Shown here: piece by piece, positions 1-64,000 of the stretch | How the letters are laid out: each line of letters starts with the position of its first letter | Numbering within the stretch: the stretch's first letter is position 1 | Source of the DNA: a virus | DNA length: 64,000 bases | Strand: one strand, 5' to 3' | Virus record (IMG/VR): IMGVR_UViG_3300023174_000110 | Span: 27,561-91,560 of that record | The notes under the pieces: generated by a model | Databases searched by the model: none | Seen by the model: only the letters and a program-made list of their open reading frames with translations | Told to the model about the DNA's origin: nothing | Translations under genes and position numbers: made by a program

Positions 1-890
1 TTGTCATGTTCGGCAATTGGATTGATATATCTTAATTGCTGTAGTTTGTAACCAGAAATGAGAGTGTTTGATGATCCTAAAAACTCTGTTTCAAACTCTT
101 GAGCAAACTGCCGTTCTGATGTGTTACGAATTGTTTCTTCTTTCCAAGCATCATCTCGACCTGGCACCATTGACCAATGAATCTGAAAGTTCTTGTAGTT
201 ATTTCGACCTTCTAGTGAATCCATCCACAACTTATAGAATAGATTCATACCATTTGGTGTGGAAACAATGATAATCTTTGATGACTTACCAGATGAGATT
301 ACAGGATAGACTGAGTTAAAGAACTCGTTGGCAATATTGTTTGGTACGAAAGCAAATTCGTCCAAGAATACAATGTTAAAAGAACCACCTCGGATTGCTG
401 AAGATGATGTACTGGCCGCAATAACCTTAGACCCGTTCTCTAGTTCTACATTACCCTTGTTCCATGTCACCACACCTTGTTGGAGCCATTGTGGTAAGTT
501 TTCATATGCCAGTTGATACTTGGCTAGAATATCTCTTGCCAAAGAACCTTTGTTGGCCAATACCGCCACATTTTGAGAATCGGTAAAAATGGTTGCCCAA
601 AGAAGATAACCAACGGTAGTGGTTGTTTTACCAACTTGACGAGGACATTTGGTAATAACAAAACGATTATCTTTAAACAGATTAATCATTTCTTTTTGAA
701 AGTCCCACATATTAAAATTAATAAGACCTTCATCTACGTTAACAATTTTAATATAATTCATACAGAAATATACAGGATCTTTAGAACATTTTATATATTC
801 TTGTACCTGTTCTTCTGTATATTTGTGTTCAACGCCTACCTTTTTTAATAACGGATTATCACGGTAAGAATCTTTATTTTGGGTGGCCAT
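1..890 (-). CDS. gp17: Terminase large subunit (gp17-like), C-terminus beyond window
   Basis: This is the ATP-driven DNA packaging motor and headful nuclease that docks on the portal. Only the first 296 codons are in the window. The start is ATG at 888-890; it shares one base with the stop of the small subunit gene, so translation is probably coupled. Visible motifs are a Walker A loop (CPRQVGKTT, residues 82-90, K88), a Walker B strand with catalytic acidic pair (IVFLDEFAF, about residues 173-181, D177/E178) and the STPNG coupling motif near residue 211. The order gp13-14-15-16-17 matches T4. The nuclease domain lies off the left edge, so its integrity cannot be judged. Confidence 0.96.
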   Translation of the reverse strand, partial: MATQNKDSYRDNPLLKKVGVEHKYTEEQVQEYIKCSKDPVYFCMNYIKIVNVDEGLINFNMWDFQKEMINLFKDNRFVITKCPRQVGKTTTTVGYLLWATIFTDSQNVAVLANKGSLARDILAKYQLAYENLPQWLQQGVVTWNKGNVELENGSKVIAASTSSSAIRGGSFNIVFLDEFAFVPNNIANEFFNSVYPVISSGKSSKIIIVSTPNGMNLFYKLWMDSLEGRNNYKNFQIHWSMVPGRDDAWKEETIRNTSERQFAQEFETEFLGSSNTLISGYKLQQLRYINPIAEHD

Positions 891-1309
891 TAATCTTTGC
901 CTTTAATGAGTTTATTCAACTCAGCGGTAGAACCAATAAAGATGGCTTTATCAATATTGGTACCGCCTTTATCTTTTTTGGCGTTTTCATCCATGTCACG
1001 CATTTGTTTTTGTATTGCCAGTAACTCTTTATTGGCGTCTACCACATTTTTGAGTAATGTGCCATATACTTCAAAAGCACGGGGATGCTGTCCTGCTTTA
1101 GCAATGTTAAGTATTTCTTGCATTGCTTCTTGGCCTTGATCAATAAGGCCTTGCAGGTTTTCTCTTGATTGTTGGTATGCATCTGTAAGGTCCTGTTTTA
1201 AATCAGGCTCGTTATAGTGTGTTTGAAATACCGGAAGCTTTTCTTTTTTTTCTTCTGGTATAGGAGTCACATCAAAAACATCAGATAAATTTTTATTCAA
1301 ATCATTCAT
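890..1309 (-). CDS. gp16: Terminase small subunit (gp16-like)
   Basis: 139 aa, compared with 164 aa for T4 gp16. In T4 the small subunit forms rings that recognise DNA and stimulate the gp17 ATPase. Residues 30-110 are mostly helical and charged, consistent with the central coiled-coil oligomerisation core of the family; the N-terminus is acidic and the C-terminus lysine-rich. It overlaps the gp15 gene upstream by 8 nt and gp17 downstream by 1 nt, a tightly coupled packaging cassette. Assignment rests on fold character, size and its invariant position before gp17. Confidence 0.87.
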   Translation of the reverse strand: MNDLNKNLSDVFDVTPIPEEKKEKLPVFQTHYNEPDLKQDLTDAYQQSRENLQGLIDQGQEAMQEILNIAKAGQHPRAFEVYGTLLKNVVDANKELLAIQKQMRDMDENAKKDKGGTNIDKAIFIGSTAELNKLIKGKD

Positions 1310-2294
1310 ATTCAGTTATAATTGTGTTTGCTGTCCATGTGTTAGCCAAGGCTACATTTGCATTGGCTGGGTTAACTAAAGTATCTATTTGCACATATTT
1401 TCTAGATGTTGGACTATAAGAAGCAAATTTATAGTTTGTGCTTGAACTTGTAGATTTTATGGGCACACTAGAAATAAAATTACCATTTATGTTTGTTAAA
1501 TGTAGTTGATTGTTATTCCAAAAAATAACTTTTCCTGTGGCCGTTGCTGTGCCGGCTGAATATCCTTGATATACAATTTCACCTATTTGGTAATTTCCTA
1601 CTCCAGAACTTCCATTCATATTAAAAATAACAACATCTTCTGGACCAATTTTATTTAAAACAGATGTAATTGAATGTGTAATAAGTCCTTTTGAAGAATC
1701 ATTAATTTTACCAAATACAAATCCTTTAACCGTAAAATTTAATGTCCAAATAATATTTCTTGTTTCTCTGGAGTGTACACCCTCATAATCAATATCTTGT
1801 GATGTTGAATTTAAAATAATTGGAACCTCTTTAATAATACCCATCTCTGGAATCAAATTTAATTTGATTGTATAATCAGGTGTAAAATAAGGAAGAATAT
1901 GTTCAATAATTTGTGTACCATCTTCTATGTTACGGACATAGATATACAAATTAAAATCAAAATTATACGGCACTGGATTGTATTGAGAAATTAAACCAGC
2001 ATTTGTTTTAGCAAAATTTTTAACGTTTGTATTTAATTTTCTAGAAGAATCGTAAGTAAACCCTGTCATTTCAAATGACATTCTTGGTAATGTTACTTGA
2101 ACTTTTTTGTTTAATAACGGATCTTCTTCATTACGAAAAACATATAATTCTTTTGGACCATAGATAATAGGTACAATTAATCTTTCTGCTTCGGTAAAAT
2201 CAGGATTGTATCGAACCAAAGTAATATCATTAAACATATTACCAAAACCAATAACAAGTTTTCGTATGATTCGATTATAAAAAATATTGGCCAT
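1302..2294 (-). CDS. gp15: Tail terminator / sheath stabiliser (gp15-like) with added C-terminal domain
   Basis: 330 aa against 272 aa for T4 gp15. In T4 a gp15 hexamer caps the tail tube and sheath and joins the tail to the neck. The N-terminal part (residues 1-200) looks like gp15: start MANIFYNRII, then the YGPKELYVFR stretch and a conserved TLPRMSFEMTG segment. Residues about 229-293 are extra: a beta-rich module starting NYQIGEIVYQGYSAGTATA that also occurs in gp14 encoded next door, and in gp8 and gp7. The start is ATG at 2292-2294, overlapping the gp14 stop by one base. Confidence 0.88.
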   Translation of the reverse strand: MANIFYNRIIRKLVIGFGNMFNDITLVRYNPDFTEAERLIVPIIYGPKELYVFRNEEDPLLNKKVQVTLPRMSFEMTGFTYDSSRKLNTNVKNFAKTNAGLISQYNPVPYNFDFNLYIYVRNIEDGTQIIEHILPYFTPDYTIKLNLIPEMGIIKEVPIILNSTSQDIDYEGVHSRETRNIIWTLNFTVKGFVFGKINDSSKGLITHSITSVLNKIGPEDVVIFNMNGSSGVGNYQIGEIVYQGYSAGTATATGKVIFWNNNQLHLTNINGNFISSVPIKSTSSSTNYKFASYSPTSRKYVQIDTLVNPANANVALANTWTANTIITEYE

Positions 2295-3175
2295 TATATA
2301 CTTCCAAATGGATTGGTTTCAGAAAAATCAATAATTGAATTGGCTTGATTTTCAATAATGTAGTTATCACTTGATTCATCTCTAACATTATCTTTTAGGG
2401 GATCAAAATTGGCCAAAAGATATTTAGCATTACTGGAAGCACCAATAATATTGGCTGATGGCCTAAACTCTCCTGCAATATTGGTCACGTTTAATGTATT
2501 GGCTTTTTTATTCCATTCTTGTACAATGGCAACCACAGTTGCATTGGATTGAGTGTTGTCATGAGCTTGATAAACAATTTCTTTATTTTGATATGTGCCT
2601 GTACCAGCCCCAACATTAAGTTGAATGGTGTAAGAAGAAAAGGTTGCGGAGTCATCAATCTCTTGAACACCCGTGTTAATAAGTTCATGTGAGAATTTGA
2701 ATTTCTCTAATTGTAATTCATAAAAATAAGGTACTCGTCTACCCAATGTATGAAAATCTTTATCTTGGTCTGCAAATTTGATTTCATATAATTCACCAGT
2801 ACCATTTAAGTAAGGTACGTAAATCAAATCACCTTCACGAGGCCTTTGAAATACATTTTGTGGAACTCGTTGAGCAAAGGATCTTTTGGAAACAATAACA
2901 TTGATATTGTTTTTAATTTCAAGACCAAATTTAGAAAAGAATTCTTTTTCACCATCATAATCTAATGTATTAGAAAGATACAATTCTACAGGAAAAGCAG
3001 ATTGAAATTTTTTAACTGGATCTTCACCAAATAATAAATCCCGAGCAATGTCATTATCGTTAGGCAAATAGTAACCATCAAAGCCCATTATTTTAATGGA
3101 CTCAACAATTAAATCTTCTAAAACTCTTTGTTCGGCTATTGAGTTATAGTTGTTAAAGTAAACTGAAGTTGGCAT
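2294..3175 (-). CDS. gp14: Neck protein (gp14-like) with inserted IVYQG domain
   Basis: 293 aa; T4 gp14 is 256 aa. In T4 gp14 completes the head neck between portal and tail and helps hold the packaged DNA. The N-terminal part (MPTSVYFNNYNSIAEQRVLE, then IKIMGFDGYYLP) and the RPREGDLIYVP stretch at residues 111-121 are typical of the family. Residues about 190-257 form an insert (TYQNKEIVYQAHDNTQSNAT ...) homologous to the C-terminal module of the neighbouring gp15, which explains most of the extra length. One base separates it from gp13. Confidence 0.87.
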   Translation of the reverse strand: MPTSVYFNNYNSIAEQRVLEDLIVESIKIMGFDGYYLPNDNDIARDLLFGEDPVKKFQSAFPVELYLSNTLDYDGEKEFFSKFGLEIKNNINVIVSKRSFAQRVPQNVFQRPREGDLIYVPYLNGTGELYEIKFADQDKDFHTLGRRVPYFYELQLEKFKFSHELINTGVQEIDDSATFSSYTIQLNVGAGTGTYQNKEIVYQAHDNTQSNATVVAIVQEWNKKANTLNVTNIAGEFRPSANIIGASSNAKYLLANFDPLKDNVRDESSDNYIIENQANSIIDFSETNPFGSI

Positions 3176-3176
3176 T

Positions 3177-3944
3177 TTAGTTCAAGAAAAACTCCAATGG
3201 AGCTCCATATTCATTTTGCATTTCTGTTTCTAATTTTTCAATTTCACCAACGGCTTCTTCATAAATTTTGTCGCCATTTAATGTAACACCACCAGGTAAT
3301 TGTAGGCCATTGAATTTCTTTAAATTGTTACCCCATGTTCTTTTTATTAATGCGGTTGCATATTCTTTCATCCAACGATCATTCCAAACTCTATTATAAA
3401 CTGCAGGATCAATATTGGCATAACATTCAGCCACAACAATTTTAGGTGATTGTGATGCTCCCCACGCCCAATCAATATATAATTTTTGCATATGGCGTTG
3501 AAAACGAATTGGCACTTCACCAGAAAATAATAATTCCAATGAACGTAAATGTTGTAATGTTAATGTATAGTTAACATAAGAAGCTGAAGTAAAATCATAT
3601 AATTCATTTAAACGAAGTTGATATCTTAAATCAAACATACTGACTGAAGCCATAGAATCTTGAATTGGAAATATACGAGTAATACCAACAACTTCTAAAT
3701 GGTTATTAGAACTATCTCTGACATTACTTAAATCAATATATTTTTGATTAATATCGGTTTGATCAATTCTTTTTACATAATAAAATTTTTGAAGTCCATC
3801 AAAATGATAGTCTTGCCAATATTGCAGCGCATCGTCAATGCGATCTTCTATTTGGTCCTCATCCACATTAATGTCGATTACAGGAAAGCCCAATCTACGT
3901 AAACAGTAGTCTTTAAAATCTTGTCTGGATGTGATTATTGCCAT
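3177..3944 (-). CDS. gp13: Neck protein (gp13-like)
   Basis: 255 aa; T4 gp13 is 309 aa. In T4 the gp13 ring binds the portal directly and forms the head-neck platform. The N-terminus (SRQDFKDYCLRRLGFPVIDI) and the following acidic, helical VDEDQIEDRIDDALQYWQDY segment are family hallmarks. Residues 140-230 include LFSGEVPIRFQRHM and a KEYATALIKRTWGNNLKKF helix. It is transcribed just before gp14 and has an AGGAA ribosome site upstream of the ATG. The 42-nt gap in front holds a CTAAATA motif (3967-3973). Confidence 0.9.
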   Translation of the reverse strand: MAIITSRQDFKDYCLRRLGFPVIDINVDEDQIEDRIDDALQYWQDYHFDGLQKFYYVKRIDQTDINQKYIDLSNVRDSSNNHLEVVGITRIFPIQDSMASVSMFDLRYQLRLNELYDFTSASYVNYTLTLQHLRSLELLFSGEVPIRFQRHMQKLYIDWAWGASQSPKIVVAECYANIDPAVYNRVWNDRWMKEYATALIKRTWGNNLKKFNGLQLPGGVTLNGDKIYEEAVGEIEKLETEMQNEYGAPLEFFLN

Positions 3945-3966
3945 GGTATATTCCTATTTTATAGGC

Positions 3967-3973
3967 TATTTAG
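3967..3973 (-). promoter_or_regulatory. CTAAATA late-promoter-like motif before gp13
   Basis: Minus-strand CTAAATA lies 22 nt upstream of the gp13 ATG in a 42-nt intergenic gap. It resembles the T4 late promoter core TATAAATA read by a gp55-type sigma factor. Copies recur in front of several leftward genes, but some overlap coding ends, so the call is an inference. Confidence 0.4.
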
Positions 3974-3986
3974 TTCACGAGCGGTA

Positions 3987-5453
3987 TTAACTCCAATACG
4001 CTGTAGCCCCAGAAACACCACCTTCTCCGCCTGTACCGCCAACACTATACAAATTAGTAACAACTTGAGCAAAACCTGAATTAAATCTAAAGGTTATTGG
4101 ACTATAAGCTGTGGTGTCTACCCGCACTGGCCACAATGGCATGCCTGTAGTATATAACGGCCTTATTTGACCACCAATTAAATAATTTTCAAATGGTAAA
4201 GAAATTGGATTAACACTTGTAATTCTTTGCAGTAATCCGGCTTGTAAACTTGCATTTGTGTTTGCAGTTATAACCTGCGTTGAATTTTGAATATTAAATG
4301 GTTTTGCTGTTCCTCCTGCTACCATATCATTGATAGTAACAGACGCAATAGGAAGAATAGAAGCAGCAATATTTGGTATTAAATTGCCAGCTGGAATACG
4401 GCTATCTACAAAAACAGGTGATGGAAGTTGATTTCTAATATTATAAGGCCGATAAGGGTAATTGTTTGGTCCTAAATTGTTTGGCATATCAACTGCAGTT
4501 GTGGTTGCCGCTACAGCATTTAACGTTGATGGCGTAATACTTGGAATTAAACTATTTGGTCCACCATAATAATTTGTTACAACAGTTGCACGATTCAACT
4601 CTGCATAAGCATTAAAAGGATTAAAACTTTCTGATTGAGTGATTGTACTTACAGTAACAGGTCTTGGGTCTGTAATATATCTATTAATAAACAAATTAAT
4701 ATCATTATTTGATTTAATAGCCACAACACAAGGACTCATTATTTGCTTGTGTTCTGTATTTCCTGTACTAGTAAATGTGTTTGCAAAACTTCTGGATTGA
4801 ACATCAATTAAATTTATTACGGTATTAGTTCCTGTGTAATAATCTGTTAAAACTTGAACCATAGGATAGTTAAAACCAACATTTGAAGTAAATGTGTAAT
4901 TTGGTCCAAAACCTACAACGGGATTTGGTGAACCTATGGATACAGTTGTGGTAAAAGGTAATACAGCCAATTGAGAACCAACGGCTGTTGTGGATAAATT
5001 TGATCCAAATGTTTGAGGTCTACCAACATTTGTTATTACAGTTGTTGCTTGTTGGTTGCTATCATCCCTAGAACCGTATGTGTATACAGGATTTGAAGCA
5101 ATTTGAGTTAAGGAGGATAAAGAAGCCCAATTATTTGCCTGAACTACAACAGGTGTACGAAAATCAGTAACTACAGCAGCAGAAACATAACTTAAACCAT
5201 TTGTTAATCCGCCGTTTAATAGACCATAATTAACATTGGTTATTACTGGTACTGTTGCATTTTGTATTGAAACTATCGTATTGGAAATGTAATTACCTTG
5301 ATTCCCAATACGATATTGTATCAATATTTCAATAGTATTTAATCCCAAAAAATCTGCTTGGTTACCCTTAGATGTATTGGGTACTACTGTTGCAACAGAT
5401 GCTGATACTACTGCTGAGGCGGTAGAAACCGGTAACCCGGTAGCGAGTGGCAT
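3987..5453 (-). CDS. Unassigned beta-rich virion/fibre protein, 488 aa
   Basis: I do not recognise a defined family. The protein is rich in Ser, Thr, Asn, Val and Ile with many short beta-type stretches, few charged residues and no predicted membrane segment. Repeated words of the type VVTNYYGGPN / VQVLTDYYTG / VVTNLYSVGG suggest a repeated beta structure. It is the last gene of the fibre island before the neck genes, where T4 has its whisker (wac) gene, but it has no visible coiled-coil of the fibritin type. A virion decoration or fibre role is inferred from composition and position. The ribosome site is AGGTAAG before the ATG at 5451-5453. Confidence 0.6.
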   Translation of the reverse strand: MPLATGLPVSTASAVVSASVATVVPNTSKGNQADFLGLNTIEILIQYRIGNQGNYISNTIVSIQNATVPVITNVNYGLLNGGLTNGLSYVSAAVVTDFRTPVVVQANNWASLSSLTQIASNPVYTYGSRDDSNQQATTVITNVGRPQTFGSNLSTTAVGSQLAVLPFTTTVSIGSPNPVVGFGPNYTFTSNVGFNYPMVQVLTDYYTGTNTVINLIDVQSRSFANTFTSTGNTEHKQIMSPCVVAIKSNNDINLFINRYITDPRPVTVSTITQSESFNPFNAYAELNRATVVTNYYGGPNSLIPSITPSTLNAVAATTTAVDMPNNLGPNNYPYRPYNIRNQLPSPVFVDSRIPAGNLIPNIAASILPIASVTINDMVAGGTAKPFNIQNSTQVITANTNASLQAGLLQRITSVNPISLPFENYLIGGQIRPLYTTGMPLWPVRVDTTAYSPITFRFNSGFAQVVTNLYSVGGTGGEGGVSGATAYWS

Positions 5454-5466
5454 CGGCTTACCTGCT

Positions 5467-7731
5467 TTACACGCTTATAGCAGCATAGATGTTATTAATT
5501 CCACCACCAGTAATATTCACGGGAACCACAGTATCAGCTGTATTACTTGTGGCTACTGTTAAGTTTCTAGAACTATTTGTAGCAAACAACATTGTAGAAC
5601 CATCAATTGATAATTGTACGTTGGCGGCTAATCTATTTCCAGTATAATCATAAGCATTTACTGTAGCGGTTGCTGAGATAGTTGTTCCTGTATATGTAAA
5701 GTTTGTACCAGACATAATAACAGCAACGTTCACAGGTAATGTAGGAGTAATAATGTGAATACTACCATTATTTTTATCCATTGCATAACCCCAAATACGA
5801 TTTGTTGCGTCCATACCTAATGTGCGGAATTCAGAATTGTATACTGAACCAACTCTCCAACCAGTAGCATTTTCCCAAACAAAGAATGAAGTCTTGTATG
5901 TTTGTGGAACTATCATTTGAGTTGAATTAGCATTTAAAGGCATAAAATTCTTAGGAATATCTTGCAATGTGAAGAATGTATATGCGCTATGATATGTCAA
6001 TTGGTTGTCATTAGTACCTGTACCTGCCTGATATGTAATCATGGTTCTGGTATTTGGAGTAGGCCAACGCCGAGCACCTTGACCAGTTGAAGATAATGCC
6101 ATCTGGTCTGTAATCCAGAAAGTAATATATGTGTTACCATTTGACACAAACTGATGAGGCTTCATTCCCCATGGGCAAGTATTGTTTGCTGTATCTGGAG
6201 TCCATTGGTTCATATTCATTACCATTGGAGCAGCAATGTTCCAATGAGTATTTGATCCAAGATAAGCAATGTTACAATATGAAGCTGATACGTTACCTGT
6301 ATTGATATTAATTGTCCATCTTAAAGGAACTAAGTTTGCATTACCAAAAGCGGAACCTCCAGGGAAATTACCAGGATTGGTTGCAGTACCTGCATCATAA
6401 TGAGGAGTATAGAATACCCAACGAGTGGCGTCAGCCGCATCTCTGCGCATGTTACTTGGAGATAGTCTACGTAATCTTTCGCCAGTATAAGAACTGAAAT
6501 GTGTATTTTGGTTTGCTGCTGTGTGAACAAATGATACGTTTGAGAAGAAATTGTTTTGTGAGCTTAAACGATTAACTGTAATACCGCAATCTACAGCATG
6601 AGCTCTTGTTGGATGGTCATTGGCTACTACCCACAAAGTATTACCTGTATTATCTACACCAGCAAAGAAAATACGTTGAGAATTGTTTGCTATTCCATTA
6701 GGTTCTATAAGAGATGAATTTGTACCACCAGCGCCACCTGCACCAATTACTGGAATGATCACAGGATTTAATGTTGTATAACCAGTAATTTTATTAACAT
6801 AAGGTTTAGATGGATTTGCATTGTTCATTAGATATATTGCACCGTTACCAGCATCTTCGTATGCAATAGAACTTCCCATTTTACCAAATCCCCAAGTACC
6901 ACCAATATTGTTACGGGATGATATGCCACCGGCCGCCGTAGCCGCCTCGGCTTCGGTTAAAGGAAGTGTTACTTGCGGAGGGTTGTTGCTACCACCAGTT
7001 AAAAATGCTGTTAATCCCGGTATACCAAATGTGGCACCAATACCAGCAGTTATATCAGTACCATAAAGGAACCAACCATCGTTTGCATTTCCATTATATC
7101 CGCTGCTATTTGCAAAAGGATTGTATTGTTGTGGAGAGCTACCAGCTCCTGTAGCAGCCATACCACCGAGGCCTCGATCACCAGGTAAAATTGCAACAAT
7201 TTGAGTATTATTAGCAACTCTTGCTAATTTTAACATAGGATAATTTGCAAAATCCATTGTCTGATGATAAGTGTCATGTTGGAAATTATTAAAAGCTCTT
7301 GAACCACCTATCATTGCATTAGCAGCAATATTGGTGTTTGCAGCATAGTTGCTTGACTGATCACCTACTGCATAAGTTGAAATTGTTCCTCTGGACAAAC
7401 ACATAATTCCTGCTCTAAAAAATCCATCATCAGTTACAGGAAAATAAATGTTTGTTTCCATGGATGCCATTTGGTTTCCTAAGGAATTAGTTATATTCCT
7501 TTGTATTCCTTGTCCTGGGCCAAATGATCCAACAAATACATAAGATGAATTACCTGTGGCATGCCATTGAATACCTTGATAATTATAATGCCAGCTTTTG
7601 GTCCAAGATGGAGTTAAAGTTACTAAATCGTGTTGAACCGTATCAAGAAAAATACGGCTAAATGTTGGATTTGGATCCTCAATAACTGCAATTTTTCTAT
7701 CTGTATATTGAACTGTTCTGATTTCTGGCAT
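5467..7731 (-). CDS. Receptor-binding-type fibre protein, 754 aa, paralogue of the next gene
   Basis: A large extracellular-type beta protein. Its N-terminus (MPEIRTVQYTDRKIAVIEDP) and its last 190 residues align closely with the 653-aa protein encoded upstream: both have PKNFMP.NAN, then RIWGYAMD.NNGSIH, and a closing Ig-like domain with YTGTTIS.. and an INNIYA-type end. The middle (SNGNTYITFW.TDQ and similar phrases) is compatible with a beta-propeller or galactose-oxidase-like fold; that is an inference. The pair probably forms alternative or paired host-contact proteins. The ribosome site AGGGAAG precedes the ATG, and a CTAAATA motif lies 31 nt upstream. Confidence 0.65.
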   Translation of the reverse strand: MPEIRTVQYTDRKIAVIEDPNPTFSRIFLDTVQHDLVTLTPSWTKSWHYNYQGIQWHATGNSSYVFVGSFGPGQGIQRNITNSLGNQMASMETNIYFPVTDDGFFRAGIMCLSRGTISTYAVGDQSSNYAANTNIAANAMIGGSRAFNNFQHDTYHQTMDFANYPMLKLARVANNTQIVAILPGDRGLGGMAATGAGSSPQQYNPFANSSGYNGNANDGWFLYGTDITAGIGATFGIPGLTAFLTGGSNNPPQVTLPLTEAEAATAAGGISSRNNIGGTWGFGKMGSSIAYEDAGNGAIYLMNNANPSKPYVNKITGYTTLNPVIIPVIGAGGAGGTNSSLIEPNGIANNSQRIFFAGVDNTGNTLWVVANDHPTRAHAVDCGITVNRLSSQNNFFSNVSFVHTAANQNTHFSSYTGERLRRLSPSNMRRDAADATRWVFYTPHYDAGTATNPGNFPGGSAFGNANLVPLRWTININTGNVSASYCNIAYLGSNTHWNIAAPMVMNMNQWTPDTANNTCPWGMKPHQFVSNGNTYITFWITDQMALSSTGQGARRWPTPNTRTMITYQAGTGTNDNQLTYHSAYTFFTLQDIPKNFMPLNANSTQMIVPQTYKTSFFVWENATGWRVGSVYNSEFRTLGMDATNRIWGYAMDKNNGSIHIITPTLPVNVAVIMSGTNFTYTGTTISATATVNAYDYTGNRLAANVQLSIDGSTMLFATNSSRNLTVATSNTADTVVPVNITGGGINNIYAAISV

Positions 7732-7762
7732 TTTTAACTTCCCTAAAATTAAATTATGATGT

Positions 7763-7769
7763 TATTTAG
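7763..7769 (-). promoter_or_regulatory. CTAAATA late-promoter-like motif
   Basis: Minus-strand CTAAATA in the 39-nt gap between the two paralogous fibre genes, 31 nt upstream of the 754-aa gene start. Spacing suits a late promoter with a short leader carrying the AGGGAAG ribosome site. It could let the downstream paralogue be expressed independently. Confidence 0.4.
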
Positions 7770-7770
7770 A

Positions 7771-9732
7771 TTAAGCGTAGGCGTAGATATTGTTAACACC
7801 ACCACCAAAGATGCTTAAATTAACTGTAGTATCAATGGTAGAACTTGTTTGAATATTTAATGTTCTCAATCCATTTTGTGCAAATGTCATTGTTGTGCCA
7901 TCAATAGTTAGTGTAACGTTAGCTGCTACTCTAGCACCTGTGAAGTCATAAGCATTAATTGTTGCTGATGTACTAATCGTTGTTCCTGTATATGTATAAC
8001 TTACAGAAGCCATTTGAATTACTACGTTTACTGATAAACTTGGTGTAAGAACATGGATGCTACCATTGTTTTCATCCATTGCATAACCCCAAATACGATT
8101 TGTTGTGTCCATACCAAGCATACGGAATTCAGTATTGTACACACCACCTGATGCCCAACCAGTTTGATTGTTCCAAGCAAAGAAGTTTGTTTTACTTCCA
8201 GAAACAACAGCCATTAATGTGTTGTTGGCATTGATTGGCATAAAGTTTTTAGGAATATCAAGAATTGTATTGAATGTGTAAGCACTATGATAAGTTAAAT
8301 TAACATCAGTATTTGCATTTAAATTTCCAAAACCTGAATTAGCAGCAATTTGATAAGTTACCATTGTTCGTTGTGCTGTATTTGCCCAACGAATATTTCC
8401 GTTACTGGAATACCATGTTTGAAAAGTACTGGATAAAGAAGCCGATGGCCAAGCAAATTGATCAACTAACCAGAATGTAATATACGTATTACCATTTGAA
8501 GTAAACTGGTGTGGCTTCATCATCCATGTATGATTGTTGTTGTTGCTTGGGTCGGTCCAAGGAATTGACATGGGTGATGCATAAGTACGGTAGTTTGTGC
8601 CTACCGGGAAAATCATATTACAGTTGGCGGTATTAACCGTTCCGTTTGCTGCATCATATACAATTCGCATTGGTTGTAACATTGCATCATTATTATCATA
8701 ATGTGAAGTATAAAATACATAACGATTGTTGGCGTCACGGCGAATATTACTTGGATAATTTCTCTTATATGATCCGCTAGTTCTAGTAACTTGTCCAGCC
8801 TGAGATGTTAAATTGGAAATCATTGTTGTTGATGCTAAATTTCTAGGATCAATTTTGTAAATAAATCCACGACTATCAGTTGTTTGATCTTGATGTTGGT
8901 ACCACCAAGTAAATCCATTATTATCAACACCTATAAAAAATATTGTTGATTGATCACCTGGAGCTACAATATTGGTTGTATAATTGTAAGTATTTCCAAA
9001 ATTAAATCCTTGAACAGCTACAGCTCGTTGGTTTATGCCAGCAAGTTTTCTCATACCATACATAACACCAAAATTGGTATCTTCCCAACAAAACATATTC
9101 ATTGTGCGGAGTGATGTATTAACGAATAATGCTGAATTATTTGATGTATTGTTTATACCCTGTGTTAAATCGGATAACCAAGTTCCCCAACCTATGGTAG
9201 TTGTGTCATCATTTCTTATTTCTTTTGGATAATAAAGCATATGACAATAACCTGTCACAGGACTTTTCCAACTTTTCACCGTAGGAAAATTATTAAAATC
9301 TAAAGACCACCAATAAGTATCATATTGACCTTGTGCAGTTGATCTTGAATAATCTGCTCCGGTGAGTTGACTTGTACCGGATCCATCACCAACAGCGTAA
9401 GTTGAAATGGTACCTTTTTGTAGTGCTATATAACCAACTCTAAACCATCCATAGTCCAAAATAGGAAAATTATCTGTAAAACCGTTACTCGGTTGCAATG
9501 CAGTTCTAGTTAAAACAGGTTGAATATCTTGGAACCTTGCAGTATTAACATCTTGCCCGGCATATTGTACGGTACCGTTGATATTGTACATAAATTGTTT
9601 TTGCCATGCAGGAACCAATGTGTTTAAATCGAGAGCTTGTCCATCTTGAAATAATCTATTGAAGCTAGGATTTGGATCTTCAATTAATTGGTATCTTGTA
9701 TTTGATACTTGAACTGATTTAATTTTTGGCAT
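7771..9732 (-). CDS. Receptor-binding-type fibre protein, 653 aa, paralogue of the neighbour
   Basis: Tandem paralogue of the 754-aa protein. Shared are the N-terminal anchor (MPKIKSVQVSNTRYQLIEDP.. versus MPEIRTVQYTDRK..), a central DANNRYVFYTSHYDN / SNGNTYITFWLVDQ region and the C-terminal Ig-like segment ending NNIYAYA. The part between residues about 60 and 330 is more divergent and roughly 100 residues shorter, a pattern expected if the exposed region evolves fastest. It is transcribed immediately after the 70-aa gene with no gap. Function is inferred from composition and context; no enzymatic motif is seen. Confidence 0.65.
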   Translation of the reverse strand: MPKIKSVQVSNTRYQLIEDPNPSFNRLFQDGQALDLNTLVPAWQKQFMYNINGTVQYAGQDVNTARFQDIQPVLTRTALQPSNGFTDNFPILDYGWFRVGYIALQKGTISTYAVGDGSGTSQLTGADYSRSTAQGQYDTYWWSLDFNNFPTVKSWKSPVTGYCHMLYYPKEIRNDDTTTIGWGTWLSDLTQGINNTSNNSALFVNTSLRTMNMFCWEDTNFGVMYGMRKLAGINQRAVAVQGFNFGNTYNYTTNIVAPGDQSTIFFIGVDNNGFTWWYQHQDQTTDSRGFIYKIDPRNLASTTMISNLTSQAGQVTRTSGSYKRNYPSNIRRDANNRYVFYTSHYDNNDAMLQPMRIVYDAANGTVNTANCNMIFPVGTNYRTYASPMSIPWTDPSNNNNHTWMMKPHQFTSNGNTYITFWLVDQFAWPSASLSSTFQTWYSSNGNIRWANTAQRTMVTYQIAANSGFGNLNANTDVNLTYHSAYTFNTILDIPKNFMPINANNTLMAVVSGSKTNFFAWNNQTGWASGGVYNTEFRMLGMDTTNRIWGYAMDENNGSIHVLTPSLSVNVVIQMASVSYTYTGTTISTSATINAYDFTGARVAANVTLTIDGTTMTFAQNGLRTLNIQTSSTIDTTVNLSIFGGGVNNIYAYA

Positions 9733-9945
9733 TTATTCTGCTCCCAAACTTGTTTGATATTCTGCAATTTCTTCTTTTGTAAATCTATGAGAACCGTTTT
9801 CATAAAACCATTCGAGAGCTTCTTGCTCATCTGCCCATGCAGGTTGGTCGCCTGTTGAAGTTGGTCTAAATGGTTGACTAAGTTGTATTACACCATCTTT
9901 AAACACTTCAAGATTGTTGTTTGTAAAAGTATGAGTTATTGCCAT
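9733..9945 (-). CDS. Small acidic hypothetical protein, 70 aa
   Basis: A 70-residue protein with a beta-like N-terminal half (THTFTNNNLEVFKDGVIQLS) and an acidic helical C-terminal half (DEQEALEWFYENGSHRFTKE). It has a good ribosome site (GGAGAAA) and abuts the next gene, so it is very likely translated. I do not recognise a family. Its place directly before two receptor-binding-type proteins would suit a fibre assembly factor or a small virion subunit, but that is only positional inference. Confidence 0.6.
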   Translation of the reverse strand: MAITHTFTNNNLEVFKDGVIQLSQPFRPTSTGDQPAWADEQEALEWFYENGSHRFTKEEIAEYQTSLGAE

Positions 9946-9966
9946 CTTATTTCTCCAATTATATTT

Positions 9967-10533
9967 TTAAGAGGTTCTGTAGTATTTGAGGGTGATATAC
10001 AAGTCGGCACCAGCAACTGTTGATCCAGTAGTATTTATATTTATACTAAAGAAATCTCCGGTATTTGCTGAAATAGGACTGATTACCTCTGATGAAACAG
10101 TTTGACCGGATACGATTGTTAAATTTGCACTAGGAATGCCATTTTTACAAATTGAAAATGTTGCATTTGCTCCAATTGGTGCTGTTCCTACTCTTGCCAA
10201 AAAAGAAGTTGCCACAATAGGAGCAGACGGATAAAATCTATTTAAATTATCCACAAAAGGAGTTAGTCCTCCTAATTTTGTATATTGTCTTTCCAATAAG
10301 GTTGCACCAGTAATTGTTTGTGCTGGAGATCCTGTAGAATTATTAGCAGGAAAAAATATTGATGAAGCAAATAATGTTTGTGTTACCACATTAGATGTTA
10401 TAATATTTCCTGTATAGGTGTTTCCTTGAACAACTAAATTTTGGCCAATAGAAACACCACCACCGGATGCCACAAGCTGACTGTCACCTACAATCAACCC
10501 ATCAGTTTCTAATACTATTTTATTAATAGACAT
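9967..10533 (-). CDS. Short fibre-like virion protein, 188 aa
   Basis: The N-terminus (INKIVLETDGLIVGDSQLV) is a beta-strand-rich sequence ending in a TYTGNIITSNVVTQTLF-type step seen in phage fibre shafts. Residues about 95-188 form a compact beta domain (FLARVGTAPIGANATFSICK and a closing DLYITLKYYRTS) similar in character to C-terminal knob domains. No enzyme motif is present. It lies between two fibre genes with 12-21 nt gaps. Role as a short fibre or attachment subunit is inferred. Confidence 0.6.
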   Translation of the reverse strand: MSINKIVLETDGLIVGDSQLVASGGGVSIGQNLVVQGNTYTGNIITSNVVTQTLFASSIFFPANNSTGSPAQTITGATLLERQYTKLGGLTPFVDNLNRFYPSAPIVATSFLARVGTAPIGANATFSICKNGIPSANLTIVSGQTVSSEVISPISANTGDFFSININTTGSTVAGADLYITLKYYRTS

Positions 10534-10545
10534 ATTATTTTTTTA

Positions 10546-13500
10546 TTATGCCTGAGCTTCTGTCCAGTTTAAACGAGCTTGACAGTTTGCTGAAGCGGTA
10601 CCAATATTGGTTGCCAAAATTGTAACAACGTCAGGACCATCTGGATAAATTCCTTGTCCTGGTGTATTAGATAAACCACCACCAATAATAGAGTTGCCCA
10701 TTTCACGAAGGAAACCTAATTCGGATGATTGTACGGAAAAATTACCAGAACCAGCAGAATTAACTGCATAGAAACCGTAAATATTTTCACCGCCAGTTAC
10801 CGATACGTTACCAGTATGATCAGCAATTTGAGCCAAACTTGATGTTCCTGTTGCTAAACGACCAAAGGTTCCTAAACTACCACCTTGTGATACTACAGTA
10901 CCGTTTAATACTAAGTTAACTAAAAATGAACCATTAACTAGAACACCAAGTGATTTTAATTGTAATTGCATACGGTTAACAATCTCTTTTTGACCAAGAA
11001 ATCCTGTAATACCATTATCGACAGAAGGAGCAATACGAATGCTTAATAAAGCGGCCGTAGCACCAGGAGCAACAGTAGTTTGAGTGAGTTCACCATAAGT
11101 AAATTGTAAATTTTTATCATCATCAAATCTACCGTCCATCATTACAGAAGTTCCCCAATGGCTTAATGTTGGACCATAAGATGGATTATGTAAATATACT
11201 GCAATAGGACCTGTAGCACTATATGGATGATTTGTTGCTGCTACACCCATTTGATTAAAGTTTAATGTTTGTCCTGTAGCAGTTCCGGTGGCAGCTTGCG
11301 TCAATTGAATTGTGCTTGTGGCTCCAGGAATAATATTGAAAACGGATGTATTGTTTGGAATATTAGGACCATATACATACATTCCATTTTGTATTCCTGT
11401 TACAGAACTTGTTGTGGTAACATTAATTGAATTTGCAGTAGTTGAAATATTTGCAATAGTAGTTGTGGATCTACCTCTTGTTAAACCCGTAAATACTGTG
11501 TTAGATGAAATGCCTGTGTAATTAACATATTCATATGAACCTTGGTTTGCAATTAATAAAGTTCCTGTACTTGGAAATCCAGCAGTATTAGCTACTGTTA
11601 AAGTTGTATCCGAATTCAAACAAGTTGCGGTTAAAACAGTTCTTCTTGCACTATTATCAACTTCATAACGAGCAGGTAAATTACCAGAACGCATATAAGC
11701 TTCAAAGTTCTGATTGCTGTTGACCATTCTGTGTACGTAAATAATTTTACCTTGAGTATCACGGAATCCAAAACGAACTGTACCCGCACCATACCAAGAA
11801 TAATCAATGAAGAACATTTGCATTTTGGATAAATCTAAAACCATACCGCTTGGACCGGTTCCATCCAATTTATCAATATTGAATTGTGATTGTGGAGTTC
11901 TTATTTCGTTGGTTTTAGAAACAGTTACTCCATTACTACCTGTATAACTTGGTCCTCTGTATGGAGGAATAATTGTCATTGATGTATCACTAAGAATATC
12001 ATTAACTCTATACGATACTCCACGAATTAATACAGTATCACCAGGAACCAATTGTTTACTAAATTTGGTTGTTACACCATTAACAGGTGTTCCTGTAACT
12101 GTTGAAGAATTATTTGTTAAAGTTACATAACCAGAAAGTTGTTGAGTTGTATTTCTTCTAACTGCAAACAGTTGTTGACCATCAAATTCAAAGAAAAGAC
12201 CATTATTACTGTCAAACATTCCTAGTCGAGCAGATGCATTATACCATGATGTAACTGATACTGATGGTACACCAGAAGCTGGAGTTGCTGATGGTGTAGT
12301 AATAGCTGTGTATGTAAATACAAAAGGATTTAAAACAGCAGTAATAACAAATGTTCCGTTATAAGCGCTTTCAGTAGCACCTGAAACTTGTACAGTAACG
12401 CCTGCAGCTAATTGATGAGGAATTCTGGTTGTTACTGTGCAAGTTGTGCCTGATGAAGAAATTTCATCAATATTATAACTTGGTTTAAGAATTGTGCCAG
12501 AACTCATTTGTAAACCTTTACCTGATTGGTAACGGAAATATTTACGAGTTTGACGAATAGCGGCACCACCAGAAGCAGAACTGCCTGATGAGAATTGAAC
12601 ACCACCATCAAAAGCACGGTGTGTAAAGAGTCCGTCAGGCCTTGGATAAATTGTACCAGCAGTAGCATTCAATGAAGTGGGAGTATTATTAACAATAACT
12701 TGAAAAACTGTACTTGATGTTACGGCAGCTACTGTCCATGCTCCATTTGGAGCATTTGCAACAGCAGTCATATTAATAAAATAAACTCCATCACCAACCT
12801 GAAAACCGTGTGGATCAGTTGTTGTTGCTGTAATTACTTGACCTGATGCTGTTACAGAAGTAAAAGCAATATTTGTATTGCTATAAAAAGTTCCAGCATA
12901 AGCAACAGTTTGAGCAGAATTAAAAATTGAACCAGTTGATCCTGTAAAACTGTTTCGTGCCGTGTAAGTAAACGTATTTAATGATGTATTATTTGCTTCA
13001 ACCAAAAATGGCCCATTTCCTCCAGGGAAATAACTGTCATTAACTAAAACTGGAGTACCAATTGCTGGTGGAGCAGATGGAGAAGTATTTGCCACAACTG
13101 CAGTAGAACCATTAGTTGCTCTTAAATCTAACAAAGCTATTGGCGTCTGTGTATTTGTAAAAAATGAAGGACGATTATTTAATAAAGTCATATTTTCCCA
13201 TTTTGTTGGCTGTAAACCAAATTCAAAATCGGTATCAATTAAAGATTCTGGTGAAGAAATTCTTAGTTTACCAACAGGATCTAAAAGTGAATCTGTTGGT
13301 TCAAATGATTCAGCAACTTCATCAACAACAATTTGTATTTTATCTGTTGATGACATACTAGTAGTATTATAACTTAATACAATGCTTGTAGTTGGCGGAG
13401 CAGATACATCTGTACCTTGAGCAATAATATAATTAGTAGTGGTAAGTGTTGGATCACTAAAATTATAAATTACTTTGTTTGTTGTGACATTCGTAATCAA

Positions 13501-13596
13501 CAATAAACGTTCTTTTGGCAGAACTCTCGGTAGTACAATTGTTCTTGTTGATGGTGTGAATGTATAAGCGGTTTCTAAGATTATTCGTCTTGCCAT
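10546..13596 (-). CDS. Large multidomain virion protein, 1016 aa
   Basis: A long beta-structure protein of the kind found in the structural region of T4-like phages of marine bacteria. The N-terminal 150 residues (start MARRIILETAYTFTPSTRTI, later SPESLIDTDFEFGLQPTKWE) look like a conserved base. The middle has several copies of a small module built on a TTRIPHQLAAGVTVQVSGAT / YNGTFVITAV / FVFTYTAITT pattern. Residues 590-690 (QMFFIDYSWYGAGTVRFGFR) form another recognisable domain. No membrane or enzymatic motifs. A CTAAATA motif lies 29 nt upstream. Function: tail or baseplate-associated structural protein, unassigned. Confidence 0.68.
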   Translation of the reverse strand: MARRIILETAYTFTPSTRTIVLPRVLPKERLLLITNVTTNKVIYNFSDPTLTTTNYIIAQGTDVSAPPTTSIVLSYNTTSMSSTDKIQIVVDEVAESFEPTDSLLDPVGKLRISSPESLIDTDFEFGLQPTKWENMTLLNNRPSFFTNTQTPIALLDLRATNGSTAVVANTSPSAPPAIGTPVLVNDSYFPGGNGPFLVEANNTSLNTFTYTARNSFTGSTGSIFNSAQTVAYAGTFYSNTNIAFTSVTASGQVITATTTDPHGFQVGDGVYFINMTAVANAPNGAWTVAAVTSSTVFQVIVNNTPTSLNATAGTIYPRPDGLFTHRAFDGGVQFSSGSSASGGAAIRQTRKYFRYQSGKGLQMSSGTILKPSYNIDEISSSGTTCTVTTRIPHQLAAGVTVQVSGATESAYNGTFVITAVLNPFVFTYTAITTPSATPASGVPSVSVTSWYNASARLGMFDSNNGLFFEFDGQQLFAVRRNTTQQLSGYVTLTNNSSTVTGTPVNGVTTKFSKQLVPGDTVLIRGVSYRVNDILSDTSMTIIPPYRGPSYTGSNGVTVSKTNEIRTPQSQFNIDKLDGTGPSGMVLDLSKMQMFFIDYSWYGAGTVRFGFRDTQGKIIYVHRMVNSNQNFEAYMRSGNLPARYEVDNSARRTVLTATCLNSDTTLTVANTAGFPSTGTLLIANQGSYEYVNYTGISSNTVFTGLTRGRSTTTIANISTTANSINVTTTSSVTGIQNGMYVYGPNIPNNTSVFNIIPGATSTIQLTQAATGTATGQTLNFNQMGVAATNHPYSATGPIAVYLHNPSYGPTLSHWGTSVMMDGRFDDDKNLQFTYGELTQTTVAPGATAALLSIRIAPSVDNGITGFLGQKEIVNRMQLQLKSLGVLVNGSFLVNLVLNGTVVSQGGSLGTFGRLATGTSSLAQIADHTGNVSVTGGENIYGFYAVNSAGSGNFSVQSSELGFLREMGNSIIGGGLSNTPGQGIYPDGPDVVTILATNIGTASANCQARLNWTEAQA

Positions 13597-13608
13597 TTTA
13601 ATTTTCCT

Positions 13609-14967
13609 TTAAGGTCCTAGCATTATATTTAGTGGTGTAAATGGTGTTGTTATATATGTATAATCTTTTGGTATTACTTGGTTCGATGTATAAGTACCAA
13701 AAAATCCTAAACTTGGCGCTGGCGCCGAAGCAAATATAATTTGATTATTTGAGAAAATATAACCTCTATCAAATAAAGAAATTTCCGTCAAATTAACCAA
13801 ATCATCAATTCTGGTTGCTGGGTTTATTTTTATATTTCCTATTGATATATTTAGTTGAACTGGATTAGTAGGAATAACCGCTTGGCCGCCAGAATGTGTT
13901 AAATCAAAATTGGTTGTTTTGCCATCAAACTTTTGTGAAATATCATCTAATACATAGGTAACAAAGGTTGTGGCCACATTGAAGGTTGAACCATCAGGAA
14001 AGTTAAGTCCATTATTACCTGTAATATAAATTTGACTTACATAGAGGTTACCTTTAATTCCGGCACCGCCTCTAACTTGCAAAGAACCTGTGGTGTTTGA
14101 CACAGCATCTTCTGTATTCAGAAGAATTAACTGTTGAGTGATTGAACCTCCGTCAAAATTACTTCCACCACCGCCACCACCTGAACCACCACCAAAAGTA
14201 TTTGCTTTATCAAAAGCAGCTTGAGCTAAAACAAGTGAATTATTTGCTCTTAAAAACGCACTATTGGTATAAGAAAAAGAATTTGCTACAGAAGCATTTT
14301 GAGAATCATTAATACCTTGTACATAAATTTGTGTGGTTGTTAAACCTGCTTGTACTGTGTTGGCCAAAGAATAAGCAAATTGTGAATATGTGCTTACTTG
14401 GCTAATTTGTACCGCATTTGTATTTGTTGAACCAAATGCCGATTGGGCATATTGATTAACAGCTGTTATTAAAGCATTTTGTGAATCTTGTTGGCCTTGT
14501 AATACAACAGTATTCGAATTGGCAGTATTTAATGCACCTTGTAAATATACGGTATTTGCTGAAGCTGTATTAGCTTGTTGAAAAGCACTTTGAGCAAAAG
14601 AACTTACAGAATTAATAAAAGCATTTTGACCACTATTAACACCTTGAATAACGGTAATTGCAGCATTTTGTGTATCTTGTTGGCCTTGTAATACAACAGT
14701 ATTTGCGGCCGCTGTATTGGCTGCCAAAAATGCCGCATTGGCATTGGTTCTGGCTAATTGATCAACGGAATTAAGTGAGCCTTGAGAGAGCCATTGTCTA
14801 TTACCTGGTGCAGTTGCGCTATAAATTAAAACTTCACCAGTATTGCCAACACCTAAATTTGGTTCCGCAGAACTTAAATCCAGATATTCATATCTATCTG
14901 ATGTTACACTGGACGAATTACTTACCGGAACTCGCCCACTAATTAATCTTGAATCTTTATTAGGCAT
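13609..14967 (-). CDS. Tail fibre protein with AQSAF..ANTA shaft repeats, 452 aa
   Basis: The N-terminus (GRVPVSNSSSVTSDRYEYLD) leads into residues 60-260 with a repeated shaft pattern AQSAFQQANTASANTVYLQG / DTQNAAITV, also found in the 598-, 693- and 1442-aa proteins. A poly-glycine hinge (GGGSGGGGGG) follows. Then comes a domain with NTTGSLQVRGGAGIKGNLYV (a motif common in T4-like fibres) and a C-terminal globular part. The repeats have a heptad-like hydrophobic spacing suggesting a trimeric helical shaft. Likely a tail or side fibre; attachment partner unknown. Confidence 0.7.
   Translation of the reverse strand: MPNKDSRLISGRVPVSNSSSVTSDRYEYLDLSSAEPNLGVGNTGEVLIYSATAPGNRQWLSQGSLNSVDQLARTNANAAFLAANTAAANTVVLQGQQDTQNAAITVIQGVNSGQNAFINSVSSFAQSAFQQANTASANTVYLQGALNTANSNTVVLQGQQDSQNALITAVNQYAQSAFGSTNTNAVQISQVSTYSQFAYSLANTVQAGLTTTQIYVQGINDSQNASVANSFSYTNSAFLRANNSLVLAQAAFDKANTFGGGSGGGGGGSNFDGGSITQQLILLNTEDAVSNTTGSLQVRGGAGIKGNLYVSQIYITGNNGLNFPDGSTFNVATTFVTYVLDDISQKFDGKTTNFDLTHSGGQAVIPTNPVQLNISIGNIKINPATRIDDLVNLTEISLFDRGYIFSNNQIIFASAPAPSLGFFGTYTSNQVIPKDYTYITTPFTPLNIMLGP
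13626..13632 (-). promoter_or_regulatory. CTAAATA late-promoter-like motif
   Basis: Minus-strand CTAAATA 29 nt before the 1016-aa gene, overlapping the 3' end of the 452-aa fibre gene (it encodes the Leu-Asn of PLNIMLGP). Because the same bases are coding, a chance match is possible. Confidence 0.3.
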
Positions 14968-14975
14968 TTGTTATT

Positions 14976-15314
14976 TTATTGATTAGCAGTTTCTAAGTAA
15001 GACAATAACAATTGTCCTCTATTATTGGCATCAGCAATTGCAGTAAATGAATCTCCTGTTTGTAGAATTAATTTACCTGTTAATAAAGTGGCGGCATCTC
15101 TAATAGGAATAGTGGTGTTTCTAATGATTGAAGTAACATTTGAACCTCTAACGTGATTTGCAGAAACTGTTACAGAATTGGTTGTATCTATATTTGAAAC
15201 TTGAGCCAAAAGAATAACTGTGGTTACTCCAGCTGGTGCGGTATATATTGTCTGTTGAACTGTTGTTACATTCGCTGTAGTTGTTTTAAATGTGTTTAAT
15301 GCTATTGTAGCCAT
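14976..15314 (-). CDS. Small beta-sandwich-type virion protein, 112 aa
   Basis: A compact beta-rich protein with a TIYTAPAGVTTVILLAQVSN stretch. It resembles the 109-aa product of 18960-19289, which has TLYTVPGATSAVVSTVAICN at the same place, so the two look like distant paralogues. Proteins of this type accompany fibre genes in marine myoviruses. No catalytic motif. Possible head or tail decoration protein or small knob; function unassigned. It sits in the same operon 3-9 nt from its neighbours. Confidence 0.6.
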   Translation of the reverse strand: MATIALNTFKTTTANVTTVQQTIYTAPAGVTTVILLAQVSNIDTTNSVTVSANHVRGSNVTSIIRNTTIPIRDAATLLTGKLILQTGDSFTAIADANNRGQLLLSYLETANQ

Positions 15315-15317
15315 TTT

Positions 15318-17096
15318 TTAAGTCTCCAGAGCAAGAATATATGGCGTCATTTCTGCAAAAAGACTTTTTGAGAAAGTTCTACCTGTAATGGTTGATGTTG
15401 ATTGGTTAATTACTAATTCCGATACCTTAAAGTTTCCGTCTTGATCGGTAGATGTAGCAAACACTGCACCTTCACCAATTGTAATAATTTGTGATTCCAC
15501 ATTTGGTACCCCACCTGATTTTGGCAAAGAATTTATACTAGTACCAGCACCAACAAATTCAAATGTTTGGCCAGAAGCTCTTAATTGACTTTGTTGAAAA
15601 AATGAAACTGTTGTTCCACTTGGCCAACTAACAGGTAATGAAGTTTGAAATGTTACTCGTGTATTTCCTGCAGACAATGGAGTTGCCTCAGCAACTGAAT
15701 AATAATTGTCTACATTATCTCCAGTAATTTTCATTACTAAACCAGAATACGGTACGCTGGCGGTAATACCTAAATCGGTATTTGAACTAATTGTATTTAG
15801 GAAAATAGAGGTACAGGCCTCTGCCGATGTATTAGCAAAACGGGCTGTCATTGCTAAAGAACCTTTACCATTAGCCACTAGACCTTTGTTACCAAAGTTA
15901 ACGTTACAGTTACCCATTGAAGCAGTACCACCATTATCAGCTAAAAAAGCAGTGTCACAGAAAATGCCGTAAATAGAAACCAACTGAGAATATCCGTCAT
16001 TGGTAATATGAATGCCTCGACCATTAGAATTTACTTGTGTAAATTGTGCAGAAATAATACTCTTATTTCCTGTTGATAAAGCTCCATCAACTTTAATGCC
16101 GGTACCATTTGAAGTAATAGAAGAACAATTATAAATGTAAGGACTACCTGTAATATTGGTTGAATATCTTGTTGTGTTGGCAGCAGGTGTCGTTCTTAAA
16201 GGAATACCAATCGTATAGGTGGATGTATTGGTTGGAAAAGGATTCCAATTTACATCCATTGTACAAACTCTAGTTGCGGCATTATAAGATGCCACATTTG
16301 AAAATTGTCCAGCACCAATACCGCCAGTAATAGTAATTCTCATACTATTATAATAATTATCGTAAGGCAAACCTGATCGTAGAGTGAACGTGTTTTGTGT
16401 TGCAGCTACCGTAGTATTGGCATCAATGACTAAATCTGGAAAAGCAATTGCAGATTTGGAATAATTTATAAATTTAAAACCGGTCACATAAGAATTGTTA
16501 TTTACCCAAATAATATCTTTAGTTGGATCAGAAGGCTGAATAATACAAGCTCTTTCACCAGCACCTACTAATTGTACGTTTTGTGGAAGAATTAAAGGAT
16601 TAAGTTCTGTGTAAGTACCACCAAATACTTGAACGATATCAGTTGGTTGAGCTAAAGCTAATGCAGCACGAATGGTCGCTTTGGCGCCAGATGGTGTCGT
16701 TCCATCAAAAGTATCTGAACCGTTTGTTGAAACATAGTATGTTTTACCTACAGCTCTTGTTGAAAGGTCAATAATGCGACCTGTTGTGAGCTGCATATAC
16801 AATTTACCATCGACTAAATTACCAAACAATTCACCTGGTAATAAGGTATTGGCTGGCGGAACATAACCTGCGGTATTACTTACTGTAATTCTATTATTGG
16901 TGGGAGTTGTATTCGCTTTGTTAAAAGCAGCTTGAGCAAACGCTGCGGTTGCCATTGGAGTACCACCAGGAGTGACGGCATCGTGAACAACAATAACTTT
17001 CTTGTCCGTGTCTACTGTAACCTCGGCAAACGCACCGGTGAAGGTAGAGTGCTGGGCGGTGTTACCTTTTCTGAATTGTAATTGTGTAGCTGGCAT
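15318..17096 (-). CDS. Parallel beta-helix tailspike-type protein, 592 aa
   Basis: The N-terminus (MPATQLQFRKGNTAQHSTFT) resembles the Mtd/fibre adaptor found in other fibres here. From residue about 118 it has a classical pectate-lyase-like start: GKTYYVSTNGSDTFDG, then A.ATIRAALALAQPTDIVQV and GGTYTELNPLILPQNVQLVG. This is the signature of right-handed beta-helix tailspikes. The following 350 residues have the NCSSITSNGTGIKV / NDGYSQLVSIYGIF rungs. Such proteins can be polysaccharide depolymerases, but no catalytic residues can be assigned by eye. It is preceded by a TATAAATA late promoter at 17122-17129. Confidence 0.75.
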   Translation of the reverse strand: MPATQLQFRKGNTAQHSTFTGAFAEVTVDTDKKVIVVHDAVTPGGTPMATAAFAQAAFNKANTTPTNNRITVSNTAGYVPPANTLLPGELFGNLVDGKLYMQLTTGRIIDLSTRAVGKTYYVSTNGSDTFDGTTPSGAKATIRAALALAQPTDIVQVFGGTYTELNPLILPQNVQLVGAGERACIIQPSDPTKDIIWVNNNSYVTGFKFINYSKSAIAFPDLVIDANTTVAATQNTFTLRSGLPYDNYYNSMRITITGGIGAGQFSNVASYNAATRVCTMDVNWNPFPTNTSTYTIGIPLRTTPAANTTRYSTNITGSPYIYNCSSITSNGTGIKVDGALSTGNKSIISAQFTQVNSNGRGIHITNDGYSQLVSIYGIFCDTAFLADNGGTASMGNCNVNFGNKGLVANGKGSLAMTARFANTSAEACTSIFLNTISSNTDLGITASVPYSGLVMKITGDNVDNYYSVAEATPLSAGNTRVTFQTSLPVSWPSGTTVSFFQQSQLRASGQTFEFVGAGTSINSLPKSGGVPNVESQIITIGEGAVFATSTDQDGNFKVSELVINQSTSTITGRTFSKSLFAEMTPYILALET

Positions 17097-17121
17097 GGAA
17101 TATCTCTATTAAGTTATCTTA

Positions 17122-17129
17122 TATTTATA
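17122..17129 (-). promoter_or_regulatory. Late promoter TATAAATA
   Basis: A perfect minus-strand TATAAATA, the core of T4 late promoters, lies in the 46-nt gap before the beta-helix gene, 25 nt from its ATG. That leaves room for a short leader. It would start a transcript running into the left half of the fibre island and the neck and terminase genes. Confidence 0.65.
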
Positions 17130-17142
17130 TTATTATTTCCGA

Positions 17143-18939
17143 TTAGGTCAACGTACCCATATCAAGAAGTACACTCGGATTTTCCCAAACAAAACCTAAA
17201 TCAACATATGGAAAACCGGTACTAGTACCACCACCAGTACCATTTATAGCAGTCAAAGTAGTCCATTGTAATCTTCCGTAACCATCAGTTATTAAGGACT
17301 GACCAGTAACACCATCATAATTTGGTAAAGTATATACTACATTACCGCTGGTGTTGGCAATTCTTACAGCACCGTTGGCTTGTAGTGTACCAGCAAAAAT
17401 TGTGTTGCCCGTGACCAAACCACCGGTGAATGTGCCACTTCCGCCTCCACCTTGAATGGTGTTAGCGTAATTGAAAGCCGCTTGAGCCAATGTTGTAGCA
17501 ATGTTTGCTTGACCATAAGCTAAAGTGATATTGGTATTTTGAGTATCATTAACACCTTGAGTATAGATCGTATTGGCTTGCGCTGAATTGGCAGTTGCCA
17601 AAGCAGCATTTGCATTGGCTCTAGCAATAAGGTCTATTGAATCTGATATACCGGTATTGGCTCTATTAAAAGCCGCTTGAATAAATGTATTTTGACCTGA
17701 AGCAACACCTTGTAAATAGATTGTGTTTGCTGAAGCTGTATTAGCTGTATTAAAAGCTGCTTGTGAAAAAGCATTTTGACCTAAAGTGATACCAAATATT
17801 TGTACTATATTGGCATTGGCTGAAGTCATTGCTCCTTGTAACAAGGAGATATTGGTATTCTGAGTTGTATCTACACCTTGAGTATAGATGGTATTGGCTT
17901 GTGCTGAATTGGCAATTGCCAAAGCAGCATTGGCATTAGCAAAAGCCGAACCAGCAAATGTATTAACAAATCCAATATTTGTTGTGTTTGTATTACTTGC
18001 CGCATAAGCCGCATTAGCATATGTCTGACTGGCAATTCTATCATAGGTTATACCATTATTGGTAAATTCCCAAGCATTGTTTGCTTCAGACCATAATAGT
18101 TTTGTATTGGCCAATGAACCACGATTAATTTCAATGCCAGCATTTGATGTTGGTACACCAGTTACATTTGAATTCAATGTAATGATGTTATCTTCAATAT
18201 TTAAATTAACCGTGTTGGCGTAAAATGTTGTACCTGTAACGGTTAAATTTCCTGATACTACTGTATCTCCAGAAATTGTTCCACCAGAAGAATTGAATTT
18301 GGTATTTGCAGTGTTAAAAGCTGCCTGTGCTTTAGCATCAGCGGCCACAATATTGGTATTTTGTGTAACATTGGTGCCTTGAATAACAACAATATTTGCT
18401 GTTGCTAAATTTGCAGTATCTCTGGCATACTGGTCAATTGAAGTAGTTACACCAGTATTTGCTTTATCAAAAGCTGCTTGAGCTTTTACATCAGCGGCTG
18501 TAATATTGGTATTTTGTGTAAGATTAACAGTTTCTATAATACTCAAACGAGTATTTTGAGTATCATCTATACCTTGAATATAAATTGTGTTTGCTGAAGC
18601 TGTATTGGCTGTAGCCAAAGCCGCATTTGCATTTGCTCTGGCAAATGGGTCAATTTGTGTATCACTAACAAGTGTATTGGCGTAATTGAAAGCTGCTTGA
18701 GCCAATGTTGTGGCAATATTTGCCTGACCATATGCAGAGGTTGCATAGGTGTTAACATTGGTTATTGTGGTGTTTTGATAATCATTTACTGAAAATAGTA
18801 AAGCAATATTGGCATTGGCACCAATAATTGAATCGTATACATTGACCGTATTTACAAGTAAATTATTAGCCGTGACTGTGTTAAAATAAAAGTCACCGGT
18901 TTGGTCTACTGCTAATGGTTGTATCTTTAAGGTGGTCAT
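17143..18939 (-). CDS. Tail fibre protein with long repeated shaft, 598 aa
   Basis: Most of the protein is a repeat of two alternating phrases, AQAAFN.ANT and [15 protein letters not shown], occurring many times across residues 60-500. They are interrupted near residues 225-300 by a small domain (GGTISGDTVVSGNLTVTGTT, then NIEDNIITLNSNVTG, then LLWSEANNAWEF). That insert is a well-known T4-like fibre module. The C-terminus has GGGGSGTFTGGLVTGNTIFA and a short tip. The shaft is probably a trimeric helical rod. The same repeats occur in the 452-, 693- and 1442-aa proteins. Likely a side fibre segment. Confidence 0.72.
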   Translation of the reverse strand: MTTLKIQPLAVDQTGDFYFNTVTANNLLVNTVNVYDSIIGANANIALLFSVNDYQNTTITNVNTYATSAYGQANIATTLAQAAFNYANTLVSDTQIDPFARANANAALATANTASANTIYIQGIDDTQNTRLSIIETVNLTQNTNITAADVKAQAAFDKANTGVTTSIDQYARDTANLATANIVVIQGTNVTQNTNIVAADAKAQAAFNTANTKFNSSGGTISGDTVVSGNLTVTGTTFYANTVNLNIEDNIITLNSNVTGVPTSNAGIEINRGSLANTKLLWSEANNAWEFTNNGITYDRIASQTYANAAYAASNTNTTNIGFVNTFAGSAFANANAALAIANSAQANTIYTQGVDTTQNTNISLLQGAMTSANANIVQIFGITLGQNAFSQAAFNTANTASANTIYLQGVASGQNTFIQAAFNRANTGISDSIDLIARANANAALATANSAQANTIYTQGVNDTQNTNITLAYGQANIATTLAQAAFNYANTIQGGGGSGTFTGGLVTGNTIFAGTLQANGAVRIANTSGNVVYTLPNYDGVTGQSLITDGYGRLQWTTLTAINGTGGGTSTGFPYVDLGFVWENPSVLLDMGTLT

Positions 18940-18959
18940 GTCGGTCCTTTAATTAGTTT

Positions 18960-19289
18960 TTAACTAATTTCACTACCAAATACATTAAAACTCACCGTGT
19001 TAGTGTTAGCATTACAAGAAATAACATCAGTAGCAGCTAATGTGATACCGAGTGTTAGTGTGGTTGTTTGATACCCAGCTAATAGAGTTCTATAGCTTAC
19101 ATAGTGTTTTGCTTCTAGAGTTGCACCTGCCGGCCGAACCGCCAAATCAAAATTAGCTGGAGTTGCTGACTGATTACAAATTGCAACGGTACTAACCACC
19201 GCACTAGTAGCTCCTGGTACGGTATACAAAGTTGTAACAGTATTAATTGCTGGATTGGATTGTCCTAGTACTTTATAAACTATCCCCAT
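18960..19289 (-). CDS. Small beta-sandwich-type virion protein, 109 aa
   Basis: Compact beta protein; core TLYTVPGATSAVVSTVAICN followed by AVRPAGATLEAKHYVSYRTL. Small proteins of this sort are common beside fibre genes in marine myoviruses. It resembles the 112-aa protein of 14976-15314 in length and in the YT.P core, so the two may stem from one duplication. Role not known; structural by context. Gaps to neighbours are 10-20 nt. Confidence 0.6.
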   Translation of the reverse strand: MGIVYKVLGQSNPAINTVTTLYTVPGATSAVVSTVAICNQSATPANFDLAVRPAGATLEAKHYVSYRTLLAGYQTTTLTLGITLAATDVISCNANTNTVSFNVFGSEIS

Positions 19290-19299
19290 ATTTTTTCCT

Positions 19300-19962
19300 T
19301 TAAGCGCCCATTAATAAAAATGGACTAAGAATATTATTTGTTGTGTAATTAATGGTATATAGTGTCGTATTGGACGTGCCTACCGTAGTTACTTCAACAA
19401 TAATATTGTTTGCTGGCGCTGAACTAGTTGTTAATAAAGAACCAACAACCGTATAATAACTTCTAGGTTGTGCAACACCACCAATTACTAAAGTTGTATA
19501 ATTAATATCTGTAGGTGTTACCGTTAAATTAAAAAATCTATTTGAACCATTACCTAAAAAAGTATTAACCGTAGAAGTTAATACTCCGCCACTTCCACCA
19601 GAAGCATTATTTGCGGCATCAAAAGCTGCTTGAGCTAATTGTTGAGTGGCTGCATCACCAAATGTAATTGTTTTGGTGATTGTATTGGTTGTAATACTAA
19701 TACCATTTGCGGCCGCTAAATTTAATGTGTCTGTAGGAGATGTAGCAAGAACTAAAGATGAATTTGCATTAACAGTTGCAAATGATGATGTATTGGAAGC
19801 ATTTGCACCAGAAGTAAATGCTACAATTGAATTGTTGGCGTTTTTATAAAATAATTTTCCATCGGCGTAATTGATCGCCAACTCACCAAATACTAGTGAT
19901 GATGGTACATTATTTGCTACACCTGAATTTCTTAACTTTACAGTCGTGTTTGCAATTGCCAT
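19300..19962 (-). CDS. Short fibre protein with adaptor N-terminus, 220 aa
   Basis: The first 50 residues match the adaptor shared by several fibres here: VKLRNSG...PSSLVFGELA followed by INYADGKLFYKN. A short Ala-rich shaft (QQLAQAAFDAANNASGGSGG) and a C-terminal beta domain (FNLTVTPTDINYTTLVIGGV) follow. The adaptor type is known from phage tropism and fibre proteins as a virion-binding module. It is therefore likely a short fibre or a fibre base. No ligand-binding motif can be identified. Confidence 0.65.
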   Translation of the reverse strand: MAIANTTVKLRNSGVANNVPSSLVFGELAINYADGKLFYKNANNSIVAFTSGANASNTSSFATVNANSSLVLATSPTDTLNLAAANGISITTNTITKTITFGDAATQQLAQAAFDAANNASGGSGGVLTSTVNTFLGNGSNRFFNLTVTPTDINYTTLVIGGVAQPRSYYTVVGSLLTTSSAPANNIIVEVTTVGTSNTTLYTINYTTNNILSPFLLMGA

Positions 19963-19966
19963 TTAC

Positions 19967-20650
19967 TTAAAAACTTCCGCCGTCCTTATCTAGTGTATCC
20001 GAAACAAATAAATCTGAAGTAGGAGTTTCTATTTCTTTAGCTCTTTCTTCATCAACTTTCTTTCGCTTTGCAGGAGTTAATTGTAAATATTCAATTTTTT
20101 GTGATAATTCAGCAATTGCTTTATCTTTATCAATATTAATTTTCTCAATAATACCATTTTTTTGAATGATAATATTTTGTGAATTAGTAAGTTCAGCTTG
20201 TAATCTATTAACTTGGTCTTTTAAACTTTGTTGATTAACATTTTGTGCTTTAATTTCTTCTAATTCTTTTTGAGTTTTAATCAATTCATTTCTAAACGTA
20301 TCAACGTGTTGAACTTGATGTTTTACATTTTCATATTCATTTTTAAGTTTGTCGGCTTCAGCAATTTGTTCATTTAAACCTCTAATGGTATTTAAATGCT
20401 CTTTAATACTATTTTCTAAATTTTGATACTTTTCTTTGTCAGAAACCTCTTTAGTATTTTGTATAGATTGATTATCTTTTTTTAAAGATTCAATAGTATT
20501 TTGTAAATCTTCAATTGCTTTAGCTTGATCTTCAATTGCTTCTTTACTAATTCTTTCATTTGTTTGTAATGATATGTTTCTAATTAAACAATCATTCATT
20601 GTAGCAATTAAATTTTCAATATAATAATTAACAAACTTTTCATTTCCCAT
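19967..20650 (-). CDS. Coiled-coil protein, 227 aa, ending in DGGSF
   Basis: Residues about 30-200 are a continuous charged coiled coil (for example EAIEDQAKAIEDLQNTIESL and KKDNQSIQNTKEVSDKEKYQ), very different in composition from the beta-rich neighbours. The C-terminus ends LFVSDTLDKDGGSF, sharing the terminal DGG.F with two adjacent fibre genes. No transmembrane segment. It could be a fibre assembly chaperone or an elongated virion rod. The start has a TAGGAG ribosome site and is preceded by a very stable UUCG hairpin (20671-20688). Confidence 0.65.
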   Translation of the reverse strand: MGNEKFVNYYIENLIATMNDCLIRNISLQTNERISKEAIEDQAKAIEDLQNTIESLKKDNQSIQNTKEVSDKEKYQNLENSIKEHLNTIRGLNEQIAEADKLKNEYENVKHQVQHVDTFRNELIKTQKELEEIKAQNVNQQSLKDQVNRLQAELTNSQNIIIQKNGIIEKINIDKDKAIAELSQKIEYLQLTPAKRKKVDEERAKEIETPTSDLFVSDTLDKDGGSF

Positions 20651-20670
20651 TTCAAACTCCTAAATTGTTG

Positions 20671-20688
20671 GGCCACCCGAAGGTGGCC
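20671..20688 (-). promoter_or_regulatory. cUUCGg-capped RNA hairpin between cistrons
   Basis: On the minus-strand mRNA this reads GGCCACC-UUCG-GGUGGCC: a perfect 7-bp GC-rich stem closed by the exceptionally stable C(UUCG)G tetraloop. It lies 21 nt before the coiled-coil start codon and after the 658-aa fibre stop. It is not followed by a U-tract (CAACAATTTAG), so it is unlikely to be a simple intrinsic terminator. A U-rich run lies on its 5' side instead. It may stabilise the upstream mRNA 3' end or modulate downstream translation; T4 is known to carry such hairpins between genes. Confidence 0.75.
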
Positions 20689-20720
20689 ACATAAAAAATA
20701 ATATAAATTATAAAACTACT

Positions 20721-22697
20721 TTAGAATGTACCACCATCTAAAGCACTAGTCCAAACTGGAACACCAGCATTTGTAACAGTAAGAATTTGATTACTCCATG
20801 TTTGATCAGCGGTACCTGCGGCAGCAGTTACTAATTGACCGTCTGTGGAATTGCCATATATGATACCGTTTGTGGTAAATGTTGAACGACCTGTACCACC
20901 TTGACCAACAGTTAAACCAGAAATTGCCGAGAACGTTGCAGCTGTTAAACGGCCATAAGCATCAACAGTCAATGAAGATATTGTGTTGTTCGAAGCACCA
21001 GAACCTGTTGCTGAGAAGTTTGAATTAGCAAGAGTTTGTAGAGCACCTGTACCATTACCAACAAGAATTGCACCTGTTGTAAATGAACCTTGTCCTGTAC
21101 CACCTCTTGCAACACCTAATGTACCAGAAGTAATTTGTGAAGTAGCAATTGCAATATCTTCAGTTGTAGCAGCTGTTACACGGCCATAAGGATCAACAGT
21201 AAGAGATGTAATTGTTCTTGAAGTACCTAATGTACCACCAGTTAACACATATGTTGTATTTGCCAATGTTGCAACAGTATTACTACCAGTGCCAATAACT
21301 AACTGACCTAATGTTAATGATGTTGTAGATGTTACAGAAGAATTGGCCTTATCAAATGCAGCTTGTGAGTGGTCGTTTAGATTGAGACCATTAGCAATAA
21401 CTTTACCAAAAACACTTAATGTGCCATTGTTAGCAAAGGTTGCTACATAATTATTGTTTGCACGAATGTATACTTCTTTTGTAGTGTCACTTACATTAAC
21501 ATTAGTTTGTTCACCACCCAAATATAGTTCAGCAGTAGAAGCATCAATATTGCCACCAGCACGAACATGGATGTGATTTGGTGCGGTTGGATCAACAACA
21601 ATATATTGGTTACCTGATGCGGCATATGCTTGATTTGGATACAAATTCAATACAGCGCCTGCATTACCATAAAAACCATCAGATACGGCTGTTGTGGCAA
21701 TCAAATTACCTTTAACAAATCTCGCATTAACGTTTGCATGTCTAAAAGATGCATTAGCAACATCAATGCTATTACCAGTCAATTCAGGAGTGTAGTTATC
21801 AAATACGTGGTATTCTTTTGTACCAGCATCACGGAAGAAACCGGTATGTCTGTTTGTAGAACCATCATTGTAATGAGCAGCAAAACCAATATCAACTGCA
21901 TCAGATGTGTTATTTGAAGCTAAGATAATTAATGGATCAACAACATTCAATGTGGATGTGTTAACTGTTGTGTGTGAGCCTTGAACTGTTAAGTTACCAG
22001 AAATTGTAATGTTGCCATCAATAGTCTGACTTGTGATTGCTGTATTGGAACGAACAACTGTATTATCGACATCTAAAGTTACTTGGTCACCAGAAACGTT
22101 ACTTGTTATGCCAGCACCACCAACAACAGTAAGTGTGTCACCGCCAGAAATGGTTGTAGTACCAGAATCACCATTTAAAGTAAATGATGTTGAAATTGAT
22201 TGTGTCGAGATTGCTGTAACACGGCCGTTAGCGGCAACAGTAACAACTGGAATTGCAGTCGAAGAACCGTATGATCCAGCAGATAAACCGGGAATAGCAT
22301 TAAGTGAAGCATTTAGTGTTACGTTACCTGTACCATTAAAACCTACAGCACTAGCAGTAATGTCGCCACCAGAAATAGAAAAATCTCTAGAGTTTTGTAA
22401 TTGCACAGCAGCATTTGCAGTACCTTGAATAGTACCAATAATGTTGGCAGTAATGAAATTAAACGAAGCGTTGCCTGTGGCATCTCGTTTAACCAACGTA
22501 TCTGGAGTGGCAGCATTAGTGGCATTATCAATGGCTTGCGTGTAGTATATACCACCAACGTTGATAGCACCATTACCTGCGGCAGTACCTAAGAATAATG
22601 TGTTTGATTGATACGAGTACGCTAATTCACCAGCAGCGAGCGAACTTGGGCGTCCTGTGCTCGATGAACGTTTAATTAAAATATTTGTATTTGCCAT
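20721..22697 (-). CDS. Tail fibre protein with adaptor and GGTG repeats, 658 aa
   Basis: The N-terminus carries the adaptor (ILIKRSSSTGRPSSLAAGEL then AYSYQSNTLFLGT). The middle has GGDTLTVVGGAGITSNVSGD and ITISGNLTVQGSHTTVNTST, both widespread phage fibre modules. Near the end are two GGTG blocks (LGVARGGTGQGSFTTGAILV and LTVGQGGTGRSTFTTNGIIY). The last residues, SALDGGTF, share a terminal DGG.F tag with neighbouring products. Likely a long tail or side fibre. The 78-aa gene upstream is a miniature of its two ends. Confidence 0.72.
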   Translation of the reverse strand: MANTNILIKRSSSTGRPSSLAAGELAYSYQSNTLFLGTAAGNGAINVGGIYYTQAIDNATNAATPDTLVKRDATGNASFNFITANIIGTIQGTANAAVQLQNSRDFSISGGDITASAVGFNGTGNVTLNASLNAIPGLSAGSYGSSTAIPVVTVAANGRVTAISTQSISTSFTLNGDSGTTTISGGDTLTVVGGAGITSNVSGDQVTLDVDNTVVRSNTAITSQTIDGNITISGNLTVQGSHTTVNTSTLNVVDPLIILASNNTSDAVDIGFAAHYNDGSTNRHTGFFRDAGTKEYHVFDNYTPELTGNSIDVANASFRHANVNARFVKGNLIATTAVSDGFYGNAGAVLNLYPNQAYAASGNQYIVVDPTAPNHIHVRAGGNIDASTAELYLGGEQTNVNVSDTTKEVYIRANNNYVATFANNGTLSVFGKVIANGLNLNDHSQAAFDKANSSVTSTTSLTLGQLVIGTGSNTVATLANTTYVLTGGTLGTSRTITSLTVDPYGRVTAATTEDIAIATSQITSGTLGVARGGTGQGSFTTGAILVGNGTGALQTLANSNFSATGSGASNNTISSLTVDAYGRLTAATFSAISGLTVGQGGTGRSTFTTNGIIYGNSTDGQLVTAAAGTADQTWSNQILTVTNAGVPVWTSALDGGTF

Positions 22698-22736
22698 TTT
22701 TTTTCCTTATTATTAGGCTAATTGTTCCACTACTAC

Positions 22737-22743
22737 TATTTAG
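22737..22743 (-). promoter_or_regulatory. CTAAATA late-promoter-like motif
   Basis: Minus-strand CTAAATA overlapping the stop codon of the 78-aa gene (TTC TAA ATA) and 39 nt upstream of the 658-aa fibre start. It may be a late promoter for the fibre. The overlap with TAA weakens the case. Confidence 0.3.
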
Positions 22744-22976
22744 AAATTTCCACCGTCTATGGTCGCAACATTAATATTACCATTTGCATCCCTAAGAACT
22801 ACTGTATTTGCTGCATTTTCCGTAGTGGTTAAACCACCAACCGTGATTATTTTACCATTTCTATCACCAATAAAAAATGTATTGGATACAAAAGAATACG
22901 CCAATTCACCATCATCTAGATTGGACGGCCTTGTGTTTGCATATGAACGGAGTATCTGTATGGTTGTATTGGCCAT
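22740..22976 (-). CDS. Mini-fibre: adaptor-only protein, 78 aa
   Basis: Residues 1-48 are the fibre adaptor (IQILRSYANTRPSNLDDGEL then AYSFVSNTFFIG). A linker with VVLRDANGNINVATIDGGNF follows; it corresponds to the TLVKRDATGN segment of the 658-aa fibre plus that fibre's terminal DGG.F. So this small gene looks like a reduced copy of its downstream neighbour without shaft or tip. It overlaps the upstream gene by one base (TGATG). It could cap an attachment site or form mixed trimers; that is inference. Confidence 0.65.
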   Translation of the reverse strand: MANTTIQILRSYANTRPSNLDDGELAYSFVSNTFFIGDRNGKIITVGGLTTTENAANTVVLRDANGNINVATIDGGNF

Positions 22977-23200
22977 CAGAACTCTCCGGCATCCAAACTA
23001 GCAGCTGCTCCAGAAACTGGAGCCAATTTAAATGAATTCGTATCGGCTTCATAAACCACGACATCTCCATCAGCCGCACCCGTTATTGACAGGTCTGTGG
23101 CACTTTTTAATGTTCTGGCACCATAGGTAATCGACCTGACCGCACTGGTTTTCTGAGTATTAACTTGCACATTGACTGTGCCTATTACTTGTCCTGGCAT
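22976..23200 (-). CDS. Small virion protein ending SLDAGEF, 74 aa
   Basis: Short beta-type protein: MPGQVIGTVNVQVNTQKTSA, then ITYGARTLKSATDLSITGAA, then DGDVVVYEADTNSFKLAPVS and the end SLDAGEF. The end is a variant of the DGG.F tail seen in adjacent genes. Translation is coupled with the 78-aa gene through a one-base overlap, and the preceding gene stops 2 nt away. It probably acts with the adjacent fibre-base proteins. I do not recognise a named family. Confidence 0.6.
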   Translation of the reverse strand: MPGQVIGTVNVQVNTQKTSAVRSITYGARTLKSATDLSITGAADGDVVVYEADTNSFKLAPVSGAAASLDAGEF

Positions 23201-23202
23201 TT

Positions 23203-23544
23203 TTAAAACCTAGTTACTTGTGGAAGAACACTAACAGTACCTTCTAGAACTCTAGTGATTGTGTTAGATGAATCTTTAATTGCCACGTCATATACATATC
23301 TGCCTGCTGCAATATTTGCTGTCGTATTTGCAGCCAGATTTAAAATAATACCACCTTCTGTTGGAGTAGGAATGGTTACAATAAAAGTGGCTGTAGCATT
23401 AGCAGAATAATAAGACCTTCTTATCTGTCCTTTAGCCTGCATGCCAGTCAAATCATAAGCCACACCATCAACATCATCTAAAGTGATAGTTGTTGAAAAG
23501 GTTGTACCTTGTTCTAAAAATAAATCTTGGTAACCGGCCGGCAT
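23203..23544 (-). CDS. Ig-like small virion protein (BppU N-terminal-like), 113 aa
   Basis: A single beta-sandwich domain: YQDLFLEQGTTFSTTITLDD, then YDLTGMQAKGQIRRSYYSAN, then ANTTANIAAGRYVYDVAIKD and a closing LEGTVSVLPQVTRF. This pattern resembles the N-terminal baseplate-upper-protein (BppU-like) or Ig-like domains found in many tailed phages. The likely role is an attachment or adaptor subunit between baseplate and fibres, inferred from the family likeness and its place before the mini-fibre genes. A CTAAATA motif lies close upstream (23560-23566). Confidence 0.62.
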   Translation of the reverse strand: MPAGYQDLFLEQGTTFSTTITLDDVDGVAYDLTGMQAKGQIRRSYYSANATATFIVTIPTPTEGGIILNLAANTTANIAAGRYVYDVAIKDSSNTITRVLEGTVSVLPQVTRF

Positions 23545-23574
23545 TCTTTATCCTATTGGTATTTAGTTTTAATT

Positions 23575-25776
23575 TTATTTGGATTTTAACAAATCCATTT
23601 CAGCTTTTAATTCTTTTATGGCCTCTATTAGTAAAGGAACCATTCTTTCATAACGTACTGTCATATACTGTGGATCAATAGGTGCCGGTGCAACAACCTC
23701 AGGCATAACCCTTTGAACATCTTGGGCTGAAATACCAACCTCACGAACAGGAGTATAACCTAACGATTGAGCGGTCTCATTGGCTTCATGGTAGAAACCA
23801 GTTAAAGACATTACTTTATCTAAAGCATTTTCAATGGTACCCAAACGTGTTTTTAATCTGTCGTCTGAATAATAAGCAGTGATGTTATTAGTTGCTCGAA
23901 TTTCACCTGCAGTACCAGATGCGGCTGTGCCAACACCAAGAGAATTAAATCTTGTATTATCACCCGTACCAACACTTTGATTAATTGTAAATCCAGTTAC
24001 GCCTGCGGCTGTTCCTGGTATGGCACCACTAATTTGAGAACCAGGTATTGAACCTGTTACTTTCGTTGAAGCTAACGATGTAATAAATGCAGGATTAGCA
24101 TAAGAACCATTTGTATATACACCATTGGTAACTGTGCCAGCATTACCGGATATACTAATATTTTTGGTGGTTGTAGAATTTAATACCGAATCTATTGATG
24201 AATTAACAAAAGCAGTAGTTGCAATTTGTGTTGTGTTTGTATTGGTCGTGGCAGTTGGTGCTGCAGGAGTTCCTGTCAATGTCGGACTAGCAATAGTTGC
24301 TTTTCTTGTTTCAAGGTCTTGTATTGCTAATTGAATGGTGTTCTGAGTAATACCACCAAATGGTGTAAATGTTAAGTTATTAGCAAAAAATGGTCCACGA
24401 GTTGTCCAATATATTGTGTTGGCGTTAGCGGCCAATACAGATCCATTTGCTACGCCAATTGTAGATGGTAATAAGTTAATTAAGCCTTGAACTTTTTCAG
24501 ATGCACCTATGCCACCGTTTTCTACTGAAAGTGGATTACCTAAACTGTAAATACTGTTAAATGTTGGATTGGATAAGGTGGTTAACTCTTGTGGAGTATT
24601 TACAAATAATGTATTTCCTGTTGCCGAAATTACAACACCATTATTACTATTAAACGACATTCTTCCGTTAGTGGCCACAGCCGAAACACCGGTTGTACCA
24701 GTAAATACATTTGATGATGTATTTGCACGAGCAAATGCCGTATGTGAATATTGATTGGCGGCCGCCAAAGTGGTTGTTAAAGTATTTACATTTGATGTAA
24801 ACGTATTTGTATTTGCTCGCACTTGTGTTTGTAAATCAAACACAGCTGTTGATGTTGCCACGTTTAAAGAATTATTCAACATTGTTGAATCACTTAAATG
24901 CATATTGGTCAATACTCTAAAGTGTTGACCGTTTTGAACGTCAAGTGTTTCCCAATATTTTAATGATTCATTCCATCTAAAAGAAGCATTTGCACCACTA
25001 ATACCTCGATCAACACCTAGAGTACTTGTTTGTCCTGCACCAGCACCAGCATTCAATACAAAAGTGTTGGAAGAATAAATGGTTGGCGCACTAACTACAA
25101 AATTTCCAGAAACGGTCATTGATCCGGCAATAAAACTATCAAATGTTCCAACTCTACCAAAGAAATCTCTACCACGAACATCAGTGGTTACATTTAAATC
25201 AGAAATAACGTTGGTGGTTACGTTTAGATATGGCGTTGTTATTTGGTTATTGGCAGTAATGTCCTCAAAAGTACCTCTTGTTGTAGCAGTAATATATGGT
25301 GCCGATACACCAGAATTAGCTCTTAAATTATTAACCCAAGCTGAACCTGTGGTGTTTAATGTTGAAGCTAAAACCACATTATTGCTTGTTAAATTATTAA
25401 CTCGTGCAATATCTGTAATATTAAGAGTTGATGACCTTACTAATGTGTTAGCTGTAATATTATCAGTAACTATTTGTTTGTGTATAATTGCATTGTTTGC
25501 AACTTGTAATGTGAAACCAGGAGCATCCAAATAAACGTTGGCCAACAGAGTTGAATCACCACCAACCGATAAGGTTGTGGAAACAACTGCGGCACCAAGA
25601 GCTGCTGTGTTTGTTACGGATAAACCTGTACCAATACCACTAACATATAATGTTCCACTATCCTTTGTGTAATTATTGGCACCAAGATTGTTTAATTCTT
25701 TCGCAATAATATTTTGTTGGGCCAGAAGGTCACCAAAGGTATTTGTGAAGTTTAAAACTGATACGGTATTAGCCAT
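23575..25776 (-). CDS. Tail fibre with C-terminal S74 intramolecular chaperone, 733 aa
   Basis: The body holds fibre modules (VSGIGTGLSVTNTAALGAAV, VSGNFVVSAPTIYSSNTFVL, ASPTLTGTPAAPTATTNTNT). The last ~100 residues are a Peptidase_S74 / CIMCD chaperone: ITAYYSDDRLKTRLGTIENA with the SDxRxK signature (S637, K642), then the GISAQDVQRVMPEVV strand and a terminal helix (PLLIEAIKELKAEMDLLKSK). In known members the chaperone helps the fibre trimer fold and then cleaves itself off before the catalytic serine. The mature fibre here would thus end near residue 636. Probable receptor-binding fibre. Confidence 0.85.
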   Translation of the reverse strand: MANTVSVLNFTNTFGDLLAQQNIIAKELNNLGANNYTKDSGTLYVSGIGTGLSVTNTAALGAAVVSTTLSVGGDSTLLANVYLDAPGFTLQVANNAIIHKQIVTDNITANTLVRSSTLNITDIARVNNLTSNNVVLASTLNTTGSAWVNNLRANSGVSAPYITATTRGTFEDITANNQITTPYLNVTTNVISDLNVTTDVRGRDFFGRVGTFDSFIAGSMTVSGNFVVSAPTIYSSNTFVLNAGAGAGQTSTLGVDRGISGANASFRWNESLKYWETLDVQNGQHFRVLTNMHLSDSTMLNNSLNVATSTAVFDLQTQVRANTNTFTSNVNTLTTTLAAANQYSHTAFARANTSSNVFTGTTGVSAVATNGRMSFNSNNGVVISATGNTLFVNTPQELTTLSNPTFNSIYSLGNPLSVENGGIGASEKVQGLINLLPSTIGVANGSVLAANANTIYWTTRGPFFANNLTFTPFGGITQNTIQLAIQDLETRKATIASPTLTGTPAAPTATTNTNTTQIATTAFVNSSIDSVLNSTTTKNISISGNAGTVTNGVYTNGSYANPAFITSLASTKVTGSIPGSQISGAIPGTAAGVTGFTINQSVGTGDNTRFNSLGVGTAASGTAGEIRATNNITAYYSDDRLKTRLGTIENALDKVMSLTGFYHEANETAQSLGYTPVREVGISAQDVQRVMPEVVAPAPIDPQYMTVRYERMVPLLIEAIKELKAEMDLLKSK

Positions 25777-25778
25777 TA

Positions 25779-25997
25779 TTATTTCCTGGAGGATAACTGA
25801 ATCAACATATTTTTGATGATTTTAATATCATCTCTTACTTCATTGATTTCATTTTTAATTTTATTTATTTCTTCTTTTTGGCTTCCCATTAATTCTTTTT
25901 TAAAGTTGTAATCATCCAAACCAGCTGTATCTTGGTTGATTAAAGCCATTGTTTTAGTATCTCTTACAAATGTTGTACCAGTTACTTTAACTAACAT
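25779..25997 (-). CDS. Small coiled-coil protein, 72 aa
   Basis: I place the start at ATG 25995-25997 (MLVKVTGTTFVRDTKTMALI): it lies 1 nt after the DUF4815 gene stop. A longer in-frame start at 26078 would add 27 unlike residues overlapping that gene. The N-terminal half has RDTKTMALINQDTAGLDDYN. The C-terminal half is a coiled coil (KEEINKIKNEINEVRDDIKI). Small proteins of this layout are found beside tail genes in marine T4-like phages. Function unknown, perhaps an assembly factor for the giant neighbouring protein or the S74 fibre. Confidence 0.65.
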   Translation of the reverse strand: MLVKVTGTTFVRDTKTMALINQDTAGLDDYNFKKELMGSQKEEINKIKNEINEVRDDIKIIKNMLIQLSSRK

Positions 25998-25998
25998 A

Positions 25999-28900
25999 TT
26001 AAACCGCCGATGGTAAAGCGATAGCACGAATGTCCGAAAGGTACGGAACAAAAGTGTTATCTGATGTTGATAAAACAACTTTAATAGCGAATTGGCTAAA
26101 GTTGTTATACGTTTGATTTGTTACATCACTAGTATATGAAACATAATTTTGTGCTTTGCCAAATGATCCTGGTGCGGCAACAAACTCATATGTATCATCT
26201 CGTGTTTGGGAATATAATGAATCACTATTGTTAATTAGTGTCATCAATTGCCATGTACCTTCTTCAAATTTCTGTGTATCACTTCTAGAAAGTATTTTAT
26301 AATATACGTATATATTTGTATTGACCGGACGATAAGCAGTAAAGTAAACTCTTAGATCGCCAGAATCAAAACCTTGGTTCAACACAACCTTCTTAGTAAA
26401 ATATCTGGCCAATGCATTGCCACCAGATTTAGAAGTTTCACCAGCAAGAATAACGGAGGCATTTGAATTGCCAGAACGAGTACTATTATCCGTTATTGTT
26501 ATTGTGGGAGTAGTTATATAACCTGAACCAGCATTAGTAATGTAAACACTATCAATAACACCGCCAACAACGTTGGCCATCGCAGTTGCGCCGGTACCAT
26601 AACCATCAGTAGAGTTCACGGTTACGGAAACTGTTTGTGCATTGTATCCTGTTCCACCAGAAACAACTGTTATAATGTTGTTTGATAATCCAAGATTATT
26701 AATGCTCCATGTTATAGAATATACACTTAATCCATCATCAGAAATTACAGGAGAAACAGCATCATTTACAGAAGTCATTGTTGCAAATAGAGAGAATGAC
26801 GTATTTGAATTTGCATTTAATACACGTTGTCCCAAACCATCATTCAAATAAATGTCATCATAAGTTGGTGTACCAAATTTACCAGGAGTTACACTTACAG
26901 TAGGTGCACCTGCATATGATGATTTTACTGTTGATGCATATTGGTAACCCACAGAAGTTGTACCTGGTATAAAATCTGTTGTTGAAATATTAAAAGCATC
27001 GACAGAAACATCCGTGTTCTCAAAAGATGTTATTGTATTTGAAATAGAATTTGCATTTAAATAATATTCTATTTCTTGACCAACAATTTTTCTACTAGGT
27101 AATTTATTAGGTACAACAAATTGTATTTGTGGTTGTGAACCAACATCAAATACACATCTTTCAACAACAAACATCATAGATTCATTTTGATCTGCTGTCC
27201 ATGTTTGAGAATTTTGTGATACAAATAATGAACCAACATACGGCGCAGAGTTAATTTTTGTTGTTGTAGCTGGTGTAGGATCAGTTGGCAAATTTTTAAC
27301 TGATGAAGAAATTGCTGTATCACCGTTTTGTGCGGTATAAATTGTATACTCGTTAGATGTAGGACATTTTAATATAAATGCATACAATTTATTTGGTTCC
27401 AAATAAACTGGTGTTGGGAATTTAAATACTGTATATGTATTAGGATTTAAATAGTGTGGATCATTGGATGTTTTTATGTGTTCGGCTGTTAAAGTTACTT
27501 GTGAATGATCCAAAGTTTCTCCACCAGGATATCCATTGACTGTACCTACAATTGATATTGTTACAGGTGCATATCCAGTAGAAGGCTTGGTGGCAAAGAA
27601 AACTTTAATTGAATCTAAAAAACAACCGTTTGGATAATTATCTTTATCGATAATAAATGTTTGAGCTACTGGATCCCACACAGTTGTGTAATTATAACTA
27701 CTTACATTTGTTTTGGTTTGTGTTTGTGTAAATGTATTTTTTGCTGAATCAATTGAAGAAGCATAATTTACACCTTGTTTTGTTGTTTGTAAACCAGAAG
27801 CATGGAATGTAGCTTCAGAGAATGTTGTTTCTGAACCTATATTACCAGCAATTCGATTATCTACTCTGAAAGTTCTTTGGCCTGTTTTGAAAGTAGCACC
27901 AGGCAAAGCAAAAATACCAGATAACATACCAACTTCATTGGTTGTTAGTTTTCCAATAGAGTAGATGTCATTTGCAGCTGCACCAACTCCTGTTGTTAAA
28001 GTTGCTGTTTTTGTGGTCGTGTTGTACGCACTAATTACAGAAGATCGTCCTGCACCAGAACCACTAATAACATACAATGTTTGACCGGTATAAATGTCGG
28101 TGTTTGATGACGCAACAGACAACTGAATCGATGTTGTTGAGTTTGCACTTCTTAATCTTCCTGATACACCGGTATATGAAACAATTCTACCACTAGCAGT
28201 AGATGATTGATATTGTCCAGATGTATTAAATTTGGCATTCTGCAGTGTTACGCCAGAATTAAATGTAATTCCTTCTAAAGTTACAACATACAAACGAACA
28301 TTTGAGTTTTGTGGATTAACATAATAAGAAACAATTTTGGCATAAGGTGTAAAGTTACCACCAGCAAATAAACCAATAACATCTCCATCAGCAAATGATC
28401 CACTAACATTTGTTAATTCTATAATATTTGGTTTACGAATATATTTGTCAACTAAAACACCATCAAAATATGCACTTACATCGGTGTTAACCAACATACC
28501 ATAAGTATTGAACTGTAAAAATTGTTGGCGAATATATGGTAAAATACTGACATCGGTAATGTATCCAGATGTTTCGAGGTAACTGGAACTTAACTTATCA
28601 TATTTACCTAATACAGTTTTTTGTTGTTGCTCTGTGTAGGTTGTAACCTGATTTACTCTCCAGTTTCTTCCGGCAGCAATTACATTATCTGTGGTGGTGG
28701 CTACTGTTGTTTTCCAATCACCAACTTGCAACACATTAACTTGATCACTTGCACGATATACTTGTAGATTTGGATCAACAATTAATAAATCAGGAGCTTT
28801 TTCGGTATCAACCCAATTGTCCATTGGAGGAGTTAAATCCATTACACCCGAATTCAATGATACAGCAAATGGATTTAAATTAACTGTACGAGAAGCAATC

Positions 28901-31900
28901 TGTTGAGTAATAACATTGGATGTTGTATAAGATAACGTAAAGAAATTGGATTTTCCAGCAGTAGTAATTTTGTAACCTAAATTATTTGCACTGGTGGAAT
29001 CTAATTGACCCATATTGTATATCAATGATAGTGATTGTAATGGGAAATTTTTAACCACTTGCGCTGCTGTCATTTGTTTTGTTCTGCGGTTAACGGAAAC
29101 CAAATAATCATTATTGGAAATATCAGATGCAGCATAACTAGAAAAATCATCTACTAATATACCATTTTTAAATCGGTTTAAACCATTACCATCAGCAATT
29201 TGTAATGAAGCAGCACCTTTTTCCAAAGTGTTTAGAGCCGTATAGTATTCAATATTATTAACTCTGCTCTCCAAATCGGAGATATCTCTCATTTGCCAGC
29301 GTTTATGTTTTACTCTTTCAATTGAAAGATTTGGTAATTCTCCTGTTGCTTCACCTGGAATGTAAGCTGTGTATGGATCATGAGTTAAGTTTGCAATAAC
29401 GAGTGCACCATCTGGTTCACCAGGCGAAATTGGATTGGATGAAGGAGTGCCTTGGATAATTTCAAAAGACCTATCTTTACTTAAAATAAGTTTATCTTTT
29501 CTACTCAAGTAATAACCATAATTGGATTCAAATATTGAAAGATCGACAGGTATGTAAGCACCTGAGGCACCTGATCCAGATGCACTCGCTCTAATTGTAA
29601 AATTAGGTTGAGCATTAATTAAAGATGGCCTAAAGTCCAAACAATCTCTTAATTGATATGGATTGCCAGTTGAACTTGTGTAAGATGGAATTTCAGCATA
29701 ATTTTCAGGCGAAGAAGAAATTGGTGCCAAGTAGGACATTACACTATAATATCCATCACCACCAGTTGTTGCATAGTAATCTAAAACCACAAGTAAATTA
29801 CCTTTAATTGCAGGCTGACCTACACCTAAAGTAATTGTGGCAAAATCATAATGAGAATCTCTTTGGCCATTATCAAACGTAAATCTATTGGTAATATCAT
29901 AAGAAGGATCGGACAACATTGCAGCTGTTGGGAATGTTGCTTGAGATTTTGTGTCAATGATTTTTACAATTCGTTTTACATCCGTAATGTATAATTTTTG
30001 TGGAGATCCTGGATTAACCAAACCTTGCCAAGTAATATACACTTGACCTTGTGTTGTGTCAACATAACTGTAACTGTTGACAGTTGTTCCAGAAAGATTA
30101 ACGCCGGTTGTATTACCTGTTACTAAATTTTTAGCTTTAATAATATAACTTGTATCGTTGCCGGCTTTAACATACGTTTTAGCAATAATTGTTCCAGTAA
30201 ATGCAGTTAAGTCACTAGTTGGTGTTGTAAATGTGGCCGTAGAACCTGCACCAGTAATCGAACACGTTCTAGATAAAATGTTCCAAGGAAGTGTTTGACC
30301 AGCCCTTAAACCTGCATTTGAACCAGGATTTGTTACAATGATTTGAAAGTTTTGTGAAACGGCATCGGCTGATAATGATCCTGATCCTAAAAAAGAAAGA
30401 GTAGAAACAGGTGCAGAACCAAAAGTTAATGTTGCAACAATGTTTCCACCAGAAATACCAAACGCAACGTTTCTAAACACCTGTGTTGTTAAGTATGAAG
30501 TGTTGTTTGCATAACTTACATATTGATTACCTAAGTTAAACAATAACTCAGGTGCATTTGGATTTTGAAGAACGGTGTCAGCAAGAACATCATTTGTTTT
30601 TTTGCTTGATGTATCAATTGTTGCATTTGCTGTAACAGTATATGGCGTTCCTGCTGTTGCTTTAATGATAGTTTCTATATCAGTTACATCAAACCTTAAT
30701 GTAAATTGAGAAGAAGTGGTTGGTGCAACCGTAAAAGGTCTATCAACGTAAGCGATTTTGCTAGCGGCATCATATCTAGTAATTACACGAAAATCTCCAG
30801 CAGAAGTACCTTTATCAATACTCACAGTTACATTGTAGTAAGCATTTGCTACATTTGAAAATTGATTTGTGCTTGGTAATGTTATGTAAGAATTGTTTGC
30901 TGAACCGGCGGCCACATTAGCTGTTAAGGTTTGGTTTTGAATTCCAAAAACATATGCTTTATAAATGTAAGCTGATCCATTTGCTGTGTTGGATGTACTG
31001 GAGTAAACCATATTCCTAATATATCCTGTGGCTGCTTTAGTTGAGTTGTATGAATTTTCATTTGTCAAAGAGATGCTTGTTTTATCTACCGTGTGAAAAT
31101 CAACAGAAGGTAAAGTAGTTACATCAAATACACCATTGGATGAATTGACAAAGAAATAATTTCCATAATCAATAAATGTTGGATTATTTAATACACTATC
31201 TTGAGTTCTTGCTCGGTCGTTTGTTAATGATACAGGACTTTGATTCTCCAACCTATAACCACGGACATAAGAAACACCTTTTGAAATTCCAATATCATAT
31301 TTACTGGAATTAATAGTGTTTGCTTTAGGAGTTAAAGTATAATCACTAACAATAAAGTCACCATTAGTATCATTTGTTCTTTTGGCAAAATAATCGTCAA
31401 TAACAGAGTATACGGTTCCATCAACTTGTTTTTGTATTGTTCCTTCTGAAAGGCGAACCAATTCAATAAAATTGTCATCGTCACCTAATGTTAGAGGCCG
31501 AGTTTCTAACGATAAACTAATTAAATACCGGTCGGCTCCAGGAGCTTGGTAGTTTGTAGCACCTAATGCTGGATCCAGCAAAGTGGTGTCATCATTAGAA
31601 TCTATAATTGTTTCTGTTGCATTTAAACCTACTCTTAAAGAAGGATTTTCGTTGTATTTGGAAAGAATAACCGTATCTTCAGAAGCAGTTACAAAATTAC
31701 CTTTAACATAAAAAATACCTCTCGATATAGAAGCAATGGATCCTTTTCCTGTAGCCTCATTACCAACAGATGAAGTAATAATAGTTGCAATATAGTTTGA
31801 TCCATTTAAATAGATTGTGTCACCACTACCAAATTTATTACCGGTAATGTACGTTACCATTAACGTTGGTGGATCACCGTCAACTCCAATAGAAGTTGAT

Positions 31901-32244
31901 GTGGCTTCTGCAAAAGCAATTACCTTTGCAACAACCGAACCATCTTGGCTATAAATTGTTCCATTTTCAAACGATGCTGCAATTGTGGTTAGTCCAGATG
32001 GTGTGGTTCCATTTAACTTTAGAAAATAAACATTTTGGTTAACTGTTACTTTACCGCCAGAAACGGGAGTGTTCTGAGCAAAAATTGCATCAGCAAAACT
32101 TGTGATTTGATTTTGTAGGATGGTTTGAGATTGTGTTAACTCACGAGCCTGAACAGAATAACCTGGCTTAAAAAGAATTCGATGGTAGTTTTTAGTTACA
32201 TCAAAATCATCATAGTACGGTTCTACATTAAAATTAAGTGCCAT
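25999..32244 (-). CDS. Giant baseplate/fibre-base protein (DUF4815-type), 2081 aa
   Basis: The N-terminus is typical of the DUF4815 family of T4-like marine phages: EPYYDDFDVTKNYHRILFKP then GYSVQARELTQSQTILQNQI. The protein is beta-rich, with a charged helical stretch near residue 980 (RVKHKRWQMRDISDLESRVN). Near residues 1850-1930 it has GxGY-type repeats (SGGTGYNAQTVSV and ITNAGSGYITTPTI) shared with gp6, gp7 and gp8. The C-terminal 100 residues (DLRVYFTAYRPVNTNIYVYY, then SQFAIKVVLSTSDNTFVPYL) form a compact domain. By position after gp8 it may do the job of T4 gp10/gp11, linking baseplate to fibres; that is inference. Confidence 0.75.
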   Translation of the reverse strand: MALNFNVEPYYDDFDVTKNYHRILFKPGYSVQARELTQSQTILQNQITSFADAIFAQNTPVSGGKVTVNQNVYFLKLNGTTPSGLTTIAASFENGTIYSQDGSVVAKVIAFAEATSTSIGVDGDPPTLMVTYITGNKFGSGDTIYLNGSNYIATIITSSVGNEATGKGSIASISRGIFYVKGNFVTASEDTVILSKYNENPSLRVGLNATETIIDSNDDTTLLDPALGATNYQAPGADRYLISLSLETRPLTLGDDDNFIELVRLSEGTIQKQVDGTVYSVIDDYFAKRTNDTNGDFIVSDYTLTPKANTINSSKYDIGISKGVSYVRGYRLENQSPVSLTNDRARTQDSVLNNPTFIDYGNYFFVNSSNGVFDVTTLPSVDFHTVDKTSISLTNENSYNSTKAATGYIRNMVYSSTSNTANGSAYIYKAYVFGIQNQTLTANVAAGSANNSYITLPSTNQFSNVANAYYNVTVSIDKGTSAGDFRVITRYDAASKIAYVDRPFTVAPTTSSQFTLRFDVTDIETIIKATAGTPYTVTANATIDTSSKKTNDVLADTVLQNPNAPELLFNLGNQYVSYANNTSYLTTQVFRNVAFGISGGNIVATLTFGSAPVSTLSFLGSGSLSADAVSQNFQIIVTNPGSNAGLRAGQTLPWNILSRTCSITGAGSTATFTTPTSDLTAFTGTIIAKTYVKAGNDTSYIIKAKNLVTGNTTGVNLSGTTVNSYSYVDTTQGQVYITWQGLVNPGSPQKLYITDVKRIVKIIDTKSQATFPTAAMLSDPSYDITNRFTFDNGQRDSHYDFATITLGVGQPAIKGNLLVVLDYYATTGGDGYYSVMSYLAPISSSPENYAEIPSYTSSTGNPYQLRDCLDFRPSLINAQPNFTIRASASGSGASGAYIPVDLSIFESNYGYYLSRKDKLILSKDRSFEIIQGTPSSNPISPGEPDGALVIANLTHDPYTAYIPGEATGELPNLSIERVKHKRWQMRDISDLESRVNNIEYYTALNTLEKGAASLQIADGNGLNRFKNGILVDDFSSYAASDISNNDYLVSVNRRTKQMTAAQVVKNFPLQSLSLIYNMGQLDSTSANNLGYKITTAGKSNFFTLSYTTSNVITQQIASRTVNLNPFAVSLNSGVMDLTPPMDNWVDTEKAPDLLIVDPNLQVYRASDQVNVLQVGDWKTTVATTTDNVIAAGRNWRVNQVTTYTEQQQKTVLGKYDKLSSSYLETSGYITDVSILPYIRQQFLQFNTYGMLVNTDVSAYFDGVLVDKYIRKPNIIELTNVSGSFADGDVIGLFAGGNFTPYAKIVSYYVNPQNSNVRLYVVTLEGITFNSGVTLQNAKFNTSGQYQSSTASGRIVSYTGVSGRLRSANSTTSIQLSVASSNTDIYTGQTLYVISGSGAGRSSVISAYNTTTKTATLTTGVGAAANDIYSIGKLTTNEVGMLSGIFALPGATFKTGQRTFRVDNRIAGNIGSETTFSEATFHASGLQTTKQGVNYASSIDSAKNTFTQTQTKTNVSSYNYTTVWDPVAQTFIIDKDNYPNGCFLDSIKVFFATKPSTGYAPVTISIVGTVNGYPGGETLDHSQVTLTAEHIKTSNDPHYLNPNTYTVFKFPTPVYLEPNKLYAFILKCPTSNEYTIYTAQNGDTAISSSVKNLPTDPTPATTTKINSAPYVGSLFVSQNSQTWTADQNESMMFVVERCVFDVGSQPQIQFVVPNKLPSRKIVGQEIEYYLNANSISNTITSFENTDVSVDAFNISTTDFIPGTTSVGYQYASTVKSSYAGAPTVSVTPGKFGTPTYDDIYLNDGLGQRVLNANSNTSFSLFATMTSVNDAVSPVISDDGLSVYSITWSINNLGLSNNIITVVSGGTGYNAQTVSVTVNSTDGYGTGATAMANVVGGVIDSVYITNAGSGYITTPTITITDNSTRSGNSNASVILAGETSKSGGNALARYFTKKVVLNQGFDSGDLRVYFTAYRPVNTNIYVYYKILSRSDTQKFEEGTWQLMTLINNSDSLYSQTRDDTYEFVAAPGSFGKAQNYVSYTSDVTNQTYNNFSQFAIKVVLSTSDNTFVPYLSDIRAIALPSAV

Positions 32245-32256
32245 TTTTTCTTTCCA

Positions 32257-33669
32257 TTAAAATCTTAACACAACACGGAATTGTTCAGTAGCATCTCCGC
32301 TACGTTCAACTCCTGTTCTATTTTCTATATAAGTGATATATCCAGAATAGATAATAAAATCGGGATCGGTTACTTGTAATAACGTTCTAATAATAGCCTG
32401 ACCTGATGATAAACTTTCTTGTACAAGAACTTCATTTGCAGTTGGTGTTCCTGTTATATTTATGACCTTTAATATATTGGTTGCTGGATTAAAGCTAACA
32501 ATTTTTGCTTTGAAAGTTGCTCTTGCCAAAGATGGTCCTTGGTACACCACTTGGCCACTATCATACGAACCCAATCCAGAAGAAACCAAAATACTTGTCG
32601 TTACGTCATACACAGTTTCAGTTGCATATGGTATAAGTTTTCCTTGATTACTTTTTGAATAGGGATCCAATATCATACCTAATTGCCTGTAGGTAATATC
32701 GGTTGGTATTAATCCACCTTCACTACCATTAAATTCTAAAGCCGTCATAACATGATTACATCCCAACTCTGATATAGGATCAAATCCGTGACCTCCTATT
32801 GGCGATACAGGACTACTCGCAGTAGCAACTACATTGGGTGACGGATAACCTGCCTCCGTTGTTATTATTGTTTCGGCATAAGTATATCCTTGGCCGGTAT
32901 TTGCCATAACAATGTCTGTAATAAAGCCGGATGCGTTAACACTAGCCGTAGCATTTGCAAATTGACCATCACCATTAATGGTAATTTTTACACCACCAGA
33001 AAAGTAACCACGGCCGGTGTTTGTAACATTAATAACCTGAATATCACCTTGCGCAGCAAAAGTTTCAACCGGATTTGGAATGTTTTGGCCAATACCAACC
33101 ACAGGCATCCAATTCACATCTAAGAATTTTTGTTTTTGGCCAATGTTAATTGTATATAAAAATTTCCACTTATAACCATCTGCTGTTTTTACCAAGAATG
33201 ATTTGTCAAATGTACCAGGTAAAAACTCAGGTTCAATAGTCGATTGTGATCGGTTAGCATTTCCTAAACATTTGAACACCTGATCAAAACGATTTCGCAC
33301 ATAGAAATTTTTTGTTAGTATACCATTTGCATCAACCGTAAACATATCTTCTGTATCGGAATATTCATCATATACTACACCAGTTTTCCAATCTCGCCTT
33401 GGTATTACCGGAGAAATATCAGATGATGTTACCTTTTTGGCAGCAATAATATTTTTGAATACTTGCTTTAAAGAATATTGATCCTGTGTTGGCATGGGTG
33501 GATCTTCTTCATCTGGCCATGGATCCACTTGGCCAATAAACGCATATAAAGCATTCTGTAATGTGTTTGTGGCATTAGAGGTGGTTGCAGGAGCATAATA
33601 ATATTGTAGCACCTCATATATTTTACTGCCGTATATGAGTTGAGATGAGTTTGCTGTAAAATTTGCCAT
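32257..33669 (-). CDS. gp8: Baseplate wedge protein (gp8-like)
   Basis: 470 aa; T4 gp8 is 334 aa. In T4 gp8 dimers join the wedge around gp7. The core signature is visible: VIPRRDWKTGVVYDEYSDTE, then FYVRNRFDQVFKCLGNANRS and FLVKTADGYKWKFLYTINIG. Extra length comes from two mobile-type modules. One is a GxGY repeat pair (NVTNTGRGYFSGGVKITING and VMANTGQGYTYAETI). The other is an IVYQG-type domain near residues 365-430 (GSYDSGQVVYQGPSLARATF) shared with gp7, gp14 and gp15. Position close to gp7 supports the call. Confidence 0.88.
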   Translation of the reverse strand: MANFTANSSQLIYGSKIYEVLQYYYAPATTSNATNTLQNALYAFIGQVDPWPDEEDPPMPTQDQYSLKQVFKNIIAAKKVTSSDISPVIPRRDWKTGVVYDEYSDTEDMFTVDANGILTKNFYVRNRFDQVFKCLGNANRSQSTIEPEFLPGTFDKSFLVKTADGYKWKFLYTINIGQKQKFLDVNWMPVVGIGQNIPNPVETFAAQGDIQVINVTNTGRGYFSGGVKITINGDGQFANATASVNASGFITDIVMANTGQGYTYAETIITTEAGYPSPNVVATASSPVSPIGGHGFDPISELGCNHVMTALEFNGSEGGLIPTDITYRQLGMILDPYSKSNQGKLIPYATETVYDVTTSILVSSGLGSYDSGQVVYQGPSLARATFKAKIVSFNPATNILKVINITGTPTANEVLVQESLSSGQAIIRTLLQVTDPDFIIYSGYITYIENRTGVERSGDATEQFRVVLRF

Positions 33670-33681
33670 AGTATGTATTTA

Positions 33682-35763
33682 TTAAGCGTATTGGATTGCT
33701 ACAAATGTATTTGCGTTATCACCATCAATACTGAAGTATCTTAGGTACGCAGAAGCCGTTCCTGCTATACTAAATGTTGTTGAATTGACAGTTGAATTGG
33801 TTGCTGTACAACCATGTGTAATTGTTCTTGCTGCGCCGCCAGTATTTGTTAACCAAACTTCAACCACTTTGCCATGTACATAATTTGAAAGTGTTATGAT
33901 ACAATCTGCAGCAAGTGAAGCTTTAATTAATGATGTTGTTGAAAAATCAATTGTAAAGGCTGTCTGAGCGCCAGGTAAAATAGTTGGATTATAAATGAAT
34001 CCTTTTTCTGGTTTAACTGTACCAGTAAATTCAACAGAATCCGCATTGAATGAAGCAATTTCCGTGACCGCATTTGATCCATTAGGAACATTATAGAATT
34101 TAATTTTAGAACCACGAGCAGCATCTGTAAAATTCTCAGCAGCCACAATATCTATTCTTGATACACCTAGTGATGCAAATCTTGTGGTGCCATAACCGTT
34201 ACCTGCTAATCTCAATAACACATCATTATTTTGTGTTGCTGTCGGTGCTGCAGCGGTACCTCTAGCAGAACGACCTGCCAATAAACCATATGTGTTTGCA
34301 CCAAAACTATCCAAAACAACTCTGGTTGGTAAATTTGGTTTACCTGTAATCTGTAACATATAACCATCATTTTGTGGTTCAACTACAACTGCATTATTAC
34401 TTCCCGTAATACGAACAGCGGCTTCAGTTGCTGAAGCTAAAGCTGTGTTTACAGTTAATTGACCAGTAGCAGCGACCCCAATCATTGTTACATTACCTGT
34501 AACATCTAAATCACCTGGTAACGACAATGATCCATCCGTATTAAAATTAAATTGTTTTCCGTTGGCTTGTAGTGTAAACGAATTCGATGTCGAAACCATA
34601 AATGTGGTTGGACTTGCTGAAGGATTATATCCAATTTCAGTATTATCCGGGAATACAATATAGTTTGGAACAGTTAAATTTCCATCCGTTCCAAATTGGA
34701 ATTGTTTCTGAACACCACCATTATCAGTTTGTATTTGTACACCAGCGTTTGAACCGATATAAAGATCATCAGTTGCTGAAATAGTTTGGCTACCATCAAA
34801 CACCAAATCACCAGTAATGGTCAATGTACCACCAAATATACCTGTTGTATTGGCTAAAGCATTGTTTGCTTTGGTAAATGCAGCCCAAGCATGATTGTTT
34901 GCTGTAGTGATGTTGGTGTTCTGTGTTGTGTTAACTGCCTGTAGTATGGCAATATTGCCAGAGTTTGTATTTGCAGCATTAAAAGCTGCCCAAGCTTGGT
35001 TGTTGGCAGTTGTTATATTGGTGTTTTGAGTTGTATTAACACCTTGCATTACTGTTATACTATTACTTTGTGTATTGCCTTGTGCATAGATTGCTGCAGC
35101 ATAAGTGTTTACATTAATGGCAAAATTATATGCAGAGTTTGCTTGATTGAAAATGATTTGTGAATGTGCTGCTGTGACCGCTGCCGTGTTTTGTATGGTG
35201 TTATCAGCAAACTTGATAGGCATCTTTAGAGATAGACCAACACCATCTTCAATTCTTGCAACTTCATTGGCTTGTTTATGATCACCAGTAAAGAAAACTA
35301 AATCAGTATTTGCAATCGCTGTACCAATCCACAAATTACCATACTTTTGATTGTCCTTGCCATGCATATACAAATAACCATCATTATTGGGTAAGTCAAA
35401 TGTTGGATCAGCATCCATATTTGAACCTTGAACACCCAAATCCAAATAATTATTTGAGTTGTCGCCATCATCTGATGTTATAACAATGTCAGCAGAACCT
35501 TTTCGATTAATGTTTTGAAAATTAACTTGTGAAAAGATTGCAGTATTACTAATAAATTGTGCTACAGAATTTGGAAGTAAAAGACCGGTGTTTGCAGTAC
35601 CAACATTCAAAATATTATTGGCATATAGGCCTTGAGCCAGAACTGTGGTAGAAAACTGTGAAGTTGTATTGGTAGTTCTATCTACCACCACAAATACTGT
35701 GTTGGCGTTGTTAGCCGATAACTGTGATAAAACTGGTAGTTGTGATATTTTTACTGTTGCCAT
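33682..35763 (-). CDS. Tail fibre protein between gp7 and gp8, 693 aa
   Basis: The N-terminus (VKISQLPVLSQLSANNANTV) and the domain ADIVITSDDGDNSNNYLDLG / NDGYLYMHGKDNQKYGNLWI / TDLVFFTGDHKQANEVARIE are typical of fibres in T4-like aquatic phages. Residues about 200-300 contain the shared AWAAFNAANT / [10 protein letters not shown] shaft repeats. The C-terminal domain (FTIDFSTTSLIKASLAADCI, then TITHGCTATNSTVNSTTFSI) is a beta tip. It is embedded in the wedge cluster only 3-13 nt from its neighbours, so it may be a wedge-attached fibre. Confidence 0.72.
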   Translation of the reverse strand: MATVKISQLPVLSQLSANNANTVFVVVDRTTNTTSQFSTTVLAQGLYANNILNVGTANTGLLLPNSVAQFISNTAIFSQVNFQNINRKGSADIVITSDDGDNSNNYLDLGVQGSNMDADPTFDLPNNDGYLYMHGKDNQKYGNLWIGTAIANTDLVFFTGDHKQANEVARIEDGVGLSLKMPIKFADNTIQNTAAVTAAHSQIIFNQANSAYNFAINVNTYAAAIYAQGNTQSNSITVMQGVNTTQNTNITTANNQAWAAFNAANTNSGNIAILQAVNTTQNTNITTANNHAWAAFTKANNALANTTGIFGGTLTITGDLVFDGSQTISATDDLYIGSNAGVQIQTDNGGVQKQFQFGTDGNLTVPNYIVFPDNTEIGYNPSASPTTFMVSTSNSFTLQANGKQFNFNTDGSLSLPGDLDVTGNVTMIGVAATGQLTVNTALASATEAAVRITGSNNAVVVEPQNDGYMLQITGKPNLPTRVVLDSFGANTYGLLAGRSARGTAAAPTATQNNDVLLRLAGNGYGTTRFASLGVSRIDIVAAENFTDAARGSKIKFYNVPNGSNAVTEIASFNADSVEFTGTVKPEKGFIYNPTILPGAQTAFTIDFSTTSLIKASLAADCIITLSNYVHGKVVEVWLTNTGGAARTITHGCTATNSTVNSTTFSIAGTASAYLRYFSIDGDNANTFVAIQYA

Positions 35764-35766
35764 TTT

Positions 35767-38676
35767 TTACCCTATGATTAGATAAGTTCCTTGTTCTGTG
35801 GTGATATCGTTGCCGGCTTCTGTCGCTAATAATGGATAATCATATACAAATACTTGACCGTATATGAATGCGGTTTGTGTATTAGCATTCTTGTTTACTG
35901 TTATTCTAGAATTACCTGATGGTCCAAATGAACTGTTGGCCACCGATATGTTACCGTTGGCAAATACTCTGGTGACTGCATAATATGGTCCACCGTTTAA
36001 CGAAACACTATCTCCAACGTATATAATGTTATTGGCTGGTGTCTTTCTGTCAAAATTACCATCATATTGTCCTGTAACTGATGTTATATTTATGACGTTT
36101 GAGGAGGCATTTGCATATCCAAAGCCCACATTCGCAAAAGTCAAAAATACATTGTCATCAATTGTTAATTTGTTATTCACATGATCAACATCAGTAATTA
36201 AAGAATACACTTTTACATTATTGCTGGATTCAAATTTTATATAATCATTAGCAAATATAGTGTTACCAATGTTACCAGATATAACATTGTTGACTTTGAT
36301 AATATTACTACTAATTATATTGGTGGCTGTGTTGACTTCTAGGGTCAAGTAAGCTGCACCACCAGCCACATACTCTAAAGTGTAACCTTTTTGGTGTCCC
36401 GTTTCTGTTCCAAGGTTAAACGAATTGGAACTTCTTAGTAAATTTCTACCAATAAGTTTTGAGCCAGCTGGATGTAAAAGGTTTAAAATTAAATCTTTAT
36501 ATGATTTTAAAGCTTTTTCTACCGATAAAACGTATGTATACTTATTATAATCTAAACTCTCTAGAACTAATCCTAATGAAGAAGGCTGTCCATCTTCATT
36601 TAAATATACACCTTGGCCAACAATCAATCCATTTAAAAATGCTGCGTTAGCTTTGGCATTACCATCACCATATTTAATCATACTGCCAGGTAAACCAGCT
36701 TTGTTAATCAATACTGGTTGTGGACTGAAATTTAATTGTACTGTTGTGTTGCCAACTTCTCTATCAATATTTAAAGTTAATCCTTCGGCATAATTTCCTG
36801 AATAATCATACACCCTTAATCTGTAGATGTCATTTTGTGTATTTCCTGTGGGGTCAAATGAAGTTCTAGTAAAAGAATAAACATTTGCAGAATATGTTGC
36901 AGATAGGTATGTATTACCTTGATAGATGATATCTCCGGTAACAATTGAATTTGTTCCAGACACATTACTCAGAGCAATATCTTGCACATTTAAATATACC
37001 TTTGGTGCAGAAACGTAATCTTCGCCTGGATTGGTAATATTGATGGTTGAAATTTGGCCAATACGATCCGTTGTTGGAGATAAAATTGCACCATCTCCCA
37101 TAATTCCTGGAATAACAAGACTTGCATTTGATCCATATTCACTATTAATTATTACAGTTGGTAGATCGGAAAGTGTATATCCAAAACCACCTAATGAGTA
37201 AGTTGTGTTTATATTGTTGCCAGAAAATATGTATGGCACCCTAACAATTGATCCTGTTGCGTTAACTACTATGTTCGCAAACGCTCCTGATCCCAAACCA
37301 CCAACAATACTAATTGTGTCATTGTTCCCATAACCAGTACCAGCATTTCGAATTGAAATAGGTTGTAATATGCCAAGATTTTTTAAATCACTTTGTCCTG
37401 CGTCAGTAGAATACAAAGAAGTAACAGTAACGTTTGGTGTTTTATTATATCCTGCACCTTGATTTGTAATTTTAATAGAACCGATTGGCCCAACAGCAAA
37501 AGATGTAAATGTAAATGCATCCACTAATCTAGAATTTGTATTAGTTACACCTGGATTTTGAAATATATTATATGTTTGTGCTAAAGTCGTATTGCCAATT
37601 GCTATATTTGAAGCCGTACCTAAAGAGTTGCTGATAATAAAAGAAACATTTGTTAATTTTTCACTATCTAATAAATTAATTTCAGCTTTTGCTGGTGCGT
37701 CTGCCGTTCCTAAAAAATTAATAGCTGAATTTGGAGATAATCGATAACCATTTGATCCATCAGTAACAACTATAGATGAAATACTGCCTCTTGTTGTTTG
37801 ACCAACAAAAGCTTCTGCACCAACTGGATCAACAACATCCGGATTCAATCCACCAGAAATAATAACAGGATCACCCGGTTCATAAAATTGGCCACGTTCT
37901 TTGGAGTTTATTCTAATCGATGAAATAACACCAATAATTTTACCTCTTAGTATTACAGCGTTTTCTGGTATGTTTACTCCTTGGTTTTGAATATAAACTT
38001 TACCATTAAGGAAATAAACATCTGAATTATTGTTGTCAACTACACGAACAAATTCTCCAGAATTAAATAATCTTTGTATGTTTGAAATAAAAACTTCAGT
38101 TTTAGAACCAGTTACACTTGAATAATCAATGGTTGCATATGATTTGGTTGTTTCTCCAAAAATTCTTAAATTATTAATTAAAAGCCAATTTGGATTTAAA
38201 GAATCTATTCTTAAAGATTTTGTAATCACCCATTTGCCATCTGAAGCTTTTAAAACTGTATCGGATGTGTTAAATATTTCGGCACTTGAGTTGTACAAAG
38301 CTCTAAACAGGAATTTATAAGAGTTTTCTGTTCCTTTGGTGTTGTACAATTCTTTTGATATTTTTAATAATTTTCTTTTATCCGTTAAAGCATCTTTTGG
38401 TATGTAAGGAAGAAAATCATTAATAAAATAATCAATAAATTCATCTAATGTGTTGTCAACATTAGAATAATTTAATAAATTCTTTGATGCGTATGTTACA
38501 CCTTGGTCACTTGAAGTAACAATAGTATTTGATGCATTTGCACTATGAGTTGTTTCCATCCATTGATAGTATGCTTCAATAAAAGAAACAAAATTTTGAT
38601 AAGCAGAATCATCCTGAATAAATTCAGGAAGTTGTTTAGCAATCTGTAATGATGTTTTGTGATTATCTAAAATCAT
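35767..38676 (-). CDS. gp7: Baseplate wedge initiator (gp7-like)
   Basis: 969 aa; T4 gp7 is 1032 aa. In T4 gp7 nucleates the wedge and binds gp10, gp8, gp6 and gp53. The N-terminus shows the conserved plan: LPEFIQDDSAYQNFVSFIEA, then NTLDEFIDYFINDFLPYIPK, then DKRKLLKISKELYNTKGTEN and SYKFLFRALYNSSAEIFNTS. The rest is beta-rich, with several GxGY repeats (VTDGSNGYRLSPNSAINF, ITNQGAGYNKTPNVTV, IRNAGTGYGNNDTISIVG, ITNPGEDYVSAPKVYLN) and a domain with GDIIYQGNTYLSATYSANVY. It is followed by the 693-aa fibre and preceded by gp6, as expected for a wedge operon. Confidence 0.86.
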   Translation of the reverse strand: MILDNHKTSLQIAKQLPEFIQDDSAYQNFVSFIEAYYQWMETTHSANASNTIVTSSDQGVTYASKNLLNYSNVDNTLDEFIDYFINDFLPYIPKDALTDKRKLLKISKELYNTKGTENSYKFLFRALYNSSAEIFNTSDTVLKASDGKWVITKSLRIDSLNPNWLLINNLRIFGETTKSYATIDYSSVTGSKTEVFISNIQRLFNSGEFVRVVDNNNSDVYFLNGKVYIQNQGVNIPENAVILRGKIIGVISSIRINSKERGQFYEPGDPVIISGGLNPDVVDPVGAEAFVGQTTRGSISSIVVTDGSNGYRLSPNSAINFLGTADAPAKAEINLLDSEKLTNVSFIISNSLGTASNIAIGNTTLAQTYNIFQNPGVTNTNSRLVDAFTFTSFAVGPIGSIKITNQGAGYNKTPNVTVTSLYSTDAGQSDLKNLGILQPISIRNAGTGYGNNDTISIVGGLGSGAFANIVVNATGSIVRVPYIFSGNNINTTYSLGGFGYTLSDLPTVIINSEYGSNASLVIPGIMGDGAILSPTTDRIGQISTINITNPGEDYVSAPKVYLNVQDIALSNVSGTNSIVTGDIIYQGNTYLSATYSANVYSFTRTSFDPTGNTQNDIYRLRVYDYSGNYAEGLTLNIDREVGNTTVQLNFSPQPVLINKAGLPGSMIKYGDGNAKANAAFLNGLIVGQGVYLNEDGQPSSLGLVLESLDYNKYTYVLSVEKALKSYKDLILNLLHPAGSKLIGRNLLRSSNSFNLGTETGHQKGYTLEYVAGGAAYLTLEVNTATNIISSNIIKVNNVISGNIGNTIFANDYIKFESSNNVKVYSLITDVDHVNNKLTIDDNVFLTFANVGFGYANASSNVINITSVTGQYDGNFDRKTPANNIIYVGDSVSLNGGPYYAVTRVFANGNISVANSSFGPSGNSRITVNKNANTQTAFIYGQVFVYDYPLLATEAGNDITTEQGTYLIIG

Positions 38677-38679
38677 TTA

Positions 38680-40749
38680 TTAACTACTTGCTGTAATGTT
38701 TATTTCAATTGCTGACTGATCAGTATTATCTAATGTGATAATTTTATCTTTATCAGAAGAAACAATTGTTGAATTTGGTATTGCTTGTAAGGTTAATATA
38801 CCTAAAGGATTATCAATTTGTGATGGATTAAAATCGGTCAATGTAATTACGCCAGTTTGATAGTCTACTGTGCCAGCATTAACATTTAAAATTGTTTTAA
38901 CACCTTCACTATAATAATATGTTCTTAATGTTCCTCTGTTGCCAGCTAAAACAGCCAAAGCTGAACACATAGTTCCGTTACCATCAGCTGAAGTAATTTC
39001 AATTAGAGCTTGTGTATAATTAATTCCAGGGTTTGTTATCGTAATATTATTAACTTGGCCATTTACAACAGTTGCTTTTGCTGTTGCACCTGTGCCATCA
39101 CCTACAATGGTTACTATTGGATTGGATGTGTAACCAAATCCTGGATTAATAATAGTTATAGAATCTAAAAAAGTTGTTCCTGATGGAGTTTCTTCTAGAT
39201 ATGCAGTTCTAACAATGTTATTATTTTTTGTGTCAATTACTTGAAAAGTGGGACTAATACTAATACTTTTTGAGAAAATATCTTTTTTCAATGGCACACC
39301 AAAATTAAATGAATATGATGTTGAATTAAGTAAATTTGGTGAAAATCTTTTTTGTAACACTAACGATGCATCATTAGTTATAAATGATTGATTGACAGAT
39401 TGCACCGCAGTTATTAATGATGACAATTGAAATGTTGAATTAAATTTATTTAATGTATTGGTTGCAAAATTCTGAATAGAATTAAATACTTGTGTTTCTA
39501 ATTGATCAGAAGTTAATGCTGTTAATTTTGGATTATAATATATGTTTGATATAATTTTTAAGTATGTATAGTCAACGTCTATAATCTTTGGTTTAATTGT
39601 TAACACAGAAATAGGTTTAATAATTTTTTCTTCAATAATATTTTTTTGTGTTTGTGTTAAAGTGTATCCACCTTTTGGTTTTATGGCAATAAAAATAGTA
39701 CCATAAACAGGAGGACTATTTTCTTCTCCGCCCCAAACATTAACAGCGTCTATTGGAAAAATACCAGCATTGTTTTGAATTAAATAAATGTAATCTTCTT
39801 TTGTAACAGCACGACCTTGAGCAGAGTATGATTTAGGTGCTGTGTACTTAATTGATTCAATGGTTTCTTTTTCGGAACCTTGTGTTGTGGATGTGACAGG
39901 TGTTATTGTGGTGTTAGAGTATCCAGAAATAGAATCCATCAATACAAAATTATTGGCACCAGTTGAACTTGTGCCATTAGTTACAATATATGAAACTGTT
40001 ACAATATTACCATCAGTAATTGATTTTCCTAATATGCCATCACCAAAATATATTTGATAGTAACCATTGATACCTTCCTGTAAAAAATACACACTCGATG
40101 TTGAATCCAAACTTAAATAATCTGAAGCCAAAGTATAAATTTCGTAGGCAGTATTTGAACCGCTCTGTTGCACAGATACAGTTAATGTAGAAGTGTCAAT
40201 GTTTGTGTCAGGTAAATCAAATATAGCTGTTGGGTTGGCTGCAGAATCATAAGTATAATTTAATGTAATTGGCTCACCTTGTTTCAAAGTTAAATTTGAA
40301 AATGTAACCGAATTAGAAAAAGTATTTGTGTTTAATGTTGTTGAATTAACTGTTACAAATTTGTAATTTACGCCATCAATTGCTTCGGACATGAATGTGG
40401 TAAATTTTGGTAGTGTCAATGAAGAATCTGTTACTTGATTGAAAGTGATATTAATGGTGGCTGATGGTGCTGATGCCGATTTTGGTGTATAATTTAATAA
40501 TTTTGCATGAGAAACAACAGACGACCTCTGTAAAGCTGAATCCAAAAACATTTCATTGGCAACCATATTCAAATAATAAGCATTATATTGTGTATTGTAA
40601 GAAAGAATGTCTAACAATGTAGAAAGTGCAGATCCTTCATAGTTGTAATCTTGTAATGTGTTTTGTGATTGCAAAAACTTTTTAAGATTAGTTTTAATTG
40701 TATTAAAATCTAAATCGGTAATCTGAATATTGGATTTATTTCCAGCCAT
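38680..40749 (-). CDS. gp6: Baseplate wedge protein (gp6-like)
   Basis: 689 aa; T4 gp6 is 660 aa. In T4, gp6 dimers form the continuous inner ring of the baseplate that triggers sheath contraction. Seen here: an N-terminal segment DLDFNTIKTNLKKFLQSQNT, then EGSALSTLLDILSYNTQYNA and YYLNMVANEMFLDSALQRSS, the strongest family signature, then EKETIESIKYTAPKSYSAQG and RAVTKEDYIYLIQNNAGIFP. Near residues 535-600 a GxGY repeat pair is inserted (NPGFGYTSNPIVTIVGDGTG, ATVVNGQVNNITITNPGINY). It overlaps neither neighbour but lies 1-3 nt from both. Confidence 0.92.
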   Translation of the reverse strand: MAGNKSNIQITDLDFNTIKTNLKKFLQSQNTLQDYNYEGSALSTLLDILSYNTQYNAYYLNMVANEMFLDSALQRSSVVSHAKLLNYTPKSASAPSATINITFNQVTDSSLTLPKFTTFMSEAIDGVNYKFVTVNSTTLNTNTFSNSVTFSNLTLKQGEPITLNYTYDSAANPTAIFDLPDTNIDTSTLTVSVQQSGSNTAYEIYTLASDYLSLDSTSSVYFLQEGINGYYQIYFGDGILGKSITDGNIVTVSYIVTNGTSSTGANNFVLMDSISGYSNTTITPVTSTTQGSEKETIESIKYTAPKSYSAQGRAVTKEDYIYLIQNNAGIFPIDAVNVWGGEENSPPVYGTIFIAIKPKGGYTLTQTQKNIIEEKIIKPISVLTIKPKIIDVDYTYLKIISNIYYNPKLTALTSDQLETQVFNSIQNFATNTLNKFNSTFQLSSLITAVQSVNQSFITNDASLVLQKRFSPNLLNSTSYSFNFGVPLKKDIFSKSISISPTFQVIDTKNNNIVRTAYLEETPSGTTFLDSITIINPGFGYTSNPIVTIVGDGTGATAKATVVNGQVNNITITNPGINYTQALIEITSADGNGTMCSALAVLAGNRGTLRTYYYSEGVKTILNVNAGTVDYQTGVITLTDFNPSQIDNPLGILTLQAIPNSTIVSSDKDKIITLDNTDQSAIEINITASS

Positions 40750-40750
40750 T

Positions 40751-41143
40751 TTATCTATTTCTTTCTAGAAGTAATGTTACTGATGTTGGCAGCGTTGCAT
40801 TTTCAATATAGAAACTAATTGTGATATCATAAGCATTTTTGTCAGGATATGGCACAATGATTATTTCTTTTAATTTTGCTCTTTTTTCATAATTTTTTAT
40901 AACCAATTCTACTTCTTTTTCTAAACTGGTAGCGGTTACAGGCGAAATTGGTTCAAACAATATTGCATCAATATTAGATCCTATGTCAGGATTAAAAGGT
41001 CTTTCATAATGTTTGGTTAAAAGTAAATTACGAATAGAACGAACAACAGCCAATTCGTCATAGCTGAGAGCAACGTCACCAACTACCGGCTTTTTGGTAA
41101 ATGTGAAGTCGATGTCGGAGTATATCTTTGTTAGGTTTGCCAT
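40751..41143 (-). CDS. gp25: Baseplate wedge protein (gp25-like)
   Basis: 130 aa; T4 gp25 is 132 aa. It belongs to the gp25/lysozyme-like fold family found in all contractile injection systems and, with gp6 and gp53, forms the core of each wedge and initiates the sheath. Visible: YSDIDFTFTKKPVVGDVALS, DELAVVRSIRNLLLTKHYER and the conserved PFNPDIGSNIDAILFEPISP. There is no catalytic glutamate arrangement of a true lysozyme. It starts the gp25-gp6-gp7 segment after a 102-nt gap. Confidence 0.94.
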   Translation of the reverse strand: MANLTKIYSDIDFTFTKKPVVGDVALSYDELAVVRSIRNLLLTKHYERPFNPDIGSNIDAILFEPISPVTATSLEKEVELVIKNYEKRAKLKEIIIVPYPDKNAYDITISFYIENATLPTSVTLLLERNR

Positions 41144-41245
41144 CTTTTATTTATTACGCTTTCAGGAGTAAATGCGCTTTTTGGAACCTGAGAAGCGCAG
41201 GAAAAAATTTTTGGGCCGGATTGCAAAATTTCGAAATTTCCATTT
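41144..41245. other. 102-nt intergenic gap rich in palindromes
   Basis: The largest gene-free stretch in the leftward arm. It holds a perfect 14-bp palindrome AAATTTCGAAATTT (41229-41238 region and flanks), a 6-bp inverted repeat GCGCTT/AAGCGC with a 13-nt loop (about 41174-41198), a run GGAAAAAATTTTTGGGCC and, next to gp25, TAATAAATA, a weak late-promoter-like sequence. It separates the adhesion gene block from gp25. Possibly a terminator/promoter junction; nothing proves it. Confidence 0.4.
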
Positions 41246-41908
41246 TTATGATATCCATACACAAGGTGAGTGGGTTGTTGATGATATATATGAAATTGCA
41301 ACTACACCGGCAAAACCACCTTGGTTTATACTTGATCCTCCACGTCCAGCAACACCTGCTACTGGACTTTTAATTACTAAACCATTAGATATTGGTGGAA
41401 ATGGAACAGAACCATTGCCAGGATTTGGTGTTCCTGGCATATTTTGCGGCGGCTCTGGATAATCTTCATAAATTTGATATGGAGGACCACTAACAGTATT
41501 CGTCCAACGAGCAACTCCTGGTCCACCTCGACTAGCACTTATTATAGTATCGCCTGTGCTTCTATAAATGCCGGAGTTTCCTCCGTATTGACCAACAAAA
41601 TTAAAATTGTCAAAATAATTATATCTGTTACCTTGTATGATGACCGTTCTCAAAAATCCTTCACCAATACCTCCAGAACCACCACTGCCTACTGAAATAG
41701 TCAATTGGTCACCAGGTCTAAGCTGGTTGGTATTAAATACATAATTATAACCACCTGCATATCCAGGTCTGGTAATCCGAAAAGCCCCACCATTTACAAA
41801 CCAACTCGTGCAGCCTCCTCCACCACCATAAACTTCAATAATATTTTGATTCGTCCAATCGTTGGGGACCGTCCAGGTTCTACCTGTAGTAAAAAGTAGT
41901 TCTACCAT
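41246..41908 (-). CDS. Glycine-rich virion protein, 220 aa
   Basis: The N-terminal half has LFTTGRTWTVPNDWTNQNII followed by EVYGGGGGCTSW, the layout of the glycine-rich domain found at the tips of many phage fibres (a TWTVP.. strand then a poly-Gly loop). Later Gly-rich loops are GSGGSGGIGEG and GVAGRGGSSINQGG, and the VVAISYI strand closes the domain. Such domains act as adhesin tips or adhesin-like caps. It lies directly downstream of the collagen-like genes, so it may sit at the end of a collagen-type fibre; that is inference. Confidence 0.65.
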   Translation of the reverse strand: MVELLFTTGRTWTVPNDWTNQNIIEVYGGGGGCTSWFVNGGAFRITRPGYAGGYNYVFNTNQLRPGDQLTISVGSGGSGGIGEGFLRTVIIQGNRYNYFDNFNFVGQYGGNSGIYRSTGDTIISASRGGPGVARWTNTVSGPPYQIYEDYPEPPQNMPGTPNPGNGSVPFPPISNGLVIKSPVAGVAGRGGSSINQGGFAGVVAISYISSTTHSPCVWIS

Positions 41909-41912
41909 TATA

Positions 41913-42521
41913 TTAGGAAAAACCTAATGTTACCACTAAAACAGTATTTGATGTTTGTAAATTCAATGATTGAACAGAGATATACAAAGCATTTCCTGTG
42001 TTAGCTACATTATTAACTCCAATTTGAGCAGGTTGAAAAACACCTAAAGTTGAAACAGGGATATTTAATAAACCACCAACAAAATTTGATCCATTGAATG
42101 CGGTAACTGTTGCAGTTCCTAATCCATTAACAATTCTTGCTGATAAGTATTGTACTGTTAAATTTCTTGGAGAATAATTAGTAAAATAATATGTATTTGC
42201 AACCGCTATTCCAGTAATATTTAATGTGGCTGTGGTGTTTGCAAATGGTCCTGTTGAACCAATGGGTCCTGTAGCACCAGTAGAACCTATTGGTCCTTGA
42301 ATGCCTGTAGCACCAGTCGTACCTATAACACCCGTTGCACCGGTAGAACCCGTGGTACCTGTAAGACCAATTGGTCCTGTTGCGCCGGTTGTTCCTATCA
42401 CACCAGTAGCACCAGTAGAACCTACTAGGCCTTGAACACCTGTAGCACCAGTTGAACCAATTGGGCCTGTGGCACCTCGGCCTAATCCACTATTTGCAAG
42501 CTCACTTTGTTTTAATGGCAT
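41913..42521 (-). CDS. Short collagen-like virion protein, 202 aa
   Basis: Residues about 13-95 are uninterrupted Gly-X-Y triplets, mostly G-A-T, G-S-T and G-P-I, with Thr in most third positions. A C-terminal globular domain of about 105 residues follows ([20 protein letters not shown] ... VLVVTLGFS), which may act as a trimerisation knob. Bacterial and phage collagen-like proteins form triple helices without hydroxyproline. It is the shortest of three collagen-type genes in a row, 4-5 nt from its neighbours, and may form the distal part of the same appendage. Confidence 0.8.
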
Positions 42522-42526
42522 ATTCT

Positions 42527-51095
<8,569 letters not shown>

Positions 51096-51134
51096 GGTTC
51101 ACTATCCCCTTTGATTTAAAACATACTTCTATAA

Positions 51135-52295
51135 CTAACTATTTAGTTTAATGACTTGGGGCAAATCATGAGGATAATTTTTCTTTAACCAATTCAATTG
51201 AGGTCTTGCATCATTTCTTTCATACCAACCATTACCTGTATAAACATTTAACACAGATTGAAAATATTCCTCATACATTTTGCCAACTTTTTCTAATGTA
51301 AAGTTTTCTGCAAAAGCACGACAGTTCTTAGGATTAATATTGTGGATGTTTTTTGCAGCCCACAAAAATTGTTCAAAAGTTCTGCAACGATAACCAGTAA
51401 TTCCGTGAATGTTGTTTTCAGTAAATGATCCCCAATCAGTTGTGATTGTAGGAGTTCCAGAGAACAACATTTCTACTTGAACCCCACCAAAAGGTTCAAC
51501 ATACATTGATGGCACAAATGCCGCTTTTGCGCCAGACATTAATTTTCTTCTCATCTCAACATCAGCATAACCAATTTCTGTTACATGAGAAGGTATTTCT
51601 TTATAACCCATTTGAGTCAATGAATTTTGGCCAGCAATAATTAATTTTGCACCTATAGCTTCAGTTGCTTGAACCGCAACATTAACGCCTTTACCATCAT
51701 ACACACGACCCAAAAATAAAAAATAATCTTCTTTTTTTTCTTGGAATGTAAAATCATCAGGATCAAAATAGTTTGGAATTACAGCATCATACCAATCTTG
51801 TTTACAAGAACCAACAGCTGTCATTCCATAATAAGCATGATAGATTGCATATGATTCAAAAATTTTCCAACGAGCCCAATGACCACCAGCATATCCAATT
51901 CCTGGTTCAACACAAATTAAATCAGGATGTGCATCGCAGACAGGTCTTACACCAGAACCCCAAAAAGGAAGAATAAAATCGTGTTTTTGTTTTCTTAGAC
52001 CAACTTCACGAATGGCATTTTTATAAAATGTTTGATAAGCATGGTCATTAACATCAAACTTATAGAAGTTTTTACGCCAATCATAGTCACCGTAAGCAAT
52101 TTCTAAATCTTTATTGGTGGTTACTGTGACGTGTTCATCACAAACTAAATTTGAATCTTCATGGCCATAATGTATAATGGTGTGCCCTAAAGCTTTCATC
52201 ATTTTACCAAACTTGACTACTTTTTGTGTGTAAGCACAAGCGTTGTATTCTTTTGAAGAAACTGTATGTGGTAAACCTAAAATATGAAAACGCAT
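51135..52295 (-). CDS. GT4-type glycosyltransferase
   Basis: 386 aa, the usual length for a GT-B fold retaining glycosyltransferase. The C-terminal nucleotide-sugar half is clear: FLFLGRVYDGKG (residues 192-203), KLIIAGQ (217-223), then the E-x7-E motif EPFGGVQVE (E267, E275) followed by SGTPTITTDWGSFTE. The N-terminal half starts RFHILGLPHTVSSKEYNACA. There is no signal peptide or membrane segment, so it acts in the cytoplasm. It is encoded inside the late structural operon, directly upstream of the Thr-rich collagen-like genes, which suggests virion glycosylation rather than host envelope change. Substrate and sugar are unknown. Confidence 0.88.
   Translation of the reverse strand: MRFHILGLPHTVSSKEYNACAYTQKVVKFGKMMKALGHTIIHYGHEDSNLVCDEHVTVTTNKDLEIAYGDYDWRKNFYKFDVNDHAYQTFYKNAIREVGLRKQKHDFILPFWGSGVRPVCDAHPDLICVEPGIGYAGGHWARWKIFESYAIYHAYYGMTAVGSCKQDWYDAVIPNYFDPDDFTFQEKKEDYFLFLGRVYDGKGVNVAVQATEAIGAKLIIAGQNSLTQMGYKEIPSHVTEIGYADVEMRRKLMSGAKAAFVPSMYVEPFGGVQVEMLFSGTPTITTDWGSFTENNIHGITGYRCRTFEQFLWAAKNIHNINPKNCRAFAENFTLEKVGKMYEEYFQSVLNVYTGNGWYERNDARPQLNWLKKNYPHDLPQVIKLNS
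51140..51146 (-). promoter_or_regulatory. CTAAATA late-promoter-like motif
   Basis: Minus-strand CTAAATA 44 nt upstream of the TTG start of the 1412-aa collagen-like gene, overlapping the 3' end of the glycosyltransferase gene (Leu-Asn of VIKLNS). It may provide a separate late transcript for the collagen-like genes. A chance match is possible. Confidence 0.3.
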
Positions 52296-52317
52296 AATAA
52301 AATCACCTTTTTAAAAA

Positions 52318-53703
52318 TTATATTGTGATTAACCTTCTAATCATCTTAACTGTATTTATTGCTTGTGTGGGACGGAAATACAAATTAACTACGTTGTTTG
52401 AAACATCTGCATCAAATTGACCAAGAGTAACATCACTTATAAGTTCACCGTATTGTGTCATAAAAGCACAAATGCCATTATGCATTACTCTTAACTCAAT
52501 CACCTGATAAAAAGAACCTGAGGTTATCTGTATTTCATATTTGGCACTTCGATATGTGTAAATATCAAAATTGTCAACAGCAATTGGATTTGTTGTCGTT
52601 GTGTCAAATTGAATAATTGATACGCCACCGCCAGCAGCCTCTAAAGAAGTGGCTGAAGTAATACGGCCAAATCTATCTACTGTAAAAATGGGAACTCTGT
52701 TTGCTGAACCATATGTTCCTGGATTAACTCCCGTTTCTGTAAGTGTAAATGATCCTCCTGTTCCGCCAGTAGTGCCACCACCTGTGCCGCCAGTTATAAT
52801 AGTTGTGCCTGTGCCTGTTCCAGATGTTAGCGCTGAAGCATAAGGATTATTGTATAATACAGCTGACGTGTTTACTGTTACAGCTAAAGGCCTTGCCGTG
52901 GCCAAATCATTTTTTAATTTTGTTGTACCAACAATTTGTAATAAAGAGTTTTGAGTTGCACCTACACTAGAAAAAGTTAAGACGGTTTGATAATCACGTA
53001 TGATTGCCAAAGAATTCTGATAAAAATTAATGTCTGCATTTCTTCTAGATGTTAATAAAGATTGTAAAGAATTAACATTGGTTATAATTGAATTAATACT
53101 AGAGATGGAAATATTACTATATGTGTTTCCATCTACAAGATATAAAGAATTACCTAAAGTTATTGAACCACTAATTATTGTGTTACTTATTGAATTAACA
53201 TCATCTTGAATATAAAGACTGGTAAAATTTCCTAAAACGGGTACATTGTTTTGTGTTTGGTCGGCTTTGTTGGTTAAAGATAAAACCTGGCGACCAATTG
53301 ATAAAGCAGTATTTAAATCTGGATATAAAACAGTATTGGCTGAACGTTCAACACCTGATATATAATTTGTGTGTGTAACAAAATTTGAAACAGATGTTAA
53401 AGTGTTTATAACAGAAGTATATAATGTATTTGCTTGATCTGGCGCAACATTAAAAGTTACTGTACTGGTATTACAATTTGTTGCCATGCCATTTAAAACA
53501 ATTGTAATGTTATTCATTACAGAAGAATATGGATTTTGGTAATATCCTGTTGTTGTTGATGTTGCAATATCATCAACTTGCCATTGACTTAAATTAATTG
53601 AAGAATTGTTAAGAAAATTATTAGCCGCAGGAGCTAAATCGACATCATCACCAAATTTGGTGGTGTCAAAATTATAACCTAGTCTATTGTATATACTGCT
53701 CAT
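52318..53703 (-). CDS. Unassigned structural protein near the spike, 461 aa
   Basis: The N-terminus (IYNRLGYNFDTTKFGDDVDL then PYSSVMNNITIVLNGMATNC) and a helical middle (residues 85-275) precede a glycine hinge (TGGTGGGTTGGTGG), a fibre-type phrase (GSANRVPIFTVDRFGRITSA) and a C-terminal beta domain (YRSAKYEIQITSGSFYQVIE, LGQFDADVSNNVVNLYFRPT). The C-terminal domain recurs in structural proteins of T4-like marine phages, to my recollection. It lies 1 nt from the spike gene and may attach near the baseplate centre. Function not assigned. Confidence 0.6.
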   Translation of the reverse strand: MSSIYNRLGYNFDTTKFGDDVDLAPAANNFLNNSSINLSQWQVDDIATSTTTGYYQNPYSSVMNNITIVLNGMATNCNTSTVTFNVAPDQANTLYTSVINTLTSVSNFVTHTNYISGVERSANTVLYPDLNTALSIGRQVLSLTNKADQTQNNVPVLGNFTSLYIQDDVNSISNTIISGSITLGNSLYLVDGNTYSNISISSINSIITNVNSLQSLLTSRRNADINFYQNSLAIIRDYQTVLTFSSVGATQNSLLQIVGTTKLKNDLATARPLAVTVNTSAVLYNNPYASALTSGTGTGTTIITGGTGGGTTGGTGGSFTLTETGVNPGTYGSANRVPIFTVDRFGRITSATSLEAAGGGVSIIQFDTTTTNPIAVDNFDIYTYRSAKYEIQITSGSFYQVIELRVMHNGICAFMTQYGELISDVTLGQFDADVSNNVVNLYFRPTQAINTVKMIRRLITI

Positions 53704-53704
53704 A

Positions 53705-54448
53705 TTATGATTCCATTGGTGCGTTCAAAGGTGGTGAAGTTGGGAATCCACGATTTCCAATGTGGGTGTGCATGTTAACTTTTATTCTAAACATTTCTAC
53801 AGATCCAAACATATCTGAAACCATTGGTGCAAACATTGAAATACCTGCATCAATTGTTGTGCCAGCGAGCATATAGCCCAATGTTTCAACAGATTTATTA
53901 CCAGATACAGAGAGACCTGCTGTAATGTTTCCGTCTGCTTGTACAGATTGTGATGTGCCTATGTCACCACGAACATATAAATCAGCGTTGACATTAACAG
54001 TTGATGCACCTAATGTAATATCACCAGAAGAATTTATTTCTACATCACCATCAACGGATTGTATTGCATCTCCAGAAACAGCTTGATTTACATTACCTTT
54101 AACATTTTGATATACAGAGCCTTCAACTTGTGTATATGCATCACCTTTTATATGTAGAGATGAATCGCCTTCAATTGTTATGTTACAGATACCTTTAATT
54201 AATACATTTTTATCTGATGCAATAATTTCATAACCTTTACCAACAATTCTATGAACTTCATCACCATTGGGGTGCATCTCAATAAAAGAACCTGAACGGT
54301 GTTGTATACGAACACGTTCACGAGTTGGTGTATCATCCATTTCAAATGAATGACCTGATTCTGTTTGTTGTATATTGTTATAAGAATATATTGGTTGGTA
54401 ATCAGTATTAGCTGCTGATTCTGGTTCCGTCCATGACATATCGGCCAT
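53705..54448 (-). CDS. gp5: Central spike needle (gp5 C-terminal beta-helix-like)
   Basis: 247 aa corresponding to the membrane-piercing needle of T4 gp5. Residues 55-165 are short regular repeats (GSVYQNVKGNVNQAVSGDA, VDGDVEINSSGDITLG) that fit an intertwined trimeric beta-helix. The end has MHTHIGNRGFPTSPP; the HxH motif just before the tip is known to bind iron in trimers of P2/phi92-type spikes. There is no lysozyme domain. It overlaps the OB-domain gene by one base, so the two halves are made together. Likely assembles as a trimer under the gp27-like hub. Confidence 0.85.
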   Translation of the reverse strand: MADMSWTEPESAANTDYQPIYSYNNIQQTESGHSFEMDDTPTRERVRIQHRSGSFIEMHPNGDEVHRIVGKGYEIIASDKNVLIKGICNITIEGDSSLHIKGDAYTQVEGSVYQNVKGNVNQAVSGDAIQSVDGDVEINSSGDITLGASTVNVNADLYVRGDIGTSQSVQADGNITAGLSVSGNKSVETLGYMLAGTTIDAGISMFAPMVSDMFGSVEMFRIKVNMHTHIGNRGFPTSPPLNAPMES

Positions 54449-55383
54449 TATGGTTTCCCGGCTGTATTTTGAATTGGCACAATAGTTTCCTTATCTGTCA
54501 AAGCTTTTTCTGCTGCAACGGCTGATGAATTTGCCAAAGAAACATTGCCTTCTGAAATATTTTTTTGAATTTCTTGGCCAACTGCAATTGCACCAGAAAT
54601 GCCACTAACTGCTTCTTTCAAGCATTGTTGTAAAAATTTAGCTATTCTGGTCGGTAAAGTGGCAATGTAATTGACTAATTTTTGTAATTGATCTATTAAA
54701 TCTTTTGCCGCTTTAATATTATCTTGCACTTTTTTGATAAATTTTTGTACAACTTTAATTTGTGATTTAATGGTTTTTACAGCACTTCTTATTTCGTCAG
54801 CAAATGGACTCGATGATGCACTGGCCCAAAGTGCTTTAAGTTCTGTACGAATTACTTCTACCAATTCACTAACCTTAAATGACATTTTAGCAATTTCAAA
54901 TTTCATACTTGCTGATATATCACACACATGAGCCAAGTTTGCATTTGATTGTGAAATAGCTGTTTTATCAACAACACCTCTTGATAATGGCGAAAGTGTT
55001 GGTTTACCAGCTTCATATTGAATTTGTCCTGCTGGCGGAGTTGCAGGTTTTAAATTACTTTGAGGTGAAAATCCTTTGTTTTTATCTGGAGTCGCTTCAA
55101 GACCAGGAAAAACACCCATCATTACTGGCGCTTGTGAAGAAGCTCCATCAGAAAAGAACCCCATCACATAATCACCCAATCTAGGTGCACTAAATGATTT
55201 TGAATTGTTTACTGGATTTACTGCGGCCGCCCAAGGTAAATCTTTTGTTGGTAATTCTACCAAATTATCTGTGTGGTGTCCAAAGATACGAACTTTTGCA
55301 CGACCTAATTTAGCTGGATCGTTAACATCTTCCACCACACCGTACCACCAATTAAATCCATCTTTACCTATAAAATTATTCAT
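54448..55383 (-). CDS. gp5: Spike OB-fold protein (gp5 N-terminal-like) without lysozyme
   Basis: 311 aa. Residues 1-100 form the gp5/VgrG-type OB domain: WWYGVVEDVNDPAKLGRAKV, RIFGHH, then LPWAAAVNPV, SFSAPRLGDYVMGFFSDGAS and PVMMGVFPG. In T4 gp5 a lysozyme domain follows; here residues about 155-270 are instead helical (SFKVSELVEVIRTELKALWA, IKSQIKVVQKFIKKVQDNIK). The beta-helix needle is on the next gene. So the single T4 gp5 chain is split into two genes and the enzyme is missing. It overlaps the hub gene by 4 nt. Confidence 0.85.
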   Translation of the reverse strand: MNNFIGKDGFNWWYGVVEDVNDPAKLGRAKVRIFGHHTDNLVELPTKDLPWAAAVNPVNNSKSFSAPRLGDYVMGFFSDGASSQAPVMMGVFPGLEATPDKNKGFSPQSNLKPATPPAGQIQYEAGKPTLSPLSRGVVDKTAISQSNANLAHVCDISASMKFEIAKMSFKVSELVEVIRTELKALWASASSSPFADEIRSAVKTIKSQIKVVQKFIKKVQDNIKAAKDLIDQLQKLVNYIATLPTRIAKFLQQCLKEAVSGISGAIAVGQEIQKNISEGNVSLANSSAVAAEKALTDKETIVPIQNTAGKP

Positions 55384-56756
55384 TCTGCCACCGCTTCTTT
55401 AAATGCTGTTTCATTTATTTCTTGATAATTATTTGGCACACTATCTTTACTAATTTCAACAACAGTTTGATATTTGTTTGGTTGTATAATGTGACGAACT
55501 GCAGTAACCAAATATTTACCTGAATAAAATTTGTCTAATTGTTTTTCATTTGTTTCTGGTTTTAATGACATCAAATTAAATTCAATTGTCCTACCTACTG
55601 TTAGACCGGGGTCACCAGGTATGGTTATTTTTACCACAGTATAATTAGCCAAAGCAATTTGTGCTGTTCTGTTTGGTATATAAGTTTCTATTGCAACATT
55701 TTTTGCTATAGAACCAGGTATCTCTTTAAAATAAGCCGCATCGTTTTGGCCAGCATTTGACAAAGCCACTTTTAACGTTGCATCATATGTTTCATACTGT
55801 GTTAATCCTAATCTATTCTTTAATGAATTACTGACTTCACCATCATTTAATGTAACGGCTTGATTTTTATATTTTAAGTAATCAAAATCAGTTACTTTAT
55901 AAGTCCTTGTAAGTGGATCAATTGATATTAATCTATTGGCAAATGTACCTGAACTTATCTCATTTACCGAATCGTAGGCTTTAACAAATTCATAATCTAA
56001 AACACTTATTGTTTTTTCTTTAAATGACTGTTTTTCCATATCAATGTTTTGTGCCTGATATTTATAGGTAGCATAAGGTTCTTCTTTAAACATTGATTGT
56101 AATGATCTATAATTAAATCCATCTTTTGTTTCAAAGAATAACATATCAGCACCAACAGAACCATTATTCGCTGGTCTAGCATAAGTTGACAACCAACTAA
56201 TTGCTTCAAATGGTTTTAGACGTGGTATAACAAAATCATACAAACCTGTTGTTGACTCAATGTTGTTGATTTTATTTTTAGGCACTTTTAGTTTGTCAAC
56301 CAATATACTTTCAACCATTTCAGATATTTTTTGGCCAGCATATGATTTACTAATTTTGATTTGTTCGGATAATAACAATTCTTCAGAGCAAAAATATAAG
56401 GTGTATGTTTCAGTATTTAAATTACCTGCAGGTTTCTTGTCACCTACTTTGTATACACGAAATAATTGATCATTGTTGTTTGATCCATTTTTTACTTTAC
56501 CAAAATTAATTTCAATAAATTCATTACCAGTTAATTGAAAGAGTTCAACAAATCCTTGTGAATCGGTTATTGTAATATAACCCGATGCCGTAAAACTATA
56601 GAGGTCCTCATAATAAGACATATCAATCAATAAACGCTTTAATTCAAATCGTTGACCACTCGCTGTTAGAAAATTTAAAGTTTCTAAGGAATAATCTTGT
56701 GCATAATACGCACCAGGAGATTCTACATTTAAAGACGATTGATCAAACTCTGCCAT
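55380..56756 (-). CDS. gp27: Baseplate hub protein (gp27-like)
   Basis: 458 aa; T4 gp27 is 391 aa. gp27 trimers form the hub that joins the spike OB domain to the tail tube. Here the order hub, OB protein, needle supports the call. Sequence traits: SLETLNFLTASGQRFELKRL, YEDLYSFTASGYITITDSQG, ELLLSEQIKISKSYAGQKIS, DFVIPRLKPFEAISWLSTYA and, near the end, DKFYSGKYLVTAVRHIIQPN. These match the general hub fold with two tube-like domains. The C-terminus overlaps the next start by 4 nt. Confidence 0.78.
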   Translation of the reverse strand: MAEFDQSSLNVESPGAYYAQDYSLETLNFLTASGQRFELKRLLIDMSYYEDLYSFTASGYITITDSQGFVELFQLTGNEFIEINFGKVKNGSNNNDQLFRVYKVGDKKPAGNLNTETYTLYFCSEELLLSEQIKISKSYAGQKISEMVESILVDKLKVPKNKINNIESTTGLYDFVIPRLKPFEAISWLSTYARPANNGSVGADMLFFETKDGFNYRSLQSMFKEEPYATYKYQAQNIDMEKQSFKEKTISVLDYEFVKAYDSVNEISSGTFANRLISIDPLTRTYKVTDFDYLKYKNQAVTLNDGEVSNSLKNRLGLTQYETYDATLKVALSNAGQNDAAYFKEIPGSIAKNVAIETYIPNRTAQIALANYTVVKITIPGDPGLTVGRTIEFNLMSLKPETNEKQLDKFYSGKYLVTAVRHIIQPNKYQTVVEISKDSVPNNYQEINETAFKEAVAE

Positions 56757-56760
56757 ATTA

Positions 56761-57354
56761 TTAAGCCATTAATTTTTTAAACTGTTTTTCAAATTCACCA
56801 ACGTATGTTGAATTTAATAATTTTATATTTCTATACGATTCGTTTAATTCTATTTCATAATCATAATAATAAACAATATTACGACTGGTTGTTACAGTAA
56901 AAGGTCCGGTTGACATACTACGTTCAAATGTTCCAGTTTGTAAATTAATGTAAGATTGTTGATCAATGATATATCTGTCTGTTGTAGTAGTATTTGTTTT
57001 TGAATCATACTTTGTAATTATTTTTTCGTAATGGTGAACAGTTGATTTAGGATTAAAAGTATATTTGTCAGAGATATACGATTCTAAAACACTAGATTGT
57101 AAAGGCCAATGCCATTGTGGATCCATTATTTGATTAACATACAAAACTATCCAATAACGATAAGAATCACCATAATACTTATAAGCAATGATTTCTGGAG
57201 TATCACCTTCTTGTATATCATATGAATAATACACTAATGGATTTTTAAGTATTTCTGGAATAACACTACATCTTGCCATTAAATTGACCATTAAAGATGA
57301 CTGGCCACTCGGATCAGTTTTAATAATTTTAGGCAACGTATCGAAGTATTGCAT
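56761..57354 (-). CDS. gp53: Baseplate wedge protein (gp53-like)
   Basis: 197 aa; T4 gp53 is 196 aa. In T4 gp53 clamps neighbouring wedges together through a LysM-like domain. Seen: MQYFDTLPKIIKTDPSGQSS, LMARCSVIPEILKNPLVYYS, then the LysM-like core YDIQEGDTPEIIAYKYYGDS with YRYWIVLYVNQIMDPQWHWP. The N-terminal LP.I and the DP.W..PL phrase are family marks. Its start shares one base with the gp48 stop. Confidence 0.9.
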   Translation of the reverse strand: MQYFDTLPKIIKTDPSGQSSLMVNLMARCSVIPEILKNPLVYYSYDIQEGDTPEIIAYKYYGDSYRYWIVLYVNQIMDPQWHWPLQSSVLESYISDKYTFNPKSTVHHYEKIITKYDSKTNTTTTDRYIIDQQSYINLQTGTFERSMSTGPFTVTTSRNIVYYYDYEIELNESYRNIKLLNSTYVGEFEKQFKKLMA

Positions 57355-58349
57355 TAGTAACCTTCTTTTTCTATTTTTTCTCTTGTGATGAGTTCAATTT
57401 CTTTAAAATTCATAGTCAATGTTGTTTGAACTGGTGCGCCATCACCAAAAGTTGAAAATCCATTTGGAGAATAATTGACATCAATACTTTCAATTACACT
57501 TTCTGCAACTCGTCCAACATTTTGATTTCTTCTACCATTAAATAGGAAATCTAAATTAAATGTTGAAGGTGGTACAAAAAACATACCTGCTGTGCCTTCT
57601 GCTAATCTTGGTGCCGCATGTGTTTTAAACATTTTAACAATCTTTGCAACTGTTTCTGCTTCTTTTTTAGAATATGGTGTAAACGTAAATGCCATTTGAT
57701 ATGTTCTAAACTCGATACCATCAAATAATAATTGTTGTTGTGGGTTAAAAGCAAATCCTGCACCTTTAGCTAATAATCTTGCTGGGCCACTATTAGCAAT
57801 AGAAGCAATTGCACCAACTGCTTTTCCTATACCAGGAACTTGAGCAGCTGCATCAACTAAACTTAATTGACCATATGAAGCATTGTATGTAAAAGCCATT
57901 GTATCTGGTATATACAATGATATTGTGGCTACGGATCTTTTTGTTGGATTTTTAATATTGATACTGTCATTACCTAAAAAATCTTTTAGTCCTTTAACCG
58001 ACTTATCTAATTCACCTTCAAGTGATATTTTTCCTTTTCTTATATCATCAATGTAAGATGTGGCAGCGTTCCATCCAGATTCTAAAGAACTGCCGGCATT
58101 ATTAATGGCACCAACTATTTTGTCTTTGCCCTTAATAATACTACTTTTTACACTTTCATAGGTCGCTGGTTCTATTTCATTAATGTTGATTACAACGACA
58201 TGGCCTCTTGTTGACGTTTGTAAATCTCTAGGATATTGTAAATCGGTTCGGCCAAACTTATTCCCAAATAAAGCACCCAAAGGACCTTCAACTACAGCAC
58301 CAGGTATGGAAACGCCACCTATGGAATTTGGTATGGTAATGATAGCCAT
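57354..58349 (-). CDS. gp48: Tail tube cap / initiator (gp48-like)
   Basis: 331 aa; T4 gp48 is 364 aa. In T4 gp48 sits on the baseplate hub and, with gp54, starts tube assembly. The C-terminal half has the tube-like fold with FDGIEFRTYQMAFTFTPYSK, PPSTFNLDFLFNGRRNQNVG, VIESIDVNYSPNGFSTFGDG and TTLTMNFKEIELITREKIEK, the last being characteristic of gp48. It is the first gene of the leftward arm, with ribosome site AGAGGA (58354-58359) and a TATAAATACTATG late promoter upstream. Confidence 0.88.
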   Translation of the reverse strand: MAIITIPNSIGGVSIPGAVVEGPLGALFGNKFGRTDLQYPRDLQTSTRGHVVVININEIEPATYESVKSSIIKGKDKIVGAINNAGSSLESGWNAATSYIDDIRKGKISLEGELDKSVKGLKDFLGNDSINIKNPTKRSVATISLYIPDTMAFTYNASYGQLSLVDAAAQVPGIGKAVGAIASIANSGPARLLAKGAGFAFNPQQQLLFDGIEFRTYQMAFTFTPYSKKEAETVAKIVKMFKTHAAPRLAEGTAGMFFVPPSTFNLDFLFNGRRNQNVGRVAESVIESIDVNYSPNGFSTFGDGAPVQTTLTMNFKEIELITREKIEKEGY

Positions 58350-58358
58350 TGAATCCTC

Positions 58359-58366
58359 TATAAAAA
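58359..58366 (+). promoter_or_regulatory. Possible rightward late promoter TATAAAAA
   Basis: Plus-strand TATAAAAA lies 20 nt before the gp4 ATG (58387). It is one base off the T4 late core. If used, the leader would be very short and lacks a Shine-Dalgarno sequence. It faces the leftward promoter at 58375-58387. Confidence 0.4.
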
Positions 58367-58374
58367 AAGTTATA

Positions 58375-58387
58375 CATAGTATTTATA
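58375..58387 (-). promoter_or_regulatory. Leftward T4-type late promoter TATAAATACTATG
   Basis: The minus strand reads TATAAATACTATG, matching the extended T4 late promoter (TATAAATACTATT) in all but the last base. It begins at 58387 and ends 25 nt before the gp48 start, leaving room for a leader with the AGAGGA ribosome site. It would drive the hub/spike/wedge arm. Its first base coincides with the first base of the gp4 ATG on the other strand. Confidence 0.82.
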
Positions 58388-58821
58388 TGGCTTATAATGG
58401 ACGTTTTACACCCTCTAATCCTCAAAAATACGTTGGGGACACTAATAATATCATTTATCGCTCTTCTTGGGAGTGTAAAATGATGAACTGGCTCGACAAA
58501 AATCCAGAGATTATATCATGGGCTTCTGAAGAATTGATTATTCCATACAAATCTCCAAAAGATGGCCTCTGGCATCGATACTTTCCAGATTTCATTGTAA
58601 AAGTCAAAACTAGAAGTGGAACTGTGAAAACTATGATGTTGGAAGTCAAACCAAAAAAACAAACTATTAGTCCTGAACCTAAAAAACGTATTACAAAACA
58701 ATATATAAACGAGGTTGTCACATACGGAATTAATCAAGCTAAATGGAAAGCAGCAACGGAATATTGTTTAGACCGTGGCTGGGAGTTTAAAATTATAACA
58801 GAAGAACATCTAGGAATATAG
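58387..58821 (+). CDS. gp4: Head completion nuclease (gp4-like)
   Basis: 144 aa; T4 gp4 is about 150 aa. It acts at the end of head maturation. The fold is PD-(D/E)xK nuclease-like: SWECKMMNWLDKNPEIISW (E29), RYFPDFIVKV (D68) and MMLEVKPKKQT (E86, K88). I chose ATG 58387 (MAYNGRFTPSNPQKYVGDTN): longer in-frame starts would run through the promoters and into the gp48 gene on the other strand. No clear ribosome site precedes it. First gene of the rightward arm. Confidence 0.86.
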   Translation: MAYNGRFTPSNPQKYVGDTNNIIYRSSWECKMMNWLDKNPEIISWASEELIIPYKSPKDGLWHRYFPDFIVKVKTRSGTVKTMMLEVKPKKQTISPEPKKRITKQYINEVVTYGINQAKWKAATEYCLDRGWEFKIITEEHLGI

Positions 58822-58834
58822 ACTAAATAATACA

Positions 58835-59431
58835 ATGGGATCTAAACTTACACAACTTGCCAAAGAAAGAACAACTGCTCAATTACAATTAATGAGCCGT
58901 GATTCTCTTAAATGGTTAACTGCAAAAATTGCTGATTTAAGAAATCCTTCTGGAATAGCTTCAACCATAAACAACGAAGCTTTTAGAAAAACCAATCGTT
59001 TTGTAACTGGCGGATTGTATTATTTTTATTACGATCCAAAAACAAAAAAAGAAATCCCATATTATGACAGGTTTCCTTTAGTATTAGTACTAGAAAGACA
59101 CAAAGATAGTTTTCTTGGATTAAACTTACATTATCTACCAGTAAAATACCGGATTGCACTTTTGGATAAATTGATGGATCACGCCATCCTTGACGGCAAT
59201 AATGATATTATGCGTATGAGAGTCAGCTACGACATTTTAAACGCATCCAAGCGTTATAGAGAGTTTCGGCCGTGCTTAAAAAAGTATCTTCATGGTCACA
59301 TTCAATCAAAAATACTTGCCGTACAGCCAAATGAATGGGATATTGCGGCATACTTGCCAATCCAGCAATTTAAAAAGGCCACAGTAAATGAGGTATGGCA
59401 AGATTCATTAAACGAAATAAGGAAAAGTTAA
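58835..59431 (+). CDS. gp2: DNA end protector (gp2-like)
   Basis: 198 aa; T4 gp2 is 274 aa. In T4 gp2 binds packaged DNA ends and protects them from RecBCD after injection. The likeness rests on the core phrases GGLYYFYYDPKTKKEIPYYD, then FPLVLVLERHKDSFLGLNLH and YLPVKYRIALLDKL, and on a YREFRPCLKKYLHGHIQSKI stretch. In T4 genes 2 and 4 are also close together. It follows the gp4 stop by 13 nt. A CTAAATA sequence at 58823 lies too near the ATG to be a likely promoter for it. Confidence 0.72.
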   Translation: MGSKLTQLAKERTTAQLQLMSRDSLKWLTAKIADLRNPSGIASTINNEAFRKTNRFVTGGLYYFYYDPKTKKEIPYYDRFPLVLVLERHKDSFLGLNLHYLPVKYRIALLDKLMDHAILDGNNDIMRMRVSYDILNASKRYREFRPCLKKYLHGHIQSKILAVQPNEWDIAAYLPIQQFKKATVNEVWQDSLNEIRKS

Positions 59432-60100
59432 ATGCCTCGCAACATTAACGATTTTAAAGCTAGTTTTACAAAAGACCTAGCAAGAGCAAACAGGTTTGAT
59501 GTAAACATTCCTATTCCTTTAACTTTGATACCATATATTAAATCGGCTAGAAATTTGATATATCGTTGTGAAAATGCCAATTTACCCGGTAGAAGTTTAA
59601 TGACTGTTGAACAAAAAATTGGATCAAATCCTGTTGAAAAATATCCATACTTAACTGGTTATAATGACATTGATTTGACCTTTATTGTTGATGGTGATAT
59701 GCAACAGAAAATATTTTTTGATGCTTGGATGAATTTTATTAATCCAACGTATAATTATAATTTTAGGTATAAAAGTGATTATGCAACTACAATACAAGTC
59801 AATCAATATGATTTAGAAAATAAAATATCATATTCAGTTAATTTATTTGATGCTTTTCCAATTTCAATGAATCAATTAGATTTGGATTGGTCATCGGACA
59901 ACCCACATAAACTTTCAGTAACTTTTGCATACACCCGTTGGAATAACAACTCTCTACAATCATTTGGCATGGAATTGGTAGATGCTGGCCTTGCCAATTT
60001 CTCCGATGTGGTTGGTGGTTTGGGTGGAAATGCTCAAGGAGCTTTAAGTGCAGCTGGACAATCGATAGTAAACAACATACAAAATACCATATTCAAGTGA
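59432..60100 (+). CDS. Tail tube family protein (gp54/gp19-like)
   Basis: 222 aa. T4 gp19 tube protein is 163 aa and the tube initiator gp54 is 320 aa; both share one fold. Seen: INDFKASFTKDLARANRFDV, NIPIPLTLIPYIKSARNLIY, CENANLPGRSLMTVEQKIGS and the end of the fold LDWSSDNPHKLSVTFAYTRW. gp19 normally follows gp18 downstream of gp17, outside this window. So this copy beside gp4, gp2 and gp26 is more likely the gp54 initiator. The C-terminal 40 residues are Gly/Ala-rich. It has AGGAAAAG upstream and starts right after the gp2 stop. Confidence 0.72.
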   Translation: MPRNINDFKASFTKDLARANRFDVNIPIPLTLIPYIKSARNLIYRCENANLPGRSLMTVEQKIGSNPVEKYPYLTGYNDIDLTFIVDGDMQQKIFFDAWMNFINPTYNYNFRYKSDYATTIQVNQYDLENKISYSVNLFDAFPISMNQLDLDWSSDNPHKLSVTFAYTRWNNNSLQSFGMELVDAGLANFSDVVGGLGGNAQGALSAAGQSIVNNIQNTIFK

Positions 60101-60120
60101 TTTTATTAAGGAGATAAATT

Positions 60121-60846
60121 ATGGCTTTACCAAAACTTGACGTGCCAACATATGAAATAGAATTGCCATTATCAAAAAAGAAAATTAAATACAGACCATT
60201 TTTAGTTAAAGAACAAAGAAATCTATTAATGGCCATTGAATCCAATGAAACTTCCACGATTCACCAAAACGTAAAAGATATTCTTTATAATTGTACATTG
60301 ACAGAGGGTATTGATATTGAAAAATTGCCAATTATAGATGTCGAATATTATTTTGTTAACCTTCGTGCCAAGTCAGTAGGTGAGATTGTTGAATCAAAAT
60401 ACAAATGTAATAATGAAGTGGATGGTAAAATGTGTGGCAATTTAATGGAAAAAGATATTAATCTACTTGATTTAAAAGTTCAAAGAGATGAAACCATTTC
60501 AGATGAAATTAAATTGACCGATACAATTTCTATTAAATTAAAGTATCCAGAATTTAGTATCGTACAAGATTCCATCAAGTATGAAAATATTACAGAAACC
60601 ACCTTTAATATGATTGCCAATTCAATTGAATATATTTACGATGGTGAACAATTTTATTACGGAAACGAAGCACAACCAGGTGAAATGTTGGAATTTGTTG
60701 AAGGCATGAATCAGGCTCAGTTTGCTAAAGTAGAGAATTTTTTTAATAATTTACCAAAACTAAAAGAAATAATTGAAATTGATTGCTCAAAGTGTGGGTT
60801 TCATCATAAAATAGAAGTAGAAGGCCTAGAAAGTTTTTTCGGCTAA
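60121..60846 (+). CDS. gp26: gp26-type baseplate hub assembly / tail chaperone, zero-frame product
   Basis: 241 aa; T4 gp26 is 208 aa. Family marks (T4_baseplate type) are YEIELPLSKKKIKYRPFLVK, EQRNLLMAIESNETSTI and LPIIDVEYYFVNLRAKSVGE. Four cysteines, C96-x8-C105 and C222-x2-C225, form a possible zinc ribbon. The ribosome site is strong (AAGGAG before ATG 60121). The last codons AGT TTT TTC GGC TAA contain a slippery T TTT TTC heptamer. It lies directly before the tape-measure-like genes, the place where tail assembly chaperone genes sit in other tailed phages. Confidence 0.85.
   Translation: MALPKLDVPTYEIELPLSKKKIKYRPFLVKEQRNLLMAIESNETSTIHQNVKDILYNCTLTEGIDIEKLPIIDVEYYFVNLRAKSVGEIVESKYKCNNEVDGKMCGNLMEKDINLLDLKVQRDETISDEIKLTDTISIKLKYPEFSIVQDSIKYENITETTFNMIANSIEYIYDGEQFYYGNEAQPGEMLEFVEGMNQAQFAKVENFFNNLPKLKEIIEIDCSKCGFHHKIEVEGLESFFG
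60818..60840 (+). promoter_or_regulatory. Candidate programmed -1 frameshift site
   Basis: The heptamer T TTT TTC (60834-60840) is in the correct phase: zero-frame codons TTT TTC, one codon before the GGC TAA end. A TAGAAGG sequence at 60818-60824 lies about 10 nt upstream, the spacing at which an internal Shine-Dalgarno stimulates -1 slippage in bacterial dnaX. A slip by -1 continues CGG CTA ATT into the extension frame. An 8-bp inverted repeat downstream (60881-60888 with 60915-60922) seems too distant to be a classical stimulator. Confidence 0.75.
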
Positions 60847-61028
60847 TTTTTCGTCATGACAATCTGAGTAATTATTACAAGACAAACTTTTCATTGATAC
60901 AACACCACAAATATAGTTTGTCAGAGCTTGAAAATATGATGCCTTGGGAACGTGACATTTACGTTTCTATGTTGATTGCGTATATTGAAGAAGAAAACCA
61001 AAAGATACGAGAGAAACAAAGAAAATAG
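60840..61028 (+). CDS. -1 frame extension of the gp26-type protein (fusion 302 aa)
   Basis: This frame is open from the slippery site to TAG at 61026-61028: 62 codons starting RLIFRHDNLSNYYKTNFSLI. It has no ATG until a double Met at residues 33-34 (YSLSELENMMPWERDIYV...), so it is poorly placed as an independent gene. A -1 slip yields 240 + 62 = 302 residues. The segment with a PWERDIY motif and a charged Glu/Lys helix resembles the gpT-like extensions of tail assembly chaperones that bind the tape measure. The tape-measure-like gene starts 3 nt after the stop. Confidence 0.75.
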   Translation, partial: RLIFRHDNLSNYYKTNFSLIQHHKYSLSELENMMPWERDIYVSMLIAYIEEENQKIREKQRK

Positions 61029-61031
61029 TAA

Positions 61032-62582
61032 ATGGACTATTACAAAGCTAAAGACATCAGAAAACAAGGTTTAATATCTTTGATGGCCGAAAGGTTATCA
61101 TCTGGCGTTGGCACGGGTTCTGCCATTGGTGGATCAATTAGTGATAAAACAAAAGCCACCTTTACTGGAATTAAACAACGATTCGATCCTTTAAACATTG
61201 CCAGAGTTGTAACTGGCGGCTCAAAATTTGCTCCCGCTTTACTTGGTGCTCTAACAGGAAGAAGTAAACGAGATATTGGTTTCTTTACTGGCAAGAAAAA
61301 ACGTGAGTTTGCAAATCTAAAAAATTCTCCAGTTCAAAATTCTAACCAGTTTGCTCAATATCTTGGCCAAATTTATAATTTATTAATGAAAATTGAGAAT
61401 GACAGAAAATTGGAATTGGACGAAAGGCAAAGACAAAAAGAAGAAAGTGAGTTTGAAGAAGATCGTAGAAATCAAGCTTTGATTGAAGCATTGACTGCAA
61501 GAAAAAAACCAAAAGTAACAAGAAAACAAACAAAAAAATTAGATGATGCCAATAAAAAAGTTGGCCAAGAAAAAAAGAAAACGGATCAATTAGGTAAACC
61601 AAAAGAAGAACCAGTTACACCACCTAAAGAAGTAACTAAACCAACAGTACCCGCACCACAACCAACTCCTACTGCACCAGCACCTACACCTAAACCAACA
61701 CCAACAGCAAAACCTCCTGTTACACCAGCACCTAAACCACCTACGGCAGGTAAGATTGGTGGAGGAGCGATATTAGCCGGCGGTGCAATTGCTGGTACTG
61801 CCGCTTTAGTTGGTAAAGAATCTCTTGCGGCCAATATTTCGAAATATGAAAGTGGTAAAGCAGGTTATAATGCTTACAATAAAGGTACAGTAGGTAACAG
61901 AATGATACCTTCGGATAAACCAATTGATTTTAGTAAAATGACCATCTCTGAATTTTTAAGACGGGGTGAATTAAAACAAGGTGATCCGGACAGGCTTTTT
62001 GCTGTTGGTAAATATCAAATAATTCCAACAACAATGAAAGATTTAATTAAACAATTAAAAATAGATCCCGATACAACATATTTGGATCCAGCCACTCAAG
62101 ATTTACTTTTTACCAATGGTCTTGTTGGCCAAAGAAGAAAAAAAGTAGATGCATATGTGAAAGGCCAAAGTGATGACCGTGATGGTGCTATATTAGAATT
62201 GGCTAAAGAGTTTGCTTCGGTCGGCATACCCTATGACATGGATGTTGGTAAGAAAAAATTAAGAAAAGGTGATTCTTATTACTCTGGTATAGGCGGTAAC
62301 GTAGCACACAATTCACCAGAGCAGGTGGGTGCTGCATTAGATGCTGATAGATTAAAAAATATGCAAGGTAATAAATCAAGTGCTGTACCATCTGTACCAA
62401 CTGGTAATAAAATTGACTCCGACACAAAAGAAAACATGGGATTAAAAAAATCAATGCAACAATCTCCAGTGATTAACAAAAGTGTAAATAATACCAATGT
62501 AAATAACAAAACGGTATCAGATAAAGATCCCGAAAAAGAAGATGACACGAATCCTTTGATTAAGAAAGCTAGATCAACATGA
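61032..62582 (+). CDS. Tape-measure/hub-like protein with lysozyme-like domain, 516 aa
   Basis: Residues 1-160 match the next gene's N-terminus: SAIGGSISDKTKATFTG, LNIARVVTGGSKFAPALLGA, then a helix (LGQIYNLLMKIENDRKLELD) and RRNQALIEALTARKK. A Lys-rich linker and a Pro-rich hinge follow (about 190-240: PVTPPKEVTKPTVPAPQPTP), then a hydrophobic GGGAILAGGAIAGTAALVG. Residues 268-440 look like a lysozyme/transglycosylase domain: ISKYESGKAGYNAYNKG with probable catalytic E273, FAVGKYQIIPTTMKDLIKQL and DPATQDLLFTNGLV. It probably lies in the tube or hub and degrades peptidoglycan on ejection, replacing the missing gp5 lysozyme. Confidence 0.72.
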   Translation: MDYYKAKDIRKQGLISLMAERLSSGVGTGSAIGGSISDKTKATFTGIKQRFDPLNIARVVTGGSKFAPALLGALTGRSKRDIGFFTGKKKREFANLKNSPVQNSNQFAQYLGQIYNLLMKIENDRKLELDERQRQKEESEFEEDRRNQALIEALTARKKPKVTRKQTKKLDDANKKVGQEKKKTDQLGKPKEEPVTPPKEVTKPTVPAPQPTPTAPAPTPKPTPTAKPPVTPAPKPPTAGKIGGGAILAGGAIAGTAALVGKESLAANISKYESGKAGYNAYNKGTVGNRMIPSDKPIDFSKMTISEFLRRGELKQGDPDRLFAVGKYQIIPTTMKDLIKQLKIDPDTTYLDPATQDLLFTNGLVGQRRKKVDAYVKGQSDDRDGAILELAKEFASVGIPYDMDVGKKKLRKGDSYYSGIGGNVAHNSPEQVGAALDADRLKNMQGNKSSAVPSVPTGNKIDSDTKENMGLKKSMQQSPVINKSVNNTNVNNKTVSDKDPEKEDDTNPLIKKARST

Positions 62583-63958
62583 ACTATCAAGAAGCCAAAA
62601 AGATAAGAGAAAAATCTTACATATCATATTTGACCGAAAAATTATCGGAAGGTCAAGGCGTTGGCTCGGCTATAAAAGCCACTTTGTCTGATAAATCAAA
62701 AGCAAGGTCTAAAGGTTTTAGTGAAAAGTTTGATGTATTGAATATTGCTAAATTTATGACAGGCGGTTCTAAATTTGCTCCTGCTTTGCTTGGTAGTATG
62801 TTAGGTAGAACACAACAAGATATTCAATATTTTTCTGGTACGAAAAAAGCAAAAGAAGTTGGTGGCTCAGCTACAAAAATTGGTCAATTGGAATCGGATT
62901 CAAATGTATTGGATATTCTTTCCAAGATATACACTCTATTAAAAACGACAGATGAAAATGATACTTTACGTAGAGAAAAAGAAAATAGTTTTAAAGAAGA
63001 AGAACAATCTGAAAAAGAAAGAAGGCACAAAGCTTTAATCGAAGCCATCACAGGCAAAAAACAAACAACCACGGCTGCACCAACAGCAACAAAAGCCGAT
63101 GATGGTTCTGGTTTATTATCAACCATATTGGGTATAGTAACAGGTATGATTGGTGATGCAATCAAAGGTGTGATGTCAATTATATCAGGTATTACTAGTT
63201 TTATTTCAATGATCACGTCTGCATTTGGAGGTTTAGCTTCAATTGGTAAATTATTATTTGGCCTTGGAAGATTTTTAATGTTTAATCCTGTTGGTCTAGC
63301 CATTCTTGCTGGCGTAGGAATAGGATATGCTATTTGGAAAATAATAAAATCTGAACCTAGTGAAGAAGCTAAAGCTGAAGCCGCAGGAATAGCACAGGCT
63401 GAAAAGGTTGGTGGTTTAGCTGGTGTTAAAAATGAAATGGATCGCCGTAAAAAATTACCAGAATATGACAGAACAATGGCAGAAATACAAGATTATCAAT
63501 TCAATTATAATGAAAGTGTACCATTAAACAATGTTCAATTAAAAGGTTTTGCTGAGAGAGGACCTGGAGCTTTAGAGGCTGTTGAAGATTATAAAATGGA
63601 AAGAGATAGAGTTAAAAAGGCTATTGCTGAGCAAAATCAAACAGCATCGCCTGTACCGGTAACACCAACAGCACAACCAAGTGATTCAACCGAAAAACCA
63701 ATGGTGCCTAGCCAAGAATCAAAACCACAAGCAATGGAACCAATGGCGTCCACTACGAATAAATTAAATACTGTAACCAGTGAAAATTTAGAATTAAACT
63801 TACCAAGCACTCCTGAATCTGTTATCAATTCACAAATCATAAACAATACAAACGTAAATTCAGTCAAGAGCCAGAAACCAAAAGGACCTATTCCGTCAGT
63901 AAGAAATATGGAAGATTCTTTTCAGAGAATGTTATCCAACAGTTTACGAGTTGTATAA
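62579..63958 (+). CDS. Tape-measure-like protein with hydrophobic core, 459 aa
   Basis: Residues 1-160 are a paralogue of the previous protein: AKKIREKSYISYLTEKLSEG, LNIAKFMTGGSKFAPALLGS, ILSKIYTLLKT and RRHKALIEAITGKK. Residues about 178-256 form a long hydrophobic region (LLSTILGIVTGMIGDAIKGV, then FNPVGLAILAGVGIGYAIWK), as tape measures often have for membrane insertion. A helical and Pro/Thr-rich tail follows; its end (INNTNVNSV) echoes the tail of the partner (NNTNVNNKTV). It overlaps the preceding gene by 4 nt. It could be the gp29-like hub/tape protein; T4 gp29 is 590 aa. No lysozyme motif. Confidence 0.65.
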   Translation: MNYQEAKKIREKSYISYLTEKLSEGQGVGSAIKATLSDKSKARSKGFSEKFDVLNIAKFMTGGSKFAPALLGSMLGRTQQDIQYFSGTKKAKEVGGSATKIGQLESDSNVLDILSKIYTLLKTTDENDTLRREKENSFKEEEQSEKERRHKALIEAITGKKQTTTAAPTATKADDGSGLLSTILGIVTGMIGDAIKGVMSIISGITSFISMITSAFGGLASIGKLLFGLGRFLMFNPVGLAILAGVGIGYAIWKIIKSEPSEEAKAEAAGIAQAEKVGGLAGVKNEMDRRKKLPEYDRTMAEIQDYQFNYNESVPLNNVQLKGFAERGPGALEAVEDYKMERDRVKKAIAEQNQTASPVPVTPTAQPSDSTEKPMVPSQESKPQAMEPMASTTNKLNTVTSENLELNLPSTPESVINSQIINNTNVNSVKSQKPKGPIPSVRNMEDSFQRMLSNSLRVV

Positions 63959-63960
63959 TA

Positions 63961-64000
63961 ACCAATAAAAAACCCCGCTTAAGCGGGGTTTTTTATTGGT
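63961..64000 (+). terminator. Perfect 40-bp palindromic bidirectional terminator
   Basis: ACCAATAAAAAACCCCGCTT followed by its exact reverse complement. Transcribed either way it gives a GC stem (CCCCGC/GCGGGG) extended by A-U pairs and ending in a T6 run, a strong intrinsic terminator for both strands. It lies 2 nt after the stop of the last rightward gene, at the window edge. Leftward genes probably converge from the other side. Confidence 0.93.

Follow-up and report, generated by a model that had tools for sequence, protein, structure and literature searches.

A shared beta-rich module in neck and baseplate wedge proteins of T4-like phages

Four virion proteins of an uncultured T4-like virus, the neck proteins gp14 and gp15 and the baseplate wedge proteins gp8 and gp7, contain homologous copies of a single module of about 75-90 residues, the IVYQG module. 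On balance, and with some reserve, we read this module as an accessory domain inserted at peripheral sites, most likely exposed, where it would form repeated sites on the virion surface.

Four copies in neck and wedge proteins

The DNA analysed here, referred to as the window, is a stretch of 64,000 nt (positions 27,561-91,560) of the 91.6-kb IMG/VR record IMGVR_UViG_3300023174_000110. The neck genes gp13-gp14-gp15 are located on its minus strand at 1302-3944. A wedge cluster with gp6, a gp7-like gene, gp8 and the gene of a 2081-residue protein lies on the minus strand at 25999-40749. The features, in window coordinates, are as follows.

1305..1409, minus strand: gp15 C-terminal tail after the module (hhalign score 17.6 versus ≤12.1 in 100 shuffles, at a probability of only 18%)
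1410..1664, minus strand: IVYQG module in gp15, residues 211-295, strands predicted at 222-295 (HMM iE 5e-33)
1665..2294, minus strand: gp15 core, tail sheath stabiliser/terminator (Pfam T4-gp15_tss 1.3e-62; T4 gp15 in PDB)
2297..2398, minus strand: gp14 conserved C-terminal tail, DN..IE..AN.IIDFSE.NPFG (hhalign 1.9e-13 versus tails of module-free gp14s)
2399..2662, minus strand: IVYQG module in gp14, residues 172-259, with the phrase EIVYQA (HMM iE 6e-32)
2663..3175, minus strand: gp14 core, head closure/neck protein (Pfam T4_neck-protein 1.4e-27; T4 gp14 in PDB 4e-21)
32257..33669, minus strand: gp8 baseplate wedge protein (phrog_438 4.7e-82; T4 gp8 fold 1n7z E 1e-12)
about 32368..32619, minus strand: IVYQG module in gp8, residues about 351-434 (HMM iE 2e-23)
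35767..38676, minus strand: gp7-like baseplate wedge protein, 969 aa (phrog_17744 1.6e-30)
36718..36993, minus strand: IVYQG module in the gp7-like protein, residues 562-653, the most diverged copy (HMM iE 2e-5)
32815-33057 (gp8), 38959-39174 (gp6), about 37177-37458 (gp7) and about 26518-26655 (2081-aa protein): sites of a second module, with G.GY motifs

Judged by their Pfam and PHROG matches, the identities of gp15, gp14 and gp8 are beyond doubt: they score 211.6 bits against PF16724, 97.2 bits against PF11649 and 45.5 bits against PF09215, respectively, each with a curated cut-off of 25. The gp14 gene is flanked by gp13 and gp15, and the whole gp15 model matches the T4 gp15 fold (Foldseek 7e-12). 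The gp7-like protein scores 23.8 bits against PF23786, below the cut-off of 27; its gene position after gp6 fits, and it also matches phrog_4406 and phrog_701, which comprise giant cyanophage virion proteins. Two other ORFs were observed in this region: a fibre-like ORF of 693 residues between the gp7-like gene and gp8 (33682-35763), and a collagen-like ORF with G-A-T-G-x-x-G triplet repeats that adjoins the wedge genes (41913-42521).

Module alignments were built from homologue families in IMG/VR and combined into a profile of 33 rows. This profile matched exactly four places in the 91.6-kb record (9e-32, 2e-30, 3e-27 and 4e-6) and likewise exactly four module copies in the window. A single gp15 copy used as query retrieved those of gp14 (E 8.6e-9) and gp8 (5.5e-7) from the 91.6-kb record to which it belongs. 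Profile-profile comparison with hhalign gave E-values of 5e-18 for gp14/gp15, 3e-17 for gp15/gp8, 8e-14 for gp14/gp8, 6.5e-9 for gp8/gp7 and 1e-5 for gp15/gp7. The six pairwise scores were 93, 85, 71, 46, 31 and 21, against maxima of 15-20 in column-shuffled controls. The weakest pair, gp14/gp7, is on its own not significant (21 versus a control maximum of 19.6), and the gp7 copy is counted in the family because it is linked through gp8 and gp15.

The pattern G.G.Y..GE.VYQG....AT..A.V..W......L.V.N..G.F....I.G is found in full in gp14, gp15 and gp8 and mainly in its first half in gp7. Profile positions Y32, Q33, G34 and N60 are common to the module copies within the window's clade, where the Q is near-invariant (0.94-1.00) across all four genes. 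Neither this Q nor the near-invariant N is retained in the cyanophage copies. A preliminary description, made from the window's sequence, had proposed such a module in these four proteins. All four copies proved to lie at or very near the positions it gave, with significant profile alignments. The profile search that it recommended recovered the four-copy family and found cyanophage copies as well, and none in T4.

Insertion sites and predicted fold

In gp8, the profile segment 314-341 aligns to T4 residues 262-289 and the segment 421-457 to T4 298-333; the module occupies the position of an eight-residue gap in T4 gp8. It is likewise a clean insertion in gp14, where it sits between the core and the conserved C-terminal tail. 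Here, the gp14 of Sinorhizobium phage phiM12, in which the core is joined directly to the conserved tail with no module between them, is a better module-free comparison than T4 gp14. The alignment of the window's gp14 to T4 gp14 in the PDB reaches residue 174 only. In gp15, the module starts after residue 210, where the alignment to T4 gp15 stops, and the tail that follows is probably related to the tails of module-free gp15s, as its alignment score suggests. The preliminary description also held that T4 gp14 and gp15 are shorter by about one module, which fits gp15 (58 residues) better than gp14 (only 37).

Once the tail has joined, residues 178-256 in the C-terminal region of gp14 touch residues 203-245 of gp15 in the T4 virion (PMC12270204). 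Both neck insertions are therefore in or beside the gp14-gp15 contact zone, and because of this contact the two modules could be partly in an internal interface. T4 gp14 also binds host Hfq hexamers in neck assembly (PMC12270204). A resemblance of the gp14 core (residues 59-112, window 2840-3001) to Hfq, with E 0.005 for the single sequence and 0.08 with a profile, was dropped as a likely chance match.

Two of the carriers, gp15 and gp8, were modelled with AlphaFold2 from shallow alignments. Outside the module, the gp15 model is of low quality (overall mean pLDDT 58.9), while module residues 221-290 reach pLDDT 84-91. For gp8, the overall value is 79.5 and that of module residues 351-420 about 88-94. 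Six strands are predicted in each module, at 222-226, 240-243, 252-260, 263-271, 279-281 and 290-295 in gp15, and at 353-362, 374-377, 386-394, 399-407, 413-417 and 427-434 in gp8. Their order is identical and their spacing similar in the two models; structure prediction was among the checks proposed in the preliminary description. Together with the profiles, this strand order bears out a shared, beta-rich module, longer than the roughly 65 residues first suggested.

Against a viral structure library, the gp8 model matched Kyanoviridae wedge proteins, an S-RIM32 neck protein (E 2e-4) and giant structural proteins. These cross-matches may run via the IVYQG module or via the second, G.GY-type module. 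The latter (GGTGY...PTVTI...GTGA.A.A...G.I..I.ITN.G.GY) is shared by gp6, gp7, gp8 and the 2081-residue protein, and through it, the PHROG profiles of distinct proteins match each other. The Foldseek queries were the whole gp15 and gp8 models, and the cores dominate the matches; EF-Tu/eIF2-type barrels and antibodies, which gp8 matched weakly (E 0.06-0.4, probability ≤0.25), were disregarded.

A sequence search of the PDB with the module profile gave no match, and no Pfam family matched the 33 module copies at significance. By sequence, the module does not belong to the Ig, FN3 or Big families, the only hit being a stray match to Ig_NUP210_9th (0.005) in one copy. An Ig-like fold is a Greek-key sandwich of seven to nine strands; the predictions for the module give the order of six strands along the sequence.

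Distribution, exchange and evolution

The Kyanoviridae phages syn9, S-SM1, P-RSM4 and S-RIM8 carry the module in gp14, gp8, a gp7-like protein of ~6,000 residues and a 2,400-residue protein, and it is absent from their gp15. The ~6,000-residue protein is designated gp7-like on the strength of gene order and common PHROG matches. The whole genome of S-PM2 gave the gp14 copy alone; T4, RB16, Vibrio D480, Campylobacter F375 and pf16 gave none. Module-free gp15s, gp14s and gp8s occur in related phages. Among the phages examined, those with a module in gp15 were confined to the window's clade. A tblastn search of annotated phages with a single module copy returned nothing at 1e-5, and a query made from gp14 of cyanophage S-SM1, with a brief N-terminal stretch fused to its module, returned 438 records. 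PHROG 460 (Hc2), 438 (wedge), 701, 4406 and 18802 (virion structural proteins) contain the module unmarked, within longer proteins.

Among loci in which gp14 and gp15 are both complete, the module is present in the two proteins at 120, in gp14 only at 16, in neither at seven and in gp15 only at none; several of these loci come from one genome, so the events are not independent. The loci were retrieved with a module-containing query, which makes any count of retention a biased sample. Cyanophages with a module in gp14 and a module-free gp15 rule out an obligate pairing of the two.

Other domains are found in the same slots. In a close relative (locus L015, 1619-3226), gp15 has 535 residues and consists of the core, the IVYQG module, the tail and then a C-terminal LamG domain of the concanavalin-like, lectin type (Pfam 4.7e-16), the single example among the loci examined. 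The 762-residue gp14 of S-SSM7 (L166:1185-3473) contains a LamG-like domain (7.6e-6, slightly below the curated cut-off) and G.GY repeats, and its gp15 (L166:3498-4580) an unrelated C-terminal insert. Melnitz and HTVC008M have unrelated sequence in the module region of gp14. Nested insertions within module loops were found in gp14 of syn9 and of two further loci (L047 and L050).

In a tree of the module, a single group comprises all copies from gp15, and the same holds for those from gp14 and those from gp7; no donor gene emerges. As the copies group by host gene, there were few, old transfers between genes, followed by vertical descent. The earlier picture of a domain that hops among virion proteins is apt for a transferable, shared domain, and overstated as to how often it moves. 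Modules evolve faster than the cores of their carriers: mean identity is 0.50 in the module versus 0.74 in the core for gp14, 0.53 versus 0.73 for gp15, 0.43 versus 0.55-0.62 for gp8 and 0.44 versus 0.57 for gp7. The rates of the gp14 and gp15 modules do not co-vary in excess (partial r 0.30, against 0.26-0.29 in control pairs), a result that does not argue for a direct clasp between the two, though it is compatible with one.

Possible roles and relation to known systems

An exposed, exchangeable accessory domain is favoured because the modules show lower conservation than the cores, their loops take insertions and their slots hold other domains. Together with their position between conserved segments, this lends indirect support to the surface decoration that the preliminary description had envisaged. 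The module would be a small, independently folding unit of six beta strands, acquired on a few ancient occasions by virion proteins that form rings or wedges. The places it took would be peripheral ones, namely the junction of core and C-terminal tail in gp14 and gp15, a loop of gp8 and the interior of the gp7-like protein, which would leave the assembly cores and tails intact. Most likely, the modules project outward from neck and baseplate. Scaled by T4 stoichiometry, including the copy numbers of gp7 and gp8, roughly 6 gp14, 6 gp15, 12 gp8 and 6 gp7 copies would be present per virion. They would probably make weak, multivalent contacts to molecules of the cell surface or the environment, and/or pad and stabilise exposed surfaces; a catalytic function, or one essential for assembly, is unlikely. 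The near-invariant Q of the window's clade could be a functional site instead of a fold residue.

We consider it rather unlikely that the modules instead form an assembly interface, with those of gp14 and gp15 packed together and that of gp7 against that of gp8, an arrangement that would strengthen both head-tail joint and wedge. The carriers do come as neighbouring pairs, both neck modules fall at the T4 contact zone, and gp15 never has a module where gp14 lacks one. This nested pattern, however, is probably the outcome of a single gain and therefore no independent evidence for such a clasp, and cyanophage gp14 has the module while gp15 does not. The lack of excess rate coupling between the two neck modules, and the fact that modules are the faster-evolving parts of their carriers, also speak against it. 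Purely neutral padding, spread by recombination among structural genes and tolerated at permissive loops with no specific role, would agree with this faster evolution and with the many different insertions at identical sites. Such inserts would, however, be expected to decay or vanish in some members. The module was kept in the 120 gp14/gp15 pairs of the window's clade, a sample biased by its module-containing query, and retains 43-53% mean identity and its core signature, so that we give this explanation little credence.

The preliminary description had also suggested a common partner. One fibre, whisker or other virion protein, for example a retracted side fibre held at baseplate and collar, would then dock on the modules of both neck and wedge. 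In favour of this, the long tail fibres of T4, when in their 'up' conformation, have interactions with the neck fibres (PMC12270204). Neck and wedge do bear the same type of module, with Y32, Q33, G34 and N60 shared across the clade's copies. This proposal fared poorly: the gp14 module occurs without a gp15 module in cyanophages, S-PM2 yielded the gp14 copy alone, the clade's Q and N are lost in cyanophages, the neck modules show no excess rate co-variation, and no candidate partner protein was found. A common partner is therefore improbable, and it is very improbable that the modules are matched docking sites for, say, a side fibre that is drawn back between baseplate and collar. If they were, a single mobile domain would link two distant parts of the virion, and fibre retraction would be unlike that by T4's whiskers.

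The proteins of the head-tail joint, gp14 and gp15, are usually regarded as conserved connectors, yet they also act as platforms on which domains, LamG among them, can be exchanged. Should the module bind molecules of the cell surface or the environment, neck and baseplate would have an overlooked part in adsorption; should it be an internal clasp after all, the head-tail joint of these phages would be constructed unlike T4's. The analysis also gives a name to a domain that is widespread in the structural proteins of a highly abundant aquatic phage group and that has no Pfam family or sequence-detectable solved relative.

The LamG/concanavalin-like domains of the L015 gp15 and the S-SSM7 gp14 occupy the same C-terminal regions as the IVYQG module, but are unrelated to it, belonging to a lectin-type superfamily of about 130-150 residues. 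A parallel is offered by the Ig-like domains of phages, for which an accessory binding role is thought likely (Fraser et al. 2006, as cited in PMC9022992). As presented there, they too are small beta domains that are not essential for assembly and were added in mosaic fashion to several classes of virion proteins, with tail tube, baseplate, capsid, Hoc and fibres among the carriers (PMC9022992). The IVYQG module differs in having no Ig, FN3 or Big match and in its location in gp14/gp15 and gp7/gp8, between conserved segments. Domain mosaicism in phages was surveyed using named ECOD domains by Smug et al. 2023 (PMC10684548), who mostly highlight receptor-binding proteins, endolysins and polymerases. 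The module resembles such mosaicism in that homologous domains occur across functional classes, neck and baseplate proteins among them, but it is without a named family and its transfers are old. The five PHROGs that hold it do not describe it as a shared domain. As it has no Pfam or PDB-sequence counterpart, and no description of it was found in the literature searched, the IVYQG family itself is new among the promiscuous small beta domains already known on virion proteins.
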